DNA of 64,000 nucleotides from assembly GCF_018780105.1 (NCBI RefSeq), contig NZ_JADMKC010000007.1, forward strand, positions 1 to 64,000, in the 5' to 3' direction. Numbering within the stretch: position 1 is the first letter of the stretch; the number at the start of each line of letters is the position of its first letter. Below the pieces are notes generated by a model that saw only the letters and a program-made list of their open reading frames with translations, did no database searches and had not been told where the DNA came from. The translations under genes and the position numbers were made by a program. This DNA is from Thiobacillus sp. Its GTDB lineage: Bacteria > Pseudomonadota > Gammaproteobacteria > Burkholderiales > Thiobacillaceae. Shown piece by piece: positions 1 to 64,000 of this stretch.

Positions 1-968
1 TTCCCATCCTCCGACGCATCAACAATGGACAGTTCCATTCTGGGCAAAAATTGGCCGACGAGTTCGGACTTTCCCGCGCAAGCGTCTTCAATGTGATCAA
101 TCAGGCTGAGTCGCTGGGTGTCACCATTCATGCGGTTCGCGGTAAGGGATACAAACTGCCTGACAAGGTCGAATGGCTAGCCGAGGGCGAGGTGCTGCGA
201 GAGCTGGGGACGATCGGGGGTGACTTCAGTATCCGTATCGACGACAGCGCGGATTCGACGAATTCGGTACTGATGGCCGCTGCGCTGGCGGGTGCGCCGG
301 ACGGCGCTGTGTTCTGTGTAGAGCATCAGTACGCCGGCAAGGGACGGCGCGGCCGTCGTTGGCAGGCCGGGCTGGGAGGCGGCTTGACCTTCTCGGTTCT
401 ATGTCGGTTTGAGCGTGGGCTGCAGTCAATGGCCGGGTTGAGCCTGGTGGCGGGACTGGCGCTGGCGCGCGCAATAAATAAGCATAGCCGCCATCCTGCA
501 CAGTTGAAGTGGCCCAACGATGTGCTGGTTGGGTACCGCAAACTGGGCGGGATTCTGGTCGAGGTGCAGGGTGACATGAATGGAGCGGCGTTCGCCGTGG
601 TGGGCATGGGTTTGAATGTCCATCTGCGTGAGGCGCAACGCGAAAATATAGATCAGGCCGTTATCGACCTGGCTGAAATGGGAGTGACAGCAGGCCGCAA
701 CCAATTATTGGCGGATTGCCTGCGGGAACTGCATTCGGCATTGCAGCTGTTCAGGGAGCACGGGTTCGCGGCGCTGCGTGCGGCCTGGATGGAACTGGAT
801 GCCTATGTGGGCAAGGACGTGAGTTTGTTGTTGCCAAATACGCAGGCCGTTCACGGCGTGGCGGCGGGGATTGATGAAACGGGTGCGTTTCTGCTCCGCG
901 ACGCTGACAATAATCTGGTCGCCTATAACGGCGGCGAGATCAGCTTGCGATTGAGGCCGCGTTCATGA
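1..968 (+). CDS. birA: Biotin--[acetyl-CoA-carboxylase] ligase / biotin repressor, 5' end cut by window
   Basis: Activates biotin to biotinyl-AMP and attaches it to the carboxyl carrier protein of acetyl-CoA carboxylase; the N-terminal helix-turn-helix makes the family a repressor as well. The open frame runs in from base 3 and already encodes winged-helix residues (NGQFHSGQKLADEFGLSRASV), so the true start lies upstream and the TTG at 51 is not the start. Catalytic motifs are visible: the GKGRRGRRW loop that holds biotinyl-AMP and KWPNDVL followed by KLGGIL. Its stop overlaps the coaX start (ATGA at 965-968), so the two are translationally coupled. Confidence 0.95.
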   Translation, partial: PILRRINNGQFHSGQKLADEFGLSRASVFNVINQAESLGVTIHAVRGKGYKLPDKVEWLAEGEVLRELGTIGGDFSIRIDDSADSTNSVLMAAALAGAPDGAVFCVEHQYAGKGRRGRRWQAGLGGGLTFSVLCRFERGLQSMAGLSLVAGLALARAINKHSRHPAQLKWPNDVLVGYRKLGGILVEVQGDMNGAAFAVVGMGLNVHLREAQRENIDQAVIDLAEMGVTAGRNQLLADCLRELHSALQLFREHGFAALRAAWMELDAYVGKDVSLLLPNTQAVHGVAAGIDETGAFLLRDADNNLVAYNGGEISLRLRPRS

Positions 969-1699
969 ATACGCGGCATGTGTTGATCGATGCGGGTAAC
1001 ACGCGTTTGAAATGGGTCCTTGTCGTCGATGGTCAATGGCAAGACCACGGCAACTCGGATTACGGCGACTTGTCTGCGCTGGCATCGGTGCTGTCTGCCG
1101 GAATGAAATGCACGATTGCCAGCGTAACGCGTGTCGATCATGAGGATCAACTCAAAACGCTGCTTACCCGATACGCCATCAAGCCGCGATGGCTGGCGGC
1201 TACGGCGCAGTTTCAGGACGTCATCAATACCTATGTGAATCCCGCGCAACTGGGCGTGGATCGCTGGATGGGCATGCTGGCAACGCGCTTGCGCTCGCGC
1301 TCCGCCACACTGGTGGTGTCGGCAGGAACGGCATTGACGGTGGATGCCTTGTCGGCGGAGGGACACTTTTTAGGCGGGCTGATTGTTCCAGGGCGGAGCT
1401 TGATGCAGCAATCGCTACTGCAGGGCACCGCTCAGATTGAGGCGACATTGGGGGGCTGTCAGCCGTTTCCACGCTCGACAGCCGATGCCGTGCACAGCGG
1501 CATCATCGCTGCCTTGTGCGGCGCCGTTCGCCAGCAGTATGCGCAGCTTGCCCGTCAGTGCGGATGCGAGCCTTACTGCGTGCTGACAGGCGGGGATGCC
1601 CTCCTGTTGCAGCCCTACCTGGGTTTAACCGCAGAGCATGCGCCCTATTTGGTACTGGAAGGGATCGACCGCGTGGTCAGAGAGGATGTTGCCGGATGA
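965..1699 (+). CDS. coaX: Type III pantothenate kinase
   Basis: Phosphorylates pantothenate in the first step of coenzyme A synthesis. The 244-residue protein opens with the ASKHA phosphate-binding motif (LIDAGNTRLKW) and contains GVDRWMGMLA, the SAGTALTVD loop and a late VLTGGDA motif, all typical of CoaX. Birth next to birA is the usual betaproteobacterial arrangement. The start overlaps the birA stop by 4 bases and the stop overlaps the next gene by 4 bases, so birA-coaX-SPOR is one operon. Confidence 0.95.
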   Translation: MNTRHVLIDAGNTRLKWVLVVDGQWQDHGNSDYGDLSALASVLSAGMKCTIASVTRVDHEDQLKTLLTRYAIKPRWLAATAQFQDVINTYVNPAQLGVDRWMGMLATRLRSRSATLVVSAGTALTVDALSAEGHFLGGLIVPGRSLMQQSLLQGTAQIEATLGGCQPFPRSTADAVHSGIIAALCGAVRQQYAQLARQCGCEPYCVLTGGDALLLQPYLGLTAEHAPYLVLEGIDRVVREDVAG

Positions 1700-2355
1700 A
1701 ATGGATTACCTGGATTCTGCTGCTGGCCAATTTGGGCGTGGCGGGATTTTTTGTCGGACGTGACTATTGGCCGCGGACTGAAGCGGAGCAGAACGCGCCG
1801 CTCAACGTCGACCGTTTGAGCTTGCGCAGCCAGAGTGCGTCGGCGACCGTTGAAAAAAGTCCGCCCACGCGCGTGGCCAGGCTGGAAACGAAGTCCTTGT
1901 GCGTGGAGTGGCGTGGCTTGAGCCGGGACGAGTTTTCGCTGGTGCGTGAGCAGCTCAAGGCTTTGGCTGGGGAGCGGGTGATGTCGTTCACCGAAGTGCC
2001 CCTGAATACCCGTATCTGGGTGATATTTCCGCCCTTGCCCACGGCCCAGGCAGCGGCAGCGAAACTCAATGAACTGGCAGCAGCAGGCGTGCAGGACGCT
2101 TTTGTGGTGAAAGATGCTGCTTGGCATAACGCGATTTCACTGGGTCTGTATGCCAATACCGAGGCAGCGGAACGCCGGGTGCGTGAAGTGGAAGGCAAGG
2201 GTGTGCTGGGCACGCAGGTTGAAGTGCTGCCCCGCAAGGGAACCGATTTCTACTTCGTGATCCGCAGTGAAGATGCCGATGCCCTGAAAAGCCTGGATGC
2301 CATCAAGCAGGCCTACCCCAACAGCCAGCAATCGCGCGTGGCCTGTCGCTCATAA
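1696..2355 (+). CDS. Membrane-anchored SPOR-domain protein
   Basis: A 219-residue protein with one N-terminal membrane segment ([19 protein letters not shown], residues 3-21), a polar linker, and a C-terminal region of about residues 75-210 with the alternating pattern of a SPOR peptidoglycan-binding repeat. The start is the ATG at 1696, overlapping the coaX stop; the open frame extends upstream only because it overlaps coaX. SPOR proteins usually bind denuded septal glycan, so a cell-wall role is likely but not shown. It converges on ubiA and overlaps it by 6 bases. Confidence 0.75.
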
Positions 2356-3219
2356 GCCAGGCAGCAGGTAGTTCAGCACAATGCCGCCGAACACCGCCGC
2401 CCCCAGCCAGCTGTTGTGCAGAAACGCCTGGAAGCAGCGCTGGGGCTCGCGGTGGCGGATCAGTTTCATGTGATAGAGCGCAATCGCCGCAGCCACCAGC
2501 AATCCACCGTAGAAAGCCATCCCCATCTGGCGTTGCCAGCCAACCCAGGCAAGCAGCGCCAGGGTTCCGGCGTAGCACAGCGCAATTGCGGCCAGGTCGT
2601 AGCGGCCGAAGGTGATGGCCGAAGTCTTGATGCCAAGCTTGAGATCGTCCGCCCGGTCGACCATGGCGTACTCGGTATCGTAGGCGACAGCCCAGAACAC
2701 ATTGGCGGTCAGCAGCAACCACGCTTCCAGCGGAACCTCGCCCCACAGTGCGGCATAGGTCATGGGGATCCCAAAGCCGAACGCAATGCCGAGATAGGCC
2801 TGCGGAATGGCAAAAAAGCGTTTGGTGAACGGATAGCTGGCGGCCAGAAAAAGCGCGACGAACGACAGGGCGATCACCAGCTTGCCCAGCGGCAACACCA
2901 GCAAAAAAGCCAGCAGCGCCAGCCCGGCCGCCAGCAGCAAGGCTTCCCTGGGGGATACTTTTCCCGCAGCAAGCGGTCGCTCGCGGGTGCGCGCCACATG
3001 CGGATCGATATCGCGGTCAGCGTAATCGTTGATCACGCAGCCCGCAGAACGCATCAGCACCACGCCCATGGTGAAGATCCACAGGATTAGCCAGTCAGTC
3101 TGGCCATGACTGGCCAGCCACTGGGCCCACAGGGTCGGCCACAGCAGCAGCAGGATGCCGATCGGCTTGTCCAGCCGCATCAGTTTTTCGTAATGACTCA
3201 GGCGTTCGGTCAGTTTCAT
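2350..3219 (-). CDS. ubiA: 4-hydroxybenzoate polyprenyltransferase
   Basis: Integral membrane prenyltransferase that attaches the polyprenyl tail to 4-hydroxybenzoate in ubiquinone synthesis. At 289 residues it has the family length, about eight or nine membrane helices, and both Asp-rich metal/diphosphate motifs (NDYADRDID near residue 70 and [12 protein letters not shown] near 190). I chose the ATG at 3219 (MKLTERL), which overlaps the ubiC stop by 4 bases; the frame remains open upstream inside ubiC but lacks homology there. Operon with ubiC, which makes its substrate. Confidence 0.95.
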
Positions 3220-3779
3220 AAAGCGTCGTGGGCAGGAAGAAAAACCTCGGTGACCAGCAGCGGGTGGCCGTTGAGACAAAACACCGAGCGGCGCGCCCAC
3301 ACATGGCGTGCGGTGAACCCTGCGTGGCGTCGCGCTGCGCGATACAGCGGATGGCGTGCATCAAGACGGCGCAGGGACAGGCCAAGCCGCCGGATGCGCG
3401 GGTTGGTAAACAGGGCTTCGCCCAGCGGTTTGTTTCCCAGCCGGGTGATGCCATTCCAGCCGCCGCGCAGGCTCGCGCGCGGCAGCACGCTGTGGGCGAA
3501 TACGCGGGCGATTCCCCCGCCCAGCAGCAGAACATCGCGTCCATAGGCGCGGGATGCCGGACGCAGGTGCAAGGCCTGGGATTCGTCCCTGTTTGGCCGG
3601 GTGATTCCGCGCGTCAGCAGTTGGACCTTGAAGTCGGCATGTTGCGCCTGCAAGCGCTGGGTGAGCGAACCTCGATCCGACAGCTTGCCGCGCAAGGTGC
3701 GTGGTGCGCGAAAGGCGTGTGCCAGCCAGCCGTGCCGAAGCGGTGTGTGTCGGAGTGGAGGATGCCGGGAAGCAGTCAC
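3216..3779 (-). CDS. ubiC: Chorismate--pyruvate lyase
   Basis: Converts chorismate to 4-hydroxybenzoate plus pyruvate, the committed step of ubiquinone synthesis. The 187-residue protein has the family length, an early [11 protein letters not shown] motif and a conserved C-terminal half rich in Arg and Gly ([18 protein letters not shown]). Its start appears to be the GTG at 3777-3779. Immediately upstream of ubiA with a 4-base overlap, matching the usual ubiCA operon. Confidence 0.88.
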
Positions 3780-3876
3780 TGCGGAGTCCAGATGAAAGGT
3801 GCATTATGCCAGCGGCCGGTTGCGGACAGTGCTAGCATGACGGCCGCATTCCAATGACATCAAACGAGGAGACCGA

Positions 3877-4734
3877 ATGCTGTTACGACTCAGCGCCGTC
3901 ATGAGCCTGCTGCTTTTGTCCGCCTGTTCGACCGGACAGTTGGTCGCACGTGGCGCCGCACCCCTGATCGACAACGGGGTGACGGCGATGAACCGCGAGA
4001 CAGACCTTGGGCTGGCGCGCGCCAGCATGCCGGCCAACCTCAAAATGCTCGAAGCGCTGCTGGTTGCCGACCCCGGCAATACCGCGTTTCAGTTGCAGGC
4101 AGCGATGGGGTTTTACGGCTATTCGATGGCCTTCGTCGAACCTGCCGAGCCGGACCGTGCTGCCAGCCTGTACCAGCGTGCACGTGCGCATGCGCTGATC
4201 GCGCTCGACCACGCCGGGATGTCCGCGGCGATACTCAATGGCGATATGGCTCAGTTCGAAAAGACTGTGGCATCGCTCGGCCCTGATGCGGTGCCGGCGC
4301 TGTTCTGGACCGCGTCGACCTGGGGGAAATGGATCGAACTGCAGCTTGACGACCCGGCGCGGCTGGCCGAATTGCCGCGTGTCGAAGCGATGATGCAGCG
4401 GGTGCAGGACCTGGACGAAACCTATTATTACGGCGGCGCGCACCTGTTTTTTGGCGCTTACTATGGCGGCCGTGCGCCGATGTTCGGCGGTGATTTCGCA
4501 CGCGCGGCCAGGCATTTCGACCGTGCCGCAGCTATCAATCAAAATCAGTTATTGCTGGTTGAGGTTTATCGTGCGCGCTACTTGCTGCGGCAAATGGGCG
4601 AGCGCGAAGCGTTCCACAGCACGCTAACCCGCGTGATCGAAACGCAGTCCTACGCCCCCGACTTCAATCTCGCCAACGCGGTGGCCAAACAGGAAGCCGC
4701 CGCCTTGCTCGCCCAGGAAAAGGATTTGTTTTGA
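3877..4734 (+). CDS. TRAP transporter TatT component family lipoprotein
   Basis: A 285-residue secreted lipoprotein: signal peptide with lipobox LLSAC (Cys17), then mostly helical TPR-like sequence. It resembles TatT, the lipid-anchored partner of TRAP substrate-binding proteins known from Treponema pallidum (Tp0956), which forms a trimer with pores for ligand passage. A good ribosome site (AGGAGA at 3867) precedes the ATG. It begins a four-gene operon with dctP, dctQ and dctM-like genes, all overlapping, which strongly supports the TatT role. The substrate is unknown; in Treponema a hydrophobic ligand was proposed. Confidence 0.85.
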   Translation: MLLRLSAVMSLLLLSACSTGQLVARGAAPLIDNGVTAMNRETDLGLARASMPANLKMLEALLVADPGNTAFQLQAAMGFYGYSMAFVEPAEPDRAASLYQRARAHALIALDHAGMSAAILNGDMAQFEKTVASLGPDAVPALFWTASTWGKWIELQLDDPARLAELPRVEAMMQRVQDLDETYYYGGAHLFFGAYYGGRAPMFGGDFARAARHFDRAAAINQNQLLLVEVYRARYLLRQMGEREAFHSTLTRVIETQSYAPDFNLANAVAKQEAAALLAQEKDLF

Positions 4735-5753
4735 TGCGCAGACTCATGTTTCGAACCCTGTGTGCCCTGGCCTTGCTGGGGACGCCACTTGCCCATGCGG
4801 CAGACGCCTACGTACTCAAGTTCGCCACGCTGGCGCCGCAAGGCTCGACCTGGATGAAGGCCTTCGACGCCTGGGGCAAGGAACTCGCCACAAAAAGCCA
4901 GGGACGGCTCACAGTCAAGTTCTATCCCGGCGGCATTTCGGGCGACGAGCCCGACATGCTGCGCAAAATCCGCTTCGGCCAGTTGCAGGGTGCGGCCCTG
5001 TCCGGGCATGGCGTGGGCGAGATCTATCCGCCTGCACGCATCCTCGAAACGCCGTTCCTGTTCCGCAGCCACGCTGAGATCGACGTCGTGCGCGCCACCA
5101 TCCAGCCTGCCATCGATGCCGGTTTTCGTGCGCACCAATACGAACTGCTCGCCTGGATGGAAGTCGGCAATATCCACTTCTTTTCGACCAAGCCGCTGGC
5201 CAGTCTCGAAGAACTGGCGCGTCGCCGCATCTGGCAATGGCAGGGCGACCGTTTCATGGATGCCTTCTTCAACGCCAACGGCTGGTCGCCGGTCGCGCTG
5301 CCGATCACAGAGGTGTACACCGGGCTGTCCACCGGCATGATCGACACCGTCGTGAGCACGCCGCTTGCCAGCATTGCCCTGCAGTGGGCCAGCAAAACGC
5401 CCTACATGAGCGATCAGTCGATGGCGACCGGCATCGGCGCGGTGGTGGTGTCGAACAAGTTCTACGCCGGATTGCCTGCCGACCTGCAGGCCTTGCTGAA
5501 AAGCAGCGGTGCGCCGCTATCGAAAAAGCTGATTGCCGACACCCGGCGCGACGATCAGAAATCGCTGGAGGTGCTGGCCAAAGCCACCCGCCCGCTGGCG
5601 GGCATGCAGCAAAACACGCTCGATCTGGCCGAACAAACCGCGCTTTCGCGCAAGGCCGTCGCCGCACTGGAAGCCAAGGCGTATCTATCAGCCGATCTGG
5701 ATCGTCAGGTGGACGCCGCACTCACCCGCTATCGGAGCCGCCAGCCCAAGTGA
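4734..5753 (+). CDS. dctP: TRAP transporter substrate-binding protein, DctP family
   Basis: Periplasmic receptor of a tripartite ATP-independent (TRAP) transporter. It has a cleavable signal peptide (cut after AHA, about residue 23), then the DctP fold: LKFATLAPQGSTWMKAF near the mature start, FYPGGISGDEPDMLRKIRFGQLQ and the TEVYTGLSTGMIDTV segment. About 339 residues with the ATG at 4734 (TGATG junction with the preceding gene); a TTG three bases earlier is in frame. Many DctP proteins use an Arg around residue 170 to bind a carboxylate ligand, but I cannot name the substrate. Confidence 0.93.
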   Translation: MRRLMFRTLCALALLGTPLAHAADAYVLKFATLAPQGSTWMKAFDAWGKELATKSQGRLTVKFYPGGISGDEPDMLRKIRFGQLQGAALSGHGVGEIYPPARILETPFLFRSHAEIDVVRATIQPAIDAGFRAHQYELLAWMEVGNIHFFSTKPLASLEELARRRIWQWQGDRFMDAFFNANGWSPVALPITEVYTGLSTGMIDTVVSTPLASIALQWASKTPYMSDQSMATGIGAVVVSNKFYAGLPADLQALLKSSGAPLSKKLIADTRRDDQKSLEVLAKATRPLAGMQQNTLDLAEQTALSRKAVAALEAKAYLSADLDRQVDAALTRYRSRQPK

Positions 5754-6250
5754 TCTTTCTGCGTGCCTGCCGCTGGCTGGAGCAAGCCCTGACGCGGGTC
5801 GAGCTCGGCACAGCGCTGCTCGCTTTCGCGGCCATGCTGGGGCTGTCGGTGGCCGACATCGTCGGCCGCAACCTGTTTCACGCCACCCTGCCCGGCGGCG
5901 ATCTGGTGCTGCGCCAACTGGTACTGTGGGTGGCCTTGCCCGGCGCCGCGCTGGCGGTGGCCGCGCAGCGCCATCTGCATCTCGACCCCGCCAACCTCGC
6001 CGCGCGCCCGGCATGGCAAAAGCTCACCGCAATTCCCTTCAACTTGGGGGCCGCGCTCGTCTGTGCGCTGCTCACCCAGGCGGCGTGGGCCTACTGGCAG
6101 GATGAATGGCTTTATCAGTCGGGCGAAGCCATCTGGCTGGCCTGGCTGGGCCTGATCCTGCCGATTGCCTTCGGTTTGCTGGCACTGCATTTTCTGCTGC
6201 GCGCGGTGCTGGCGCTTCCGGATCGGATCGCGTCGGACGAGGCTGCATGA
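5750..6250 (+). CDS. dctQ: TRAP transporter small permease, DctQ family
   Basis: Small membrane subunit of the TRAP transporter, pairing with DctM. The 166-residue protein shows four hydrophobic segments (LLAFAAMLGLSVADIVGRN, WVALPGAALAVAA, LGAALVCALLTQAAWAY, LGLILPIAFGLLALHFLL), the DctQ pattern. The start is probably the GTG at 5750, which overlaps the dctP stop; the same frame is open far upstream inside dctP, but that part is shadow sequence. It overlaps dctM by 4 bases. Confidence 0.88.
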   Translation: MIFLRACRWLEQALTRVELGTALLAFAAMLGLSVADIVGRNLFHATLPGGDLVLRQLVLWVALPGAALAVAAQRHLHLDPANLAARPAWQKLTAIPFNLGAALVCALLTQAAWAYWQDEWLYQSGEAIWLAWLGLILPIAFGLLALHFLLRAVLALPDRIASDEAA

Positions 6251-7494
6251 GCACGCTGCTGTTCATTCTGCTGGCGTTGGTCGGCCTGCCGTTGTTTGTC
6301 GTGCTGGGTGCGGCCGCGCTCACGGCCACCCGCGAGGCGCAGCTCGACCCCGCCCTGCTGATGGTGGAGTTTGCGCGTCTCGCCGCGTCGCCCAATCTGG
6401 TGGCGATTCCGCTGTTTGTGCTGGCCGGAGCGGTGCTGGGGCAGGGCGGCGCGCCGAAGCGGCTGGTGCGCTTCTTCAACGCCTTGCTGGGCTGGATGCC
6501 CGCAGGCATCGCCTGGGTGGCGGTGCTGACGTGCATGGTGTTCACCGCATTTTCCGGCGCGTCCGGCGTCACCATCCTCGCACTTGGCGGCTTGCTGTAC
6601 CCCATGCTCAAGCATGAGGATTACCCGGACAAGTTTGCGCTCGGCCTCATCACTGCCGGCGGCTCGATGGGCTTGTTGCTGCCGCCCAGCCTGGCCGTGC
6701 TGCTGTATGGCGTGGTGGCGCAGGTTGATATCGGCGACCTGTTCGTTGCCGGCTTGCTGCCGACCGCACTGCTGTTCGTGATGGTCGGCGGCTATGCGCT
6801 GTTGCGCGGTGCACGTGGCGCACCCCGTCATCACTTTCGCCTGCGTGAACTTGCCCTCGCCGCGCGCGCGGGCTGGGCTGATTTATTGTTGCCCGTCGGT
6901 GTCATCGGAGGGCTGGCGGGCGGTTACCTCACCGTGGCCGAACTCGCCGCCTGCACCGCGCTGTATGCCCTGCTGCTGGAAACCCTGATCCATCGCGAGA
7001 TCAACCTGAAACAGCTGGTGTGGGTGGCGCACGAAGCCGCCGTGCTGGTCGGCAGCCTGTTCATCATTCTGGGCTTGAGCCTGGGCCTCACCAACCTGCT
7101 GATCGACGCGCAGGTGCCGATGCACCTGCTCGAATGGGTGCAGGCCAAAGTCACCAGCCCGCTGGAATTTCTGATGTGGATGAACCTCGCCCTGCTGGCG
7201 GTCGGCTGCATGATGGATATCTTTTCCGCCATCGTCATCGTGACCCCGCTGCTGCTGCCGCTGGCGACGCACTTTGGCATCCATCCGGTACATCTGGGGA
7301 TTGTGATTCTTGCCAACCTGGAGATCGGCTATCTCACGCCGCCGGTGGGGATCAATCTGTTTCTTGCTAGCCAGCGGTTCAAACGGCCGGTGCTGGCGGT
7401 GTTTCGGGCTACGTTGCCGTTTTTGGTTGTGTTGCTGGGGTGGTTGATGGTGTTGACTTATGTGCCGGGGGTGAGTTTGTGGGGGTTGAAGTGA
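6247..7494 (+). CDS. dctM: TRAP transporter large permease, DctM family
   Basis: The 415-residue membrane subunit that translocates substrate with a sodium or proton gradient. It has about 11-12 hydrophobic helices and DctM family motifs: PLFVLAGAVLGQGG, FSGASGVTILALG, TAGGSMGLLLPPS and GYLTPPVGINLFLAS near the C-terminus. The ATG at 6247 overlaps the dctQ stop; upstream open frame is dctQ shadow. Last gene of the tatT-dctPQM operon, with recG converging from 7527. Confidence 0.95.
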   Translation: MSTLLFILLALVGLPLFVVLGAAALTATREAQLDPALLMVEFARLAASPNLVAIPLFVLAGAVLGQGGAPKRLVRFFNALLGWMPAGIAWVAVLTCMVFTAFSGASGVTILALGGLLYPMLKHEDYPDKFALGLITAGGSMGLLLPPSLAVLLYGVVAQVDIGDLFVAGLLPTALLFVMVGGYALLRGARGAPRHHFRLRELALAARAGWADLLLPVGVIGGLAGGYLTVAELAACTALYALLLETLIHREINLKQLVWVAHEAAVLVGSLFIILGLSLGLTNLLIDAQVPMHLLEWVQAKVTSPLEFLMWMNLALLAVGCMMDIFSAIVIVTPLLLPLATHFGIHPVHLGIVILANLEIGYLTPPVGINLFLASQRFKRPVLAVFRATLPFLVVLLGWLMVLTYVPGVSLWGLK

Positions 7495-7526
7495 GGGTTG
7501 TAGTTGGCAGCAGATCCACTAAAACC

Positions 7527-9584
7527 TCAACTCCCCGCCAACCCCTGCCGCCCCCCCAACCACCGCTCCACATGCCGCGCAGCAATTTCCGGATGTTGCT
7601 TGAGGCAGCGTTGAGCCAGTTCGCGCGCAGCTTCGAGCAGCTCGACATCCCGCTCTAGATCGGCAAAACGCAACATCGGCAACCCACTCTGCCGGTGCCC
7701 CAATAATTCCCCCGGCCCGCGCAGCAGCAAATCCTGACGCGCGATTTCAAAGCCGTCGGTCGATTCGAAAATCACTTTCAAGCGCGCCCGTGCCAGTTCC
7801 GACAGCGGCGTTTCGAACAGCAGCACGCAGGCCGATTCGCGGCTGCCGCGCCCGACGCGGCCGCGCAGCTGGTGCAGTTGCGCGAGGCCCATGCGCTCGG
7901 CGTGCTCGATCACCATCAGCGCCGCGTTGGGCACGTCGACGCCGACTTCGATGACGGTGGTGGCGACCAGCAGGTGGATGTCGCCTGCCTGGAATGCGTC
8001 CATCACCGCCTGTTTTTCCGCCGGCTTGAGGCGGCCATGGACTAGGCCGATGTTGAGTTCGGGCAATTGCGCGGTGAGCGCGGCGTGGGTGTCTTCGGCG
8101 GTTTGCAGTTGCAGTTTCTCGGATTCCTCGATCAGCGGGCAGACCCAGTAGGTCTGGCCGCCTTCGAGGCAGGCCTCGCGCACGCGCGCGAGCACGTCGT
8201 CGCGCCGCGCCGCGCTCACCAGCTTGGTGACGATGGGGGTACGGCCGGGCGGCAGTTCGTCGATGGTGGAGACGTCGAGGTCGGCGAAGAAGCTCATCGC
8301 CAGGGTGCGCGGAATCGGCGTCGCGCTCATCATCAGCTGGTGCGGCTCGCTGCCTTTCTGCATCAGGGCCAGGCGCTGGCCGACGCCGAAGCGATGCTGT
8401 TCGTCGACCACCACCAGCCCCAGGTTCCTGAAGCTGCCGGCTTCCTGAAACAGCGCGTGGGTGCCGAACACGACGTCTGCTTCGCCCGCCGCCACCGCCT
8501 GCCAGGCAGCGGTGCGCGCCGATTTGCGCTGGCTGCCGGAGATCCAGGCGCAGCGCAGGCCGAGCGATTCGAACAGCGGCGTGAGCTTCTTCGCGTGTTG
8601 CTCGGCGAGGATTTCGGTGGGTGCCATGAATGCGGCCTGCAGGCCGTTTTCCACTGCCTGCAGGCACGCCAGCGCGGCGACGACGGTCTTGCCGCTGCCG
8701 ACGTCGCCTTGCAGTAGTCGACGCATCGGGTGCGGCTGCGCGAGATCGGGGCTGATTTCTTCCCAGGCGCGCTGTTGCGCGGCGGTGAGGGCGAACGGCA
8801 GCGTGCTCAGAAAATCGGCAGTCAGGCGCTGCTGGGCGGGCAGGGGCTGCGTGGTCAGCGTGCGCCGTTGTGCGCGTGCGGCGGCCAGCGACAGCTGCTG
8901 CGCCAGCAGTTCGTCGAACGCCAGGCGTTGCCAGGCGGGATGGCGGTGCGCATCCAGCTCGGCCAGCGCGGCATCGGCGGGCGGCTGGTGCAGCGTGCGG
9001 ATGCTGGTATCGAGTGCCGGCAGTTGCAGTTTGCTCAGCCAGTTGGCGGGCAGGGTGTCTTCGATGGGGGCCTCTAGCGCACGGGCGACGACCTTGCGCA
9101 GCGCCGCCTGGCCGAGGCCGGCGGTGGTGGGATAGACTGGGGTGAGGCCGCTCGGCAGCGGCGTATCGTCGCCTGCCTTGACGAAGCGCGGATGCACCAT
9201 CTCCAGTCCGAGAAAGCCGCCGCGAATTTCGCCGATGAAGCGGAAGGTTTCGCCCGGCTGGAACAGCTTGCTGTGGCTGGGATAAAAATGCAGGAAGCGG
9301 ATGCCGAGCACACCGCCGCCGGCGTCGCGCACCGACAGGGTCAGCATGCGGCGCGGACGGTAGGCGATGGCGGCTTCCGTCACCGTCGCCTGCACTTGCG
9401 CGGTGTCCCCCGGCAGCAAGTCGCGGATCGGCGTCAGCCGGGTTTCGTCTTCCCAACGCAGCGGAATGTGCAACACCAGATCGGCGTCGCGGGTGAGGCC
9501 CAGTTTGGCGAGTTTGACCGTGAGCGCCGGGCTGACGGGAAAGGAAAACGGCGAGGCCGCGCCGTTTTTCTTTTCCGCTTTCAC
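7527..9584 (-). CDS. recG: ATP-dependent DNA helicase RecG
   Basis: Remodels stalled replication forks and branch-migrates Holliday junctions. The 685-residue protein has the N-terminal wedge/OB domain (about 50-240), the helicase Walker A (GDVGSGKTVVAALA, about 295), DEQH box (VVVDEQHRFGVGQR), the SATPIPRTL motif III and ATTVIEVGVDVPNA/QLRGRVGRG in the second RecA fold. The start is a GTG at 9582-9584. It follows ridA with a 7-base gap in the spoT-ridA-recG minus-strand run. Confidence 0.96.
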   Translation of the reverse strand: MKAEKKNGAASPFSFPVSPALTVKLAKLGLTRDADLVLHIPLRWEDETRLTPIRDLLPGDTAQVQATVTEAAIAYRPRRMLTLSVRDAGGGVLGIRFLHFYPSHSKLFQPGETFRFIGEIRGGFLGLEMVHPRFVKAGDDTPLPSGLTPVYPTTAGLGQAALRKVVARALEAPIEDTLPANWLSKLQLPALDTSIRTLHQPPADAALAELDAHRHPAWQRLAFDELLAQQLSLAAARAQRRTLTTQPLPAQQRLTADFLSTLPFALTAAQQRAWEEISPDLAQPHPMRRLLQGDVGSGKTVVAALACLQAVENGLQAAFMAPTEILAEQHAKKLTPLFESLGLRCAWISGSQRKSARTAAWQAVAAGEADVVFGTHALFQEAGSFRNLGLVVVDEQHRFGVGQRLALMQKGSEPHQLMMSATPIPRTLAMSFFADLDVSTIDELPPGRTPIVTKLVSAARRDDVLARVREACLEGGQTYWVCPLIEESEKLQLQTAEDTHAALTAQLPELNIGLVHGRLKPAEKQAVMDAFQAGDIHLLVATTVIEVGVDVPNAALMVIEHAERMGLAQLHQLRGRVGRGSRESACVLLFETPLSELARARLKVIFESTDGFEIARQDLLLRGPGELLGHRQSGLPMLRFADLERDVELLEAARELAQRCLKQHPEIAARHVERWLGGRQGLAGS

Positions 9585-9591
9585 GCAGGTC

Positions 9592-9972
9592 TTATCCGAT
9601 GACCATCACGGCGTCGGCTTCGACCAGCGCACCGCGCGGCAGCGCGGCCACGCCGACCGCCGCGCGCGCCGGGTAGGGCTGGCTGAAGTAGGTGGCCATG
9701 ATTTCGTTGACCTTGGGGAAATGCGCGAGGTCGATGAGGAACACGTTGAGTTTCACCACGTCGGCCAGCGAACCGCCGGCGGCGTCGGCCACGGCAGCCA
9801 GATTCTTGAACACCTGATGGATCTGCGCGTCGATGCCGTCCACCAGTTGCATGGAAGCGGGATCGAGGCCGATCTGGCCGGACATGTACACCGTGTGGTC
9901 GACGCGAACCGCCTGCGAATAGGTGCCGATGGCGGCAGGTGCGTCGGCGGTCTGGATGATGCGCTTGTTCAT
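9592..9972 (-). CDS. ridA: RidA family enamine/imine deaminase
   Basis: A 126-residue YjgF/YER057c/UK114 protein. RidA hydrolyses reactive 2-aminoacrylate-type intermediates made by PLP enzymes. The family signature is clear: [24 protein letters not shown] near residues 15-40, the [14 protein letters not shown] stretch, and [25 protein letters not shown] with the Arg that binds the substrate carboxylate. ATG at 9972. It sits between spoT and recG, a common betaproteobacterial order. Confidence 0.95.
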
Positions 9973-9995
9973 GCTGGGTCCTGTTGCGGGATGGG

Positions 9996-12194
9996 TTATT
10001 GGGTTTGCGTGGCGCGGCCGTCCTTCTTGCCCTTGATGCGAAAAATCCGCACCACGTCGGGCAGCACGCGCAGGCCGCGCATGACGCGGGCGAGGTGCAT
10101 GCGGTTTTCGACTTGCACGGTGAAGAACAGGATGGTGTAGGGGCTGCCGTCTTCCTCCTCCATCGCCACATTGCCGATGTTGGAGCCGTGCTCGGCGATC
10201 GCGGCCGCGACCTTGGCCAGCACGCCGCGCTGGTTGCCGACGACGACCTTGATCTGCACGTCGAACATGCGTCCGGGTTCGGCTTCCCATTCGACGTCCA
10301 GCCATTTGTCCGGATCGGCACGGAAGGTGCGGATCGACGGGCAGTCGTGGGTGTGGATGATGAGCCCGCGATCCTTGTGGATGAAGCCGAGGATGGGGTC
10401 GCCGGGAATCGGGTGGCAACACTGCGCCAGTTCGACGGCGATACCTTCCGAGCCGCGAATGCTGATGGCGTGGGGATGCGCCGGCGCACCGGATTTTTCG
10501 CCCTGCACGTGGAGCAGTTGGTGCGCCACCACCAGCGGCAGTTTGCGCCCGAGGCCGATGCCGGTAAACAGCTCTTGCCGGGTTTGCACACCGTAGTCCT
10601 TGATCACGCGTTCCCACACAGCGGGGTCGGGCGAGACCGCCTCGGGGTTGAGCGCGGCCAGCGCATTGTTGAGCAGGCGCTCGCCCAGCGCAGCCGCTTC
10701 CTCGACCCGGGTGTTGCGCAGGTAGTTGCGGATATGCGAGCGCGCGCGGCCGGTGGCGACGAAATTGAGCCAGGCTGCGTTGGGGCTGGCGTTCGACGCC
10801 GTGATGATTTCGACGTGGTCGCCGTTGCGCAGCTGGGTACGCAGCGGCATCAGTTCGTAGTTGATCTTGACGGCGACGCAATGGCGGCCGACATCGGTGT
10901 GCACGGCAAACGCGAAATCCACCGCAGTCGCGCCGCGCGGCATCGCCATGATCTTGCCCTTGGGGGTGAACACATAGACTTCGTCGGGGAACAGGTCGAC
11001 CTTGATGTGTTCGAGAAACTCGGGCGAGTCGCCGTGATCGGCCTGGATGTCGAGCAGTGACTGCAGCCAGCGGTGGGTGCGGGTCTGCACGTCGGACAGT
11101 GCGGTATCGGCAGATTTGTACATCCAGTGCGAGGCGACGCCCGACTCGGCCAGCCGGTTCATGTCGGTGGTACGGATCTGCACCTCGATCGGTGTGCCGT
11201 TGGGGCCGAACAGAATGGAATGCAGCGATTGGTAGCCGTTGGCCTTGGGGATCGCGATGTAGTCCTTGAACTTGCCGGGAATCGGCTTGTACAGGGAATG
11301 CAGCGTACCCAGCGCCAGATAGCAGGTCGGCTGGTCGCGCACCACCACGCGAAAGCCGTAGATGTCGAACACTTCGGAGAACGCCAGGTTCTTTTCCTGC
11401 ATCTTGCTGTAGATGCTGTAGAGGTGTTTTTCGCGACCGCTGATGGTGGCCTCGATGCCGACCTGTTCGAGCTTTTCCTGCATGGCGACACGAACGCGTT
11501 CGACCAGCTCGCGGCGGTTGCCGCGCCCGGCTTTGACGGCCTTGGCCAGCACCTGATAACGGTTGGGGTGGCTGTAGCGGAAGCCGAGGTCTTCCAGCTC
11601 CTGGTAAACCGCATGCAGGCCCAGGCGGTTGGCGATGGGGGCGTAGATTTCCAGGGTTTCGGTGGCGATGCGGCGGCGCTTCTCGACCGGCATCGAGTCC
11701 ATGGTATGCATGTTGTGCAGGCGGTCGGCCAGCTTGACCAGGATTACCCGCACATCCTGCGCCATCGCCAGCAGCATCTTGCGAAAGTTTTCCGCCTGCG
11801 CCTGCTGCTCGGATTCGAACGCCAACTTGTCGAGCTTGGATACGCCGTCGACCAGCAAGCCCACCGCCTTGCCGTAGCGCGCTTCGATTTCGCCCGCGGT
11901 GGCCGGGGTGTCCTCCACCACGTCGTGCAGCAGGGCGGCGATCAGGGTCTGCGCGTCAAGATGCCATTCGGCGAGAATGCCGGCGACCGCCAGCGGGTGC
12001 GAAATATAGGGTTCGCCGCTCTTGCGGAACTGGCCTTCGTGGGCGCTGCGGCTGAATTCGTAGGCTTCTTCGAGGGTGCTGATTTCGTCCGGCGTGAGAT
12101 AGGCCAGCGCCGGACGCAGCGAGTCGAATTCGTGAGTCAACAGCGGCGCACGCTGCGGGTGCGCCGGTTGAGGAGTCGTTTGATGCTCAGGCAC
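9996..12194 (-). CDS. spoT: Bifunctional (p)ppGpp synthetase/hydrolase
   Basis: Makes and degrades the stringent-response alarmone. Order of domains: HD hydrolase with [12 protein letters not shown] (about residues 70-80) and the intact HD pair, synthetase with [14 protein letters not shown] and [13 protein letters not shown] ([21 protein letters not shown]), and a C-terminal ACT domain ([19 protein letters not shown]). The hydrolase residues are present, so it should be bifunctional. I place the start at the GTG at 12192-12194 (732 residues), overlapping the end of rpoZ by 8 bases; an ORF extending to 12236 would overlap rpoZ much more. Confidence 0.95.
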
Positions 12195-12390
12195 GGCCTC
12201 GATTGAGGATTTCCGGCCCGACCTTGCCGGCTGCAATTTCGCGCAGCGCGGTGACCACGGCTTTGTCGCTCGATTCGACCATGGGCTGCGATCCCTGCAC
12301 CAGCTGACGGGCGCGATAGGTCGCCGCGAGGGTCAGTTCGAAGCGGTTGGGGAACATGGGAATGCAATCATCGACGGTAATACGAGCCAT
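12187..12390 (-). CDS. rpoZ: RNA polymerase omega subunit
   Basis: A 67-residue omega subunit that chaperones beta-prime and, with it, forms a ppGpp site in proteobacteria. It opens [21 protein letters not shown] and carries the conserved [12 protein letters not shown] and [13 protein letters not shown] segments. ATG at 12390; a frame opening at 12441 is longer but the family start is clear. The gmk-rpoZ-spoT order is standard and links ppGpp target and synthase in one transcript. Confidence 0.95.
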
Positions 12391-12489
12391 AGGGCTACTC
12401 CTGCTCAGCTGGCGCGGGTGCGCCATGGGTGTTGGGTTCAATCAATTCATCACGGACAAATCGCGCCGGGTAAATTGAGTATGGATCAA

Positions 12490-13119
12490 TCAGATACGCC
12501 TGAATTCCTCGAAAAGTGCGGTGTGCCGGGCCATCTGGCGCGCCGTTTCGAGGCGAATGCTGCGGGTGATGGCGAGCAGATCCTGTGAGGCGTGCTCGAA
12601 ATCATCATTGACGATTATATAGTCGAACGCCCCGGCATGAGCGACATCGTGGGCGGCGGCGGCGAGCCGGCGCTCGATTACTTCGTCGCTGTCCTGCCCG
12701 CGTCCGGCCAGCCGCGTGCGCAGCGCGCTGAACGAAGGCGGCAGGATGAAAATCGAGGCGGAATGCGGGAAATGCAGCTTGATCTGGTCGGCGCCCTGCC
12801 AGTCGATTTCCAGCAGCACGTCGTGTCCTGCGTTGAGATCGTGGGTGATGCCGCCTTTTGCCGTGCCATAGAAGTTGCCGTACACCTCGGCATGCTCCAG
12901 AAACTCACCGTCGGCCAGCATGATCTGGAACTGCTCGCGGCTGACGAAATGGTAGTCGCGCCCGTTGGTTTCGCCGGGACGCGGCGCGCGGGTGGTGTGG
13001 GAGACCGACAGGCGGATGGCCGGGTCGGTTTTCAGCAGGGCTTTCACCAGACTGGTCTTGCCGGCGCCGGACGGCGCACTGACAACGTAAAGCACACCGC
13101 TTGTGTGGGATGGGTTCAT
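12490..13119 (-). CDS. gmk: Guanylate kinase
   Basis: Phosphorylates GMP to GDP with ATP. The 209-residue protein has the P-loop SAPSGAGKTSLVKALL (residues 14-29), the GMP-binding SVSHTTRAPRPGE segment, GRDYHFVSREQF, and the DIDWQGADQIK-type motif. Upstream of rpoZ and downstream of yicC in the usual order. The start is the ATG at 13119. Confidence 0.96.
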   Translation of the reverse strand: MNPSHTSGVLYVVSAPSGAGKTSLVKALLKTDPAIRLSVSHTTRAPRPGETNGRDYHFVSREQFQIMLADGEFLEHAEVYGNFYGTAKGGITHDLNAGHDVLLEIDWQGADQIKLHFPHSASIFILPPSFSALRTRLAGRGQDSDEVIERRLAAAAHDVAHAGAFDYIIVNDDFEHASQDLLAITRSIRLETARQMARHTALFEEFRRI

Positions 13120-13146
13120 GATCGTTCCAGGTTCGGTTTGTTCTGC

Positions 13147-14013
13147 TTATTCGATATTTTGCACTTGTTCGCGCATTTGCTCGATCAGCACCTTGAGTTC
13201 GAGCGAGGTGCGCGAGGTTTCGACGGCCACCGACTTTGAGCCCAGCGTGTTGGCCTCGCGGTGCAACTCCTGCATCAGGAAATCGAGCCGTTTGCCGACT
13301 GCGCCGGGCTGCGCCAATACCCGGCGCACCTCGGCAAAATGGGTGGTCAGGCGCGCAAGCTCTTCGTCGACATCGGCTTTTTGCGCGGCCAGCACGATTT
13401 CCTGCGCCAGCCGCTCGTGCCCGGCTTCGCCGAGCGCTTCGTGCAGGCGCTCGGACAGCTTGTCGCGCTGGGCGGCGATCAGGGCCGGCAGCAGGGGGCG
13501 CAGGGTCGCCACCTCGGATTCGGCGGCCGCGAGGCGGTCGAGTATGTGCTGCCGCAGCTTGGCGCCTTCGCGCTGGCGGCTGGCCACCATGTCGTCCAGC
13601 GTGGCGCGCACCCCGGCCAGTACGGCCTCGTTCAGCGTATCCTGCGATTGCGTGGCGGCGGGTACCGCACCCGGCCAGCGCAGGATTTCGCTGACGCTCA
13701 GGGGCGCGCTGTCCGGCAGCCTGTGCTGCACCTCGGCTTGCCACTGGGCCAGTCGCTCAAGAATTGCCGGATTCAAACCGTTATCGGGCGTGGCGGCGGG
13801 ATTCGGGTTGAGTGCGATGCGGCATTCCACTTTGCCCCGCGAGAGGCGCTGCTGGATGAGCTCGCGTAGCTGTGGTTCCAGGATGCGTACTTCGTCGGCC
13901 AGGCGGAAATGCAGTTCGAGATAGCGCTGGTTGACGCTACGCAGGTCAAAATTGAGGCTGGCATGCTCGAGGTTGATGCTGTGGGCGGCGAACCCGGTCA
14001 TGCTGGCGGTCAT
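13147..14013 (-). CDS. yicC: YicC family endoribonuclease
   Basis: A 288-residue YicC protein: starts MTASMTGFA, with SVNQRYLELHFRL in the N-terminal domain and the DUF1732 C-terminal domain (KRLDFLMQELHREANTLGSKS and SLELKVLIEQMREQVQNIE). E. coli YicC has been reported as an RNase that promotes decay of the small RNA RyhB; that role is transferred by homology only. It begins the minus-strand yicC-gmk-rpoZ-spoT-ridA-recG series. Confidence 0.92.
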   Translation of the reverse strand: MTASMTGFAAHSINLEHASLNFDLRSVNQRYLELHFRLADEVRILEPQLRELIQQRLSRGKVECRIALNPNPAATPDNGLNPAILERLAQWQAEVQHRLPDSAPLSVSEILRWPGAVPAATQSQDTLNEAVLAGVRATLDDMVASRQREGAKLRQHILDRLAAAESEVATLRPLLPALIAAQRDKLSERLHEALGEAGHERLAQEIVLAAQKADVDEELARLTTHFAEVRRVLAQPGAVGKRLDFLMQELHREANTLGSKSVAVETSRTSLELKVLIEQMREQVQNIE

Positions 14014-14111
14014 AAGATATAGGCAGGTTTAATCGTGTTGCTGGCGCGTGGCCAGGGTGTATTGAAAGCTGGCGCAGCCAGTAAACTGACAAAGATAATA
14101 GACGTTCGACT

Positions 14112-15056
14112 ATGGCGACTCAACCCAACCAGGCACTTCCCAACGGATACCGGCTGAACGAATACACCATTGTCCGCAAAATCGGCGGCGGTGGTTTCAG
14201 CCTGGTGTATCTGGCGCGCGACGATGCCAACCAGCCGGTGGCGATCAAGGAATATCTGCCAGGTGCGCTGGTGTTGCGTACCGAAGGCTCGGTCATCGTG
14301 CAGGCCAATTCGACCGAGAACAACAATATTTTCCGTCACGGCATGAAGTGCTTCTTCGAGGAAGGCCGGGCGCTCGCGTGCATCAATCATCCCAACGTCA
14401 TCCGCGTGGTCAATTTCTTCCGCGCCAACGACACCGTTTACATGGTGATGCGCTTCGAGCGCGGCAAAACCCTGCAGCAGCATATCCAGGCCAACCGCGG
14501 CAGCATCCGCGAAAGCTTTATCCGCCGCGTGTTTGCGCAGTTGCTGAACGGCCTGCGCGAAGTACATACGCACAAATTGCTGCATCTGGACATCAAGCCG
14601 TCCAACATCTATATCCGGCTGGATGGCTCGCCGGTGCTGATCGACTTTGGCGCGGCGCGGCAAACCCTGACCCAGGAAGAAAGCAAGCTGCAGCCCATGT
14701 ACACCCCGGGTTTTGCCGCGCCCGAGCAATACCACAACCGCGAGCGTCTCGGCCCCTGGAGCGACATCTACAGCGTGGGTGCCAGCCTGTACGCCTGCCT
14801 TGCGGGTTACCCGCCGCAGGCGGCCGACGCGCGCCTGCTCAACGACAAAATGGTGCCGGCCACGGTGAACTGGCGAGGGACCTATTCCGCGCAATTGCTC
14901 GAAACCATCGACAACTGTCTCAAGCTCAACTATATGGAACGCCCGCAAAGTGTGTTTAGCTTGCAAAAAGTGCTGATGGATCGAACCTCGATGGCGTTGC
15001 CGCGTCCCTCCTTGTTAAGCAGCATCAAGCACTCACTGACCAAGGATCTGTTTTAA
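14112..15056 (+). CDS. Serine/threonine protein kinase
   Basis: A 314-residue Hanks-type kinase without a membrane segment. Catalytic elements are complete: Gly loop IGGGGFSLVY (residues 20-29), VAIKEYLPG lysine, HLDIKPSNIYIR catalytic loop, IDFGAARQ DFG motif and the TPGFAAPEQY activation segment end. A PP2C phosphatase gene follows 26 bases downstream, so the pair probably controls one phosphorylation circuit. It transcribes divergently from yicC. Targets are not shown by the sequence. Confidence 0.93.
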   Translation: MATQPNQALPNGYRLNEYTIVRKIGGGGFSLVYLARDDANQPVAIKEYLPGALVLRTEGSVIVQANSTENNNIFRHGMKCFFEEGRALACINHPNVIRVVNFFRANDTVYMVMRFERGKTLQQHIQANRGSIRESFIRRVFAQLLNGLREVHTHKLLHLDIKPSNIYIRLDGSPVLIDFGAARQTLTQEESKLQPMYTPGFAAPEQYHNRERLGPWSDIYSVGASLYACLAGYPPQAADARLLNDKMVPATVNWRGTYSAQLLETIDNCLKLNYMERPQSVFSLQKVLMDRTSMALPRPSLLSSIKHSLTKDLF

Positions 15057-15082
15057 AGCAGGTCTGTTCTAAAGCGAACGCG

Positions 15083-15991
15083 ATGAAATTCACCATTTAC
15101 CAGGCGTCACGTCAGGGTGGCCGCAAAAACAACCAGGACCGCGTGGCCTATTCCTACAGTCGGGATGCCCTGCTGATGGTGGTGGCGGACGGCATGGGCG
15201 GTCACCTGTACGGCGAGATCGCTGCGCAGATCGCCGTGCAGACGCTGACCGACCTGTTCCAGAAAATGGCCAAGCCGCGGCTTTCCGATCCGCTGGCTTT
15301 CCTCGCCGACGCGACCGCGCTGGCGCACAGCGCGATCAACGATTACGCCGTTGCGCAGGATCTGCTCGAGATCCCGCATACCACCCTGGTGGCCTCGGTG
15401 GTGCAGGACGGCACGGCCTACTGGGCGCACGTCGGCGATTCGCGCCTGTACCTGTTCAGTGACGGCGCGCTGATCGCGCGTACCGAAGACCACACCGCGG
15501 TGGCGCAACTGGTGCGCGACGGCATCATCAGCGAAGAGGAAGCGGGCAACCACCCGGAGCGCAACAAAGTCTCCAACTGCCTCGGCGGTTACGCCATTCC
15601 GCAGGTGGAATGCAATGCGCCGATCCCGTTGACCGACGGCGACACCATGCTGCTGTGCACCGACGGCATCTGGGGCATGATCAATGGCCAGGAACTGTCA
15701 GCGCTGCTGCATGCGTATACGCTGGAAGACGCGGTGCGCCATTTGATGGACCATGCCGAGTTTCGCGGCGGCGAGCACGGCGACAACCTCAGCCTGATCG
15801 CCATGACCTGGGGCGAGGCGCGCATGCCGAGCAAGGATTCCATCTCCACGCTGGCGCTGCCCGATGGCGGCGTCACCACCCAGATCAATGCGCATCGCCC
15901 GGTTCCCGGCGCCGCTGCGGTGTCGGACGACGAAATCGAGCGCGCCATCGCCGAAATCCAGCAGGCGATCCAGAAAATCTCGGTCAAATAG
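15083..15991 (+). CDS. PP2C family serine/threonine phosphatase
   Basis: A 302-residue metal-dependent phosphatase. Metal-binding motifs are intact: KNNQDRVAY at residues 15-23, VVADGMGGHLYGE, AHVGDSRLYLF, CTDGIWGM and GDNLSLIAM. About 55 extra C-terminal residues after the catalytic domain are Ala/Ile-rich and may be regulatory. The upstream kinase gene suggests it reverses that kinase; both are cytoplasmic. A PstP/PrpC-like role is inferred from family and pairing. Confidence 0.92.
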   Translation: MKFTIYQASRQGGRKNNQDRVAYSYSRDALLMVVADGMGGHLYGEIAAQIAVQTLTDLFQKMAKPRLSDPLAFLADATALAHSAINDYAVAQDLLEIPHTTLVASVVQDGTAYWAHVGDSRLYLFSDGALIARTEDHTAVAQLVRDGIISEEEAGNHPERNKVSNCLGGYAIPQVECNAPIPLTDGDTMLLCTDGIWGMINGQELSALLHAYTLEDAVRHLMDHAEFRGGEHGDNLSLIAMTWGEARMPSKDSISTLALPDGGVTTQINAHRPVPGAAAVSDDEIERAIAEIQQAIQKISVK

Positions 15992-16064
15992 GCCGAGCCG
16001 GCACACCGCGTAAGCGGGAGGCCGGCGGCGCGGTAAACTCGCGCTTTCTTTTCTGTCTGCTGCC

Positions 16065-16793
16065 ATGACTGCCATCACCCGCCCCAGTGGCCGCGCGCCC
16101 GACGCGCTGCGCGCCTTGACGTTTACCCGTGGTTACACCAAGCATGCCGAAGGCTCGGTGCTGGTCAGCATGGGCGATACCCGCGTGCTGTGCACCGCCA
16201 GCGTGCTCGACAAGATTCCACCGCACAAGAAAGGCAGCGGCGAAGGCTGGGTCACCGCCGAATACGGCATGCTGCCGCGTTCCACCCACACCCGCAGCGA
16301 CCGTGAAGCTGCGCGTGGCAAACAGTCCGGACGGACCCAGGAAATCCAGCGCCTGATCGGGCGCAGCCTGCGCGCCGTGGTCGATCTGAAGAAACTCGGC
16401 GAACGCACGCTGCACATCGATTGCGACGTGTTGCAGGCCGATGGCGGCACGCGCTGCGCCAGCATTTGCGGCGCCTACGTCGCGGTTGCCGATGCCGTCG
16501 CTGGCCTGCTGCGCGACGGCAAGCTCGCGGAAACGCCGCTGAACGACAGCATCGCCGCGGTCTCGGTCGGCCTCTATCAGGGCGTGGCGGTGCTGGATCT
16601 CGATTATCTGGAAGACTCCGGCTGCGATACCGACATGAACGTGGTGATCACCGGTACGGGTGGCATCGTCGAAGTGCAGGGCACCGCCGAAGGCGTGCCG
16701 TTCTCTCGCGCCGACATGGACAAGCTGATCGACCTGGCCAGCGCAGGCATCACGGAAATCACCGCCGCCCAGCTCGCGGCGCTGCAAGCATGA
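16065..16793 (+). CDS. rph: Ribonuclease PH
   Basis: Phosphorolytic 3'-5' exoribonuclease that trims tRNA precursors. The 242-residue protein has the family length and motifs: [57 protein letters not shown] with the phosphate-binding Arg residues, and [15 protein letters not shown]. Complete C-terminus, unlike the frameshifted rph of E. coli K-12. It overlaps rdgB by 4 bases. Confidence 0.96.
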
Positions 16794-17389
16794 GCAAACT
16801 CGTCATCGCCTCCGGCAATGCCGGCAAACTGCGCGAAATCGCCCGCATCCTCGCCCCGCTGGATATCCAGGCGGTCCCGCAATCCGAATTCGACGTGCCC
16901 GACTGCCCCGAGCCGCACATCACCTTCGTCGAGAACTGCCTGGCCAAGGCGCGCCATGCCAGCGCGCACAGCGGCCTGCCTGCGCTGGCCGACGATTCCG
17001 GCATCTGCATCGAGGCGCTGGGCGGCGCGCCCGGGGTGTTTTCCGCGCGCTATGCCGGCGAACCCAAATCCGACCAGCGCAACAACGAAAAGCTGATCGC
17101 CGCGCTGGCCGGCGAGGCCAATCGCCGCGCGCACTACACCTGCGTCATGGTCTACGTGCGTCACCCCGACGACCCCGAGCCGGTGATCGCGGAAGGCCGC
17201 TGGCACGGCGAAATCATCGACACGCCGCGCGGCGCGAACGGTTTCGGCTACGACCCGTATTTCCTCGTCCCGCAGTTCGGCAAGACTGGCGCCGAACTCG
17301 ACGAGGACACCAAGAACGACATCAGCCATCGCGGCCAGGCACTGCGCGATCTGGTGGATAAGCTGCGGCAGCTGAAGCGGATTGGCTGA
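16790..17389 (+). CDS. rdgB: XTP/dITP diphosphatase (non-canonical purine NTP pyrophosphatase)
   Basis: Removes dITP and XTP from the nucleotide pool. The 199-residue protein begins [18 protein letters not shown] and contains [38 protein letters not shown] and [11 protein letters not shown], the HAM1/RdgB signatures. ATG at 16790 overlaps the rph stop (ATGA). Frame upstream of this start is rph shadow. Confidence 0.96.
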
Positions 17390-18557
17390 GTCCGTCATCC
17401 GTTTGTTCAACGGCGGCCTGACAACCCAGCCGCCGCTGTCGCTCTACATCCACCTGCCGTGGTGCGTAAAGAAATGCCCGTATTGCGACTTCAATTCGCA
17501 TGCGCTGCAGACGCTTCCCGAAGCCGCTTATATCGATGCCTTGCTGCTGGATCTGGAGCAGGCCTTGCCGGACATCTGGGGGCGCAAGATCCACACGGTG
17601 TTTTTCGGCGGCGGCACGCCGAGCCTGTTTTCGGCGGAAGGGATCGACCGCATTCTCACCGGCGTGCGCACCCTGACGCCGCTGATGCCCGGTGCCGAGA
17701 TCACGCTGGAAGCCAACCCGGGCACGGTGGAAGCGGCCAAATTTGCGGGCTTTCGCGCGGCGGGGGCGACCCGCGTCTCGCTCGGCATCCAGAGTTTCAA
17801 TCCGCGTCACCTGCAGGCGCTGGGGCGGATCCACGACGACCGCGAGGCGCGCCGTGCGGCCGAGCTGGCTGCCACTCATTTCGACACCTTCAACCTCGAC
17901 CTGATGTACGCGCTGCCGGGGCAAACCCTGGCCGAGGCCCTGGCCGACATCGACATCGCGCTCGGCTTCCAGCCGCCGCATGTGTCGGCCTATCACCTCA
18001 CGCTCGAACCCAACACGCCGTTTGGCCATACTGCGCCGCCCAATCTGCCGGATGACGACGTGGCCGCCGACATGCAACAGGCCATCGAAGCCCGTTTGGG
18101 CGAGGCGGGGATGCAGCACTACGAAACTTCGGCCTATGCGCGGCCGCATCACGCCAGCCGCCACAATCTCAACTACTGGCAGTTCGGCGATTACCTCGGC
18201 ATCGGCGCGGGCGCGCATTCCAAGCTCAGTTTTCACGACCGCATCCTGCGCCAGATGCGTACCAAGCATCCGCAGCAATACATGGACGCAGTCGGGCAGG
18301 GCACGCACATCGCCGACGTCCGCACGCTGACCCGCGGCGACCTGCCGTTCGAGTTCATGATGAATGCGCTGCGCCTGAACGAGGGCGTGCCTGCCGCCTT
18401 GTTCGAGGCGCGCACCGGGCTGCCGCTGATCGTCTGCACCGACGCATTGGAGAAAGCGCGTGCGCAGGGCTTGTTGCTGCCCGACGCGGCCCGGCTGAAA
18501 CCGAGCCTGCAGGGACAACGCTTTTTGAATGACCTGCTGGAATTGTTTCTGGCTTAA
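17382..18557 (+). CDS. hemW: Radical SAM heme chaperone HemW
   Basis: Radical SAM protein that binds heme and delivers it to respiratory enzymes; once annotated as coproporphyrinogen oxidase. The CxxxCxxC cluster motif is CVKKCPYC near residues 28-35, followed by FFGGGTPSLFS, SLGIQSFNPRHLQALGR and YETSAYARP. The start is uncertain: a TTG at 17382 (overlapping rdgB by 8 bases) gives 391 residues, and no better ATG exists before the cluster motif. rph-rdgB-hemW is a common proteobacterial order. Confidence 0.93.
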   Translation: MAESVIRLFNGGLTTQPPLSLYIHLPWCVKKCPYCDFNSHALQTLPEAAYIDALLLDLEQALPDIWGRKIHTVFFGGGTPSLFSAEGIDRILTGVRTLTPLMPGAEITLEANPGTVEAAKFAGFRAAGATRVSLGIQSFNPRHLQALGRIHDDREARRAAELAATHFDTFNLDLMYALPGQTLAEALADIDIALGFQPPHVSAYHLTLEPNTPFGHTAPPNLPDDDVAADMQQAIEARLGEAGMQHYETSAYARPHHASRHNLNYWQFGDYLGIGAGAHSKLSFHDRILRQMRTKHPQQYMDAVGQGTHIADVRTLTRGDLPFEFMMNALRLNEGVPAALFEARTGLPLIVCTDALEKARAQGLLLPDAARLKPSLQGQRFLNDLLELFLA

Positions 18558-19714
18558 CGACTTGCCGTGCGGAATCCGGCGAACACATCGCGCCGCTCCG
18601 GCAAATAAAAATTGCGGAACCCCGGTCGTTTGAGCCGCGTATCGGTCACCGGCCCGCCGCCGCGCAATTCCCGATGGCTGTGAAACCAGGGCTGCGAATA
18701 GTCGCGGTAGGGGTCGGGCTCAAATCCGGGGTAGGGCGCGAAGGTGTCGCGTGTCCATTCCCAGCCCGCCCCCCAGACAAAATCAACCGCCCCGGTCGCG
18801 TGCTGCCATTCGGCGGTGCTGGGTAGGCGGCGTCCCAGCCAGGCGGCGCACGCCTCTGCTTCAAAACCATTGACATGCAGCATGGGCGCGCCTGCATGCA
18901 ATGGCGTCCATTGTGCAAAGCGGCGCACCTGCCAGCCGCCGTCGGCCTTGCGCCAGTACGCCGGGTGGCTCGCACCGCTGGCCGAGCGCCAGGCCCAGCC
19001 CGCTTCGGACCACGCCGCGCGGTGCTGATAGCCGCCGGCGTCGACGAAGGCGGCAAAGGCCGCTTCGCTCACCGGCGTGGCGTCGATATCGAATGCGGGA
19101 ACGCGCACGCTGTGCCGCCATTTTTCGTTGTCGAAAATGAAGCCTGCGTGGAGGCCGCTGCCCAGTGTCGCCTCGGTCTCGACTAAGGCCAGGCGTTGGG
19201 CGAGCAGGGGCAGATCGCCCGGCAGCCTCAGTGCAACAGGCGGCGCATAGCCCAGGTACTGAAACGCCATCCACCAGGCTTCGATATGCATCAGCTCGTG
19301 ATACAGGCACAGCTCGGCCAGATAGGCCAGCGCGGGCGTGAATTCGCTGAGCAAGCGGGCCGTCACGGCGGCTGTTATCCGCTCGGTGTAGGCATCGAGT
19401 TCGGCGGGCGGCAGCAAGGCCAGATCCCAGCGCGTGTCGTGCGGCACGGCGGACGAATCGTAAAGTGCATCGGCACCCGGCAGCAGGCTGTCGGCGAAAC
19501 GGTCGTCCGCCCGCGCCCGCAGGCACCAGCGCTCCTGAAACCATATGATGTGGCCGATTTCCCACAGCGGCGGATTCAGGATCGGGTCGCGTGGTCCCAG
19601 CCAGCCGTCTGCAGGCAGGTAGCCGGCCAGCGTGCGCAGCTGATCGCGCACCAGCGCCAGGCTGGCGATGAGCTGCTCCGGCGTGTAGCCGCTGACGGGG
19701 CGATCAAGGTTCAT
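18554..19714 (-). CDS. EgtB/SenA-like non-heme iron C-S/C-Se bond-forming enzyme
   Basis: A 386-residue two-domain protein. The N-terminal DinB-like domain holds the likely iron ligands, His55 (EIGHIIWF) and the HxxxHxE motif YHELMHIEAWW (His139, His143). The C-terminal half is a formylglycine-enzyme-like fold (NEKWRHSVRVPAFDID, RLPSTAEWQHAT, GWEWTRDTFAPYPGFE, FRTASR). Relatives are EgtB (hercynine plus cysteine or gamma-Glu-Cys) and SenA (hercynine plus a selenosugar). It faces selD-egtD across 57 bases, which favours SenA; no SenB glycosyltransferase, EgtC or EgtE is in the window. Exact substrate unproven. Confidence 0.8.
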   Translation of the reverse strand: MNLDRPVSGYTPEQLIASLALVRDQLRTLAGYLPADGWLGPRDPILNPPLWEIGHIIWFQERWCLRARADDRFADSLLPGADALYDSSAVPHDTRWDLALLPPAELDAYTERITAAVTARLLSEFTPALAYLAELCLYHELMHIEAWWMAFQYLGYAPPVALRLPGDLPLLAQRLALVETEATLGSGLHAGFIFDNEKWRHSVRVPAFDIDATPVSEAAFAAFVDAGGYQHRAAWSEAGWAWRSASGASHPAYWRKADGGWQVRRFAQWTPLHAGAPMLHVNGFEAEACAAWLGRRLPSTAEWQHATGAVDFVWGAGWEWTRDTFAPYPGFEPDPYRDYSQPWFHSHRELRGGGPVTDTRLKRPGFRNFYLPERRDVFAGFRTASR

Positions 19715-19771
19715 GCTATATAGGTACTCTCAATCTAGGCTTCCACTTTAAACCACAGGTGAATTCAGAAC

Positions 19772-20839
19772 ATGAGCGAGCCCATCCTTAATGCCCCCAT
19801 CCGCCTGACCCAGTTCTCCCACGGCGGCGGCTGCGGCTGCAAAATCGCGCCGTCCGTGCTACGCGAAATTCTCGCCGACACGCCTTTTACCTCGCACATG
19901 GCGGCGGCCTATCCGGACTTGCTGGTGGGCATCGAGCATGGCGACGACGCTGCCGTGTATCGGCTGAACGACGAGCAGGCCATTGTCGCCACCACCGATT
20001 TCTTCATGCCGATCGTGGACGATCCCTACGAATTCGGCCGCATCGCCGCCACCAATGCCCTGTCCGATGTCTATGCCATGGGTGGGCGGCCATTGTTCGC
20101 GCTGGCCATCGTCGGCATGCCGATCGGCAAGCTGCCCAACGACGTCATCCGGCAGATCCTCGCCGGCGGCGAAGCGGTGTGCAAGGCGGCCGGCATTCCG
20201 ATCGCGGGCGGGCATTCCATCGACGCGCCGGAGCCGATCTACGGCCTGGTGGGCATCGGCGTGGTCGATCCGCGCCGCGTCAAGACCAACGCGGGCGGCC
20301 AGGCGGGCGACGTGCTGATCCTCGGCAAGCCGCTCGGGGTGGGGATTTACAGCGCCGCACTGAAAAAAGAAGCGCTCAGCGCCGATCAATACGCCGCCAT
20401 GATCGCCGCCACCACCCAGCTCAACACTGCCGGCGCCGACCTTGCCGGCCTCGACGGCGTCCACGCGCTGACCGATATCACGGGCTTTGGCCTGGCCGGA
20501 CATTTGCTGGAAATCACCCGCGCCTCGAAGCTGGCTGCCCGCGTCGAATTCGCGCGCCTGCCGCTGCTGCCGGGGGTCGCCGAACTGGCGCAAGCCGGCT
20601 TGACCACCGGCGCCAGCCAGCGCAACTGGGCGAGCTACGGCGCTGAAGTCAGTATCGGCCCGCTCGCCGACTGGCAGCAGGCTGTCCTCACCGACCCGCA
20701 AACCAGCGGCGGCCTGCTGGTGAGCTGCGCGCCCGAAGCGCGCCAGGCCGTGCTCGACCTGTTTCACCGGCACGGCTTTGCCGGCGCGGTGGAAATCGGC
20801 GGCCTGCATGCGGGAACGAACGTCACGGTTGTTGCCTGA
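19772..20839 (+). CDS. selD: Selenide, water dikinase (SelD/SenC-like)
   Basis: Makes selenophosphate from selenide and ATP. The 355-residue protein has the catalytic SHGGGCGCK segment (Cys21, Lys24), GIEHGDDAAVYRLND, TTDFFMPIVDDPYEFGRIAATNALSDVYAMGG and the GGHSIDAPEP motif. The redox residue is Cys, not an in-frame TGA for selenocysteine. Its stop touches the egtD start with no gap, and an EgtB/SenA-like gene is divergent, so selenophosphate may feed selenoneine. Use for selenouridine or selenoproteins cannot be excluded; no selA, selB, selC or selU is seen here. Confidence 0.95.
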   Translation: MSEPILNAPIRLTQFSHGGGCGCKIAPSVLREILADTPFTSHMAAAYPDLLVGIEHGDDAAVYRLNDEQAIVATTDFFMPIVDDPYEFGRIAATNALSDVYAMGGRPLFALAIVGMPIGKLPNDVIRQILAGGEAVCKAAGIPIAGGHSIDAPEPIYGLVGIGVVDPRRVKTNAGGQAGDVLILGKPLGVGIYSAALKKEALSADQYAAMIAATTQLNTAGADLAGLDGVHALTDITGFGLAGHLLEITRASKLAARVEFARLPLLPGVAELAQAGLTTGASQRNWASYGAEVSIGPLADWQQAVLTDPQTSGGLLVSCAPEARQAVLDLFHRHGFAGAVEIGGLHAGTNVTVVA

Positions 20840-21781
20840 ATGTCGTTTCGCTTTGTCGACTTGCCTGCAGCGCACGACGACCTGCGCGCCGACGTGCTGG
20901 CGGGACTGGCCGCGCAGCCCAAGTCCATCCCGCCCAAATACTTTTACGACGAAGCCGGCTGCCGCCTGTTCGAGGCCATCTGCGCACAGCCCGAATACGC
21001 CCTCTGCCGTACCGAGCGTGCGCTCATGGACGCGCACCTGTCCGAAATCGCTGCCGCCATCGGCGCGGTCGATTGCATCATCGAGCCGGGCGCGGGCGAC
21101 TGCGTCAAAGTCCGCGCCCTGCTCGACACCGTGCACCCCAGCCAGCTGGTGGTGTTGGACATCGCAGGCGAACCGCTCGCCGCTGCCGCCGGCGCGCTGG
21201 CGCTGGAATATTCCGGCGTGGCGGTCAGCGCGCTGGGCATGGATTTCATCCGCAGCCTGGAAGACGCTACGCCTTACCTCATGGGCGGTCGGCGGCTGGT
21301 CTATTACCCCGGTTCCAGCATCGGCAACTTCACGCCGGCCGAGGCTGCCGCCCTGCTCGCGCGCTTTCGCAAGCTGGCGGGCGAGGCGGGCCAGTTGCTG
21401 ATCGGCTTCGACCTCAAAAAAGACCCGGTCGAGCTTCACCGCGCCTATAACGACGTTGCAGGCGTGACCGCAGCCTTCAACCTCAACCTGCTGGCGCGCT
21501 TGAACCGCGAACTCGAAGCCGATTTCGACCTCGGCCAGTTCCGCCACTACGCCTTCTACAATCCGGTCGCCGGGCGCGTCGAAATGCATTTGATCAGCCT
21601 GACTGGGCAAACCGTCCGTGTCGCGGGGCAGCGTTTCCATTTCGCGCTGGGCGAAAGCGTGCATACCGAGAATTCCTGGAAATTCCGCGGTGACGAATTC
21701 AGCGCCATCGCCGCAAGCGCGGGCTGGCAGCGGGTTCAGACGTGGGAGCGGGACGGCTTTGCGGTGCAGCTGTACGGATAA
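20840..21781 (+). CDS. egtD: L-histidine N-alpha-methyltransferase
   Basis: Trimethylates histidine to hercynine with three S-adenosylmethionines, the first step to ergothioneine or selenoneine. The 313-residue protein shows the EgtD pattern: KSIPPKYFYDEAGCRLFEAI at residues 28-47, CRTERALM, IEPGAGDCVKVRALL (SAM loop), YYPGSSIGNFTPAEA and GFDLKKDP, plus the late ESVHTENSWKF. Immediately after selD, so the two are surely co-transcribed, a genuine selenium-hercynine link. Confidence 0.93.
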   Translation: MSFRFVDLPAAHDDLRADVLAGLAAQPKSIPPKYFYDEAGCRLFEAICAQPEYALCRTERALMDAHLSEIAAAIGAVDCIIEPGAGDCVKVRALLDTVHPSQLVVLDIAGEPLAAAAGALALEYSGVAVSALGMDFIRSLEDATPYLMGGRRLVYYPGSSIGNFTPAEAAALLARFRKLAGEAGQLLIGFDLKKDPVELHRAYNDVAGVTAAFNLNLLARLNRELEADFDLGQFRHYAFYNPVAGRVEMHLISLTGQTVRVAGQRFHFALGESVHTENSWKFRGDEFSAIAASAGWQRVQTWERDGFAVQLYG

Positions 21782-21823
21782 AGCCGGCGCCGGCAGGCCC
21801 GCATCTAGCGGGCCGCGGCAAAA

Positions 21824-22246
21824 TCAATACGCAGCCTCGTGTACCTGGGGCATGCCGTCGGCTTCCCAGCGGGCGTAGCCGCCTTCCATGTTCAGCACAT
21901 TCTTGAAGCCCATCATCTGCAGCACCGCGGCGGCCATGGCCGAGCGGCCGCTGGTGGCGCAATAGACGACGATCTGACGGTCGCGCGCCGCGGCCAGTTC
22001 GGGCAGGTGTTTCGGATAGGCGGGGTCGGCGGCCGCCTCGATGATGCCGCGCGGAACCAGATGGGCGCCCTTGATGTGGCCGGCCTCGTACTCGCTGTGC
22101 TCGCGCACGTCGATCAGCAGCAGGTCTTCCCGGGCGCTGAGTTTGTCCAGCAGGGTCTGCGGGGAAATTTCCTTGACGCAGGATTTGGCTGCGCGAACGA
22201 AGTCCATCAGGCCCATCGCCTGTTCGGGTTTGAAGGTGTTGTACAT
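21824..22246 (-). CDS. Rhodanese-like sulfurtransferase
   Basis: A 140-residue single rhodanese domain. LLLIDVREHSEYEAGHIKGA (residues 42-61) and the active-site loop VVYCATSGRSAM with Cys96 are present, so it should carry a persulfide. About 30 residues precede the domain (Met-rich, VRAAKSCVKEIS), with no signal peptide or membrane segment. It converges on egtD with a 42-base gap. Sulfide or selenide handling for the neighbouring cluster is possible but inferred only from position. Confidence 0.88.
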   Translation of the reverse strand: MYNTFKPEQAMGLMDFVRAAKSCVKEISPQTLLDKLSAREDLLLIDVREHSEYEAGHIKGAHLVPRGIIEAAADPAYPKHLPELAAARDRQIVVYCATSGRSAMAAAVLQMMGFKNVLNMEGGYARWEADGMPQVHEAAY

Positions 22247-22315
22247 CGGAAAATCTCCTGGGTTGAGGATCGAAAAAGACGAAACCTGAACGTATCAGAT
22301 TACGCGCAGGCGAGA

Positions 22316-22341
22316 AAAGGCCCGCAGGCATGCGGGCCTTT
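22316..22341 (-). terminator. Intrinsic terminator downstream of the PilZ-DUF1631-EAL gene
   Basis: An 11-bp perfect stem (AAAGGCCCGCA with TGCGGGCCTTT) around a 4-base loop. Read on the minus strand it is followed by TCTCGCC after a run of Ts from the arm itself, so it fits the end of the gene stopping at 22431. It is 70 bases upstream of the rhodanese start and so separates the two minus-strand genes. Confidence 0.7.
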
Positions 22342-22430
22342 GTGGTGCCGGCGCTCCGGACGAGGCTCGCCGGATCACGCGCCTGTGCCGGTCCGCTCCG
22401 GGTTTGCCATGCAGGCAGAAGCGGGCCGGC

Positions 22431-25400
22431 TTATCCGAGACTGTCCAGCGTGCGCGGTTCGCCGATCAGATAGCCCTGTACGCAATCGACCCCCATTTCG
22501 ACCAGGGTGGCGAGGCGCTCGGGGTCTTCGATGAAGCCGGCCACGGTCTTGATGCCGAGGAAGCTGCCAGTTTCCAGGATCGAGCGCACCAAGGCTTCGT
22601 CGATCATGCTGGTGCCGATTTCGCGAACCAGGGCGCGGTCGATTTTCAGATAGTCGAGCTTCATGCTCTTCAGGCTGGTGTACGAGCTGCTGCCGATGCC
22701 GAAGTCGTCGAGCGTGAAGCGGCAACCGTAGCGCTGGAGCTGACGCATGAACAGCTGGGTCTGGGCGTGGCCTTCCACGGCATCGGCTTCGCTGATTTCG
22801 AAAATGAGCTTGTTGCCGGGAATGTCGCCGCGCGCCAGTTCGGCCAGCAGGAACTTCAGGAACAGCGGGTTGGTGATCGACTGGCCGGATAGGTTGATCG
22901 ACAGGCCGCCAATTACGGCGAGGCGATCCGCATGGTCGCGCATCCAGTGCAGGACGGTTTTGACCACCCAGCGATCGATCTCGGTGATGCGCTGGAGGCG
23001 CGCGGCGACATCGATCAGGTCGCGCGTGGCGATGGCGCGTTCGTCGTGCGCGGTGGGGTGCAGCAGCACCTCGAAATAGAGCGGGGTGCGCGCCGGGTCG
23101 GCCGCGGCCACCACGGGCTGACAGTTGAGGCTGAGCTGGTTATTGGCCAGGATGGCGGTCAGTTCGTGCGCCCATTGCGCCAGCGCCAGCACGCCGCTGT
23201 CGTTGATTTCGCTGCTGTACAGCACCACCGGCTGGCCGGATTCGCGGGCGCGCGCGCTGGCGGCGTTGGCGTTGTCGAAATAGGTTTCCGGACTCAGACA
23301 GTCGTTGGTCCACATCAGGCCGGCCGCCATCTGCACGCGGTAGCGGATGCCGTTGATTTCCTGCGGCTGCGCGGTCAGGGTGCGCAGCAGGTTTGCGGCC
23401 TGCGCCTGTGCGGCGTCGCTGTCGGTCGCCTCGATCCAGAAGGCGAGCCCGGATTCGCCGGCGCGCGCCAACTCGGCGCTGGCGGGCAGCAAAGTGGGCA
23501 GCAGCTGGGACAGTTCGCGCAGGATCGGAATGCGGATATCGCTTGCCGCGGCTTCGCCAGCCGGGTTGAGGATGTCGAACTGGATGACGCCGACGGCAAA
23601 GCCGCCCTCCGTGGCCTGACTGCGCAGCCAGGCGCGGCGGATCGAGCGGAAAAAGCTCTTGCGGTTGGCAAGGCCGGTAGCAGAATCGTGCGAAGCCTGC
23701 CACAGCAGGTCGCGCTGCATTTTCTGGATCATTGCGCTGTAAGAGCGGTCCATCAGCGGCAGTTCGAGGTCTTCGGTCCATTGCGCCTCGCCGGCTTCCA
23801 GCGTTTGCAGCAGTTCCGCCCGCTTGAGGTCGAGCTTCTTGATGCCGCGATAGTTGGCGAACACGTACACGTGGGGCTGGTCGCCGATCCAGATCAGGTT
23901 GAGCGGCGTGTCCTGCGATTTGAACTGCAGCCAGTCGCCGACGCGCAAGCGCTCGGCCAGGTTGTCCTGCTCTTCGGTGAGTGGCTCGCTGGCGGCGTCG
24001 ATCAGGCGGGCGCCGATCGCCGTACGCGGGTGCTGCGTCTTGTCGGTTTCGAACAGGGCGGTCGCGAGCTGGTCGACGATGCGGTCTTGCGCGAACTTGT
24101 CGGCGCACACATGCGTCAGCGCCTGGTCGATGCGCTGCAGCAAGGCCTGGATGTCGCTGGCCGAGGGCGCTTCGGCGAGGTCCGGGTCGAGCCAGCCGCA
24201 CAACTGGCGCAGCACCTGCCAGGCCTGGCGCGCTTCGTCGCTGTCGATGCCGTGACGCATTTCCTCGATGAACAGCACATTGCGCCAGCCGCCGTTCAGC
24301 AGTTCGATCACCGCATTGGGCACTGGGTGAGTGTCGAGCTGCGCCAGCAGTTCGCGCAGGATGCGCTGCTTGACGATCTCGGCGTTCTGGCGGCCTTCGC
24401 ACATTTCCTGCAAGCGGAAAACGCGCGCGGCGCGCTCGCTCAGCAGTGGCTTGACCACGCGTTCGAGCTGGGTGCGTGCTTCTTCGAATACGCCCGGGTT
24501 CTTGTCGGCTTCGGCGTTGATGCGGTCGGTCCAGCGGCTCATCAGCCGCATCAGCCGCGCATCGCTGATCTTGCCGTCGTCGCCCGCCACCATGCTGATG
24601 CGGTCGAGCGTATTCAGCACCTTGTGCGCCGGGTGGCTGGGTGAGTTGAGGAACTGCGGGTCGGACATCGCCAGCTTGATGAGGCTGGTTTCGAGCTGCT
24701 GGAAAAACGGCCGCATGCCTTCGCTGACCGATTTTTCGGCATGCATGGTATCGAACAGCGCGCCGAACATGTCGACCGAGCGCTGCATCTCCTGCGTGAC
24801 CGCAGGCGGCAGGGCGCCGGCGGCCGCCAGTCGCTGCAACACCGGCGAATGCGCCACACCGGGCACGCTCGATGGCATCGTCTGGCCGCCCGCTGCGGCG
24901 GGTTGCGCATAGCCGCCCTGGCCGGCCTGGGGTGCCGGAGCGTTCGCCGCGGTCGGCGCGGCCGCTGCAGCCTGGCCCTGATTGCCCTGGAAGAAATCCA
25001 TCAGGGAACTGGTCAGGCGGCTGAGCGCGCCTTTGGGCGGTGGTGCGGCGGGCGCACCTTCAGACTGGGCGAAGGGCGGGCTGCCGGCCTCGGTGGGCGC
25101 GGGCTTGTCGGCTTCGGTGGGGGGCGGAGCCGGGTGGGTTTGCGGCGACTGGGTTTCAGCCTGCGAAATCGGCAGCATCGCCAGCAACTCGGCATACAGC
25201 GGCGCCAGCTGGTCGGACAGCACGTCGCGCAAGGTGGCATAGGCCACCTGCCGCGCGCGCGCCGATACCGGAACATCCTGCACCGCGCTGCGGAAAGCAT
25301 GGCCGATGACATTGGGGCCGAACGGATTGGTGCTGTGGTCGCAGGCAAAGCCGAATAGCTGGCCGATGCGCGGCTCGATATCGGCCAGCTGCTCGTGAAA

Positions 25401-26150
25401 CTGCTCTTCCAGCTTGTGGGCTTCGGTCGAAGTGGCGAGCCAGTCTTCGAAGTCCAGTTCGTCGACCAGCGCCAGGCCGCCTTCGTTGCTGCTCGATTTG
25501 ACCTGCGGCTGGACAGCGCCGGTCTGGCTCAGAGCATCCATTACCTGCTGCACAAAGCGGGTCTGCACCCCGGCGGCCTGTTGGCCGAACTCGTGCATCG
25601 CGCTCAGCAAGGCGCTGTGTTCGGTAATCCCCGATGCTTGCACGGCGGCGGCACTGAGCTTGTCGCCAAGTACCTGCATCATCTGATCGTGCGCCTGCAG
25701 CAGGGTCTCGTTCAACAGCGTGGTGCTGGCCTGGCGCAAGTGCGGGAAAGCCTCCGAAGTGGGCAGGGCGGCCAGTTTCTGGCGATGACTGGCCATGCGC
25801 AGCTTTTGCAATGCGCGCAAGGCTTCGTGCGGCTGGCGGATGAACGAAACGCCGACGCCGAGCGGGCTCAGCCGCTTGAGTTGGGCGGGGACCTGAAAGG
25901 TGTTGGTCGCGGTGCTCGAGGCCGCGGTGAAAACGATTTCCACCTCGGCATTGGCGCGCTGGGCCAGAGCTGCGATCGCCACCTCGGGATTGGTGAATTT
26001 GAGGAACAGCCCGCCCACGCAGAAGTCGCGGATTTCGCAGGCGATTTCGGTATGCCCGAGCTGCGTGATGATGGCGGCCTGAGAAACCTGAAAACGCTTG
26101 TCGCGCCGCTGTTCCTGGCCGGCGCGCTGGTTGTCGATCTGGTTGTCCAT
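22431..26150 (-). CDS. PilZ-DUF1631-degenerate GGDEF-EAL protein
   Basis: A 1239-residue cytoplasmic protein. Residues about 10-115 form a PilZ domain with RRDKR and DFCVGG motifs, the usual Ser replaced by Cys. About 150-700 match DUF1631, including a Pro/Ala-rich linker and PHxxxHPxH-like acidic helices. About 810-965 form a GGDEF fold whose signature is degenerate (GESGL). About 985-1235 form an EAL domain with EVL, NLSGQS, DDFGIG and LKID kept, but the E-G-V-E segment reads G-F-I-E. It may bind cyclic-di-GMP rather than turn it over. The chosen start is preceded by a GGGGGAAGG ribosome site; the frame extends to 26291 across the aroG promoter. Confidence 0.85.
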   Translation of the reverse strand: MDNQIDNQRAGQEQRRDKRFQVSQAAIITQLGHTEIACEIRDFCVGGLFLKFTNPEVAIAALAQRANAEVEIVFTAASSTATNTFQVPAQLKRLSPLGVGVSFIRQPHEALRALQKLRMASHRQKLAALPTSEAFPHLRQASTTLLNETLLQAHDQMMQVLGDKLSAAAVQASGITEHSALLSAMHEFGQQAAGVQTRFVQQVMDALSQTGAVQPQVKSSSNEGGLALVDELDFEDWLATSTEAHKLEEQFHEQLADIEPRIGQLFGFACDHSTNPFGPNVIGHAFRSAVQDVPVSARARQVAYATLRDVLSDQLAPLYAELLAMLPISQAETQSPQTHPAPPPTEADKPAPTEAGSPPFAQSEGAPAAPPPKGALSRLTSSLMDFFQGNQGQAAAAAPTAANAPAPQAGQGGYAQPAAAGGQTMPSSVPGVAHSPVLQRLAAAGALPPAVTQEMQRSVDMFGALFDTMHAEKSVSEGMRPFFQQLETSLIKLAMSDPQFLNSPSHPAHKVLNTLDRISMVAGDDGKISDARLMRLMSRWTDRINAEADKNPGVFEEARTQLERVVKPLLSERAARVFRLQEMCEGRQNAEIVKQRILRELLAQLDTHPVPNAVIELLNGGWRNVLFIEEMRHGIDSDEARQAWQVLRQLCGWLDPDLAEAPSASDIQALLQRIDQALTHVCADKFAQDRIVDQLATALFETDKTQHPRTAIGARLIDAASEPLTEEQDNLAERLRVGDWLQFKSQDTPLNLIWIGDQPHVYVFANYRGIKKLDLKRAELLQTLEAGEAQWTEDLELPLMDRSYSAMIQKMQRDLLWQASHDSATGLANRKSFFRSIRRAWLRSQATEGGFAVGVIQFDILNPAGEAAASDIRIPILRELSQLLPTLLPASAELARAGESGLAFWIEATDSDAAQAQAANLLRTLTAQPQEINGIRYRVQMAAGLMWTNDCLSPETYFDNANAASARARESGQPVVLYSSEINDSGVLALAQWAHELTAILANNQLSLNCQPVVAAADPARTPLYFEVLLHPTAHDERAIATRDLIDVAARLQRITEIDRWVVKTVLHWMRDHADRLAVIGGLSINLSGQSITNPLFLKFLLAELARGDIPGNKLIFEISEADAVEGHAQTQLFMRQLQRYGCRFTLDDFGIGSSSYTSLKSMKLDYLKIDRALVREIGTSMIDEALVRSILETGSFLGIKTVAGFIEDPERLATLVEMGVDCVQGYLIGEPRTLDSLG

Positions 26151-26240
26151 CCTTCCCCCTGCCTTACATTGATTTTTCCCGATTATAGGGGCGGGCGGGC
26201 GGGAATGCGGCGAGGCAGAATGGGGCCGGGTGGAAAGCGG

Positions 26241-26270
26241 TTGTCGCAGGGCGGCGGGTTTTGATAGACT
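26241..26270 (+). promoter_or_regulatory. Candidate sigma-70 promoter of the aroG leader
   Basis: TTGTCG (26241-26246) and TAGACT (26265-26270) are 18 bases apart, each matching 4 of 6 consensus positions. Transcription would begin near 26276, just before the leader peptide ATG at 26278, which would then be nearly leaderless, or translation could begin at the in-frame ATG at 26290. A promoter further upstream is not excluded. Confidence 0.4.
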
Positions 26271-26277
26271 GGCGCGC

Positions 26278-26346
26278 ATGAACCCGGCCATGCTGACCTT
26301 TTTTAGCTGCTTTTATCCCTCGCACAAGGCGGTCGGGAGGCGCTGA
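26278..26346 (+). CDS. Leader peptide of the aroG attenuator
   Basis: A 22-codon reading frame ahead of aroG, with ATG at 26278 (or 26290) and TGA at 26344-26346. Its middle reads T-F-F-S-C-F-Y-P, giving three Phe codons and one Tyr codon within six codons (26299-26316), the products of the pathway that AroG feeds. It lies just before an intrinsic terminator and contains the proximal arm of an alternative hairpin, so ribosome stalling at Phe/Tyr codons would permit read-through. No strong ribosome site is seen. Too short for ordinary gene finding. Confidence 0.72.
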   Translation: MNPAMLTFFSCFYPSHKAVGRR

Positions 26347-26366
26347 AACGTTCAGCAGACTTAACG

Positions 26367-26393
26367 AAACCGCCAGTCCACTGGCGGTTTTTT
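26367..26393 (+). terminator. Attenuator terminator upstream of aroG
   Basis: A 10-bp perfect stem, arms 26367-26376 and 26381-26390 around TCCA, ending in a run of Ts (TTTTTT from 26388) before G. The left arm ACCGCC (26369-26374) can instead pair with GGCGGT in the leader coding region (26328-26333), enclosing a GCTGAA/TTCAGC hairpin (26342-26356). The two structures are mutually exclusive, the classical attenuation layout. It ends 30 bases upstream of the aroG ATG. Confidence 0.85.
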
Positions 26394-26423
26394 GTTTCAG
26401 CCGCCGCAAACCCCAGGAGCTTC

Positions 26424-27503
26424 ATGATGACGACCACCCGCACCGACGACACCCGCATCGAACAAAGCGGCGAACTGCTGGCCCCGATGCAGATCATGCG
26501 CGAGCTGCGCGGCAGCGAAGCGGTGCACGCGCACGTCGCGCATGCACGCAGCGCCATTCACGACGTGCTGCGCGGTGCCGACGATCGCCTGTTCATCGTC
26601 GTCGGGCCGTGCTCGATCCACGACCCGGCCGCCGCGATCGATTATGCGAAAAAGCTGAAGCCGCTGGCCGACGAACTGACGCACGAAATCGTCATCGTCA
26701 TGCGCGTGTATTTCGAAAAGCCGCGCACCACCGTGGGCTGGAAGGGCCTCATCAACGATCCGCACCTCGACGAAAGCTTCGACATCAACGAAGGCCTGCG
26801 GCTGGCGCGCAAACTCCTGCTCGAAATCAACGAAATCGGCCTGCCCTGCGCCACCGAGTTTCTCGACCTGATTTCACCGCAATACATCGCCGACCTGGTG
26901 AGCTGGGGCGCGATCGGCGCGCGCACCACCGAATCGCAGTCGCACCGCCAGCTGGCGTCGGGGCTGTCGTGCCCGGTCGGCTTCAAGAATGGCACCGACG
27001 GCAGCCTCCGGATCGCGGTCGACGCAATCAAGGCGGCAGCGGCGCGCCATCACTTCATCTCGATTACCAAATCGGGACACGTCGGCGTGTTCAGCACCTC
27101 CGGCAACGAGGACACCCACGTGATCCTGCGCGGCGGCAAGGCGCCCAACTACGACGCGGCGAGCGTCAACCAGGCCTGCGGCGAGCTGGCGGCAGCGGGG
27201 CTGCGTCAACAGTTGATGATCGATTTCTCGCACGCCAATTCCAGCAAGCAGTACCAGCGCCAGATCGATGTCGGCGCCGATGTCGCCGCGCAAGTGGCGG
27301 GCGGCGACACCCGCATCATCGGCATGATGATCGAAAGCCATCTGAATGCCGGACGCCAGGACCTCGTCCCCGGCCAGCCGTTGGCCTACGCTCAATCGAT
27401 CACCGATGCCTGCATCGGCTGGGACGATACGGTGCCGTTGTTGCGGCTGCTGGCGGATGCCGTGAAAAAGCGGCGCTTGACGCTGCCGGCAGACGAGGAA
27501 TAA
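26424..27503 (+). CDS. aroG: 3-deoxy-7-phosphoheptulonate (DAHP) synthase, class I
   Basis: Condenses phosphoenolpyruvate and erythrose 4-phosphate in the first step of aromatic amino acid synthesis. The 359-residue protein is the E. coli AroF/G/H type: VVGPCSIHDP (metal Cys), MRVYFEKPRTTVGWKGLINDP, GARTTESQSHRQLASGLS, PVGFKNGTDG, KSGHVGVFSTSGNEDTHVILRGG and DFSHANSSKQ. ATG at 26424 with AGGAGC at 26415. Expression is probably set by the Phe/Tyr-sensing attenuator directly upstream. Which amino acid also inhibits the enzyme cannot be read. Confidence 0.96.
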   Translation: MMTTTRTDDTRIEQSGELLAPMQIMRELRGSEAVHAHVAHARSAIHDVLRGADDRLFIVVGPCSIHDPAAAIDYAKKLKPLADELTHEIVIVMRVYFEKPRTTVGWKGLINDPHLDESFDINEGLRLARKLLLEINEIGLPCATEFLDLISPQYIADLVSWGAIGARTTESQSHRQLASGLSCPVGFKNGTDGSLRIAVDAIKAAAARHHFISITKSGHVGVFSTSGNEDTHVILRGGKAPNYDAASVNQACGELAAAGLRQQLMIDFSHANSSKQYQRQIDVGADVAAQVAGGDTRIIGMMIESHLNAGRQDLVPGQPLAYAQSITDACIGWDDTVPLLRLLADAVKKRRLTLPADEE

Positions 27504-27573
27504 AGCGACGATTCAGCGCGATTGCCCCGGTTTTTCTATAGGGCGCGCCGCGCATCTGCGTTAAAATGCCCGC

Positions 27574-27667
27574 GGCGGGTCTCCCCGCATGGCTAGTTCG
27601 TGAATCGGGTCAGGTCCGGAAGGAAGCAGCCCCAGCGAGTGATGCCAGTGCCGGGGTCAGGCTCGCC
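27574..27667 (+). ncRNA. ffs: Signal recognition particle RNA (4.5S)
   Basis: The universal SRP core is present (GGTCAGGTCCGGAAGGAAGC from about 27609, then AGCC), with the GGAA tetraloop and the asymmetric loop that bind Ffh. The 5' GGCGGGTCT-CCCC pairs with 3' GGGG-TCAGGCTCGCC, closing an about 94-base hairpin. A TAAAAT -10 element lies at 27562-27567; no good -35 is seen. Placement before dnaX is common in this class. A 21-bp inverted repeat begins at its last two bases. Confidence 0.95.
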
Positions 27668-27789
27668 ATTCCAGGCGGCATTCGGGCGAGTGGGTTTAAT
27701 TAAACACGGCGCGTTGTCGCGCCTTGCCGTACTCACGGTGCTGCATGCGGTGCTCCGCCTTGTCTTCACCCGAATGCCGCCTGGAATGG
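27666..27789. repeat. Perfect 21-bp inverted repeat with 82-bp spacer between ffs and dnaX
   Basis: Left arm 27666-27686 and right arm 27769-27789 are exact reverse complements. The spacer contains a 12-base AT-rich palindrome GTTTAATTAAAC (27694-27705) and a GC hairpin GGCGCG-TTGT-CGCGCC (27708-27723). The left arm starts on the last two bases of the 4.5S RNA and the right arm ends 22 bases before the dnaX ATG, so it would fold as a long stem in a read-through transcript. No target-site duplication is visible. Confidence 0.9.
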
Positions 27790-27811
27790 TTCCCGCCTTC
27801 TTACATAACCC

Positions 27812-29557
27812 ATGACTGATCTCTTCGGCGAATCGGCTTCTCCCGCACTGGCGCTGGCGCGCAAGTGGCGGCCGCGCGCGTTTGCCGATCTCAAGGGGCA
27901 GGAGCATGTGGTGCGCGCGCTGTCCAACGCGCTGACGCAGGGACGGCTGCATCACGCTTATCTGCTGACCGGCACGCGCGGGGTGGGCAAGACCACGCTG
28001 GCGCGGATTCTGGCCAAGTGTCTCAACTGCGAAACCGGCGTCACCGCCACGCCGTGCGGTGTGTGCTCGGCGTGCACACAGATCGATGCCGGGCGTTTCG
28101 TCGACCTGCTGGAGCTCGACGCGGCGTCGAACACCGGTGTCGACAACATGCGCGAGGTGCTCGACAACGCGCAATACACGCCGACGGTGGGGCGCTTCAA
28201 GGTCTACATCATTGACGAAGTGCACATGCTGTCGAAGCCGGCGTTCAACTCGATGTTGAAGACGCTGGAAGAGCCGCCCGCACACGTCAAATTCATCCTC
28301 GCCACCACCGACCCGCAAAAAATTCCGGTGACGGTGCTGTCGCGCTGTCTGCAATTCAACCTCAAGCCGATGCCGCCCGCGCTGGTGGCGCAGCATCTGG
28401 CCGAGGTGCTGGCCGATGAAAACATCCATGCTGAAGTCGCGGCACTGACTCTGCTGGCGCGCGCCGCGGCAGGGTCGATGCGCGACGCGCTTTCGCTCAC
28501 CGATCAGGCGATTGCTTACGGCGGCGGCGCCATTGAAGCGGCGGGCGTCGAGGCGATGCTCGGCACGGTGCGCCGCGATTACCTGTTCGATCTGCTCGAT
28601 GCACTGGCGGCGAACGACGCCGACGGCCTGATGCAACAGGCGCAACAGCTCGCCGAGGGCGGCATGGCGTTCGATGCGGCGCTGCAGGACATGGGCAGTC
28701 TGCTGACGCAGCTGGCCGTGATGCTGCATGCGCCCAATCTGGCAGGGCACGGTGCGGCAGATGTGAGCGCCGGCGATGAGCGGATGCAGGCGGCTGCAAG
28801 CCGTCTCGATGCCGAAACCGTGCAGCTGTATTACCAGATCGCGCTTAACGGCCGGCGGGATTTGCCGTATGCGCCGGATGAACTGTCGGGGTTTTGCATG
28901 ACGCTGCTGCGCATGCTGGCGTTCGCGCCCGGTTCGGACCCGCGCGCGCCGCGGGTTCCACCGGCGCCCGCGCGGGCCGCGCCCATGCCGCAGACCGAAC
29001 CCGCCCCGCGTGCCGCGGCCAAACCCGAGGCTACGCCGGCCGTTGTGCTCGCAGCGGCCGTAGCGCCGGTTGTACCTGTCGCGCTTGCCGCAACCACGCC
29101 GTACATTGAGCCTGTTTCCGCAACGCCCGCGGCACCCGCAATGATTGCCAGCGAATCGACGCCGCATGCCGCTTGGGACTGGCTCGCCGTGGTCGCCTCG
29201 CTGCGCCTCGGCGGCATGGCCAAGATGCTGGCCGACCATTGCGAGTTGGTGGCGCAGACCGCCGACGCGGTGACGCTGCGCGTCGGCGAAGCGGACAAGC
29301 ACCTGCTCGACCGCACCTATCAGGACAAGCTGATTGCCGCGCTGCGCGACAAATATGGCGCAGGTCTCAAAGTCACCGTCGAACTGGGCGCGGCGGTCGA
29401 AAAGACGCCGCAGCAGGTGCGTACCCGTATCAAGGATGAACGCCAGGCCGAGGCCGTGGCGTCGATCGAATCCGATCCATTCGTGCGTGAACTGGTCGAG
29501 CAGTTTGGCGGCCAGATCGACGCCACAACCATACAACCCCTAGGAGAATCCACATGA
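27812..29557 (+). CDS. dnaX: DNA polymerase III subunit gamma/tau
   Basis: Clamp-loader ATPase that also ties the polymerase cores and DnaB together. The 581-residue protein has Walker A GTRGVGKT (residues 54-61), the zinc site CLNC...[17 protein letters not shown] (Walker B), [17 protein letters not shown] (sensor 1) and an Ala/Pro-rich linker before the tau tail. I see no A-rich slippery site that would give the short gamma form. No obvious ribosome site precedes the ATG at 27812. It overlaps ybaB by 4 bases. Confidence 0.95.
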
Positions 29558-29880
29558 TGAAGGGCGGCATTGGCAACATGATGAAGCAGGTCCAGCAGGT
29601 GCAGGAAAACATGGCCAAAATGCAGGCCAAGCTGGCAGAAATCGAAATCGAGGGTCAAAGCGGCGCCGGCATGGTCAAGGTCACGATGACCTGCAAATAC
29701 GACGTTCGCCGCGTCACCATCGACCCCAGTTTGATGGGCGACGACAAGGAAATGCTGGAAGATCTGGTCGCTGCCGCCGTCAACGACGCGGTGCGCAAGG
29801 TCGAAGCCACCGTGCAGGAAAAAATGGGCAGCGTCACCGCCGGCCTGCCGATTCCGCCCGGGATGAAATTGCCTTTCTAA
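29554..29880 (+). CDS. ybaB: YbaB/EbfC family nucleoid-associated protein
   Basis: A 108-residue DNA-binding protein that folds as a tweezer-like dimer. It begins [39 protein letters not shown] and ends with the usual [16 protein letters not shown] at 29554 overlaps the dnaX stop (ATGA); the second ATG at 29557 is also possible. In the standard dnaX-ybaB-recR operon. Confidence 0.95.
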
Positions 29881-29892
29881 GGCGCAACCGCG

Positions 29893-30486
29893 ATGCAACC
29901 GGCCGCGCTGGAAAACCTGATCGGTGCGCTGCGCGTGCTGCCCGGCGTCGGCCCCAAGTCTGCCGCGCGCATGGCCTACCACCTGCTGCAACGCGACCGC
30001 CGCGGCGCCGAGGCGCTGGCAGGCGCACTCAACCATGCGCTGACGCATCTGCACCATTGCCGCCTGTGCAACAATTTTTCCGAGGCCGAGGTGTGCGAGG
30101 TCTGCGCCAGCCCGCGTCGGGACAAGCGGCAACTGGCCGTGGTCGAAATGCCGGCCGACTTCAACATGATGGAAGCGACCCAAAGCTACAGCGGGCTCTA
30201 CTTCGTGCTGATGGGACGCCTGAGCCCGCTCGACGGCATCGGCCCGCGCGAGATCCATCTCGACCGCCTGATCGCCCGCGCGCTCGACGGCGTGGTCGAG
30301 GAAGTGCTGCTCGCCACCAACTTCACGCCCGAAGGCGAGGCCACCGCGCACACCATTGGCGAACTGCTGAAAGCGCGCGGCATCAAGGTCAGCCGGCTGG
30401 CGCGCGGCGTACCGGTCGGCGGTGAACTCGAATACGTGGACAGCGGTACGCTGGCGCAGGCCGTACGGGACAGGCGCACCGTTTAA
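29893..30486 (+). CDS. recR: Recombination protein RecR
   Basis: Works with RecF and RecO to load RecA on single-stranded gaps. The 197-residue protein has the helix-hairpin-helix ([24 protein letters not shown]), the four-Cys zinc finger ([16 protein letters not shown]) and the Toprim domain ([29 protein letters not shown]). Twelve bases after ybaB, ending the dnaX-ybaB-recR operon. Confidence 0.96.
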
Positions 30487-30567
30487 ATTAACGCGACAGA
30501 CGCCTGTTTAATGCAGAGTGCGCCGGCGCATAGTTCAATCGTATGACTGACGAGGTACGAAGGCCCA

Positions 30568-31179
30568 ATGGATTTTCTGCTAAGTGACGGTAGTTGGCTG
30601 TTTTCGGCAGCGCTGGTGGTTGTCGCGGGGATAGGCGTACTTGAGTTACTGGCCGTGCTGGTCGGCGGCTCGCTGTCATCCATGATGGAAGGTCTGGTCG
30701 GCGACGCGCCGGAAGCGGGGGGGTTGGCTTGGCTGCATGTGGGCAGGTTGCCGTTTCTGGTCATCGTGGTTTTGCTTCTTACGCTGTTTGCGTTGCTGGG
30801 ATTGGGGCTGCAAGGCGTGGTGGCGGCGGTTATTGGCAAGGAGCTACCCGCACTGGCGGCTGCACCGCTGGCCTTGCTCGGCGCGTTGCCCGCCACGCGT
30901 GCAGTCGGTTCTGCTTTAGTGCGCATCATGCCGCGCGACGAGTCGGCCGCGATCTCCGACGCCAGCTTTGTGGGACGCACGGCGACGCTAGTATCGGGTG
31001 AAGCGAAACCCGGGAAAGCCGCAGAAGCGCGATTCCAGGACGAATACGGGCAGACGCATTATGTAATGGTGGAGCCGGACGCGAAGTCGATTACGCTGCG
31101 TGCAGGGGAGCGCGTGTTGCTATTGCGCGAATTGAGCACGGGGCGTTATCAAGCCGTCGCCAACCCCATCGCCGAGTAA
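30568..31179 (+). CDS. YqiJ-like membrane protein with OB-fold (flotillin partner)
   Basis: A 203-residue protein with two or three hydrophobic helices (residues 10-36, 62-85 and 90-105) and a C-terminal OB-fold-like domain of about residues 130-195 (VGRTATLVSGEAKPG, GERVLLLRE). This matches YqiJ/NfeD-like proteins that accompany flotillins and may help place them in the membrane. It is 40 bases upstream of the flotillin gene. ATG at 30568 has AAGG 8 bases ahead. Confidence 0.8.
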   Translation: MDFLLSDGSWLFSAALVVVAGIGVLELLAVLVGGSLSSMMEGLVGDAPEAGGLAWLHVGRLPFLVIVVLLLTLFALLGLGLQGVVAAVIGKELPALAAAPLALLGALPATRAVGSALVRIMPRDESAAISDASFVGRTATLVSGEAKPGKAAEARFQDEYGQTHYVMVEPDAKSITLRAGERVLLLRELSTGRYQAVANPIAE

Positions 31180-31219
31180 GGATTTGCCGTACTGAATAAC
31201 AAACCGAGGGAGTCACACC

Positions 31220-32884
31220 ATGCTGGAAAATTTGTATCCCGTGCTGGTCATGGGCGCGGTCGTTTTGCTGGCACTGCTGGTTATCGGCATCATTATCGTC
31301 CGCTTGTATCAGCGGGCATCGAAAGAGCTTTCGTTTGTGCGCACGGGTCTGGGCGGGCAAAAGGTGGTGATGGATGGCGGCGCGATTGTATTGCCGGGCT
31401 TTCATCAGGTGATTCCGGTCAACATGAACACGCTCAAGCTCGAAGTCTCGCGCAGCGGCAAGGACAGCCTGTTTACCAAAGACCGGATGCGGGTCGATGC
31501 GGTCGCCGCGTTTTTCGTGAGGGTGCGACCGATGCTCGAAGGCATCGCACAGGCGGCGCAAACGCTGGGACAGCGGACGATGGATCCGAGTGCCTTGAAA
31601 GAGTTGGTCGAAGACAAATTTGTTGACGCGCTGCGTGCCGCCGCCGTGTCGATGACCATGCAGGAGCTGCTCGACAAGCGGCAGGACTTTATCCAGGCGG
31701 TGCAGAACACCGTGCAGGAAGACCTGACCAAAAATGGCCTCGAACTCGAGTCGGTATCACTCACACGCATCGACCAGACCGCGATGCAATTCTTCGACCC
31801 TAATAATGCGTTCGACGCCGAAGGCTTGACCAAGCTGACCGAGGAAACGCAATTGCGCACCAAGCAGCGCAACGCCATCGAGCAGGACACCGCAGTCGAG
31901 ATCGCCGAGAAAAACCTCACCACCAAGCAGGAGCAACTGCGGATCGCACAACAGCAAACGCTGGCAGTGCTGGCACAAGAACAGGAAGTCGCCAACAAGC
32001 AGGCCGAGCAAAGCGCGCAGGTGGCGGGATACGAAGCGGTCAAAAAGCAGGAGTCAGAGCAGGCGCGCATCACAGCGGAACGGCAGGTCAAGGAAGCCGA
32101 GGTTGAGCGTGATCGCAGCGTCAAGCAAAAGCAGATCGAGGCTGAGCGTGGACTGAAAGTGGCGGCGATTGAACAGCAGCGTTCGATCGAGATAGCCGAG
32201 CAGGAACGCGCGATTGCCATCGCGCAAAAGTCCGAGCAGCAATCGGTTGCCGAGGCGCAGGCCAACCTGGCCCGCGCCGAAGCGGTCAAAGCCGCACAAA
32301 GCGTGGTGACCGCGGAAGAAGTCGCGCGCGCTGAGCGCGAAAAACAGGTGTCGATGGTTAAAGCCGAGGAAGATGCGCAACGCCGGGCAATCGAAATGAC
32401 CGTCGCCGCCGAGGCCGAGCGGCAGGCGGCAGAAGACCAGGCCCATGCTATCCGCACCCTGGCCGAAGCCAACGCGACCAACTACGAAGTCGAAGCCGAG
32501 GGCAAGCGCAAGCTCAATGATGCGGTCAACGTGCTCTCACCCGAGCAGATCGCGATGAACGTCAAGATCGAGCTCATTCGTGCGCTGCCCGCCATCATTG
32601 CCGCGTCGGTCAAGCCGATGGAACGCATCGAGGGCATCAAAATCATTCAGGTCGATGGGCTGAATCGCACCGGCGGCGGTGGCCATGCGGCCGAATCCAC
32701 GACAAACGGCAATCTCGCTGAGCAGGCCGTGTCGGCAGCGCTGGCCTATCGCGCCCAGCAGCCCTTGATCGATTCGCTGCTGAACGAAGTCGGCATTACC
32801 GAAGGCTTGTCGGGGCGGATCGGCGCATCGTTATTTGCCCCCCCCAACCCGCCTGCCCAATCCACGCTCACGCAGGAGGGCTGA
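31220..32884 (+). CDS. Flotillin/YqiK family SPFH protein
   Basis: A 554-residue protein with an N-terminal membrane anchor (VLVMGAVVLLALLVIGIIIVRLY, residues 8-30), an SPFH domain up to about 200, then an Ala/Glu-rich coiled coil from about 210 to 430 and a C-terminal tail. Flotillins assemble into detergent-resistant membrane microdomains. In E. coli and Bacillus the partners are YqiJ or NfeD proteins; here YqiJ precedes and a TelA-like protein follows within 3 bases, a membrane-stress type operon. Confidence 0.92.
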   Translation: MLENLYPVLVMGAVVLLALLVIGIIIVRLYQRASKELSFVRTGLGGQKVVMDGGAIVLPGFHQVIPVNMNTLKLEVSRSGKDSLFTKDRMRVDAVAAFFVRVRPMLEGIAQAAQTLGQRTMDPSALKELVEDKFVDALRAAAVSMTMQELLDKRQDFIQAVQNTVQEDLTKNGLELESVSLTRIDQTAMQFFDPNNAFDAEGLTKLTEETQLRTKQRNAIEQDTAVEIAEKNLTTKQEQLRIAQQQTLAVLAQEQEVANKQAEQSAQVAGYEAVKKQESEQARITAERQVKEAEVERDRSVKQKQIEAERGLKVAAIEQQRSIEIAEQERAIAIAQKSEQQSVAEAQANLARAEAVKAAQSVVTAEEVARAEREKQVSMVKAEEDAQRRAIEMTVAAEAERQAAEDQAHAIRTLAEANATNYEVEAEGKRKLNDAVNVLSPEQIAMNVKIELIRALPAIIAASVKPMERIEGIKIIQVDGLNRTGGGGHAAESTTNGNLAEQAVSAALAYRAQQPLIDSLLNEVGITEGLSGRIGASLFAPPNPPAQSTLTQEG

Positions 32885-32886
32885 AC

Positions 32887-34059
32887 ATGGAAACGCAAAA
32901 CACGCCCATCGTCCTGACGCCACCCGAGGTGCTGACTCCGGTTGCAACGGCTGACGCCAACCTGATCGTCGCACTCAAACCCGAGCGTGCCGACGCGCTC
33001 GCAATGCAGGTTGAAACCTATGTGCAGGGCCTGCTCGCTGCGGATCTCGGCAGCGAAGAGTTCCGTGTCAAGCTGGATGCAGCGAACGCGTTGGGGCGGC
33101 AGTCGATTGCCAGTTCGAGCGCGCTCACCGGGCGTTTCATGGACAAGAATTTCGTTGGCTTTTCCGACAGCCTTGCGTTCAAAACCATCAACGAGCTGCG
33201 CACGATATTCGCTGACCTCAATCCGTCACGCGCGGGCGACTTGCTGTCGCCACACAAGTTATTCGGCCTGATCCCCTACGGCAACAAACTGCAAGCCTAC
33301 TTCCGCAAGTTTGATTCGGCAGGTGGCGAAATCGCCAAACTGATGCGCGAACTGCGCACCGCGCAGGAAGAAATCAAGCGTGACATCACCGCGTTGGCCG
33401 ACATGGAAGGCCAATTGTGGGAAGGCATGAACCGCATTCGCGAAGCGGCATTCTTTGCCGAGAAACTCGACGGGCGTCTGGTCAGTGAAGTCGCCAGCTT
33501 AAAGCAAACCAACTTGCTAAAAGCGGAAGCAGTGGAGCAGGAAGTGCTGTTCTATGTGCGGCAGGTGCATTCCGATTTGCTGGCGCAACAACTGGTGAAT
33601 ATCAACGCCTATCGCCAGATCGGCATCCTGAAAAAAACCGGTCGCGAGCTGGTCAACGGTTGCGACCGCATGGCAACCACCGGCATGAGCGCACTCGCCA
33701 CCGCTCAGGCCGTCGCGCGCGCTGTCGGTGCACAAACCAAGGTCATGGAAATGCTCAACGCGGGTTCAGCCGCCATCGGCGATCTGATCGAGCAAACCTC
33801 GGTGATGATCGGCAAGCATGTGGAAACCACCGGCGCGTTTTCATCCGACCCCGTCATCGCAGTCGAGCAACTGAAAACCGCGTTCGACAATACCAGTCGC
33901 GCGATGGATGCGATGGACACCTTCCGCAGCCAGGCGCTGGACACCATGAGCAAGAATACGCAGTTGCTCAAAGGCATGATCGAGACCGCCGAGCGCGATA
34001 TCTCAGCGCGGCGTGGAGCGGTGGACGCGCCGGTGGAATTGGCTGATATTCCACGTTAA
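32887..34059 (+). CDS. TelA/toxic anion resistance family protein
   Basis: A 390-residue soluble, helical protein. The sequence fits the TelA (PF05816) family: VGFSDSLAFKTINELRTIFADLNPSR, LLSPHKLFGLIPYGNKLQAYFRKFDSAGGEI and long coiled-coil helices (AEAVEQEVLFYVRQVHSDLLAQQLVNINAYRQI). TelA proteins are linked with tellurite and other stress resistance in some operons, but their biochemical action is unknown. It shares an operon with the flotillin. Confidence 0.85.
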   Translation: METQNTPIVLTPPEVLTPVATADANLIVALKPERADALAMQVETYVQGLLAADLGSEEFRVKLDAANALGRQSIASSSALTGRFMDKNFVGFSDSLAFKTINELRTIFADLNPSRAGDLLSPHKLFGLIPYGNKLQAYFRKFDSAGGEIAKLMRELRTAQEEIKRDITALADMEGQLWEGMNRIREAAFFAEKLDGRLVSEVASLKQTNLLKAEAVEQEVLFYVRQVHSDLLAQQLVNINAYRQIGILKKTGRELVNGCDRMATTGMSALATAQAVARAVGAQTKVMEMLNAGSAAIGDLIEQTSVMIGKHVETTGAFSSDPVIAVEQLKTAFDNTSRAMDAMDTFRSQALDTMSKNTQLLKGMIETAERDISARRGAVDAPVELADIPR

Positions 34060-34067
34060 AGCCGTGA

Positions 34068-35507
<1,440 letters not shown>

Positions 35508-35519
35508 GGGGGAACCCGC

Positions 35520-36362
35520 ATGGCTGATTTTGATCTCGACATCAACCTGCCTGATTTTCAGGTGGCCGTTCTCGACGAATCCCGTACGCGCCCGGTCGTG
35601 GTCGATTTCTGGGCGCCGTGGTGCGGGCCGTGCAAATCGCTCAAACCCATTCTGGAAAAACTGGCCGCCGAATATGGCGGCAAATTTCGTCTCGCCAAGG
35701 TCAATGCCGACGACAACCAGGCGCTGTCGCAACAATACGGCGTGCGCGGCATCCCGGCCGTCAAGGCCTTCGTCAACGGTGAAATGGTCGATGAGTTTTC
35801 CGGCGCGCTGCCTGAGGCCGAGGTGCGCGCATTTCTCGACCGGCTGATTCCCGGCCCGGCGGACGAGTTGCGCGCGCAAGCCGCCGTGGCACGCGCGGCG
35901 GGCGATCCGGGCGCGGCGCTGCAACTGCTGGCCGACGCGTCCAGACTGAGCCCTGATGATGTCGGCATCCGCCTCGACGCTGCGGAAATCATGCTGGATC
36001 TGCGCGAAGCCGAAGAAGCGCAACGCCTGATCGGCAACGTGGCGGACGATGCCGACCCACGCGTGCCGCATCTCAAGGCGCGGCTGCAGTTTCTGGGCGC
36101 GGCGGGCGCCGACGAAATGGCGCTGCAGGCGCGCATCGCCGCTGACGCCAACGACCTCGAAGCCCGCCTCGCGCTCGCCAAGCTGGCGATTGCCGGGCAG
36201 CGTTACGAGGATGGCATGGAGCAGCTGCTCGAAATCGTGCGCCGCGACCGCGGCTTTCAGGACGACGTCGGCCGCACGACGTTGCTGACCGTGTTCGATC
36301 TGCTGGGCGGCGGCGAACTGGTGAGCCGTTATCGGCGGCTGCTGGCGAGTGTGCTGAACTGA
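35520..36362 (+). CDS. cnoX: Thioredoxin-like co-chaperone CnoX (YbbN)
   Basis: A 280-residue fusion of an N-terminal thioredoxin fold and C-terminal TPR-like helices. The redox motif WCGPC (Cys35, Cys38) is complete, so unlike E. coli CnoX (SxxC type) it may also have reductase activity. The C-terminal half (about residues 115-280) carries repeats such as GDPGAALQLLADASRLSPDD. CnoX holds hypochlorite-oxidised clients and hands them to GroEL. The gene follows purB. Confidence 0.88.
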   Translation: MADFDLDINLPDFQVAVLDESRTRPVVVDFWAPWCGPCKSLKPILEKLAAEYGGKFRLAKVNADDNQALSQQYGVRGIPAVKAFVNGEMVDEFSGALPEAEVRAFLDRLIPGPADELRAQAAVARAAGDPGAALQLLADASRLSPDDVGIRLDAAEIMLDLREAEEAQRLIGNVADDADPRVPHLKARLQFLGAAGADEMALQARIAADANDLEARLALAKLAIAGQRYEDGMEQLLEIVRRDRGFQDDVGRTTLLTVFDLLGGGELVSRYRRLLASVLN

Positions 36363-36373
36363 GGAGCAGGGAT

Positions 36374-36400
36374 CAGGATTCAGGGGCCAGGATTCAGGGG
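36374..36400. repeat. Short tandem repeat
   Basis: Two copies of CAGGATTCAGGGG (36374-36386 and 36388-36400) give a 14-base period, followed by a GCGGC-GAA-GCCGC hairpin at 36408-36420. It fills the convergent gap between cnoX and greB. Function unknown; similar short CAGGATTCAGG runs recur between genes in related genomes, from memory. Confidence 0.7.
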
Positions 36401-36469
36401 GCTTTGTGCGGCGAAGCCGCGCCGAAATCAATGCATGGATTACGTGCCATTGCCTGAGCTGGTCCCAGC

Positions 36470-37030
36470 CTAATCCAGCGCGACGTAGCGGACCTCGATG
36501 ATTTCCACCTCGCGCCGTCCGTCCGGCGTTTGCACGCTGACGGTATCGCCTTCGCGCGCTTTCAGCAGCGCGCGCGCCATCGGCGAAATCCAGGCGATGT
36601 GGCCGCGTCCGGCGTCGGCTTCGTCGACGCCGACGATGGCGTAGGTGGATTCTTTGCCGTCCCGGTCGGCGACGGTGACGGTGGCGCCGAAAAATACCTG
36701 GTCGGTGTCTTCGCGGGTGGCGGGGTCGACGACCTCTGCGTGCTCAAGCCGTTTGGACAGGAAGCGGATGCGGCGGTCGATTTCGCGCAGGCGTTTTTTG
36801 CCGTAGATGTAATCGCCGTTTTCCGAGCGGTCGCCATTGCTCGCGGCCCAGTGGATGGTTTCCACCAGCTTGGGGCGTTCGACTTTCCACAACTGGTTGA
36901 ATTCGGCATCGAGCTGCGCATAGCCCGCGGGCGTCATGTAATTCTTGGTACCGACAGGCAGGGCGGGCGCGGCGAGGTCGTCCACGTCGTCGTCGGCTGC
37001 GTCGGATTCTTTTACGAAAGCTTTGTTCAT
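36470..37030 (-). CDS. greB: Transcription elongation factor GreB
   Basis: Reactivates backtracked RNA polymerase by cleaving the transcript. The 186-residue protein has the N-terminal coiled coil (LDAEFNQLWKVERPKLVETIHWAASNGDRSENGDYIYGKKRLREIDRRIRFLSKRLEHA) with the acidic tip DRSENGDY, and the C-terminal FKBP-like domain (VGVDEADAGRGHIAWISPMARALL). An extra acidic N-terminal stretch of about 25 residues precedes the coiled coil. GreB rather than GreA from the YGKKRLREIDRR segment. It overlaps the DUF2905 gene by 4 bases. Confidence 0.92.
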   Translation of the reverse strand: MNKAFVKESDAADDDVDDLAAPALPVGTKNYMTPAGYAQLDAEFNQLWKVERPKLVETIHWAASNGDRSENGDYIYGKKRLREIDRRIRFLSKRLEHAEVVDPATREDTDQVFFGATVTVADRDGKESTYAIVGVDEADAGRGHIAWISPMARALLKAREGDTVSVQTPDGRREVEIIEVRYVALD

Positions 37031-37227
37031 CGGCCCAACAGGTAAGTGAGCAAGGAAAGAAACAGCGACGTGAGAATGACGCTGGTGAAGGGGAAGTAAA
37101 ATACGCCGCGCTTGCGTTTGATCTGCAGGTCGCCGGGCAGACGGCCCAGGCCGAGGCGATTGAGCCATGGCGTGAGCAGGCCCAGGATCAGTAATGCCAG
37201 AAGCAGTGTGACCAGCCATTTCACCAT
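37027..37227 (-). CDS. DUF2905 small membrane protein
   Basis: A 66-residue protein with two hydrophobic segments (residues 4-19 and 48-64) and the DUF2905 core LGRLPGDLQIKRKRGVFYFPFTS between them. The family is widespread and of unknown function. ATG at 37227, and the stop overlaps the greB start (ATGA), so the two genes are coupled. Confidence 0.85.
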   Translation of the reverse strand: MVKWLVTLLLALLILGLLTPWLNRLGLGRLPGDLQIKRKRGVFYFPFTSVILTSLFLSLLTYLLGR

Positions 37228-37243
37228 AAGAGAATTTTAGCCG

Positions 37244-37978
37244 ATGGATGCTCCCCAGCCGCCCCAATTTGAACGTACCCGGATTCTGCTCGAACCCAGC
37301 GAGCAGACGCGGCTTGCCCAGGCGCACGTACTGGTGGCCGGGCTGGGCGGTGTCGGCTCCTATTGCGCCGAGGCGCTGGCGCGTGCGGGGGTGGGGCGGC
37401 TGACGATCATCGATCACGACGTGGTCGCTACCTCGAACATCAACCGCCAGTTGCCCGCGCTGCTGTCTACCGTGGGGCAGGCGAAAGCCGAGCTGATGGC
37501 GGCGCGCATTCGCGACATCAATCCGGCGTGCGAACTGACCGTGATTCGTGAATTTCTGGTGCCCGAAACCGTGGCCGACATCGTGCCGGCCGACGTCGAC
37601 TACGTGATCGATTGCATCGACTCGCTCAATTGCAAGGTTGCGCTGGTGGCCAGCAGCTTCGAACGCGGGCTGCGGGTGGCCTCCAGCATGGGCGCGGGCA
37701 ACAAGCTCGATCCGCGCCGCATCCAGATCGCCGATATTTCGAAAACCGAGATGTGCCCGCTGGCATCGGTGATGCGCAAACGGCTGCGCAAGCGCGGGAT
37801 TCCGAAAGGCGTGCTGACCGTGTTTTCCGACGAGCCCGGACGCGCGCCGCTGCCGCCGCAGCCGGTGGAAGGCCGCGGCCGTGCACGCGCCGTCAACGGC
37901 ACCATCAGCTACATGCCGCCGCTGTTCGGGTTGATGCTGGCAGGCGCCGTGGTGCAGCAATTGATTGCGGATCGGTAA
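37244..37978 (+). CDS. tcdA: tRNA threonylcarbamoyladenosine dehydratase
   Basis: Cyclises t6A37 in tRNA to ct6A with ATP. The 244-residue E1-like protein has the ATP-binding HVLVAGLGGVGSYCAEALARAGVG (residues 28-51), DHDVVATSNINRQLPAL, DYVIDCIDSLNCKVAL and the segment SKTEMCPLASVMRKRLRK, typical of TcdA/CsdL rather than MoeB or ThiF. No CXXC zinc pair is seen, as expected of TcdA. Divergent from the DUF2905 gene with 16 bases between starts. Confidence 0.93.
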   Translation: MDAPQPPQFERTRILLEPSEQTRLAQAHVLVAGLGGVGSYCAEALARAGVGRLTIIDHDVVATSNINRQLPALLSTVGQAKAELMAARIRDINPACELTVIREFLVPETVADIVPADVDYVIDCIDSLNCKVALVASSFERGLRVASSMGAGNKLDPRRIQIADISKTEMCPLASVMRKRLRKRGIPKGVLTVFSDEPGRAPLPPQPVEGRGRARAVNGTISYMPPLFGLMLAGAVVQQLIADR

Positions 37979-38049
37979 GCGATCACTCGGCGTGTTTCCC
38001 TGGCTTCAGCGGCAGCCGGACAACGCGTTTGAACTCTTCGCAGCGCTTA

Positions 38050-38250
38050 TTACTGCGCCGCTTCTTCCATCTGTTTGCGCTGCGCTTCGGCCGCATCCAT
38101 CACTTGCCCCTCGACCGCTTCGGCTTTTTTCACTGCCTGAATCTGGGTTTCGAATACCGGATTGGGTTGGCGCTCGGTTTGCGGTTGTGGCGGCGGACTG
38201 GCGTCGCAAGCGCTCAAGAACAAAGCCAGTGGGATCAGGATGCGTTTCAT
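38050..38250 (-). CDS. Small lipoprotein
   Basis: A 66-residue protein with a lipoprotein signal (IPLALFLSAC, Cys15) and a polar, Pro/Gln-rich tail ending in a Glu/Ala-rich helix (EAVEGQVMDAAEAQRKQMEEA). I do not recognise a named family. ATG at 38250 overlaps the stop of the flavin-binding gene by one base (TGATG), so it is the last gene of a coupled run. The residue after Cys15 is Asp, which in E. coli would favour inner-membrane retention. Confidence 0.75.
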   Translation of the reverse strand: MKRILIPLALFLSACDASPPPQPQTERQPNPVFETQIQAVKKAEAVEGQVMDAAEAQRKQMEEAAQ

Positions 38251-38798
38251 CAGGTGTTCTCCAGTAAACCGGTTGTCAGGCCGTCGATGCTGAGCTGGTT
38301 TTTTTCGCGCCAGTACTCCAGCAGGCCGATGGTGCCCTTTTTTTCGGCCCAGCGCGCCAGCGTGTCGCGTTCGCCCGCATAGGTGTAACGCGGCACGGCG
38401 TAGCCGCACGAGGTTTGCACCGATTCGATGTCGAGCACGATGAGCTGGCGTTCGCCAGGCAGCGCGGGGAAGTGCGCGCGCAGTTCGCCCCATGTGGCAT
38501 CCTGCCGGCGCACGGCGCGGCCGCGTCCATAGAGCCGCAGGATGAGCGGGTCGGCGTCGAAGCTGCACCACATCAGCGTCATGCGGCCATCGTGTTTGAG
38601 ATGGGCGGCGGTTTCGTTGCCGCTGCCGGTTAGGTCAAGGTAAGCAACGCGGCTGGGCGACAGTACGCGCAGGCTGTCCATGCCTTTGGGCGAGAGGTTG
38701 AGGCGGCTGCTGGCGGTGCCGCTGGCGGTGAAGAACATTTTCTGCGCTGCGATGAAGTCGCAGTGCCGGGCTTCGAGTTCCGGGTAGAAACGCGCCAT
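38250..38798 (-). CDS. Pyridoxamine 5'-phosphate oxidase family protein
   Basis: A 182-residue FMN-type split barrel protein. ARHCDFIAAQKMFFTASG, LSPKGMDSLRVLSPSRVAYLDLTGSGNETAAHL and RMTLMWCSFDADPLILRLYGRGRAV resemble the PPOX-like family of general stress and FMN-binding proteins, not PdxH itself. ATG at 38798 overlaps the LON-domain gene stop by one base. Substrate unknown. Confidence 0.85.
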   Translation of the reverse strand: MARFYPELEARHCDFIAAQKMFFTASGTASSRLNLSPKGMDSLRVLSPSRVAYLDLTGSGNETAAHLKHDGRMTLMWCSFDADPLILRLYGRGRAVRRQDATWGELRAHFPALPGERQLIVLDIESVQTSCGYAVPRYTYAGERDTLARWAEKKGTIGLLEYWREKNQLSIDGLTTGLLENT

Positions 38799-39394
38799 CA
38801 GTTGATCTGTTTCTTGAGGATTTCGCTGAGGATGCGCAGGCGCTCCACGCTGTCGTTCATTTCCAGCAGGTTCTGCTTGGTGCTGAGTTTGAGCGGCAAC
38901 ACTTCGGACAGGCGGTAGCCCACCCATACCGCGTCGTCGAAATGGTGCGGCGTCGGGAAATGCGCATCGCCGTATTCCTTGACGATGTGGCGCAGGATTT
39001 CGGCCGCGAGCAGCAGGTCGCCAGGGATGGGGGCAATGGTTTCGACGCTGACCGGCTCCACGGTGCCGATGAGCAGGCCGTTGGCTTGGGCCTGGATGCT
39101 GCGGACGACGAAGCGCTCCTGCGCCTGGGTGTCGATATGCAGGATGCCGGTTTGCGGCATGTCCCAGTCGGTGATGCGTACCTGGGTGCCGATGTCGTAA
39201 GGCGTCGCAGGCGCGCCAACTTCGTTGCCTTCGCGGATGGCGCAGATGCCGAATGGCGTGTTGTCGGCGATGGCCTGTTTGACCATGTCGAGATAGCGCT
39301 GCTCGAAGATGCGCAGCGGCAAACGGCCGCCGGGGAAGACCAGCGTATTGAGCGGGAACAAGGGCAGCGTGCTGCACTCAATATGGGCGATCAC
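38798..39394 (-). CDS. LON N-terminal-like substrate-binding domain protein
   Basis: A 198-residue protein consisting of the N-terminal (LAN/PUA-like) domain of Lon, lacking the ATPase and protease parts. It opens [29 protein letters not shown] (residues 10-38) as in other stand-alone LON domain proteins. The role of stand-alone copies is unknown. It overlaps the ubiX stop by 4 bases and belongs to one coupled run of small genes. Confidence 0.88.
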
Positions 39395-39996
39395 CGTGTT
39401 TCACCCCAGCGTTCCATCAGCGCGTGCTCGACGCCGAGCTGGTCGAGGATGCGCGCGACGATGAAGTCGATGATGTCCTCGACCGATTGCGGGCGGTGAT
39501 AGAAGCCGGGATTGGCCGGCAGGATCACCGCATTCATGCGTGACAGCTTCAGCATGTTTTCGAGATGCAGGGTGGAAAACGGCGCTTCGCGAGGTACCAG
39601 AATCAGCTTCTTCTGCTCCTTCAGCATGACGTCGGCCGCACGCTCGATCAGGTTGTCCGACGTGCCATGCGCAATCGCGGCGAGCGTGCCCATCGAACAG
39701 GGACAGATCACCATCGCGTCGGCCGGATTGGAGCCGGAGGCGACCGGGGCATTCCAGTCTTCGCGGCCATACACGCGCAGCTGGCCGTCGCGGGTGTCGA
39801 GGCTTTCCGACAACTGGTATTCGAGATCGCTGGCGCGAGCGGGCAATGCCACGCCGAGTTCCTGTTTGGTGACCAGATGCGCGGCGTGCGAAACCAGCAG
39901 ATTCACGTCGATGTCGGCAGCCAGCAGGCATTCGAGCAAACGCAGGCCATAGGCCATGCCGGAGGCACCGGACAGGGCGAGGGTGACAGCGTTCAT
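39391..39996 (-). CDS. ubiX: Flavin prenyltransferase UbiX
   Basis: Makes prenylated FMN, cofactor of the UbiD decarboxylase in ubiquinone synthesis. The 201-residue protein has [34 protein letters not shown] (residues 5-38), the [14 protein letters not shown] segment and [19 protein letters not shown], the UbiX/Pad1 pattern. Start taken at the ATG at 39996; the open frame extends to 40056. No ubiD is in the window. Confidence 0.95.
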
Positions 39997-40003
39997 TGGG
40001 GAG

Positions 40004-40555
40004 TCAGGGAAGTAGGCATGGCCCGGATTGTCGCCTGTCTGATGCAGGGGCGGCAAGCACGCGTGCCACGATAATGCCGTTGACTGCCCCGAAAACCAGG
40101 GCGGCAGCGGCGAAAACCGGCAGCAGTTTGATCAGCGCAACGCCCGGCAGCAGCCACCATCCAGCCAGCGCGAGCTGGCCGCCGATGTGACCGAACGCCG
40201 CCAGCACCGACAGGCTGACCGGACCGAAATGGCTGCGCGGCAGGTAGCGCACCAGCGCCAGTACCAGCAGGCTGCTACAGGCGCCCGCGGCCGACAGCCA
40301 GAAGCCCGGCGCAAACAGGCTGCCGAACAGCAGGCCGCCGGCCAGCACGCGCAGGGCGGACACCCAGGCCGCTGCCCGCCAGCCGTGTTGCAGCAGCACC
40401 AGCAGGATGACGATGTTGGCGAGCCCCGGTTTGACGCCCGGGAGCGGGCTGGGGATGGCAGCCTCGGCCAGCGTCAGGCCAATGGCCCATGCGGCTAGGC
40501 GGGCAATCCGGCGGTCGTCGGCGTTGACCGGCAGTTCAATAGCCGAGCGTGTCAT
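40004..40555 (-). CDS. Gx transporter family protein (heptaprenyl diphosphate synthase component I-like)
   Basis: A 183-residue integral membrane protein with about five to six helices ([73 protein letters not shown] and a last segment [20 protein letters not shown]). GVKPGLANI and [11 protein letters not shown] fit the Gx/heptaprenyl-synthase component I family, which resembles ECF substrate-binding subunits. It overlaps the NusG-II gene by 20 bases. That pairing is typical, usually with apbE, absent here. Function unproven. Confidence 0.85.
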
Positions 40556-40901
40556 AGGCGCGGTCGCGGCCGCGGATTTCGAGGCTGACCTGATTCGGCA
40601 GGCACAGCGCCGCTTGGCCGGATTGCGTGAGCCAGCCCTGCTTGACGCACAGCTGTCGCGGCGAAGGATCGCGTGCGATGCGGGCGCGGCCGGGCTGGAT
40701 TTCAACCCGGGTGATGCCGAGCGGGCCGTTGACGGTGAAGGTTTGCGCGTGCGTGAGCGAGGCTGTTTCAACCACCTGACCAGCGGCACGGATGATGGCC
40801 GCATCGCCGCGGTCGCCGCCCCAGGCCCACATCGTCAACCCCGCCACGAGGCTGCTGCCCGCCAGCAACACGCCGATGTCGCCGATGCGCAGCACACTCA
40901 A
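40536..40901 (-). CDS. NusG domain II-containing membrane-anchored protein
   Basis: About 121 residues: an N-terminal membrane segment (IGDIGVLLAGSSLVAGLTMWAW), then a small extracytoplasmic NusG-II-like domain with the CVKQGWL and GQAALCLPNQVSLEIRG motif. The start is uncertain: TTG at 40901 has a GGAG at good spacing, GTG at 40895 is closer to the first helix. Found in pairs with Gx transporters; a proposed extracytoplasmic redox role comes from the family's links to flavinylation systems. Confidence 0.78.
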   Translation of the reverse strand: MSVLRIGDIGVLLAGSSLVAGLTMWAWGGDRGDAAIIRAAGQVVETASLTHAQTFTVNGPLGITRVEIQPGRARIARDPSPRQLCVKQGWLTQSGQAALCLPNQVSLEIRGRDRAYDTLGY

Positions 40902-40923
40902 TTCAGCTCCCGGATAAACCGCA

Positions 40924-41760
40924 TCAGGACAACTCGCGGTGCCGCACCAGCACTTGTTCGCGTTCGCGGAAGGCGGCAGCCAGGGTTTCGGCGAAGTACA
41001 CGCTGCGGTGCTGGCCGCCGGTACAGCCGATGGCGACCGTGAGGTAGGCGCGGTGGTCGCGGATAAAGCAGGGCAGCCAGTTCTCGACAAAAGCACGGAT
41101 GTCGGCCAGCAGCGCCATGGCGTCAGGGCTGGCCTCGAGGTAATCCCGAATCGGCTGGTCGCGGCCCGTGAGCGGGCGCAATTCGGGAACGTAATGCGGA
41201 TTGGGCAGGCAACGCACGTCGAACACCATGTCGGCGTCGAGCGGTATGCCGTGCTTGAACCCGAAAGACTCGAACAGCAGCGTGATGCGCGAACGGTCCT
41301 GGCCGATCAGTTCCTTGATCCATAGCCGCAGCGCCGAGGGGGACAGGTCGCTGGTGTCGATACGGCTCCCCAGGGGCGCGATGTCGGCCAGCATTTCGCG
41401 TTCGAGCTGGATCGCTTCCTGCAGGGAAACGCTGTCGCTGGACAGCGGGTGGCGGCGCCGGGTTTCGGAAAAGCGTTTGACCAGCGACAGGGTTTTGGCT
41501 TCGAGAAAAACGATCCGCAGATCGGAACCCTGCTCACGCAGCGTGTCGGCAATCTGCGGCAGTTGCGCGAAACTCGCGCCGCTGCGCGCGTCGATGGCGA
41601 TGGCGATGCGGGTATGGCCATCGGCAGTCAGCTGCTCGACCAGCGCCGGCAGCATCGCCAGCGGCAGATTGTCGACGCAGTAAAAGCCGATGTCTTCCAG
41701 CACCGCGATGGCGATGCTTTTGCCCGAGCCAGACAAGCCGGAAACCAGAACGATCTGCAT
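40924..41760 (-). CDS. rapZ: RNase adapter protein RapZ
   Basis: Targets small RNA for RNase E and so tunes glucosamine-6-phosphate synthase in E. coli. The 278-residue protein has Walker [20 protein letters not shown] (residues 8-26), [20 protein letters not shown] and [17 protein letters not shown] near the C-terminus. It follows hprK by zero bases on the minus strand (stop 41761 adjacent to its ATG 41760), in the rapZ-hprK-ptsN-hpf-rpoN order. Confidence 0.96.
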
Positions 41761-42711
41761 TCAGCTTGCCTCGTCGATCGCCGCCTGCTGGCGCTTGATG
41801 AACTGCTCGACCGGGTTGATGCCGCGGCTTTTGAGAATGTTGTTGCGCACTGCGACCTCGACCAGCACCGCGAGGTTGCGGCCTGCCGCAACCGGGACGC
41901 GCACCTTGGGAATGGCGACGCCGAGTATGGTTTCGGTCGACGCCACCATGTCGATGCGGTTGAGGCCGACCTCGCCGATTTCTTCGGGGTGGACCAGTTC
42001 GACGATGAGCTTGAGGTTCTTCTGCAGCTTCACCGCCGTTTCGCCGAACAAGAAGCGGATATTGAGGATGCCGAGCCCGCGCACTTCGAGAAAGTCGCGG
42101 ATCAGCGATGGACAGGTGCCTTCGAGAATTTCCGGCGCAACATGTTTGAGGTCGACCACGTCATCGGCAACCAGACGGTGGCCGCGGGTAATCAGTTCCA
42201 GCGCCAGTTCGCTCTTGCCGACGCCGGCATCGCCCTTGATCAAAACGCCGGTGCCCAGCACTTCGAGGAAGACGCCATGGATCGAGGTGGCATCGGCCAG
42301 ACGCTGGGTCAGGTAATGCCCCAGATGAGACATCAGAATCGGGCTTGCCAGATTCGAGGTGAACAGCGGGGTCTGGGTTTTCTCGGCGCTTTCGCGCAAG
42401 GTCTCGGGCACGTCTTCGCCATTGGACACAATGATGGCGGCGAGCTCGGTCGAAAACAGGTGGTTGATCGCGTATTGCAGGCCGGCGGGCGTCAGGCCGC
42501 GCAGGTAGTCCATTTCGGCGCAGCCCAGCACTTGCACCCGGTTGGGGTGAACAAAGTTGAGGTGACCGATGAGTGCCAGCGTCGGTTTCTGGATGGTTTC
42601 CGAAGACAGGCTGCGTTGTCCGCCGTTGTGGCCAGCAATCCAGTTGAGGTTTAGCTGTTCCGCCATGTCGCGGAACAGGCTCTCGACGGAAACGTGGACG
42701 AGATCGTTCAT
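41761..42711 (-). CDS. hprK: HPr kinase/phosphorylase
   Basis: ATP-dependent phosphorylation, and reversal, of HPr-like protein Npr at Ser. The 316-residue protein has the Walker A GDAGVGKSELALELI (about residue 155), the signature RGLGILNIRFLFGE and the C-terminal domain with VPVAAGRNLAVLVEVAVRNN. The ATG at 42711 is used because the family begins MNDLVHVSVESLF. Operon with ptsN; the cognate HPr and EI genes are outside the window. Confidence 0.95.
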   Translation of the reverse strand: MNDLVHVSVESLFRDMAEQLNLNWIAGHNGGQRSLSSETIQKPTLALIGHLNFVHPNRVQVLGCAEMDYLRGLTPAGLQYAINHLFSTELAAIIVSNGEDVPETLRESAEKTQTPLFTSNLASPILMSHLGHYLTQRLADATSIHGVFLEVLGTGVLIKGDAGVGKSELALELITRGHRLVADDVVDLKHVAPEILEGTCPSLIRDFLEVRGLGILNIRFLFGETAVKLQKNLKLIVELVHPEEIGEVGLNRIDMVASTETILGVAIPKVRVPVAAGRNLAVLVEVAVRNNILKSRGINPVEQFIKRQQAAIDEAS

Positions 42712-42727
42712 GCGCAGAAAGGCGCGT

Positions 42728-43183
42728 TCAGCTTGTCCATGCGCTGACCAGCGCAATGAGCTCGTCCGGGGTGGCGATGGCCAGCAGCTTCGTGCGCATG
42801 GCATCGTCGCCGAACAGCTGCGCCAGTTCGCCGAGGATTTGCAGATGCTGCTCGTTGGCGTCTTGCGGCACCAGCAGAACGAAGCAGATCGAGACCGGCT
42901 GGTTGTCGGGTGCGTCGAATTCGAGCGGGGTTTGCAGGCGGTAAAACACGCCGCAGGCATTTTTCAGGCCCTTGATGCGGCCGTGCGGTATGGCGATGCC
43001 GCAGCCCAGCGCGGTCGAGCCCAGCCGTTCACGTTCAAACAGGCTGGTGAAGATATCGGAGGACTTGAGGCCGTGAATCCGCGCAAACAGATCGGCAGCG
43101 TGTTCGAACAGCTTTTTCTTGCTGGTAAAGCTGACATCCAGCAAGGCTGTGTCTGCAGTAATGAGGGGGGCGATGAGGTTCAT
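42728..43183 (-). CDS. ptsN: PTS IIA-like nitrogen regulatory protein
   Basis: EIIA-Ntr of the nitrogen phosphotransferase system, accepting phosphate on His. The 151-residue protein has LLDVSFTSKKKLFEHAADLF, the active-site GCGIAIPHGRIKGLKNACGVF (His70 or near) and VPQDANEQHLQILGELAQLFGD. ATG at 43183. Between hpf and hprK in the rpoN cluster. It regulates potassium and nitrogen processes in relatives. Confidence 0.95.
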   Translation of the reverse strand: MNLIAPLITADTALLDVSFTSKKKLFEHAADLFARIHGLKSSDIFTSLFERERLGSTALGCGIAIPHGRIKGLKNACGVFYRLQTPLEFDAPDNQPVSICFVLLVPQDANEQHLQILGELAQLFGDDAMRTKLLAIATPDELIALVSAWTS

Positions 43184-43262
43184 GCTGATGGCTAGACCGG
43201 TTGAGGGTGTCCGGAGCCGGTAAATTATACGCCTGGGGGGAGAAACCGCCCCAGGCACGTAT

Positions 43263-43598
43263 TCAGGCTGCGGTTTCGGTCGGCTGGTGTTTCAAGCCGC
43301 CGTCACCCTGGTGGACGTCTGAGGTTTTTTCCTTGTGCTTGACGATCTGGCGATCCAGTTTGTCGGCCAGAAGGTCAATTGCGGCGTACATGTTGCCATC
43401 CTCGCTATGCGCGTGGAAGTCGTGGCCTTTAACGTGCAGGGTGGCTTCAACTTTGTGCACCAGCTTTTCGACTTGCATGATGACGTTGATGTTGATGACA
43501 TGGTCGAAGTGACGTTTAACGCGGTCGAGCTTCTCGGAAACGTAGCTGCGAATGGAAGGGGTCACTTCCAGATGATGGCCGGAAATCGTCAAATTCAT
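43263..43598 (-). CDS. hpf: Ribosome hibernation-promoting factor
   Basis: A 111-residue HPF/YfiA protein that inactivates ribosomes in stationary phase. It opens MNLTISGHHLEVTPSIRSYVSEKLDRVKRHFDHV and holds AHSEDGNMYAAIDLLADKLDRQIVKHKEK. ATG at 43598 with strong ribosome site AGGAGG. Short type, without the extra C-terminal domain of long HPF. Located between rpoN and ptsN as is usual. Confidence 0.95.
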   Translation of the reverse strand: MNLTISGHHLEVTPSIRSYVSEKLDRVKRHFDHVININVIMQVEKLVHKVEATLHVKGHDFHAHSEDGNMYAAIDLLADKLDRQIVKHKEKTSDVHQGDGGLKHQPTETAA

Positions 43599-43755
43599 AA
43601 AGCCTCCTAGGTCTGCTGGGGAAAACTGAAATGGGATGCGCGACACCCATTGCAGGAGCGATTCGTCCCGCTCGTTTTCATTGTGGGACGAAAGTGGGGC
43701 ACATTCAAGCGCAGTGCAAAAAATTGAGCCGAATAGACCATAAGGTCTTGAATGC

Positions 43756-45201
43756 TCAGAGTGCGCGCCGCATGTTGGCGGTCGGGATCTGCAGCGATTC
43801 GCGATATTTGGCCACGGTGCGGCGTGCGACAACGATGCCCTGACGGCCGAGTTCGTCCGCGAGTTGGCCATCCGAAAGCGGTCTTTTGGGGCTTTCGGCG
43901 GCGATCAGCTGCTTGATCAGGGCGCGGATGGCGGTCGACGAACAGGCGCCGCCGCTGTCGGTGGAGACATGGCTGCCGAAGAAGTACTTGAGTTCGTAGA
44001 GGCCGCGCGGCGTCATCATGAATTTTTGCGTGGTGACGCGCGAAATGGTCGACTCGTGCAATTCCACCACGTCGGCGATTTCACGCAGCACCAGGGGACG
44101 CATGGCCACTTCGCCGTGTTCGAGAAAGCTCTTCTGGCGGTCCACGATGGCCTGCGATACCCGCAGGATGGTGTCGAAGCGTTGTTGCACGTTCTTGATC
44201 AGCCAGCGGGCTTCCTGCAACTGGCTGGCCAGCTGCTGGCTGCCGCCGCTTTCGCGATGGCGCGACAGGATGTCGGCGTACACGCGGTTGACGCGCAGCT
44301 TGGGCATGGCGTCGGCGTTGAGACTGGCGATCCACATGCCCTTGACGCGGCGGACGTAGACATCGGGGATGACGTAATGCGTTTCGTCTGCGGCGAAACG
44401 GGCGCCCGGGCGCGGGTTGAGCGACAGAATCAGGGCGCGTACGGCACGCAGGGTCGGGTCGTCGATGCCGAGCATTTTCTTGAGCTTGCCGACATCGCGC
44501 GCGGCCAGCAGACTGAGATGATGCGAGGTCAATTCGATGGCGATGTCGCGTATCGGTGTGTCGGCCGGCAAGGCGCGCAATTGCAGGGTCAGACATTCGG
44601 CCAGATTGCGCGCGCCGACCCCGGTCGGGTCCATGTTCTGCAGGTGCTTCAGGGCGGTATCGACTTCTTCCGGATCGAGCTCTTCGATTTCGGCTTGCAG
44701 GCCGGCGACGATGTCGGGCAGCGGCTGGGTGAGGAGGCCCGCCTCGTCGAGATCGTCGATCAGCGCGGCGACCAGGGTGCGGTCCCGCAGGGTGAGCGGG
44801 CTGACGATCAATTGATTCAGCAGGTGCTCGCGCAGGCTGGCACCCGAAACCGAACCTTGCGCCGAATCGGTATCGTCGTCGTCGCCCCCCGCCGCGCTGT
44901 AATCGTTCCAGTCGGAGTCGTCCAGCGAGGTCGCCGTTTCGGTGTCGGCGCTCTCCGGTGCGTCAGCGGGGGGGGCGTCGGTGGTTTGCGCCTCGGCTTC
45001 GGCCGTGTGCGCCGGGAGCTCGGCTGCGGCAGCTGCAACGTCGTCCTCTTCCTCGCGTTCCAGCAGCGGATTGTCCTGCAGCATCTGCTCCAGTTCCTGG
45101 TTCAGCTCGAGCGTCGACAACTGCAACAGCCGGATGGACTGTTGCAGTTGGGGCGTCAGGGTGAGGTGCTGACCAAGTTTTAGCTGGAGGCTGTGCTTCA
45201 T
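43756..45201 (-). CDS. rpoN: RNA polymerase sigma-54 factor
   Basis: Sigma factor for -24/-12 promoters. The 481-residue protein begins with the Gln-rich activator-interacting region (QLKLGQHLTLTPQLQQSIRLLQLSTLELNQELEQMLQDNPLLE), has an acidic linker, and ends with the RpoN box ARRTVAKYRESLQIP, which contacts the -24 element. A perfect sigma-54 site lies at 51532-51547 in this same window, upstream of a prepilin gene. Confidence 0.96.
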   Translation of the reverse strand: MKHSLQLKLGQHLTLTPQLQQSIRLLQLSTLELNQELEQMLQDNPLLEREEEDDVAAAAAELPAHTAEAEAQTTDAPPADAPESADTETATSLDDSDWNDYSAAGGDDDDTDSAQGSVSGASLREHLLNQLIVSPLTLRDRTLVAALIDDLDEAGLLTQPLPDIVAGLQAEIEELDPEEVDTALKHLQNMDPTGVGARNLAECLTLQLRALPADTPIRDIAIELTSHHLSLLAARDVGKLKKMLGIDDPTLRAVRALILSLNPRPGARFAADETHYVIPDVYVRRVKGMWIASLNADAMPKLRVNRVYADILSRHRESGGSQQLASQLQEARWLIKNVQQRFDTILRVSQAIVDRQKSFLEHGEVAMRPLVLREIADVVELHESTISRVTTQKFMMTPRGLYELKYFFGSHVSTDSGGACSSTAIRALIKQLIAAESPKRPLSDGQLADELGRQGIVVARRTVAKYRESLQIPTANMRRAL

Positions 45202-45272
45202 AGCATGGGTCTACGGCAAAAACCGTGCCGTCTTGAGAAGTTCGTGAAGCGATTGTCCGACATATATAAAGG

Positions 45273-45995
45273 CTACAGGCGAAAGTTTTCACCCAGATAC
45301 ACTTTGCGTGCAATCTCATCCTGAATGATGAGGTCTGGTGTGCCCGAGATGAGCACGCGGCCTTCGTTGATGATGTAAGCGCGATCGCAAATGCCCAGGG
45401 TTTCGCGCACATTGTGGTCGGTGATCAGCACGCCGATCTCGCGTTCGACCAGGAAATGCACCAGTTTCTGGATGTCGAGCACGGCGATGGGGTCGACGCC
45501 GGCAAAGGGTTCGTCGAGCAGGATGAAACGCGGGTTGATTGCCAGGGCGCGGGCGATTTCCACCCGGCGACGCTCCCCGCCCGACAGGCTGACGGCAGTG
45601 GCTTCGCGCAAATGTTCGATGTGCAGGTCATTCAGCAGATTGTCGAGATGGTCTTCGCGTTCGCTTTTGCTGTAAGACTTGAGTTCGAGAATGGCGCGGA
45701 CATTTTCTTCCACCGTCAGTTTGCGGAAGATGGACGGTTCCTGTGGCAAATAGGACAGCCCCATGCGCGCGCGCTGGTGGATCGCCATGTGGGTGAGGTC
45801 GTGCGTATCCAGGTGGACGTTGCCGCCATCCACGCCCACCAACCCGATCACCATATAGAAACAGGTGGTCTTGCCCGCCCCGTTGGGGCCCAGCAGGCCG
45901 ACGACCTCGCCGCTGCCGACGTCGAACGAGACGTCGTGTACCACGGTTCGCTTGCCGTAGGTTTTTTTCAGGTTGCGGGCGGAAATCTGGCTCAT
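45273..45995 (-). CDS. lptB: LPS export ABC transporter ATP-binding protein
   Basis: ATPase of the LptB2FG complex that extracts LPS from the inner membrane. The 240-residue protein has Walker [14 protein letters not shown] (37-49), the [15 protein letters not shown] signature and [17 protein letters not shown] Walker B. ATG at 45995 overlaps the lptA stop by 4 bases. The gene lies upstream of rpoN on the same strand. Confidence 0.97.
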
Positions 45996-46525
45996 GGTTG
46001 GGCGGCAGGCTGCGCTGCGCGCGGTTTTGGCAGGATGGTGGCACGCACGCGGCCGGTGGGGTCGGTGGCGTTGGGTTGCCCCACCACCTTGTAAAACCCG
46101 GTGTTGGCATTGTAGGAAATCCGCGCACCGCGCAGTTCGTCGCTGCCGCGCTGCAAGTGCGCCTGACCGATCAGTTCGATCTGGTTGGTGACGCTGTCGA
46201 ACTCGATACGGTCGGACACGCCTTCGATTACGTCTTCGCTGTCGTCCAGCTTCTGGCGGAACGCCACCGGGCGGCCGACGGCACTGAGTTTGTCGAGACC
46301 GGTGGCGTTTTGCGTGGCCTGTATGCGGTCGGCACGCAGCATCAGGGTGCCCTGCGTGAGGATGACATTGCCGGCGTAAACGCTGATTTTCTTGACGTCG
46401 TCGAGGGTGACGCTATCGGCCTCGATGTTGACGGGCTTGTCGCGGTCCGCCTTCTCGGCATGCGCCGGGGAGACAAGCAGGCCGGCGCACAGCGCGGCGT
46501 AAATTCCCATTTTCAAGATGTGCAT
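45992..46525 (-). CDS. lptA: LPS transport periplasmic protein LptA
   Basis: Periplasmic bridge of the LPS export machine. The 177-residue protein has a cleavable signal peptide (cut after AHA, about residue 23) and the OstA-like fold ([36 protein letters not shown]), rich in beta strands. Its C-terminus has an Ala/Pro-rich extension. Follows lptC by 5 bases. Confidence 0.94.
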
Positions 46526-46530
46526 GGTGC

Positions 46531-47103
46531 TTATGACTTTCTGGAAAGGTAAGTGGCTTTGACGCGTCCGCTCAGTTCGATGGAGCGGCGTTTGGCGTAA
46601 TACGTCATGCCGCCCGCCCGCATGTCCAGCGTGTCGTCATGGATGTCGACCGGACCCGGGGCGCGCAGCAGATCGCTTTCGGGATAGGCCAGCAGCCGCG
46701 CAGTCCGCAGGGTCATGGCCGATTGCCCCGGGCGGGCGGCGCGCACGACCCTGACATCGCCCTGCAGGTCGATTTCATCGCCTTCGGCTGAAACGGTAGC
46801 CTGCCTGGCCGTGGTGTCGATCTCGCCCGTCTCGGTGCTCAACTGGATAAAGTGCGGTGATTCCATCTCGGTGCGTTTGGTGCCGGTGTAGTGTTTGAGG
46901 CGCGTTGCCGACAGCCGGTATTGGGGTTTGCCCGTCATGTCGGTGCGCAAGGCTTCGAAATTTTCCATGATGCCTTCCGGGCTGGTTTTCGTCACTTGTC
47001 CGTTGGCTGACGGCGCTTGTACCGCGCGCTCGATCCAGTAGCTCAGCGCAGCCAGCAGCAGCAGGACGACCAGCGGCAGCCACAGTGACCCGCGAGCGTT
47101 CAT
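46531..47103 (-). CDS. lptC: LPS export ABC transporter protein LptC
   Basis: Membrane-anchored LptC, linking LptBFG to LptA. The 190-residue protein has one N-terminal helix (LWLPLVVLLLLAALSYWI, residues 7-24) and a periplasmic OstA-like domain (MENFEALRTDMTGKPQYRLSATRLKHY). Usual position between kdsC and lptA. Confidence 0.93.
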   Translation of the reverse strand: MNARGSLWLPLVVLLLLAALSYWIERAVQAPSANGQVTKTSPEGIMENFEALRTDMTGKPQYRLSATRLKHYTGTKRTEMESPHFIQLSTETGEIDTTARQATVSAEGDEIDLQGDVRVVRAARPGQSAMTLRTARLLAYPESDLLRAPGPVDIHDDTLDMRAGGMTYYAKRRSIELSGRVKATYLSRKS

Positions 47104-47146
47104 CAGACGCCCGGGCCGCCGGCAGGGAAGAAGCGGGTCCGGCGCA

Positions 47147-47689
47147 TCACTTCAGATAGGGCGCCAGCGCAGCATCGAGCGTGCCCTGCGCCCGCATCAG
47201 GAATTCGCAGGCTTCGCGCACGGCGCCGTGTCCGGCCTCGCGCGCGGTGATGTAATGACTGTGCGCCTTGACCAGCTCGGGCGCGGCCGGCACGCTGATG
47301 GCCAGACCGGCACGCCGCATCACCGGCAGGTCGACCACGTCGTCGCCCATGTAGGCGGTGGCTTCGCAGGCGATATCGAGTTCGCGGCACAAGGCTTCGT
47401 ACACCGCCAGTTTGTCGTGCGCGCCCTGGTGGATGATTTCGATGCCGAGGTTGCTGGCGCGCTGCGTCACAACCCGCGACGTGCGACCGGTAATGATGGC
47501 GAGTTCGACACCGCTGCTCTTGAGCATTTTCAGGCCGTGGCCGTCGAGCGAATTGAAGCCCTTGTATTCCTGTCCGTCGTCGGCCAGAAACAGGGTGCCG
47601 TCGGTCATCACGCCATCGACATCGAATGCGATCAGTCTGATTTTTTGGGCGCGGGCGATCAGGGCCGGATTCATGGTTTCCACGGTCAT
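47147..47689 (-). CDS. kdsC: 3-deoxy-D-manno-octulosonate 8-phosphate phosphatase KdsC
   Basis: HAD phosphatase of Kdo synthesis, acting after KdsA. The 180-residue protein has the catalytic FDVDGVMTDGTLF (residues 21-33), ITGRTSRVV and YMGDDVVDLPVMRRAGLAIS motifs and no cap domain. ATG at 47689 overlaps the kdsD stop by one base; ATG at 47674 is an alternative. Open frame continues far upstream but that is antisense to other genes. Confidence 0.94.
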   Translation of the reverse strand: MTVETMNPALIARAQKIRLIAFDVDGVMTDGTLFLADDGQEYKGFNSLDGHGLKMLKSSGVELAIITGRTSRVVTQRASNLGIEIIHQGAHDKLAVYEALCRELDIACEATAYMGDDVVDLPVMRRAGLAISVPAAPELVKAHSHYITAREAGHGAVREACEFLMRAQGTLDAALAPYLK

Positions 47690-48675
47690 CACACCACGCC
47701 CGCTTTCAGGAGGTCGTGCATATTGAGTGCGCCTACCAGCTGGTGGTCGGCATCGACCACCAGCAGGCCGTTGATTTTCAGGGTTTGCATTTTCTCTACC
47801 GCCGCCACGGCGAGTTCGTCCGCGCGGATTGTTTTGGGATTCGGTGTCATCAGGTCGATCACGCGGGCTTGCTGCAGATCGAGCGCGTGTTCCAGTGCGC
47901 GGCGCAAATCGCCATCGGTGAAGACGCCCGCAACTTTGCCGGCAGCGTCGACCACGGCCGTCATGCCGAGCCCCTTTTGCGTCATTTCGAGCAGGGCGGT
48001 TTTGAGCGAGGCTTCGCGATCGATCGCCGGCAGCGCGTCGCCGGTGTGCATGACGTCGCGCACATGAATCAGCAGGCGCCGCCCGAGGCTGCCGCCCGGA
48101 TGGGTGCGGGCGAAGTCGTCGGCGGAGAAGCCGCGTGCATCGAGCAGGGCGACCGCAAGCGCGTCGCCCAGCGCGAGCGCAGCGGTGGTGCTGGCAGTGG
48201 GCGCGAGGTTGAGCGGACAGGCTTCCTTGTCGACGCTGGCATCGAGATGCACATCGGCCTCCTGCGCCATGGTCGAAGCGGGGTTGCCGGTCATGGCGAT
48301 CAGCTTGGCGCCGCGCCGTTTGATCAGCGGCACGATGCTGACGATTTCGTTGCTTTCGCCCGAGTTCGACAGCGCCAGCACCACGTCGTTGGGGGCGATC
48401 ATGCCGAGGTCGCCGTGGCTGGCTTCGCCCGGATGCATGAAAAACGCGGGGGTGCCGGTGGACGCCAGGGTGGCGGCGATCTTGCCGCCGACGTGGCCCG
48501 ACTTGCCCATGCCGGATACGACGACGCGGCCGCTGCAGGCCAGGATCAGGTTCACGGCTTCGGCAAAACCGCTGTCGAGACGGGACGACATCACACGCAA
48601 CGCGTCGGCCTCGATGTCGAGCACCTGGCGTGCAAGGGTGAGCAAATGTTCGGGGGAGTGGGCTTGGGCTCGCAT
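47689..48675 (-). CDS. kdsD: D-arabinose 5-phosphate isomerase
   Basis: Converts ribulose 5-phosphate to arabinose 5-phosphate for Kdo. The 328-residue protein has an N-terminal SIS domain (VVVSGMGKSGHVGGKIAATLASTGTPAFFMHPGEASHGDLG, about 50-90) and two C-terminal CBS domains (RDVMHTG, TDGDLRRAL, LMTPNPKT). ATG at 48675 fits the family; a frame to 48888 extends into the neighbouring promoter region. kdsD-kdsC-lptCAB is the standard operon. Confidence 0.95.
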   Translation of the reverse strand: MRAQAHSPEHLLTLARQVLDIEADALRVMSSRLDSGFAEAVNLILACSGRVVVSGMGKSGHVGGKIAATLASTGTPAFFMHPGEASHGDLGMIAPNDVVLALSNSGESNEIVSIVPLIKRRGAKLIAMTGNPASTMAQEADVHLDASVDKEACPLNLAPTASTTAALALGDALAVALLDARGFSADDFARTHPGGSLGRRLLIHVRDVMHTGDALPAIDREASLKTALLEMTQKGLGMTAVVDAAGKVAGVFTDGDLRRALEHALDLQQARVIDLMTPNPKTIRADELAVAAVEKMQTLKINGLLVVDADHQLVGALNMHDLLKAGVV

Positions 48676-48732
48676 GGTCGGCAAGTATACTAAAGCCTTC
48701 CTCGTAACCACGATCCGGCAGCCTGTTCGGCC

Positions 48733-48779
48733 CCCATCCCCCGATGTCCCGCAAGCGGGCCCCCGACTGTCGGGATGGG
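48733..48779. repeat. Nested inverted repeats in the kdsD/antiporter divergent region
   Basis: CCCATCCC (48733-48740) pairs with GGGATGGG (48772-48779). Inside lie CCCGC-AAG-CGGG-type and CCCGA-CTG-TCGGG hairpins, so the segment can fold as a multi-hairpin. It lies between kdsD and the antiporter start at 48800, and so may be a regulatory or terminator-like element for one of them. No function is assigned. Confidence 0.6.
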
Positions 48780-48799
48780 CTGAAATCCAAAAAACGCGT

Positions 48800-50770
48800 A
48801 TGCACAGCAGTCTCCAACTCGTCCTGATTTTGCTTGCCGTTGCCGTACTGGTGACGGCTGCTGCACGCGCCTTGCGCCTGCCGACCATGCTGGGCTATCT
48901 GGTGACCGGTATTGCAATCGGGCCGTTCGCGCTGGGCTGGATTCCGGAAAGCGAAGAGGCGCGTTACCTGGCTGAATTCGGCGTGGTGTTCCTGATGTTT
49001 TCCATCGGACTCGAATTCAGCCTGCCGCGCCTGACGACCATGCGCATGACGGTGTTCGGCTTTGGCGGTGCGCAGGTCGGGCTGACGATCGCGCTGGCTG
49101 CGCTGATTGCCTGGCTGCTCGATCTGCCGCTGCTGGCCGCGATTGCGCTGGGCGGCATCATCTCGATGTCGTCGACAGCGATCGTATCGAAGCTGTTGGC
49201 TGAACGGCTGGAAATCCAGACAGCGCATGGGCGCCAGATTTTTGGTGCACTGCTGTTCCAGGATCTGGCCGTGGTGCCGCTGCTGATCCTGATCCCGGCG
49301 TTTGCGCGCGAATCGGATGAAATGGCCTCGATTCTGGCGCTGGCGATACTGAAGGCGGTTCTGGTGCTGGGCTTTCTGCTGTTCGTCGGCCAGCGTGTCA
49401 TGCGCCCGTGGTTTCAGTGGGTTGCGTCGCGCAAATCGCCCGAACTGTTCACGCTGAACCTCCTGTTTTTCACCCTCGGCCTGGCTTTCATGACCGAGAC
49501 CGCCGGCCTGTCGCTGGCGCTGGGCGCGTTTCTGGCGGGCATGCTGATCTCCGAAACGGAATACCGCTACCAGGTGGAAGACGACATCAAGCCCTTCCGT
49601 GACGTCCTGCTGGGGCTGTTCTTCGTCACCATCGGCATGCGGCTCGATCTGATGCTGATCGCAGCGAACTGGGGCGACGTGTTGCTGCTGGTGGCGGCAA
49701 TCATGATCGGCAAGGCTGCATTGGTGGCGGGACTGGGCATGGCTTTCGGCAGCACCCGCCCCACGGCCGTCCGTACCGCGCTGGGGCTGGCGCAGGCGGG
49801 CGAATTCGGTTTCGTGTTGCTGGCGCAGGCCGCCGACCTGAAACTGCTGGGCAGCGAAATCACCCAGCCGGTTCTGGCAGCCATGGTGCTGTCGATGCTG
49901 ATCGCGCCGCTGGTGATCAACCACATGGACGTTCTGACGCGGCTGATCGCCGGCAACGAATGGGCTGGGCGGGCCAAGGAAGTACACGACATCGCAGTCA
50001 AGACCTTCGGCAAATCCCGGCACGTCATCGTTTGCGGCTATGGCCGCAGTGGACAGAACCTGGCGCGTCTGCTGGAGGCCGAGGACATCAGTTTCGTCGC
50101 GCTCGATGCCGACCTTGAACGCATCCGCGCCGTGGCCGCGTCGGGCGCATCCGTGGTGTACGGCGATGCGAGCCGGCGCGAAGTGCTGGTGGCGGCAGGG
50201 TTGTCGCGCGCGCAGGCCATCGTCGTCACCTATTCCGATCTGCCCTCCAGCATGGCCATCCTGCGGCATGTGCGCGAACTGCGGCCGGAACTGCCGGTGG
50301 TGGTGCGCACCATGGACGATGCGCATATCGATGCGCTGAAGGAAGCCGGCGCCACCGAAGTGGTGTCGGAAGTGATGGAAGGCTCGCTGATGCTGGCGTC
50401 GCATGCCCTGATGCTGCTGGGCGTGCCGCTGTCGCAGGTGCTGAAGCGCATCCGCATGGTGCGCGAATCACGCTACGCTATGATGCGCGGCTTTTTTCGC
50501 GGCGCATCGGACGCCGACAGCACACTGGATCAGGAAAGCCAGCCGCGCCTGCATACCGTTCTGGTTACTCAAGGCGCCGCAGCCGTGGGACGCAGCCTGG
50601 CAGAACTGATGCTGGATGAATTGCTGGTGGAGGTAGTAGCGATTCGCCGCCAGGGCATCAAGGGCGTGGACCCCCAGCCCGAGACGGAAGTGCGGGTGGG
50701 CGATGTGCTGATGCTGCGCGGCGCCGCCGATGGGCTGGCGGCGGCGGAGTTCAGGGTGCTGCAGGGGTGA
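48800..50770 (+). CDS. Cation:proton antiporter-2 family protein, KefB/KefC/YbaL-like
   Basis: A 656-residue protein with an N-terminal domain of about 12 membrane helices (LPTMLGYLVTGIAIGP, FLMFSIGLEFSLPRL, GGIISMSSTAIVSKLLAER) and a cytoplasmic RCK domain of about residues 400-530 with the nucleotide site VIVCGYGRSGQNLARLLEAEDISFVALDAD. A second TrkA-C-like region (GRSLAELMLDELLVEVVAIRRQG) ends the protein. It likely exchanges K+ or Na+ for protons. No ancillary KefF/G is next to it. True ATG at 48800; upstream frame is antisense kdsD. Confidence 0.9.
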   Translation: MHSSLQLVLILLAVAVLVTAAARALRLPTMLGYLVTGIAIGPFALGWIPESEEARYLAEFGVVFLMFSIGLEFSLPRLTTMRMTVFGFGGAQVGLTIALAALIAWLLDLPLLAAIALGGIISMSSTAIVSKLLAERLEIQTAHGRQIFGALLFQDLAVVPLLILIPAFARESDEMASILALAILKAVLVLGFLLFVGQRVMRPWFQWVASRKSPELFTLNLLFFTLGLAFMTETAGLSLALGAFLAGMLISETEYRYQVEDDIKPFRDVLLGLFFVTIGMRLDLMLIAANWGDVLLLVAAIMIGKAALVAGLGMAFGSTRPTAVRTALGLAQAGEFGFVLLAQAADLKLLGSEITQPVLAAMVLSMLIAPLVINHMDVLTRLIAGNEWAGRAKEVHDIAVKTFGKSRHVIVCGYGRSGQNLARLLEAEDISFVALDADLERIRAVAASGASVVYGDASRREVLVAAGLSRAQAIVVTYSDLPSSMAILRHVRELRPELPVVVRTMDDAHIDALKEAGATEVVSEVMEGSLMLASHALMLLGVPLSQVLKRIRMVRESRYAMMRGFFRGASDADSTLDQESQPRLHTVLVTQGAAAVGRSLAELMLDELLVEVVAIRRQGIKGVDPQPETEVRVGDVLMLRGAADGLAAAEFRVLQG

Positions 50771-50800
50771 TGTGTTCAGCACGAACAGTGCGATAGGGAC

Positions 50801-50825
50801 AAGAAAAAGCCCGCCGAAGCGGGCT
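50801..50825 (-). terminator. Intrinsic terminator of the prepilin gene
   Basis: AAGCCCGC (50806-50813) and GCGGGCTT (50818-50825) form an 8-bp stem with a UUCG loop on the minus strand, followed by TTTC. It lies 20 bases beyond the stop of the prepilin gene and 36 bases after the antiporter stop. Confidence 0.8.
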
Positions 50826-50845
50826 TGGGTCATGCGATGGGAGAA

Positions 50846-51493
50846 TTAAATTCCCATGCAAACAGTGTAGTTTGTGGTGTCAACGATAGACGCGGTTGCA
50901 ATGCTTGCTGGGAGCGCGGTTCCCGCCATCATGGAACCAGACGCTGTATTGCCGTCGTCTAGTTGAGCGTCGAGCTGCTTAGCGAACTTCCCGGATATTC
51001 CACTAGAACAAATGAAATAGGTGCCGCCAGTCATGCCGGTAAATGGCGCGGCGCTCTGAATGCCGATGGGGCTCCCAACAGCGTTTACAGGCCGATAATC
51101 AAGTGCGGTTTGGTCGGTTGGTCCGGGCGCTAAGCCGGCTAAACGCACATGTTGCCAAAATAGGAAGGACTCATCAGTGTCAGTTGTGCTGTCCCAGGCG
51201 CCCTCAATCCGTCCGTTCCCCAGTGTGCCGCCAGTGCTTGCATTGTCAGCGTTGGCCATGTGCGTACTTGCCGCAATATCGTCGCCTGGTAGTGCCTTAA
51301 ATTTGTCCTGATAGCCGTAAATGAATACTGGAATGTTGCGGAAATCGGAGGCGAGATTCTTCACCCGAGCATTGTTGATCAGCTCCTGCCCCTTCAAAAT
51401 GCCACCCAGCAACAGGCCGATGATGACCAGCACAATGGCGATTTCGATCAGCGTGAAACCCGACTGGCGTCGTTTGATTTGGGGGTGAGTCAT
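50846..51493 (-). CDS. Type IV prepilin-like protein
   Basis: A 215-residue prepilin with a short positive leader and the type IV cleavage site G^FTLIEIA (residues 12-18), Glu5 of the mature pilin present, and a hydrophobic helix AIVLVIIGLLLGGI. The following GQELINNARVKNLASDFRNIPVFIYGYQDKFKALPGDD pattern is common in MSHA-like and other betaproteobacterial pilins. Two late Cys (ICSSG, TVCMG) could form a disulfide. A perfect sigma-54 site precedes it; it stands apart from the msh-type operon. Confidence 0.85.
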   Translation of the reverse strand: MTHPQIKRRQSGFTLIEIAIVLVIIGLLLGGILKGQELINNARVKNLASDFRNIPVFIYGYQDKFKALPGDDIAASTHMANADNASTGGTLGNGRIEGAWDSTTDTDESFLFWQHVRLAGLAPGPTDQTALDYRPVNAVGSPIGIQSAAPFTGMTGGTYFICSSGISGKFAKQLDAQLDDGNTASGSMMAGTALPASIATASIVDTTNYTVCMGI

Positions 51494-51531
51494 TGCGAAG
51501 CGCTCCGTTTATTATGGCTTGCTGAATATTT

Positions 51532-51547
51532 TGCAAAACTCGTGCCA
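51532..51547 (-). promoter_or_regulatory. Sigma-54 (-24/-12) promoter of the prepilin gene
   Basis: On the minus strand the bases read TGGCACG-AGTT-TTGCA, an exact match to the sigma-54 consensus (TGGCACG-N4-TTGCA) with GG and GC 10 bases apart. Transcription would start near 51520, leaving about 27 bases of leader before the prepilin ATG at 51493. Upstream activator binding is not visible by eye. Confidence 0.88.
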
Positions 51548-51581
51548 GGGAGGGTCTGTTTTTAGGCTTATGTTTTTAAAG

Positions 51582-51601
51582 AAAAAACCCACAAAATGTG
51601 G
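51582..51601 (-). terminator. Terminator-like hairpin upstream of the prepilin promoter
   Basis: On the minus strand CCACA-TTT-TGTGG is followed by GTTTTTTC. The stem is short (5 bp) but the T-run is good. It could stop read-through from the msh operon, ending 1.9 kb upstream, before it reaches the prepilin promoter. The rest of 51494-51765 holds only this and the sigma-54 site. Confidence 0.35.
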
Positions 51602-51765
51602 CCGGTCGAGCAAGGCGGTTTGACGAAAACACGACACCCCCGCCGGGTTTCCGTCAAATTCGCGTGGCGCTGGTTGGAGGCCTGCTCCATTTCGCCGCAG
51701 CAATGCCGTAACAGTGGGATGTCGCAAATGTCCTTAACCGCCTTGTTTTCTTTGACCTGTTTTTC

Positions 51766-53505
51766 ATGACTGAATCGATTGAATTGCCGCCGCGCCAGGC
51801 CTGGCTGACCTCGCTGACCTCCCTCTTCACGCGGGTGGCGCCTGGGCGCTGGCTGGCGCTGATGCTGCTGGCCTTGCACGCGGCGGTGGTGTTCGATGCT
51901 GACGTGGCACTGACGCGGGCATTCCTGCTCGCGCATTACGGTTTGTTTCTGCTGTGGCAACCGCTGGTGCGCAGCGAAACGCGCATCGAGCCGCGGCTGG
52001 CGCTGCCTGTTTTTGCCATGGCCGCGATGCTGGTGTTGCTGGATGGCAGCTGGGTGATGGCCTTGTGGCTGGCAATTCTGGCGGGGCTGGTGGGCGCGGT
52101 GGCCACTTCGCAAAACGAACGCGGGCCGCGCTGGGCGTATCTGCTGGCGCTGGCGTACCTGCTGGCGCTGTTGCTGGCCTGGGTGTTGCCGCAAAGTCTG
52201 GGCGGTGCCGCAGCCTTGCCCGAGGGCTTTCAGGATGCGGTGCGCTTCGGCCTGCCGCTGTTGCCGCTGGCGATCCTGTTTTTGCCCGCCAGCCGCCAGC
52301 GCAGCACCTCGTCCACGCTCGATTTCATTTACGGCTTGATGCTGTCGCTGCTGATCATGGTGATGGCACTGGGCGTATTTGCCGTGGTGGCGGTGGCCAA
52401 GGTGAGTTATGCCTGGGCGCTGGTGCAGACGCTGCTGGGGATGGCGGCGCTGCTGCTGGTGCTGTCGTGGCTGTGGAATCCGCGCGCCGGGTTCAGCGGG
52501 CTGGGGCAGGTGACCTCGCGCTATCTGCTGTCGGTGGGGCTGCCGTTCGAAGGCTGGGCGCAACGGCTGGCCACGCGCGCCGAGCGCGAACGCGATCCTG
52601 AATCCTTCGTGCGCGACGCGCTGGCCGACCTGCAGGAACTGACCTGGATCCGCGGTGGGCACTGGCAGGCGGCGCGCGGCGAGGGCACGTTCGGCGAGCC
52701 GGCCGAACACAGCGTGAGCCATGCGTTTCATGGGCTGGCGCTGACCTGGCAGTCGCAGCGTCCGCTGACCCCCGCGCTGGCCCTGCATGTACGGCTGCTG
52801 TCGCAGTTGCTGGGCTATTTTTACGCGGCCAAGGTACGCGAACAGACCCTGCGCGAACAGGCCTACAGCCAGGCGATCCACGACACCGGCGCGCGGCTGA
52901 CGCACGATGTGAAGAACATTCTGCAATCGATGAAAACCCTGCTCGCGGCGGCCGACATGTCGACCCCCGAAGACAGCGATCGCCTGCTGGCGCTGATGAA
53001 ACGCCAGCTGCCGCAGCTGGCGGCGCGGCTGTCGCAGACCGTCGACAAACTCAAGCAGCCCAACGAAATGGACGTGGCGCAGCAGCCGGCGCAGAACTGG
53101 TGGAGTGCATTGCAACTTCGCTATGAGCACGACGACGTGCAATTTTTTGCCGACGCGCTCGACGACACGCCTTTGCCGCAGGATCTGTTCGACAGTGTGG
53201 TGGACAACCTGCTGACCAATGCGCTGCGCAAACGCCAGACCGAGCCCGGCGTGGCAGTGGAGGTACGGCTGGGGTTGCATCCGCTGGTGAGCCTGACGGT
53301 GACGGACAGTGGCGTGGCCGCGCCCGAGCATGTGGCGCGCAACCTGTTCATGAGTCCGGTGGCGTCGGATTTCGGCCTCGGAGTTGGCTTGTATCAGGCG
53401 GCGCGGCAGGCGGCGCGGGTCGGCTATCGGCTGGAGTTGACGGACAACGAGGCGGGGCGGGTGAGCTTTTGCCTGCAGGCTACGGAGAACAGCTCGAACC
53501 CGTAG
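51766..53505 (+). CDS. Membrane sensor histidine kinase
   Basis: A 579-residue kinase with about seven to eight N-terminal membrane helices (to about residue 245), a cytoplasmic linker, a phosphoacceptor box IHDTGARLTHDVKN (His380) and a C-terminal HATPase domain (VVDNLLTNALRKRQ N-box, TDSGVAAPEH and the DFGLGVGLYQAARQ G-box). The HDVKN box resembles PrsK-type kinases. No response regulator gene is adjacent. It is divergent from the sigma-54-driven prepilin gene and overlaps the pilin-like gene at 53480 by 26 bases. Confidence 0.88.
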   Translation: MTESIELPPRQAWLTSLTSLFTRVAPGRWLALMLLALHAAVVFDADVALTRAFLLAHYGLFLLWQPLVRSETRIEPRLALPVFAMAAMLVLLDGSWVMALWLAILAGLVGAVATSQNERGPRWAYLLALAYLLALLLAWVLPQSLGGAAALPEGFQDAVRFGLPLLPLAILFLPASRQRSTSSTLDFIYGLMLSLLIMVMALGVFAVVAVAKVSYAWALVQTLLGMAALLLVLSWLWNPRAGFSGLGQVTSRYLLSVGLPFEGWAQRLATRAERERDPESFVRDALADLQELTWIRGGHWQAARGEGTFGEPAEHSVSHAFHGLALTWQSQRPLTPALALHVRLLSQLLGYFYAAKVREQTLREQAYSQAIHDTGARLTHDVKNILQSMKTLLAAADMSTPEDSDRLLALMKRQLPQLAARLSQTVDKLKQPNEMDVAQQPAQNWWSALQLRYEHDDVQFFADALDDTPLPQDLFDSVVDNLLTNALRKRQTEPGVAVEVRLGLHPLVSLTVTDSGVAAPEHVARNLFMSPVASDFGLGVGLYQAARQAARVGYRLELTDNEAGRVSFCLQATENSSNP

Positions 53506-54331
53506 GGCAGACACGCGCTTTAAGCAGGCTGTCTGAAACCCAAACAAGCAAATCGTCGAATTCGCCGCCCGGACCGCCGACCTGGGTGGGGATGCGACTT
53601 ACATACGTGGAGTCTGGGGGGATTTCTTTGTTTTCCAGTTCGTCGGCGCCCGTTGGCGCGGCCAGCGTGTTGCCGTTGACATTGAGCGCGCCCCAGCCGT
53701 TAGGACCGAATGAAGCCAGAACAAATACAACATTCGCTGCGACATCCGGGGTGGCGCAGCTGTGCGTGCTGCAGATCTGCAAGGGATCGTCCAGCGCGGT
53801 GCTGGTTGAAAACCCTCTATATTTGTGCGAATAAGTGGTGTTGACTGCGTAGAGCAAGCGATTGCCCCATGCATCCTGCTGCGCAACGCCCAGAGTGACC
53901 CACGGTAGATAGCCGTGGGATAGCCCGCTACCGACAACTTGTTCTTCGCAGGCGCCACTGGCGAAATTCCGGTCTTCGTTTCCGTTGGTAGTGCCGGAGG
54001 TGTCAGGGCAAGGTAAATACGCGTGTTGAAGTGTGACACCGGCCAAACTGGAGTCGTTGGCGGGGCAGGTTGATGTGCATGTGGTTGGTGATGGTGTCGG
54101 TGTGGCTGGTATCAGTGTGCCGGTGGCGTCATAGACACAACTACATGAGTGGGACATGGCATAGCCCACAATGGCTTCCCGCGCTTCTTCCATGATTTTT
54201 TTGGTTTCCGCAATCCGCCGCGCCTGGATCTGCGCCGACAACGGCACCGCCAGCCCGCCGATCAGGATGGTGATGATGATCAGCACGATGGCCATCTCGA
54301 TCAGGGTGAAGCCGCGCGTGGTCTTGATCAT
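53480..54331 (-). CDS. Type IV prepilin-like protein (msh-type operon)
   Basis: A 283-residue prepilin, with the leader MIKTTRG^FTLIEMA and helix AIVLIIITILIGGLAVPL, then an extracytoplasmic domain with several Cys pairs (SCSCVYD, TCTSTC). Probably a minor or major MSHA-type pilin, being the last gene of the operon and adjacent to the kinase. The ATG at 54331 overlaps the next-upstream gene by 4 bases; the frame is open further upstream. Confidence 0.85.
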   Translation of the reverse strand: MIKTTRGFTLIEMAIVLIIITILIGGLAVPLSAQIQARRIAETKKIMEEAREAIVGYAMSHSCSCVYDATGTLIPATPTPSPTTCTSTCPANDSSLAGVTLQHAYLPCPDTSGTTNGNEDRNFASGACEEQVVGSGLSHGYLPWVTLGVAQQDAWGNRLLYAVNTTYSHKYRGFSTSTALDDPLQICSTHSCATPDVAANVVFVLASFGPNGWGALNVNGNTLAAPTGADELENKEIPPDSTYVSRIPTQVGGPGGEFDDLLVWVSDSLLKARVCPTGSSCSP

Positions 54332-54759
54332 GGCGTGGGTTCCTTTTCGGTGTCCGTGTCGGGCTGGGGACGCTGCACCTGATACGGTTCGTACAGTTTG
54401 CCGTTGGCGCGGATCTGCCCCGGCTTCATGTTGGCGATGCCGGCGGTGCCGGCCTGCACCTTGCCATCGACCCAGCGCGTGGTTTTGCCGTCGGAGCGGA
54501 TCAGCACGCCGTCGAATTGGACCGGTGCGGGCGGCGCATCCAGCTCGCCCGGCAGTCCCGGCTGCAAACGGGCGGCCGACGGCCGGGCACGACCGGCCTG
54601 CATTTCGGCGCGTTGCGCCGGGGTGAAAAACAGGCGTTCGAGTTCGGCAGCCTGAGCGTCTGCCGCGCCCAGCGGGAGCGGCGTCAGCCAAGCAATCGTC
54701 AGGCTGCGCAGAATGAACCGGGCCGGCAGGTTCTTGCGTTTGCGGTCGGGCGTCTTCAT
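54328..54759 (-). CDS. MshK-like pilus biogenesis protein
   Basis: A 143-residue protein with an N-terminal signal-like segment (ILRSLTIAWLTPLPLGAADAQA, residues 17-38) then LERLFFTPAQRAEMQAGRA and a small beta-rich part ending in GIANMKPGQIRANGKLYEPYQV. Position between MshJ- and prepilin-like genes and size match MshK, which is poorly conserved. Function by position only. ATG at 54759; it overlaps the next gene by 4 bases on each side. Confidence 0.65.
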   Translation of the reverse strand: MKTPDRKRKNLPARFILRSLTIAWLTPLPLGAADAQAAELERLFFTPAQRAEMQAGRARPSAARLQPGLPGELDAPPAPVQFDGVLIRSDGKTTRWVDGKVQAGTAGIANMKPGQIRANGKLYEPYQVQRPQPDTDTEKEPTP

Positions 54760-55385
54760 GGCGCGGGGTTTCCGTCGGGTGGATTGGCGTTGGCGGGTGC
54801 GGTTTTTTCGGCCACGGTGAACCACAGCAGATCGCATTCCGCGCTGAGTTGGGGTGCGCGGCCTGCGCCTGCGTACGCTTCGTTGATGCGCGACAAGCGG
54901 CAGCCCTGCACGCGAAACACGCCCGGCGCGCGTGCCTTCAGCGCGTCCAGAAAACGGCTGAGGTCGGTTTCCAGCAACAGCGGCAGGGTCAGTGTCATCA
55001 CGGTCTGGCCGAGCGGCAGGCCCTGGGCCAGCGCGGCGGGCGAAGCGGTGCGCGGCGTCAGCCGGTAATCGAGGCCGTAGAGTCCGGCGTCGCGGTTGGC
55101 GTGTTGCGCGGCCTCGATCCAGGCCAGGCGGTCTTCGGTGCCGACGAATCCACGCTCGACCAGGGCCTGGTAGGCGGTCAGATGGGTGGCGATCAGCCGC
55201 TCCTGCTGGCGGCTGTGATCGAGCTGCTGGCGCGCGGCATTGAGGGCGCTTTGCTGCTGCAACAGGGCCGACTCGGCCTGGCGCGATTGGGCCTGGGTCC
55301 AGGCGATGCCGACGATCGCCAGCAGCAGGACGGCCAGCAGAAGCAGCAGCGGCAGTTTGAGCGCGGGAACAGGCGGGCGTTTCAC
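54756..55385 (-). CDS. MshJ/PilO-like pilus biogenesis protein
   Basis: A 209-residue protein with one N-terminal membrane helix (LPLLLLLAVLLLAIVGIAW, residues 12-30), a Gln/Ala-rich coiled coil (QSRQAESALLQQQSALNAARQQLDHSRQQERL) and a small C-terminal domain of PilO/GspM type. It would pair with the MshI-like protein in the inner-membrane platform. Coupled by 4-base overlaps to its neighbours. Confidence 0.75.
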   Translation of the reverse strand: MKRPPVPALKLPLLLLLAVLLLAIVGIAWTQAQSRQAESALLQQQSALNAARQQLDHSRQQERLIATHLTAYQALVERGFVGTEDRLAWIEAAQHANRDAGLYGLDYRLTPRTASPAALAQGLPLGQTVMTLTLPLLLETDLSRFLDALKARAPGVFRVQGCRLSRINEAYAGAGRAPQLSAECDLLWFTVAEKTAPANANPPDGNPAP

Positions 55386-56905
55386 GGCCGGACCTCCTGA
55401 TTGTCCGGACGGAATTCCAGCGTGAGGCTGAAACGCGCCGACGGGGTGTCGGCCAGACTGGCCGCGTAGGTTTTGCCGGTCAGCGTCTGGCTGGAGTCGG
55501 CGTTGACCGGGCTGCTGGCCAGGCTCACATTGTGCAGGCCGGGTACCGCCTGCAGGGTCTGGATGAAATTCTGGATCTGTTGCATGGCGGCGCGGTAGTT
55601 GCCGTCGAACGGCGTCAGCGCAGCGTCAAGCGTGATGGTCGCCGGGCCCTGCGGCTCGGGTGCGTTGACCCAGTTCAGGGTATCGAGCCGGATCATGGGC
55701 GAAGCCTGCATGGCCTGACTGACGGCCACCATCAGCGCGGCGCTATCCGGTTCGGGAATGCTGAGCTGGCGCGCCAGCGCAACGGTCTGCGCCAGCTGCT
55801 CGGGGGTCGCGGCCCGGGTGGGAAAGCCGCGTGCGATCGCCTGGTAGCGGGCATCGACCTGGACTTGTTGCTGGCTCAGTTGCCGGGCCTGCTCGTTCAG
55901 GTCCTGCGCGTGCAGCCAATAGGCGGCGCTGGCGCTTGCGCCGAGCAGGGCGATGCCGGCGGCCACTGCGTGCAGGCCGCGCCGCCAGCGGAATTCGAGG
56001 TGATGCTGCAGCAGTTCGGGCGGCGCCAGATTCAGCTGCAGCGCTTCGCCGGCAAGCGCGGCCAGCGGTGCGATTTCGGGCGTGGCCGCGAGGAAGCTGT
56101 CGGGAATGCGCAGCGCCCGCGCCAGCGTGGGGAGATCGATCAGGCGGGCGCTGAACGCGGGGTCGGCGTTGAGCGGCGCGAGCGCGGAGTCGAGCTGGCC
56201 ACTGGGGTCGATCAGCAGCACATGAAGCCGGGCCTCACGCGGCAGAATGCGCTGCCCGGTGAGATAAAGCTGGGTTTTGCCGATTTCGTCGGCCGCATTG
56301 CTGGGCAGTTGCGTTGGGGTGTCGCCCCCGATCAGGCGGGAAAAGCGCAGCAGGCCGTCGTGGTAATAGGACAAACGCAGGCTGTTGTTGAGGCGGTACG
56401 CCAGCAGGGTGTGCGTTTCCTGCTGGCGCAGCTTGAGCAGCAGATGCTGGCAGGCCAGCGCCAGCGGGACGATGCCGGACAGCGGCACTTTTTCGCGGTG
56501 CAGGATGCTGAGCCAGGGCGTCAGCCAGTCGGCATCGGTCAGCGCGGCCAGCAGGTAGCGGTCGTCGCGGCGGCCGGTCGTTTCGCGCGCCTGCCGCCAG
56601 ACGCCCATGAAGCGGGCGTTGCGGAACACCTGCTTGAGCTTGCGCGCCAGCAGTTCGTCGCGTGCGCGCCCGAGCACATGCGGCAGGATATCGCTGCGAT
56701 AGTCTTCATCCACCGTGTCGACCACCAGCAAAACCGGCAGCTTCGCGTGCTTGAGGATGAGCTTGTTGAAACCCGCCAGCCCCGCGGCATCGGCGGCAAA
56801 CTCGCCCAGCCAGTGCATCTGTCCCGGACGCCAGTTGAGCACGCCAATCTGGCGCGGCGTGGCGAGCAGGATCAACTGGTGATCGAACAGACTGGCCAGG
56901 CTCAT
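55382..56905 (-). CDS. MshI-like (PilM/PilN-type) assembly platform protein
   Basis: A 507-residue protein with an N-terminal actin-like PilM-type region (LFDHQLILLATPRQIGVLNWRP, residues 6-27, and VVDTVDEDYRSDILPHVLGRARDELLARKLKQVF), a membrane helix near 312-332, a coiled coil (ARQLSQQQVQVDARY) and a PilN/GspL-like periplasmic C-terminal domain. This layout is like MSHA biogenesis protein MshI. Its start at 56905 overlaps mshG by 4 bases. Confidence 0.72.
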   Translation of the reverse strand: MSLASLFDHQLILLATPRQIGVLNWRPGQMHWLGEFAADAAGLAGFNKLILKHAKLPVLLVVDTVDEDYRSDILPHVLGRARDELLARKLKQVFRNARFMGVWRQARETTGRRDDRYLLAALTDADWLTPWLSILHREKVPLSGIVPLALACQHLLLKLRQQETHTLLAYRLNNSLRLSYYHDGLLRFSRLIGGDTPTQLPSNAADEIGKTQLYLTGQRILPREARLHVLLIDPSGQLDSALAPLNADPAFSARLIDLPTLARALRIPDSFLAATPEIAPLAALAGEALQLNLAPPELLQHHLEFRWRRGLHAVAAGIALLGASASAAYWLHAQDLNEQARQLSQQQVQVDARYQAIARGFPTRAATPEQLAQTVALARQLSIPEPDSAALMVAVSQAMQASPMIRLDTLNWVNAPEPQGPATITLDAALTPFDGNYRAAMQQIQNFIQTLQAVPGLHNVSLASSPVNADSSQTLTGKTYAASLADTPSARFSLTLEFRPDNQEVRP

Positions 56906-58107
56906 AGCGGCAGGTTCCCGATCAGGTCGTAAACCGGCAACAGCACCGACACCAGAATGCCGCCGAGCAGCAGGCCGAGAATGGCGGTCAGCGCGGGCTC
57001 CAGAATTCTCAGGCCGCTATCGATCGAGTCGAGCACTTCCTGGTTATAGAAAACCGTCACGTTGTCCAGCGCCTCGTCGAGCGCGCCGGTGGTCTCGCCG
57101 ACCCGCAGCATGCGGATCACCAGCGGCGGGAACAGTCCCAGCGACTGGAAACTTTCGGACAGGCCGCGGCCATCGGCGATCTGCTGACCGGCGCGCCGGA
57201 TGCCGCTTGCAATGACACGGTTGCCGGCGACCATTTCGCCGGCACGCAGCGCGTCGAGTACGGTGACGCCGGAGCGGTACATCATCGACAACGTGTTGGT
57301 GAAACGCGAGAGCACGATTTTCTGCACGATCGGCCCGATCACCGGCAGCCGCAACTGGGTGCGGTCCCACCAATCGCGGCCGGATTCACTTTTCCTGACC
57401 CACAGCGGCAAGCCGATGCCCACCGCCAGTATCAGCAGCAGGCCGATCAGCCAGTAGGAACGCATCGCGTTCGAGATCGCCATCAGGATCAGCGTCGGCA
57501 AGGGCAGCGCCACCCCCATGGTCTGCACCAGCGTAAGCACCTGCGGCACCAGATAAATCATCAGGAACAGAATGGCCGCGCCGACGACGACCAGCACCAT
57601 GGCCGGGTAAATCATCAGCCGTTTGGCCTTCGACGCCACTTCCTCCTGCCATTTCAGCGACTCGCCGAGGCGCTCGAACACCGTATCCAGCAGGCCGGTC
57701 TGCTCGCCCGCCTTGATGCTGTGGACGAACACCGCGCCGAACACCGCCGGGTGCGCGGCAAGCGCTTGCGACAACACCTTGCCGCCTTCCAGATCTTCCA
57801 GCAGTGCGGTCAGCACGTCGCGAAAGCCGCGCTTGTCCATGGTGTCGCGCAGATCGCGCAGGCCGTCGAGCAGCGGAATCCCAGCGCGGGTGATATAGCG
57901 CATGTGGATGCAGAACGTCACCAGATCGCGCCGGGTGACGCGCTCACGCCCCTGCGGCGCGTACTGCCGCGACAGCTCGGCCAGCGTGACCAGATCGAGC
58001 CCCATGCGTTTCAGCCGCAGCTCGAGATCGACGTCGTTGACGGCCGACAGCGTGCCTTTGACGGAACGGCCGGTCTGATCGATGGCGCGGTAGTCGAAGA
58101 AGGGCAT
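56902..58107 (-). CDS. Type II secretion/MSHA pilus inner membrane protein, GspF family (MshG-like)
   Basis: The 401-residue polytopic platform protein. Two GspF repeats are present (FCIHMRYITRAGIPLLDGL near residue 65 and LSRFTNTLSMMYRSGVTVLDALR near 270), with three hydrophobic segments (MIYPAMVLVVVGAAILFLMIYLVP, YWLIGLLLILAVGIGLPLWV, ALTAILGLLLGGILVSVLLPVY). It interacts with the ATPase. 614 bases separate it from the upstream ATPase gene, a gap filled with the inverted-repeat element. Confidence 0.93.
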   Translation of the reverse strand: MPFFDYRAIDQTGRSVKGTLSAVNDVDLELRLKRMGLDLVTLAELSRQYAPQGRERVTRRDLVTFCIHMRYITRAGIPLLDGLRDLRDTMDKRGFRDVLTALLEDLEGGKVLSQALAAHPAVFGAVFVHSIKAGEQTGLLDTVFERLGESLKWQEEVASKAKRLMIYPAMVLVVVGAAILFLMIYLVPQVLTLVQTMGVALPLPTLILMAISNAMRSYWLIGLLLILAVGIGLPLWVRKSESGRDWWDRTQLRLPVIGPIVQKIVLSRFTNTLSMMYRSGVTVLDALRAGEMVAGNRVIASGIRRAGQQIADGRGLSESFQSLGLFPPLVIRMLRVGETTGALDEALDNVTVFYNQEVLDSIDSGLRILEPALTAILGLLLGGILVSVLLPVYDLIGNLPL

Positions 58108-58146
58108 GGGTTAGCTTTTCTTCGTTATGTTTTGTGCGTGGGCGGA

Positions 58147-58679
58147 GGCTTCGCTTTTCGCCTTTGGGCGAGTCACTTTCTTTTGCTTCGCCAAAAGAAA
58201 GTAACCAAAGAAAAGGCGACCCCACATCGCTGCCCTGCGGGTTCCCGATTGGGCGCGCGCGGGCGGGCGTTCCACCAACTCGCCCTGGCACGGGGCACAA
58301 ACCGCCCCGTGCTGCGGAACTCGGACACGGTTCCACTTTTTCCCCGCCCGCACACACCCAATCGGCAGCGCTGAAGGGGAGTAAACCCGGGAGCCGCCAG
58401 CGAGTGAAGCCATTCTTTGACCAAGCGCAGGTGCTCGCAGTGAAGCCCCTTGTGTGTCGCCGAGAAGCGCAGCAGCCCGAGGGAAAAAGGGGCTGGGTGT
58501 CTGAGCTCCGCAGCAGGGCACGTTTTGTGTGCCCTGCCAGGGCGAGTTCCAGCCCTGCCTCGGGCGGCGAGCATCGCAGGGGAGCCGAAGGCCGACACAC
58601 CAGGGGTCGCCTTTTCTTTGGTTACTTTCTTTTGGCGAAGCAAAAGAAAGTGACTCGCCTGCAGGCGAAACGCGAAGCC
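58147..58679. repeat. 533-bp palindromic intergenic repeat element within the msh-type operon
   Basis: Left arm 58147-58223 and right arm 58603-58679 are 77-base inverted copies with only 4 mismatches. Internally, a further inverted pair (about 58274-58330 and 58500-58555) is diverged, each with its own short hairpin (CACGGGGC/GCCCCGTG; GCAGGGCAC/GTGCCCTGC), so the whole is an imperfect inverted duplication. The outer arms (GTCACTTTCTTTTG, CAAAAGAAAGTAACC) recall a repeat seen between genes in many beta- and gammaproteobacteria, from memory. It has no ORF of its own; it splits an otherwise tightly overlapping operon. Confidence 0.9.
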
Positions 58680-58721
58680 ATTGCAGAACCGCTGACGGTA
58701 AAAATAACGCGCGTCCCATCC

Positions 58722-60419
58722 TCACACCCGCCCCGTCAAATCCACCACCCGCGCCACTTCATCCAGCGTGGTAATGCCATCGCGCACGCGCTGCAGGCCG
58801 TCTTCGGCCAGCGGGCGGTAACCATGCTCGAACGCGGCGCGGCGGATGTCATGCAGCGGCGCGTGGTTGGCCACCAGTTCGTCGAGGGTGGGGTCCATCC
58901 GCAGCACTTCGATCAGCGCCAGCCGGCCTTTGTAGCCTTTGTTGCTGCAGGCGGGGCAACCCGTGGCGCGATAGATCGTCGGCGGGTTTTCCGGGTCGGC
59001 ACCGAGGATGCGGGCTTCGTGTTCGTCCGGGGTGTAGGCTTCCTTGCAGCGCGGACACAGCTTGCGCACCAGCCGCTGGGCGATGACGCCGATGATGTTG
59101 CCGGACAGGATGCCGGGCAGGATGCCGATGTCCATCAGGCGCGGAAACACGCCGAGTGCCGAATTGGTGTGCAGGGTAGTGAACACCTGGTGGCCGGTCA
59201 TGGCGGCGCGGAACGCCATTTCGGCGGTGTCCTTGTCGCGCACTTCGCCGACCAGAATGATGTCCGGGTCCTGGCGCATGATGGAACGGATGCCGTTGGC
59301 GAAATCGAGCTTGAGGGTTTCGTTGACCGAGCTCTGGCGCATCAGGGTGACTGGGTATTCGACCGGGTCTTCCAGCGTCATGATGTTGACGGTCTCGTTG
59401 TTGAGGTGCGACAACATCGAATACAGCGTGGTGGTTTTGCCGGAGCCGGTGGGGCCGGTGACGACCAGGATGCCTTCCGGCCGCGCCATCATCAGTTGCA
59501 GCTCGCGCAGGGCATCGTCGGTGAACCCCATGTACTCCAGCGGCATGATGGACTTTTCGCGGTCGAGAATCCGCAGCACCAGGTTTTCGCCGTGGATGCC
59601 GGGCTGCGACGATACCCGGAAGTCGATCGGGCGGCCGTTCAGCGTCAAGGACATGCGGCCGTCTTGCGGCGCCCGCGTTTCGGCGATGTTCATCCCCGAC
59701 AGCACTTTCAACCGCACCAGAATGCCCGGCCAGTAGGCCTTGTGCAGGCTGCGGATCTGCTCCAGTACGCCGTCGATGCGGTAGCGGATGCGCAGAAAGG
59801 AATGCTCGGGTTCGAAGTGGATGTCGGAGGATTCGCGCTTGACCGCGTCGGTGAGTAGCGCACCCACCAGCCGCACCACCGGCTGGGTGTATTCCTCGGT
59901 GTCGGGATTGAGACTGGCGTAATCGACTTCGCCGGTTTCGATTTCGCGCAGGATGCCGTCGAGCGACAGATCGAAGCCGTAGAACTTGTCGATGCACTCG
60001 AGCAGCTGGGCCTCGCCCGCCAGCAGGGTGTCGATTTCGAGCTGGCCGCCGAGCGCGGCTTTCAACTGGTCGAGCGCGACCACGTTGAACATGTCGGTGG
60101 TCGCCAGGGTCAACACGTTGCGCGTCGCATCGTGCGCAATTGGCAGCAGGTGGTGGCGGCGCGCGAAGTCTTCCGGCACCAGGTGCAGCGCTTCGGGGTC
60201 GGCCACTACCTGCGTGAGATCGATGCCCTGGCTGCCGAGTGCATTGGCGAGCTGGTCGCGCAGCACCGCTTCGGTCATGAAGCCCAGCGCGACCAGCTGG
60301 CGGCCGATCGGCAGGCCGGAGATTTTCTGTTCCTTCAGGCCGATACGCAGCTGGTCGAGCGTGATGAGTCCCTGGCTGACCAGGGTTTCGCCCATGCGGA
60401 GTTTTTTACGGCGCTCCAT
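58722..60419 (-). CDS. GspE/PulE-type pilus assembly ATPase (MshE-like)
   Basis: A 565-residue secretion ATPase. N-terminally two 24-residue motifs spaced 5 residues apart (RMGETLVSQGLITLDQL at 8 and PIGRQLVALGFMTEAVL at 37) form a MshEN-like domain, in relatives a cyclic-di-GMP receptor. The ATPase has Walker A GPTGSGKTTTLYSML, the Asp box (IMTLEDPVEYPVT), AMTGHQVFTTLHTNSA Walker B/His box and zinc cysteines (CPRCKEAY, CPACSNKGYKG). ATG at 60419, 10 bases after the mshN-like gene. Confidence 0.93.
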   Translation of the reverse strand: MERRKKLRMGETLVSQGLITLDQLRIGLKEQKISGLPIGRQLVALGFMTEAVLRDQLANALGSQGIDLTQVVADPEALHLVPEDFARRHHLLPIAHDATRNVLTLATTDMFNVVALDQLKAALGGQLEIDTLLAGEAQLLECIDKFYGFDLSLDGILREIETGEVDYASLNPDTEEYTQPVVRLVGALLTDAVKRESSDIHFEPEHSFLRIRYRIDGVLEQIRSLHKAYWPGILVRLKVLSGMNIAETRAPQDGRMSLTLNGRPIDFRVSSQPGIHGENLVLRILDREKSIMPLEYMGFTDDALRELQLMMARPEGILVVTGPTGSGKTTTLYSMLSHLNNETVNIMTLEDPVEYPVTLMRQSSVNETLKLDFANGIRSIMRQDPDIILVGEVRDKDTAEMAFRAAMTGHQVFTTLHTNSALGVFPRLMDIGILPGILSGNIIGVIAQRLVRKLCPRCKEAYTPDEHEARILGADPENPPTIYRATGCPACSNKGYKGRLALIEVLRMDPTLDELVANHAPLHDIRRAAFEHGYRPLAEDGLQRVRDGITTLDEVARVVDLTGRV

Positions 60420-60429
60420 ACGACTGCTC

Positions 60430-61593
60430 TTAACGAACCGGCTTCAGTTGCTGTACGCGCGCTTCGGCCTCGGCGCGATCAAAGCGATGAGCACCTGGCG
60501 TCGCGAGGGCTTTTTCGTAATACGTCAGTGCAGCCGCCGCCTGATGCAGCTGGTCGAGGCTGACCGCGAGGTTGAATGCGTAATCGGCGTTGCCCGGGGC
60601 GCCGCGCCAGGCTTCGAAATAAGCGGCCTGGGCGTCGTTCCAGCGCCCCTGGCCGGCGTAGAGGTTGCCCAGGGTTTGATGGAGATGCGGGCTGGGATCG
60701 CGTTCGATCAGGGCTTTCAGGCGGCTTTCGGTGGCCTGGCCGTCGGTGTTGCCGAGCAGGTCGAGCAGGGCGCCCTGCGCCGTGGCGTTGCGCGGATCGA
60801 CGGCGAGCACCTTGCGATACAGCTGCTGGGCGTCGGCCTCGCGGTTTTGCAGGCTGGCGACGGTGGCCAGACCCAGCAAGGCGTCGACATTGTTCCCACC
60901 GGCATTCGCCTGGGTGTAGAGCCGTTGCGCCTCGGACAGGGCACCGCGCTGATAGGCCGCGTAGGCCTGATTTAACACAGTGCTTTGCACATCGGGGCGG
61001 AATGCCGGCGATGCCGTTGGCGTAGAGGCGCCGCTGGTGCGCGGCGCGCTACGCGTCGCGGGCGACACAGCGGATTCCGCTGGTGTGCGGGGTTCGGGCG
61101 CAGCCTGTGGAATGGTGGGCGCAGGCTCGACTGCAGCCGTCTGGGCCGGCGGCGCGGGCAATGCCGGGGCGACTGGCACAACCGTAACCGCCGCGACTGG
61201 GGCCGGCTCCAGCGGGGCCGGCGCGGCAACGGTCGCCGCCGGCAGCTCGACCGGCGCTGGCGGTTGCAGGGCGAAGTAAAGATAGATGCCGTAGCCCAGC
61301 GCGATCACGGCCGCCAGCGCGGCGGTGAACGGTACCAGCGAAAGCTGCGGCCAGCGGAAGGCGCGGCTGCGGCGGGGTGCTGCTTTAGGTACAACCCCGC
61401 TGCTGTCAAACAGCAGGTCGGGCGGCTCTACCCATTCGCGTGCCTGGGCCGGGTCGGTTTGTGCGTCGTCGGCGCTGACGGGCTCCAGTTCAAGGTCGCC
61501 CTCGTGCGGTTTGCGCGGCTCAGAACGGCCTGCGCCAGACTTGTTGGTGTTGGCGGATTCTGCCTGTTTGAGCGCTTTGAGCAGCAGGCTCAC
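60430..61593 (-). CDS. MshN-like TPR protein
   Basis: A 387-residue protein: polar N-terminus, one membrane helix (VPFTAALAAVIALGYGIYLYFAL, about 79-101), a long Ala/Pro-rich linker, and C-terminal tetratricopeptide repeats (RGALSEAQRLYTQANAGGNNVDALLGLATVASLQN, GRWNDAQAAYFEAWRGAPGNADYAFNLAVSL). This matches MshN, of unclear function, between ATPase and secretin. ATG at 61593 overlaps the mshL-like stop. Confidence 0.82.
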   Translation of the reverse strand: MSLLLKALKQAESANTNKSGAGRSEPRKPHEGDLELEPVSADDAQTDPAQAREWVEPPDLLFDSSGVVPKAAPRRSRAFRWPQLSLVPFTAALAAVIALGYGIYLYFALQPPAPVELPAATVAAPAPLEPAPVAAVTVVPVAPALPAPPAQTAAVEPAPTIPQAAPEPRTPAESAVSPATRSAPRTSGASTPTASPAFRPDVQSTVLNQAYAAYQRGALSEAQRLYTQANAGGNNVDALLGLATVASLQNREADAQQLYRKVLAVDPRNATAQGALLDLLGNTDGQATESRLKALIERDPSPHLHQTLGNLYAGQGRWNDAQAAYFEAWRGAPGNADYAFNLAVSLDQLHQAAAALTYYEKALATPGAHRFDRAEAEARVQQLKPVR

Positions 61594-63389
61594 TGCACGC
61601 TCCGCGCATCGGGAAGCAGGTGCTGGAACTGGCGCAGCTCGCTGGTTTCCAGGCTGGGATCGGTGACCACCACGGGGCGCAGGAAGATCACCAGTTCGGA
61701 CTGGCTGTTCTTGCGCTCATGCTGGCCGAACAGCGCGCCGAACCCGTCGGGGCGCGACAGCACGGGCAGGCCGTCGCGGTTCGAGCTGGTGTTGTCCTGG
61801 ATCAGACCGCCGAGAATGACGGTCTGGCCACTTCGGACCTGCAGCAGGGATTCCATTTCGCGTACCTGGATTTCAGGCACCAGATTCTGGATGTTGTTGT
61901 TGAGTTGCTTGAGCGCCGGGTTGGGATCTTCCTTGAATCCGACCACGCGCGAAATGGTCGGACGCACGGTGAGCGAGACCATGCCGTTCTCGCCGATCTG
62001 CGGGGTGACGCTCATGACGATGCCCACCGGGATGGTGTTGGGGGTGGTGGTGTAGGTCGGCAGGGTGAGCGGCGAACCGGTGGAGGAGAGCGTGCCCTGC
62101 TGCACTTCGATGGAAAAATACACCAGATTGTCGACCACCTTGAGCAGTGCGGTCTGGTTGTTCAGCGCCATCAGCTTGGGGCTGGAGAGCACCTTGGTGT
62201 TGCCAAAGGATTCCAGCAGGTCGATGGTGGCCTTGAAGTTCGATTGCGGCGTACTGGTGTAGGAAATCGAGTAGAAAGGCTGCAGCGTATTGGCGAAATT
62301 GGTCAGCGCACCGCCGGTATTGATCGCCCATCCGGTCATCCCTGATGCCAGTTCGTTCCAGTTGACGCCGGCACGGAACTGGTCCTTGAGCTGCACTTCG
62401 ACAATGGTCGCCTCGATCATCACCTGGCGCTGCGAAGTCTGCGTGACGCTGTCCAGGTATTGCTGGACCACCTCGTGCTGCCGCGCAGTGCCGAGCACCG
62501 ATACGGTGCCGGTCATCGGGTTGACCGCGACATCGTTCTTGCTGTCGGCGGGCTGGTTGCCGAATGCGGCCGTAAACAGGGTGGCGGCGCCGCCGCCTGC
62601 CTTGCTGGCCGCTTCGGTTTGCGAAACACGCTCGGCGCGCGCGTCCTTTTCGGCCTGCAGCCGGGCGGCTTTTTCTTCGCCGCTCTGCTTGATGGCGCGG
62701 GTGCCTGCCAGCAGCGAACGCAGGTTTTCCGCCAGCACGCTCCAGAAATCGTTGGTGGTCTGGCTGGATACCGTGGTCGAGGATGAATTGCCGCTATAGG
62801 TGCCGGCGCTGCTGCCGGACTGTCTGGTACCGCTGCCAGTGCTGGCGATTTGTGCGGCCACGCCGACGCTGGAGGTGGTATTGCGCGCCACGTTCACATA
62901 GTTGACGCGATAGGTTTTGGGGTAGGGCGTGTCCGGCATGACCGAGATCGTCTTGCCGTGGGTTTCGTAGCGCAGGTCGGCCTGGCGCGCGATGCGGTCG
63001 AGAATCGACGGCAGCGGTTCGTTCACCGCATTGAGGGTGACGCGCCCGCTGATGCCGGGGAACAGGTCGATGTTGTACTGGGTGTCGCGCGCAATCGAAA
63101 ACAGCAGGTCTTTCACCGGCACATCGTTCACCACCACCGTATACGTTGGCACCGGGGCAGAGAGCTTGGGTGGCGCCAGGGTAGGGGCGGCCTTGACCGG
63201 CGCCGGGGGGGGGCTGCTGGCCGTAGCAGACGGGGCCGGTTGCTGGATATGGTAGGGCGAGGGGCCGTAGGTCGGCAGGGGGGCGCAGGCGCTCGCCAGA
63301 AGCAGGCTGCACAGTGCCAGGGCCGTCGGTCCGGTGTGACGCAAGGCGGGGAGCTCAAACACGGCACGGTTAAACACGAAATCAGTCAT
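61590..63389 (-). CDS. MSHA-type secretin (MshL-like)
   Basis: Outer-membrane pore of the pilus, 599 residues. It has a lipoprotein signal (LLLASAC, Cys35), a Pro-rich part, an N0/STN-like domain (YNIDLFPGISGRVTLNAVNEPLPSILDRIARQADLRY), an N1-like domain and the secretin domain ending QVRSGQTVILGGLIQDNTSSNRDGLPVLSRPDGFGALFGQHERKNSQSELVIFLRPVVV. Start GTG/ATG at 63389 overlaps the mshM-like gene by 4 bases. Confidence 0.92.
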   Translation of the reverse strand: MTDFVFNRAVFELPALRHTGPTALALCSLLLASACAPLPTYGPSPYHIQQPAPSATASSPPPAPVKAAPTLAPPKLSAPVPTYTVVVNDVPVKDLLFSIARDTQYNIDLFPGISGRVTLNAVNEPLPSILDRIARQADLRYETHGKTISVMPDTPYPKTYRVNYVNVARNTTSSVGVAAQIASTGSGTRQSGSSAGTYSGNSSSTTVSSQTTNDFWSVLAENLRSLLAGTRAIKQSGEEKAARLQAEKDARAERVSQTEAASKAGGGAATLFTAAFGNQPADSKNDVAVNPMTGTVSVLGTARQHEVVQQYLDSVTQTSQRQVMIEATIVEVQLKDQFRAGVNWNELASGMTGWAINTGGALTNFANTLQPFYSISYTSTPQSNFKATIDLLESFGNTKVLSSPKLMALNNQTALLKVVDNLVYFSIEVQQGTLSSTGSPLTLPTYTTTPNTIPVGIVMSVTPQIGENGMVSLTVRPTISRVVGFKEDPNPALKQLNNNIQNLVPEIQVREMESLLQVRSGQTVILGGLIQDNTSSNRDGLPVLSRPDGFGALFGQHERKNSQSELVIFLRPVVVTDPSLETSELRQFQHLLPDARSVQ

Positions 63390-64000
63390 CCTGTCGGCAA
63401 GACTACGCTGCGCAATTTGCCTACCGTGCGCAGAAACGGTGTTGCCCGATGCAGATCCTGGCTGGCGGGGGCGGCAGGGAGCTTGTCCAGCGCGGCTTGC
63501 GCAGTGTTGCGGTCGGGAAACTCGCCCGCCAGGATGACCCAGGCAGGCGTACCGCGGCTTAGCACATGCAACACCCGCACCGGTCGAGGGGTGGCGGTTT
63601 TCAGGCTCCCCATTACTACGGCTGCCTGCGTGGCATCTTTAACCGCGGCAAGCTGGACGACATGGGTTCCGGGCGCGGCGGCGGCCAGCCAGCGCTCGGC
63701 TTGCCGGGCTTGTTCAGCCACGCGATCGGCCGGAGCGACAACAGGCGCTGGCGTCGGACGCGCGGTGGGCATGGCCGCAGGCGGCGTCAGCGCCATCCAG
63801 GCGACGAACGCCAGCAGCCCCACGCCGGCTGCGAGTCCGACGGCGAGCCAGGTCCAGCGGGGCGGTCCGAGCCCGCTGCGGAAGCGCTGCGGCTGCATCT
63901 CGGCATCGCCTGCCGCCGCGTCCAGATGGGCCGGAGTCAGGGTATGGGTTTGTCCGGCATAGGCCGCCAGCAGGGTTTTGTCGGCCAGCACATTGATGCG
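63386..64000 (-). CDS. MshM/ExeA-like ATPase C-terminal part with SPOR domain, 5' end cut by window
   Basis: The frame runs off the right edge (last in-window codons R-I-N-V-L-A). The first about 30 residues match the end of ExeA/MshM AAA ATPases (RINVLADKTLLAAYAGQTHTLTPAHLDAAAGDAEM). Then come one membrane helix (WTWLAVGLAAGVGLLAFVAWMAL), a Pro/Ala-rich linker, and a C-terminal SPOR-like domain (HVVQLAAVKDATQAAVVMGSL, WVILAGEFPDRNTAQAALDKLP). The gene leads the msh-type operon. The N-terminal ATPase motifs are outside the window. Confidence 0.8.
   Translation of the reverse strand, partial: RINVLADKTLLAAYAGQTHTLTPAHLDAAAGDAEMQPQRFRSGLGPPRWTWLAVGLAAGVGLLAFVAWMALTPPAAMPTARPTPAPVVAPADRVAEQARQAERWLAAAAPGTHVVQLAAVKDATQAAVVMGSLKTATPRPVRVLHVLSRGTPAWVILAGEFPDRNTAQAALDKLPAAPASQDLHRATPFLRTVGKLRSVVLPTG

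Follow-up and report, generated by a model that had tools for sequence, protein, structure and literature searches.

The window analysed here, a stretch of 64,000 nucleotides from a Thiobacillus sp. genome (contig NZ_JADMKC010000007.1, positions 1 to 64,000), contains three neighbouring genes, senA, selD and egtD, whose open reading frames are all intact. The gene senA (18554-19714, reverse strand) encodes an iron enzyme of the EgtB/OvoA superfamily with 386 amino acids, which family scores, Protein Data Bank (PDB) matches, fold, phylogeny and a residue triad lead us to annotate as a predicted selenoneine synthase. A 57-bp intergenic region (19715-19771) separates it from the divergent selD (19772-20839, forward strand), assigned by family scores to selenide, water dikinase (355 amino acids, with a Cys-type GGGCGCK motif), which would act as SenC. 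The gene egtD (20840-21781, forward strand), assigned likewise to histidine N-alpha-trimethyltransferase (313 amino acids), the enzyme that forms hercynine, lies directly 3' of selD, its ATG beginning one base after the selD end. The first-pass annotation had described an EgtB-type enzyme with His55, His139 and His143 that is divergent from selD, and an egtD that follows selD without a gap; reading frames, spacing, residues and junction were all found as described. Within the intergenic region, a TATATA-type stretch adjoins the senA start codon and recurs in same-genus relatives, as seen in an alignment of 25 intergenic regions.

Convergent with egtD is a gene for a single-domain rhodanese of 140 amino acids (21824-22246, reverse strand; PF00581, 82.8 bits), which is probably outside the selenoneine pathway. 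In the loci examined, weak rhodanese matches near senA were seen in L154 and L155 only, and no homologue was reported in the Thiobacillus-type loci. The anaerobic enzyme EanB consists of several domains; a role of the rhodanese as a multi-domain sulfur donor of this type was ruled out, since the protein is a single domain. An unrelated sulfur route may exist in this genome.

The iron enzyme was compared with the NCBIfam models of its superfamily. It scored 436 bits with the SenA model NF041186 (cut-off 420), 250.7 bits with the EgtB model TIGR03440 (cut-off 360) and 89.7 bits with the OvoA model TIGR04344 (cut-off 400). However, the margin above the SenA cut-off is only 16 bits, several same-genus orthologues score slightly below it (e.g., 417.8 bits in G273), and OvsA-like proteins can pass the model as well; that of locus L039, for instance, reached 483 bits and yet had OvsA as its best PDB match. 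The SenA model score alone is therefore insufficient. The closest PDB sequences were SenA 8ryz (269.4 bits) and 8k5i (269.3 bits), ahead of OvsA (8ux5, 194.1 bits; 8u41, 185.1 bits) and EgtB (4x8b, 166.2 bits). For the AlphaFold model (pLDDT 92.6, pTM 0.91), Foldseek returned SenA 8k5j first (E-value 3.8e-35, TM-score 0.90, 42% identity over the fold alignment), followed by OvsA (8.6e-30, 30% identity) and EgtB (1.1e-26, 31% identity); because the TM-scores are close together (0.91 to 0.86), identity and E-value bear the fold argument. The window protein shares with the solved SenA structures (8ryz, 8k5i-k) the iron ligands, the PYRDYS-PWF and RNF stretches, the fold and a short loop before the WEW motif. 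This loop has 11 residues in the window protein and 12 in Variovorax SenA, but extends to 28 in one EgtB-type relative and to 62 in L039, the OvsA-like protein.

A quick phylogenetic tree, whose 92 rows comprised the window protein, 88 sequences from the fetched loci and 3 derived from PDB entries, placed the protein on the SenA/OvsA side, apart from the EgtB-type rows. It belongs to its own clade of 25 rows (support 100), distinct from the solved SenA and nested within a SenA/OvsA clade of 74 rows, the support of which (89) falls short of 95, whereas 15 EgtB-type rows form a separate clade (support 82). As the tree produced long-branch warnings, its deep forks are moderate evidence only. Membership of the same superfamily and the same large clade, together with the second rank among solved proteins, would be compatible with an ovoselenol synthase acting on histidine, as OvsA of Halomonas utahensis (8u41, 8u42). 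The residues of the active site speak against this. While His55, His139 and His143 align with the three histidines of solved SenA, OvsA and EgtB, Tyr339, Asn368 and Phe369 occupy the columns mutated in 8ux5, whose PDB title names OvsA M401Y/Q430N/A431F, a hercynine-binding variant with selenoneine activity. Wild-type OvsA carries a Met/Gln/Ala triad and a longer loop; in the 92 rows, Y/N/F was found 82 times (the engineered 8ux5 included), Y/N/Y 4 times, and M/Q/A in one relative (L106). An OvsA identity was rejected on this triad and, given also the better match to SenA in sequence and fold and the adjoining egtD, which supplies hercynine, ovoselenol synthesis at this locus is extremely improbable.

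The triad argues against OvsA and not against EgtB, since Y/N/F or Y/N/W is likewise found in the EgtB-type rows, the latter being the triad of Mycolicibacterium EgtB 4x8b. The enzyme could thus be a sulfur-using EgtB in a locus that makes ergothioneine, next to selD by chance. Like EgtB of type I (4x8b) and type II (6qki, 6o6l), it combines a DinB and an FGE-sulfatase fold with three histidines and a hercynine pocket, and egtD is its close neighbour. However, it remains below the EgtB family cut-off, SenA and OvsA both match it better than EgtB in PDB sequence and Foldseek searches, EgtB-type rows fall into another clade, and a selD gene adjoins it, as in all of the same-genus loci described below. 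Family score, PDB matches, tree and fold led us to reject an EgtB identity, and we consider ergothioneine synthesis by this locus very unlikely. The genome content points in the same direction. The first-pass annotation had left ergothioneine as an option and had noted the absence of EgtC; the search of the whole genome (62 contigs, completeness figure 100%) extended this absence, the best EgtC match having 26.4 bits against a cut-off of 218.65, and detected one FGE-sulfatase-type protein and no second EgtB-type protein, which weakens that option. The enzyme is best called SenA, a predicted selenoneine synthase, and the proposal that it inserts selenium into hercynine is supported by its sequence and predicted structure.

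Ergothioneine may nonetheless be made elsewhere in the genus. A second, EgtB-type match of near 340 bits was present in eight same-genus genomes, five of which were inspected. In three of them (G301, G248 and G259), egtD adjoins egtB and not selD; in the other two (G249 and G289), egtD lies not by egtB but at the sen locus. G301 shares its coordinates with G312, to which the T. thioparus DSM 505 locus belongs; this cultured strain has senA, selD and senB plus a separate egtB-egtD pair. Such pairs in three Thiobacillus-type genomes make ergothioneine possible in the genus, which lends the EgtB alternative some plausibility. Exceptions among the same-genus genomes lacking an EgtB-type match were G283, in which no egtD is near selD, and G167, in which egtD is on another contig and has an in-frame stop.

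The rest of the gene set was found in the same genome. SelD scored 530 bits with NF002098 (cut-off 299), 435.9 bits with TIGR00476 and 334 bits against Escherichia coli SelD (3u0o), and is the single copy over the cut-off; the only EgtD match scored 359.6 bits with TIGR03438 (cut-off 290.9) and 211 bits against EgtD 4uy6. A full-length SenB is encoded on the same contig, 103 kb beyond egtD and 22 bp upstream of ycaO (C24:125137-126099), and obtained 440.9 bits with TIGR04348 (cut-off 300). The statement in the first-pass annotation that SenB is missing thus holds for the locus and fails for the genome: its suggestion that SenB is located elsewhere proved correct, and a reading without SenB was ruled out. 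Neither of the two sequence-based outcomes that the annotation had named as counting against its proposal, grouping with cysteine-using EgtB enzymes and lack of a SenB-like gene, was observed, and a different selenium donor need not be invoked. Residues N17, T20, K153 and E226 of this SenB align with N20, T23, K158 and E231 of Variovorax SenB, the catalytic roles of which are described in PMC10891094. An EGGANV stretch stands where Variovorax SenB has EGGAHV. Among the best 80 of 565 named loci, the closest SenB matches were from a proteobacterial metagenome-assembled genome (MAG; 97%), Thiobacillus sp. DeMMO2_16 (94%) and T. thioparus DSM 505 (86%). The genus assignment in this analysis derives from these matches. 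The genome also encodes SelA (588.9 bits) and MnmH (380.2 bits) alongside its one SelD, which therefore probably also serves selenocysteine and 2-selenouridine synthesis.

To describe the conservation of the locus, we used the 51 of 117 family genomes with SenA over the cut-off, for the best scorers of which 30 loci were returned; 21 of these combined the genus of the window with its SenA type, and flanks of 1.5 kb were fetched. The gene selD is divergent from senA in all 21 and is directly followed by egtD in 18; for the remaining L133, L138 and L142, no egtD was found within stretches of 19 kb. No senB was present within the 1.5-kb flanks of any of the 21 loci. Judged from these gene orders, the linkage of senA, selD and egtD is more than chance. 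Other arrangements occur in the family: senA is divergent directly from egtD in genus g117 (L126, L140 and L151), G289 and G317, and a Hydrogenophilus-labelled MAG (G316, locus L268) holds senB-selD and senA/egtD within 5.6 kb, with senA and senB 2.4 kb apart and selD in between. We infer that the layout in the window is a rearranged four-gene set. Compared with the senA-senB-senC cluster of Variovorax paradoxus DSM 30034, the window genome likewise has SenA, SenB and a SelD/SenC homologue, plus EgtD for hercynine. It differs in that the three sen genes are not contiguous, senB lying 103 kb from senA, in that egtD stands behind selD, and in that SelA and MnmH probably draw on its single SelD as well.

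The co-occurrence of the pathway proteins was assessed in 200 genomes of the order. SenA exceeded the cut-off in 44, SenB in 57 and EgtD in 84 of them; SenB was present in 40 of the 44 SenA genomes compared to 17 of the 156 others, and EgtD in 42 of the 44. Six of the 17 SenB-only genomes contain a sub-threshold SenA-like gene near senB (G076, G113, G125, G141, G163 and G198), whereas no SenA-type match was found in the other 11 (G014, G028, G043, G050, G062, G069, G088, G095, G106, G182 and G187), in which the best matches were of OvoA length or weak; that of G062, with 336 bits, adjoins an egtD of its own. All 11 have SelD over the cut-off, compared to 143 of the 200 overall, for which the chance would be about 2.5% if the genes were independent, and 10 of the 11 also lack EgtD. 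The SenB catalytic residues are kept in all eight aligned sequences from these 11 genomes. In a SenB tree of 49 rows, the window-genome SenB falls into a clade of 29 rows (support 100) in which SenA-neighboured and other SenB proteins are mixed.

Among the best 80 of 565 confirmed named SenB loci, many of whose flanks end at contig ends, the fetched flank contained a SenA-type gene in 35, ycaO in 19 and both together in none. This pattern, the position of senB beside ycaO at 103 kb and the SenB genomes without a SenA-type gene would fit a SenA that draws on a selenium donor other than the SenB selenosugar, with the unlinked SenB serving something else. The frequent co-occurrence of SenB with SenA, the proximity of both genes in the same-family locus L268, and the features that the window SenA retains in common with Variovorax SenA make this highly improbable. 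A different and broader view is that SenB in this lineage is a free-standing selenosugar maker with several sinks, namely SenA where it is present and another user or a storage form elsewhere, as beside ycaO in Thiobacillus or in selD genomes without a SenA-type gene and, for the most part, without EgtD. We regard this proposal as tentative and rather unlikely; if true, the selenosugar would be a shared selenium currency and not the step of one pathway. The occurrence of SenB without SenA points to selenosugar uses undescribed in the literature covered.

The sequences show that a single genome holds four intact genes, each from the expected family. We consider it likely, with a probability of about 85%, that the window carries most of a pathway for the selenium-containing antioxidant selenoneine, which in this Thiobacillus-type bacterium is complete but dispersed. 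Following the pathway steps given in PMC9814287 and PMC10702425, SelD would form selenophosphate, which SenB, encoded beside ycaO, would couple with a UDP-sugar, yielding a selenosugar. Histidine would be trimethylated to hercynine by EgtD, and SenA, with its three-histidine iron site, would combine selenosugar and hercynine into a selenoxide, from which selenoneine would arise by breakdown. The coupling of selD and egtD would place both substrate arms on one transcript. As no EgtB was found and SenA is the only consumer detected, hercynine probably goes to SenA alone. The best reading is that of known chemistry in a layout that is new relative to the literature covered.

These data have implications for the search for selenoneine producers. 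Because senB may be unlinked and selD may be the housekeeping copy, searches for contiguous senABC clusters would miss probable producers. T. thioparus DSM 505, with its sen genes and egtB-egtD pair, would allow selenoneine and ergothioneine to be compared in one organism. An apparently complete selenoneine gene set is now placed in chemolithotrophic sulfur oxidisers, bacteria with large sulfur fluxes, in which a selenium-specific route must work amid a great excess of sulfur.

Profile searches retrieved 11 genomes that encode SelD and a selenosugar synthase (SenB) above the cut-off, and in which no SenA-type gene was matched (G014, G028, G043, G050, G062, G069, G088, G095, G106, G182 and G187; loci L078-L087). 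The catalytic residues of SenB were retained in all 8 sequences aligned from these 11 genomes. A homologue of SpoU-like RNA methyltransferases and pyrG were observed near senB in several of the SenA-less genomes, e.g., at loci L080, L082 and L084.

In the window's genome, senB and ycaO (NF040716, 885 bits) are encoded on the same strand (L016:6361-9100, corresponding to G000:C24:123360-126099), and ycaO lies 22 bp downstream of senB. A ycaO gene in the vicinity of senB was found in 19 of the 80 named SenB loci, which are the best 80 of 565 confirmed.

Divergent SelD proteins, with 35-38% identity, were located inside the sen clusters of genomes G212 (L154:12370-13344), G219 (L155:1220-2194) and G003 (L156:9916-10890); the open frame in G003 comprises 851 aa, which suggests a fused SelD. 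Among the relatives, the egtD of the same-genus genome G167 (L147:5014-5940, contig C18) contains an in-frame stop, and the EgtB-type gene of G289 (C50:10172-11407) two in-frame TAG stops. A 758-aa open frame downstream of the G167 egtD contains a second SelD-like match.

Alignment of 25 senA-selD intergenic regions revealed a recurrent TATATA-type stretch adjoining the senA start codon; in the window this intergenic region spans 19715-19771.

The proteins of loci L039, L038, L033 and L119 scored above the SenA cut-off, and the tree placed them near the ovoselenol synthase OvsA, which was also the top PDB match of the L039 protein. According to the alignment, all four nevertheless possess the hercynine-type Y/N/F triad, and they represent a test case for the origin of OvsA.
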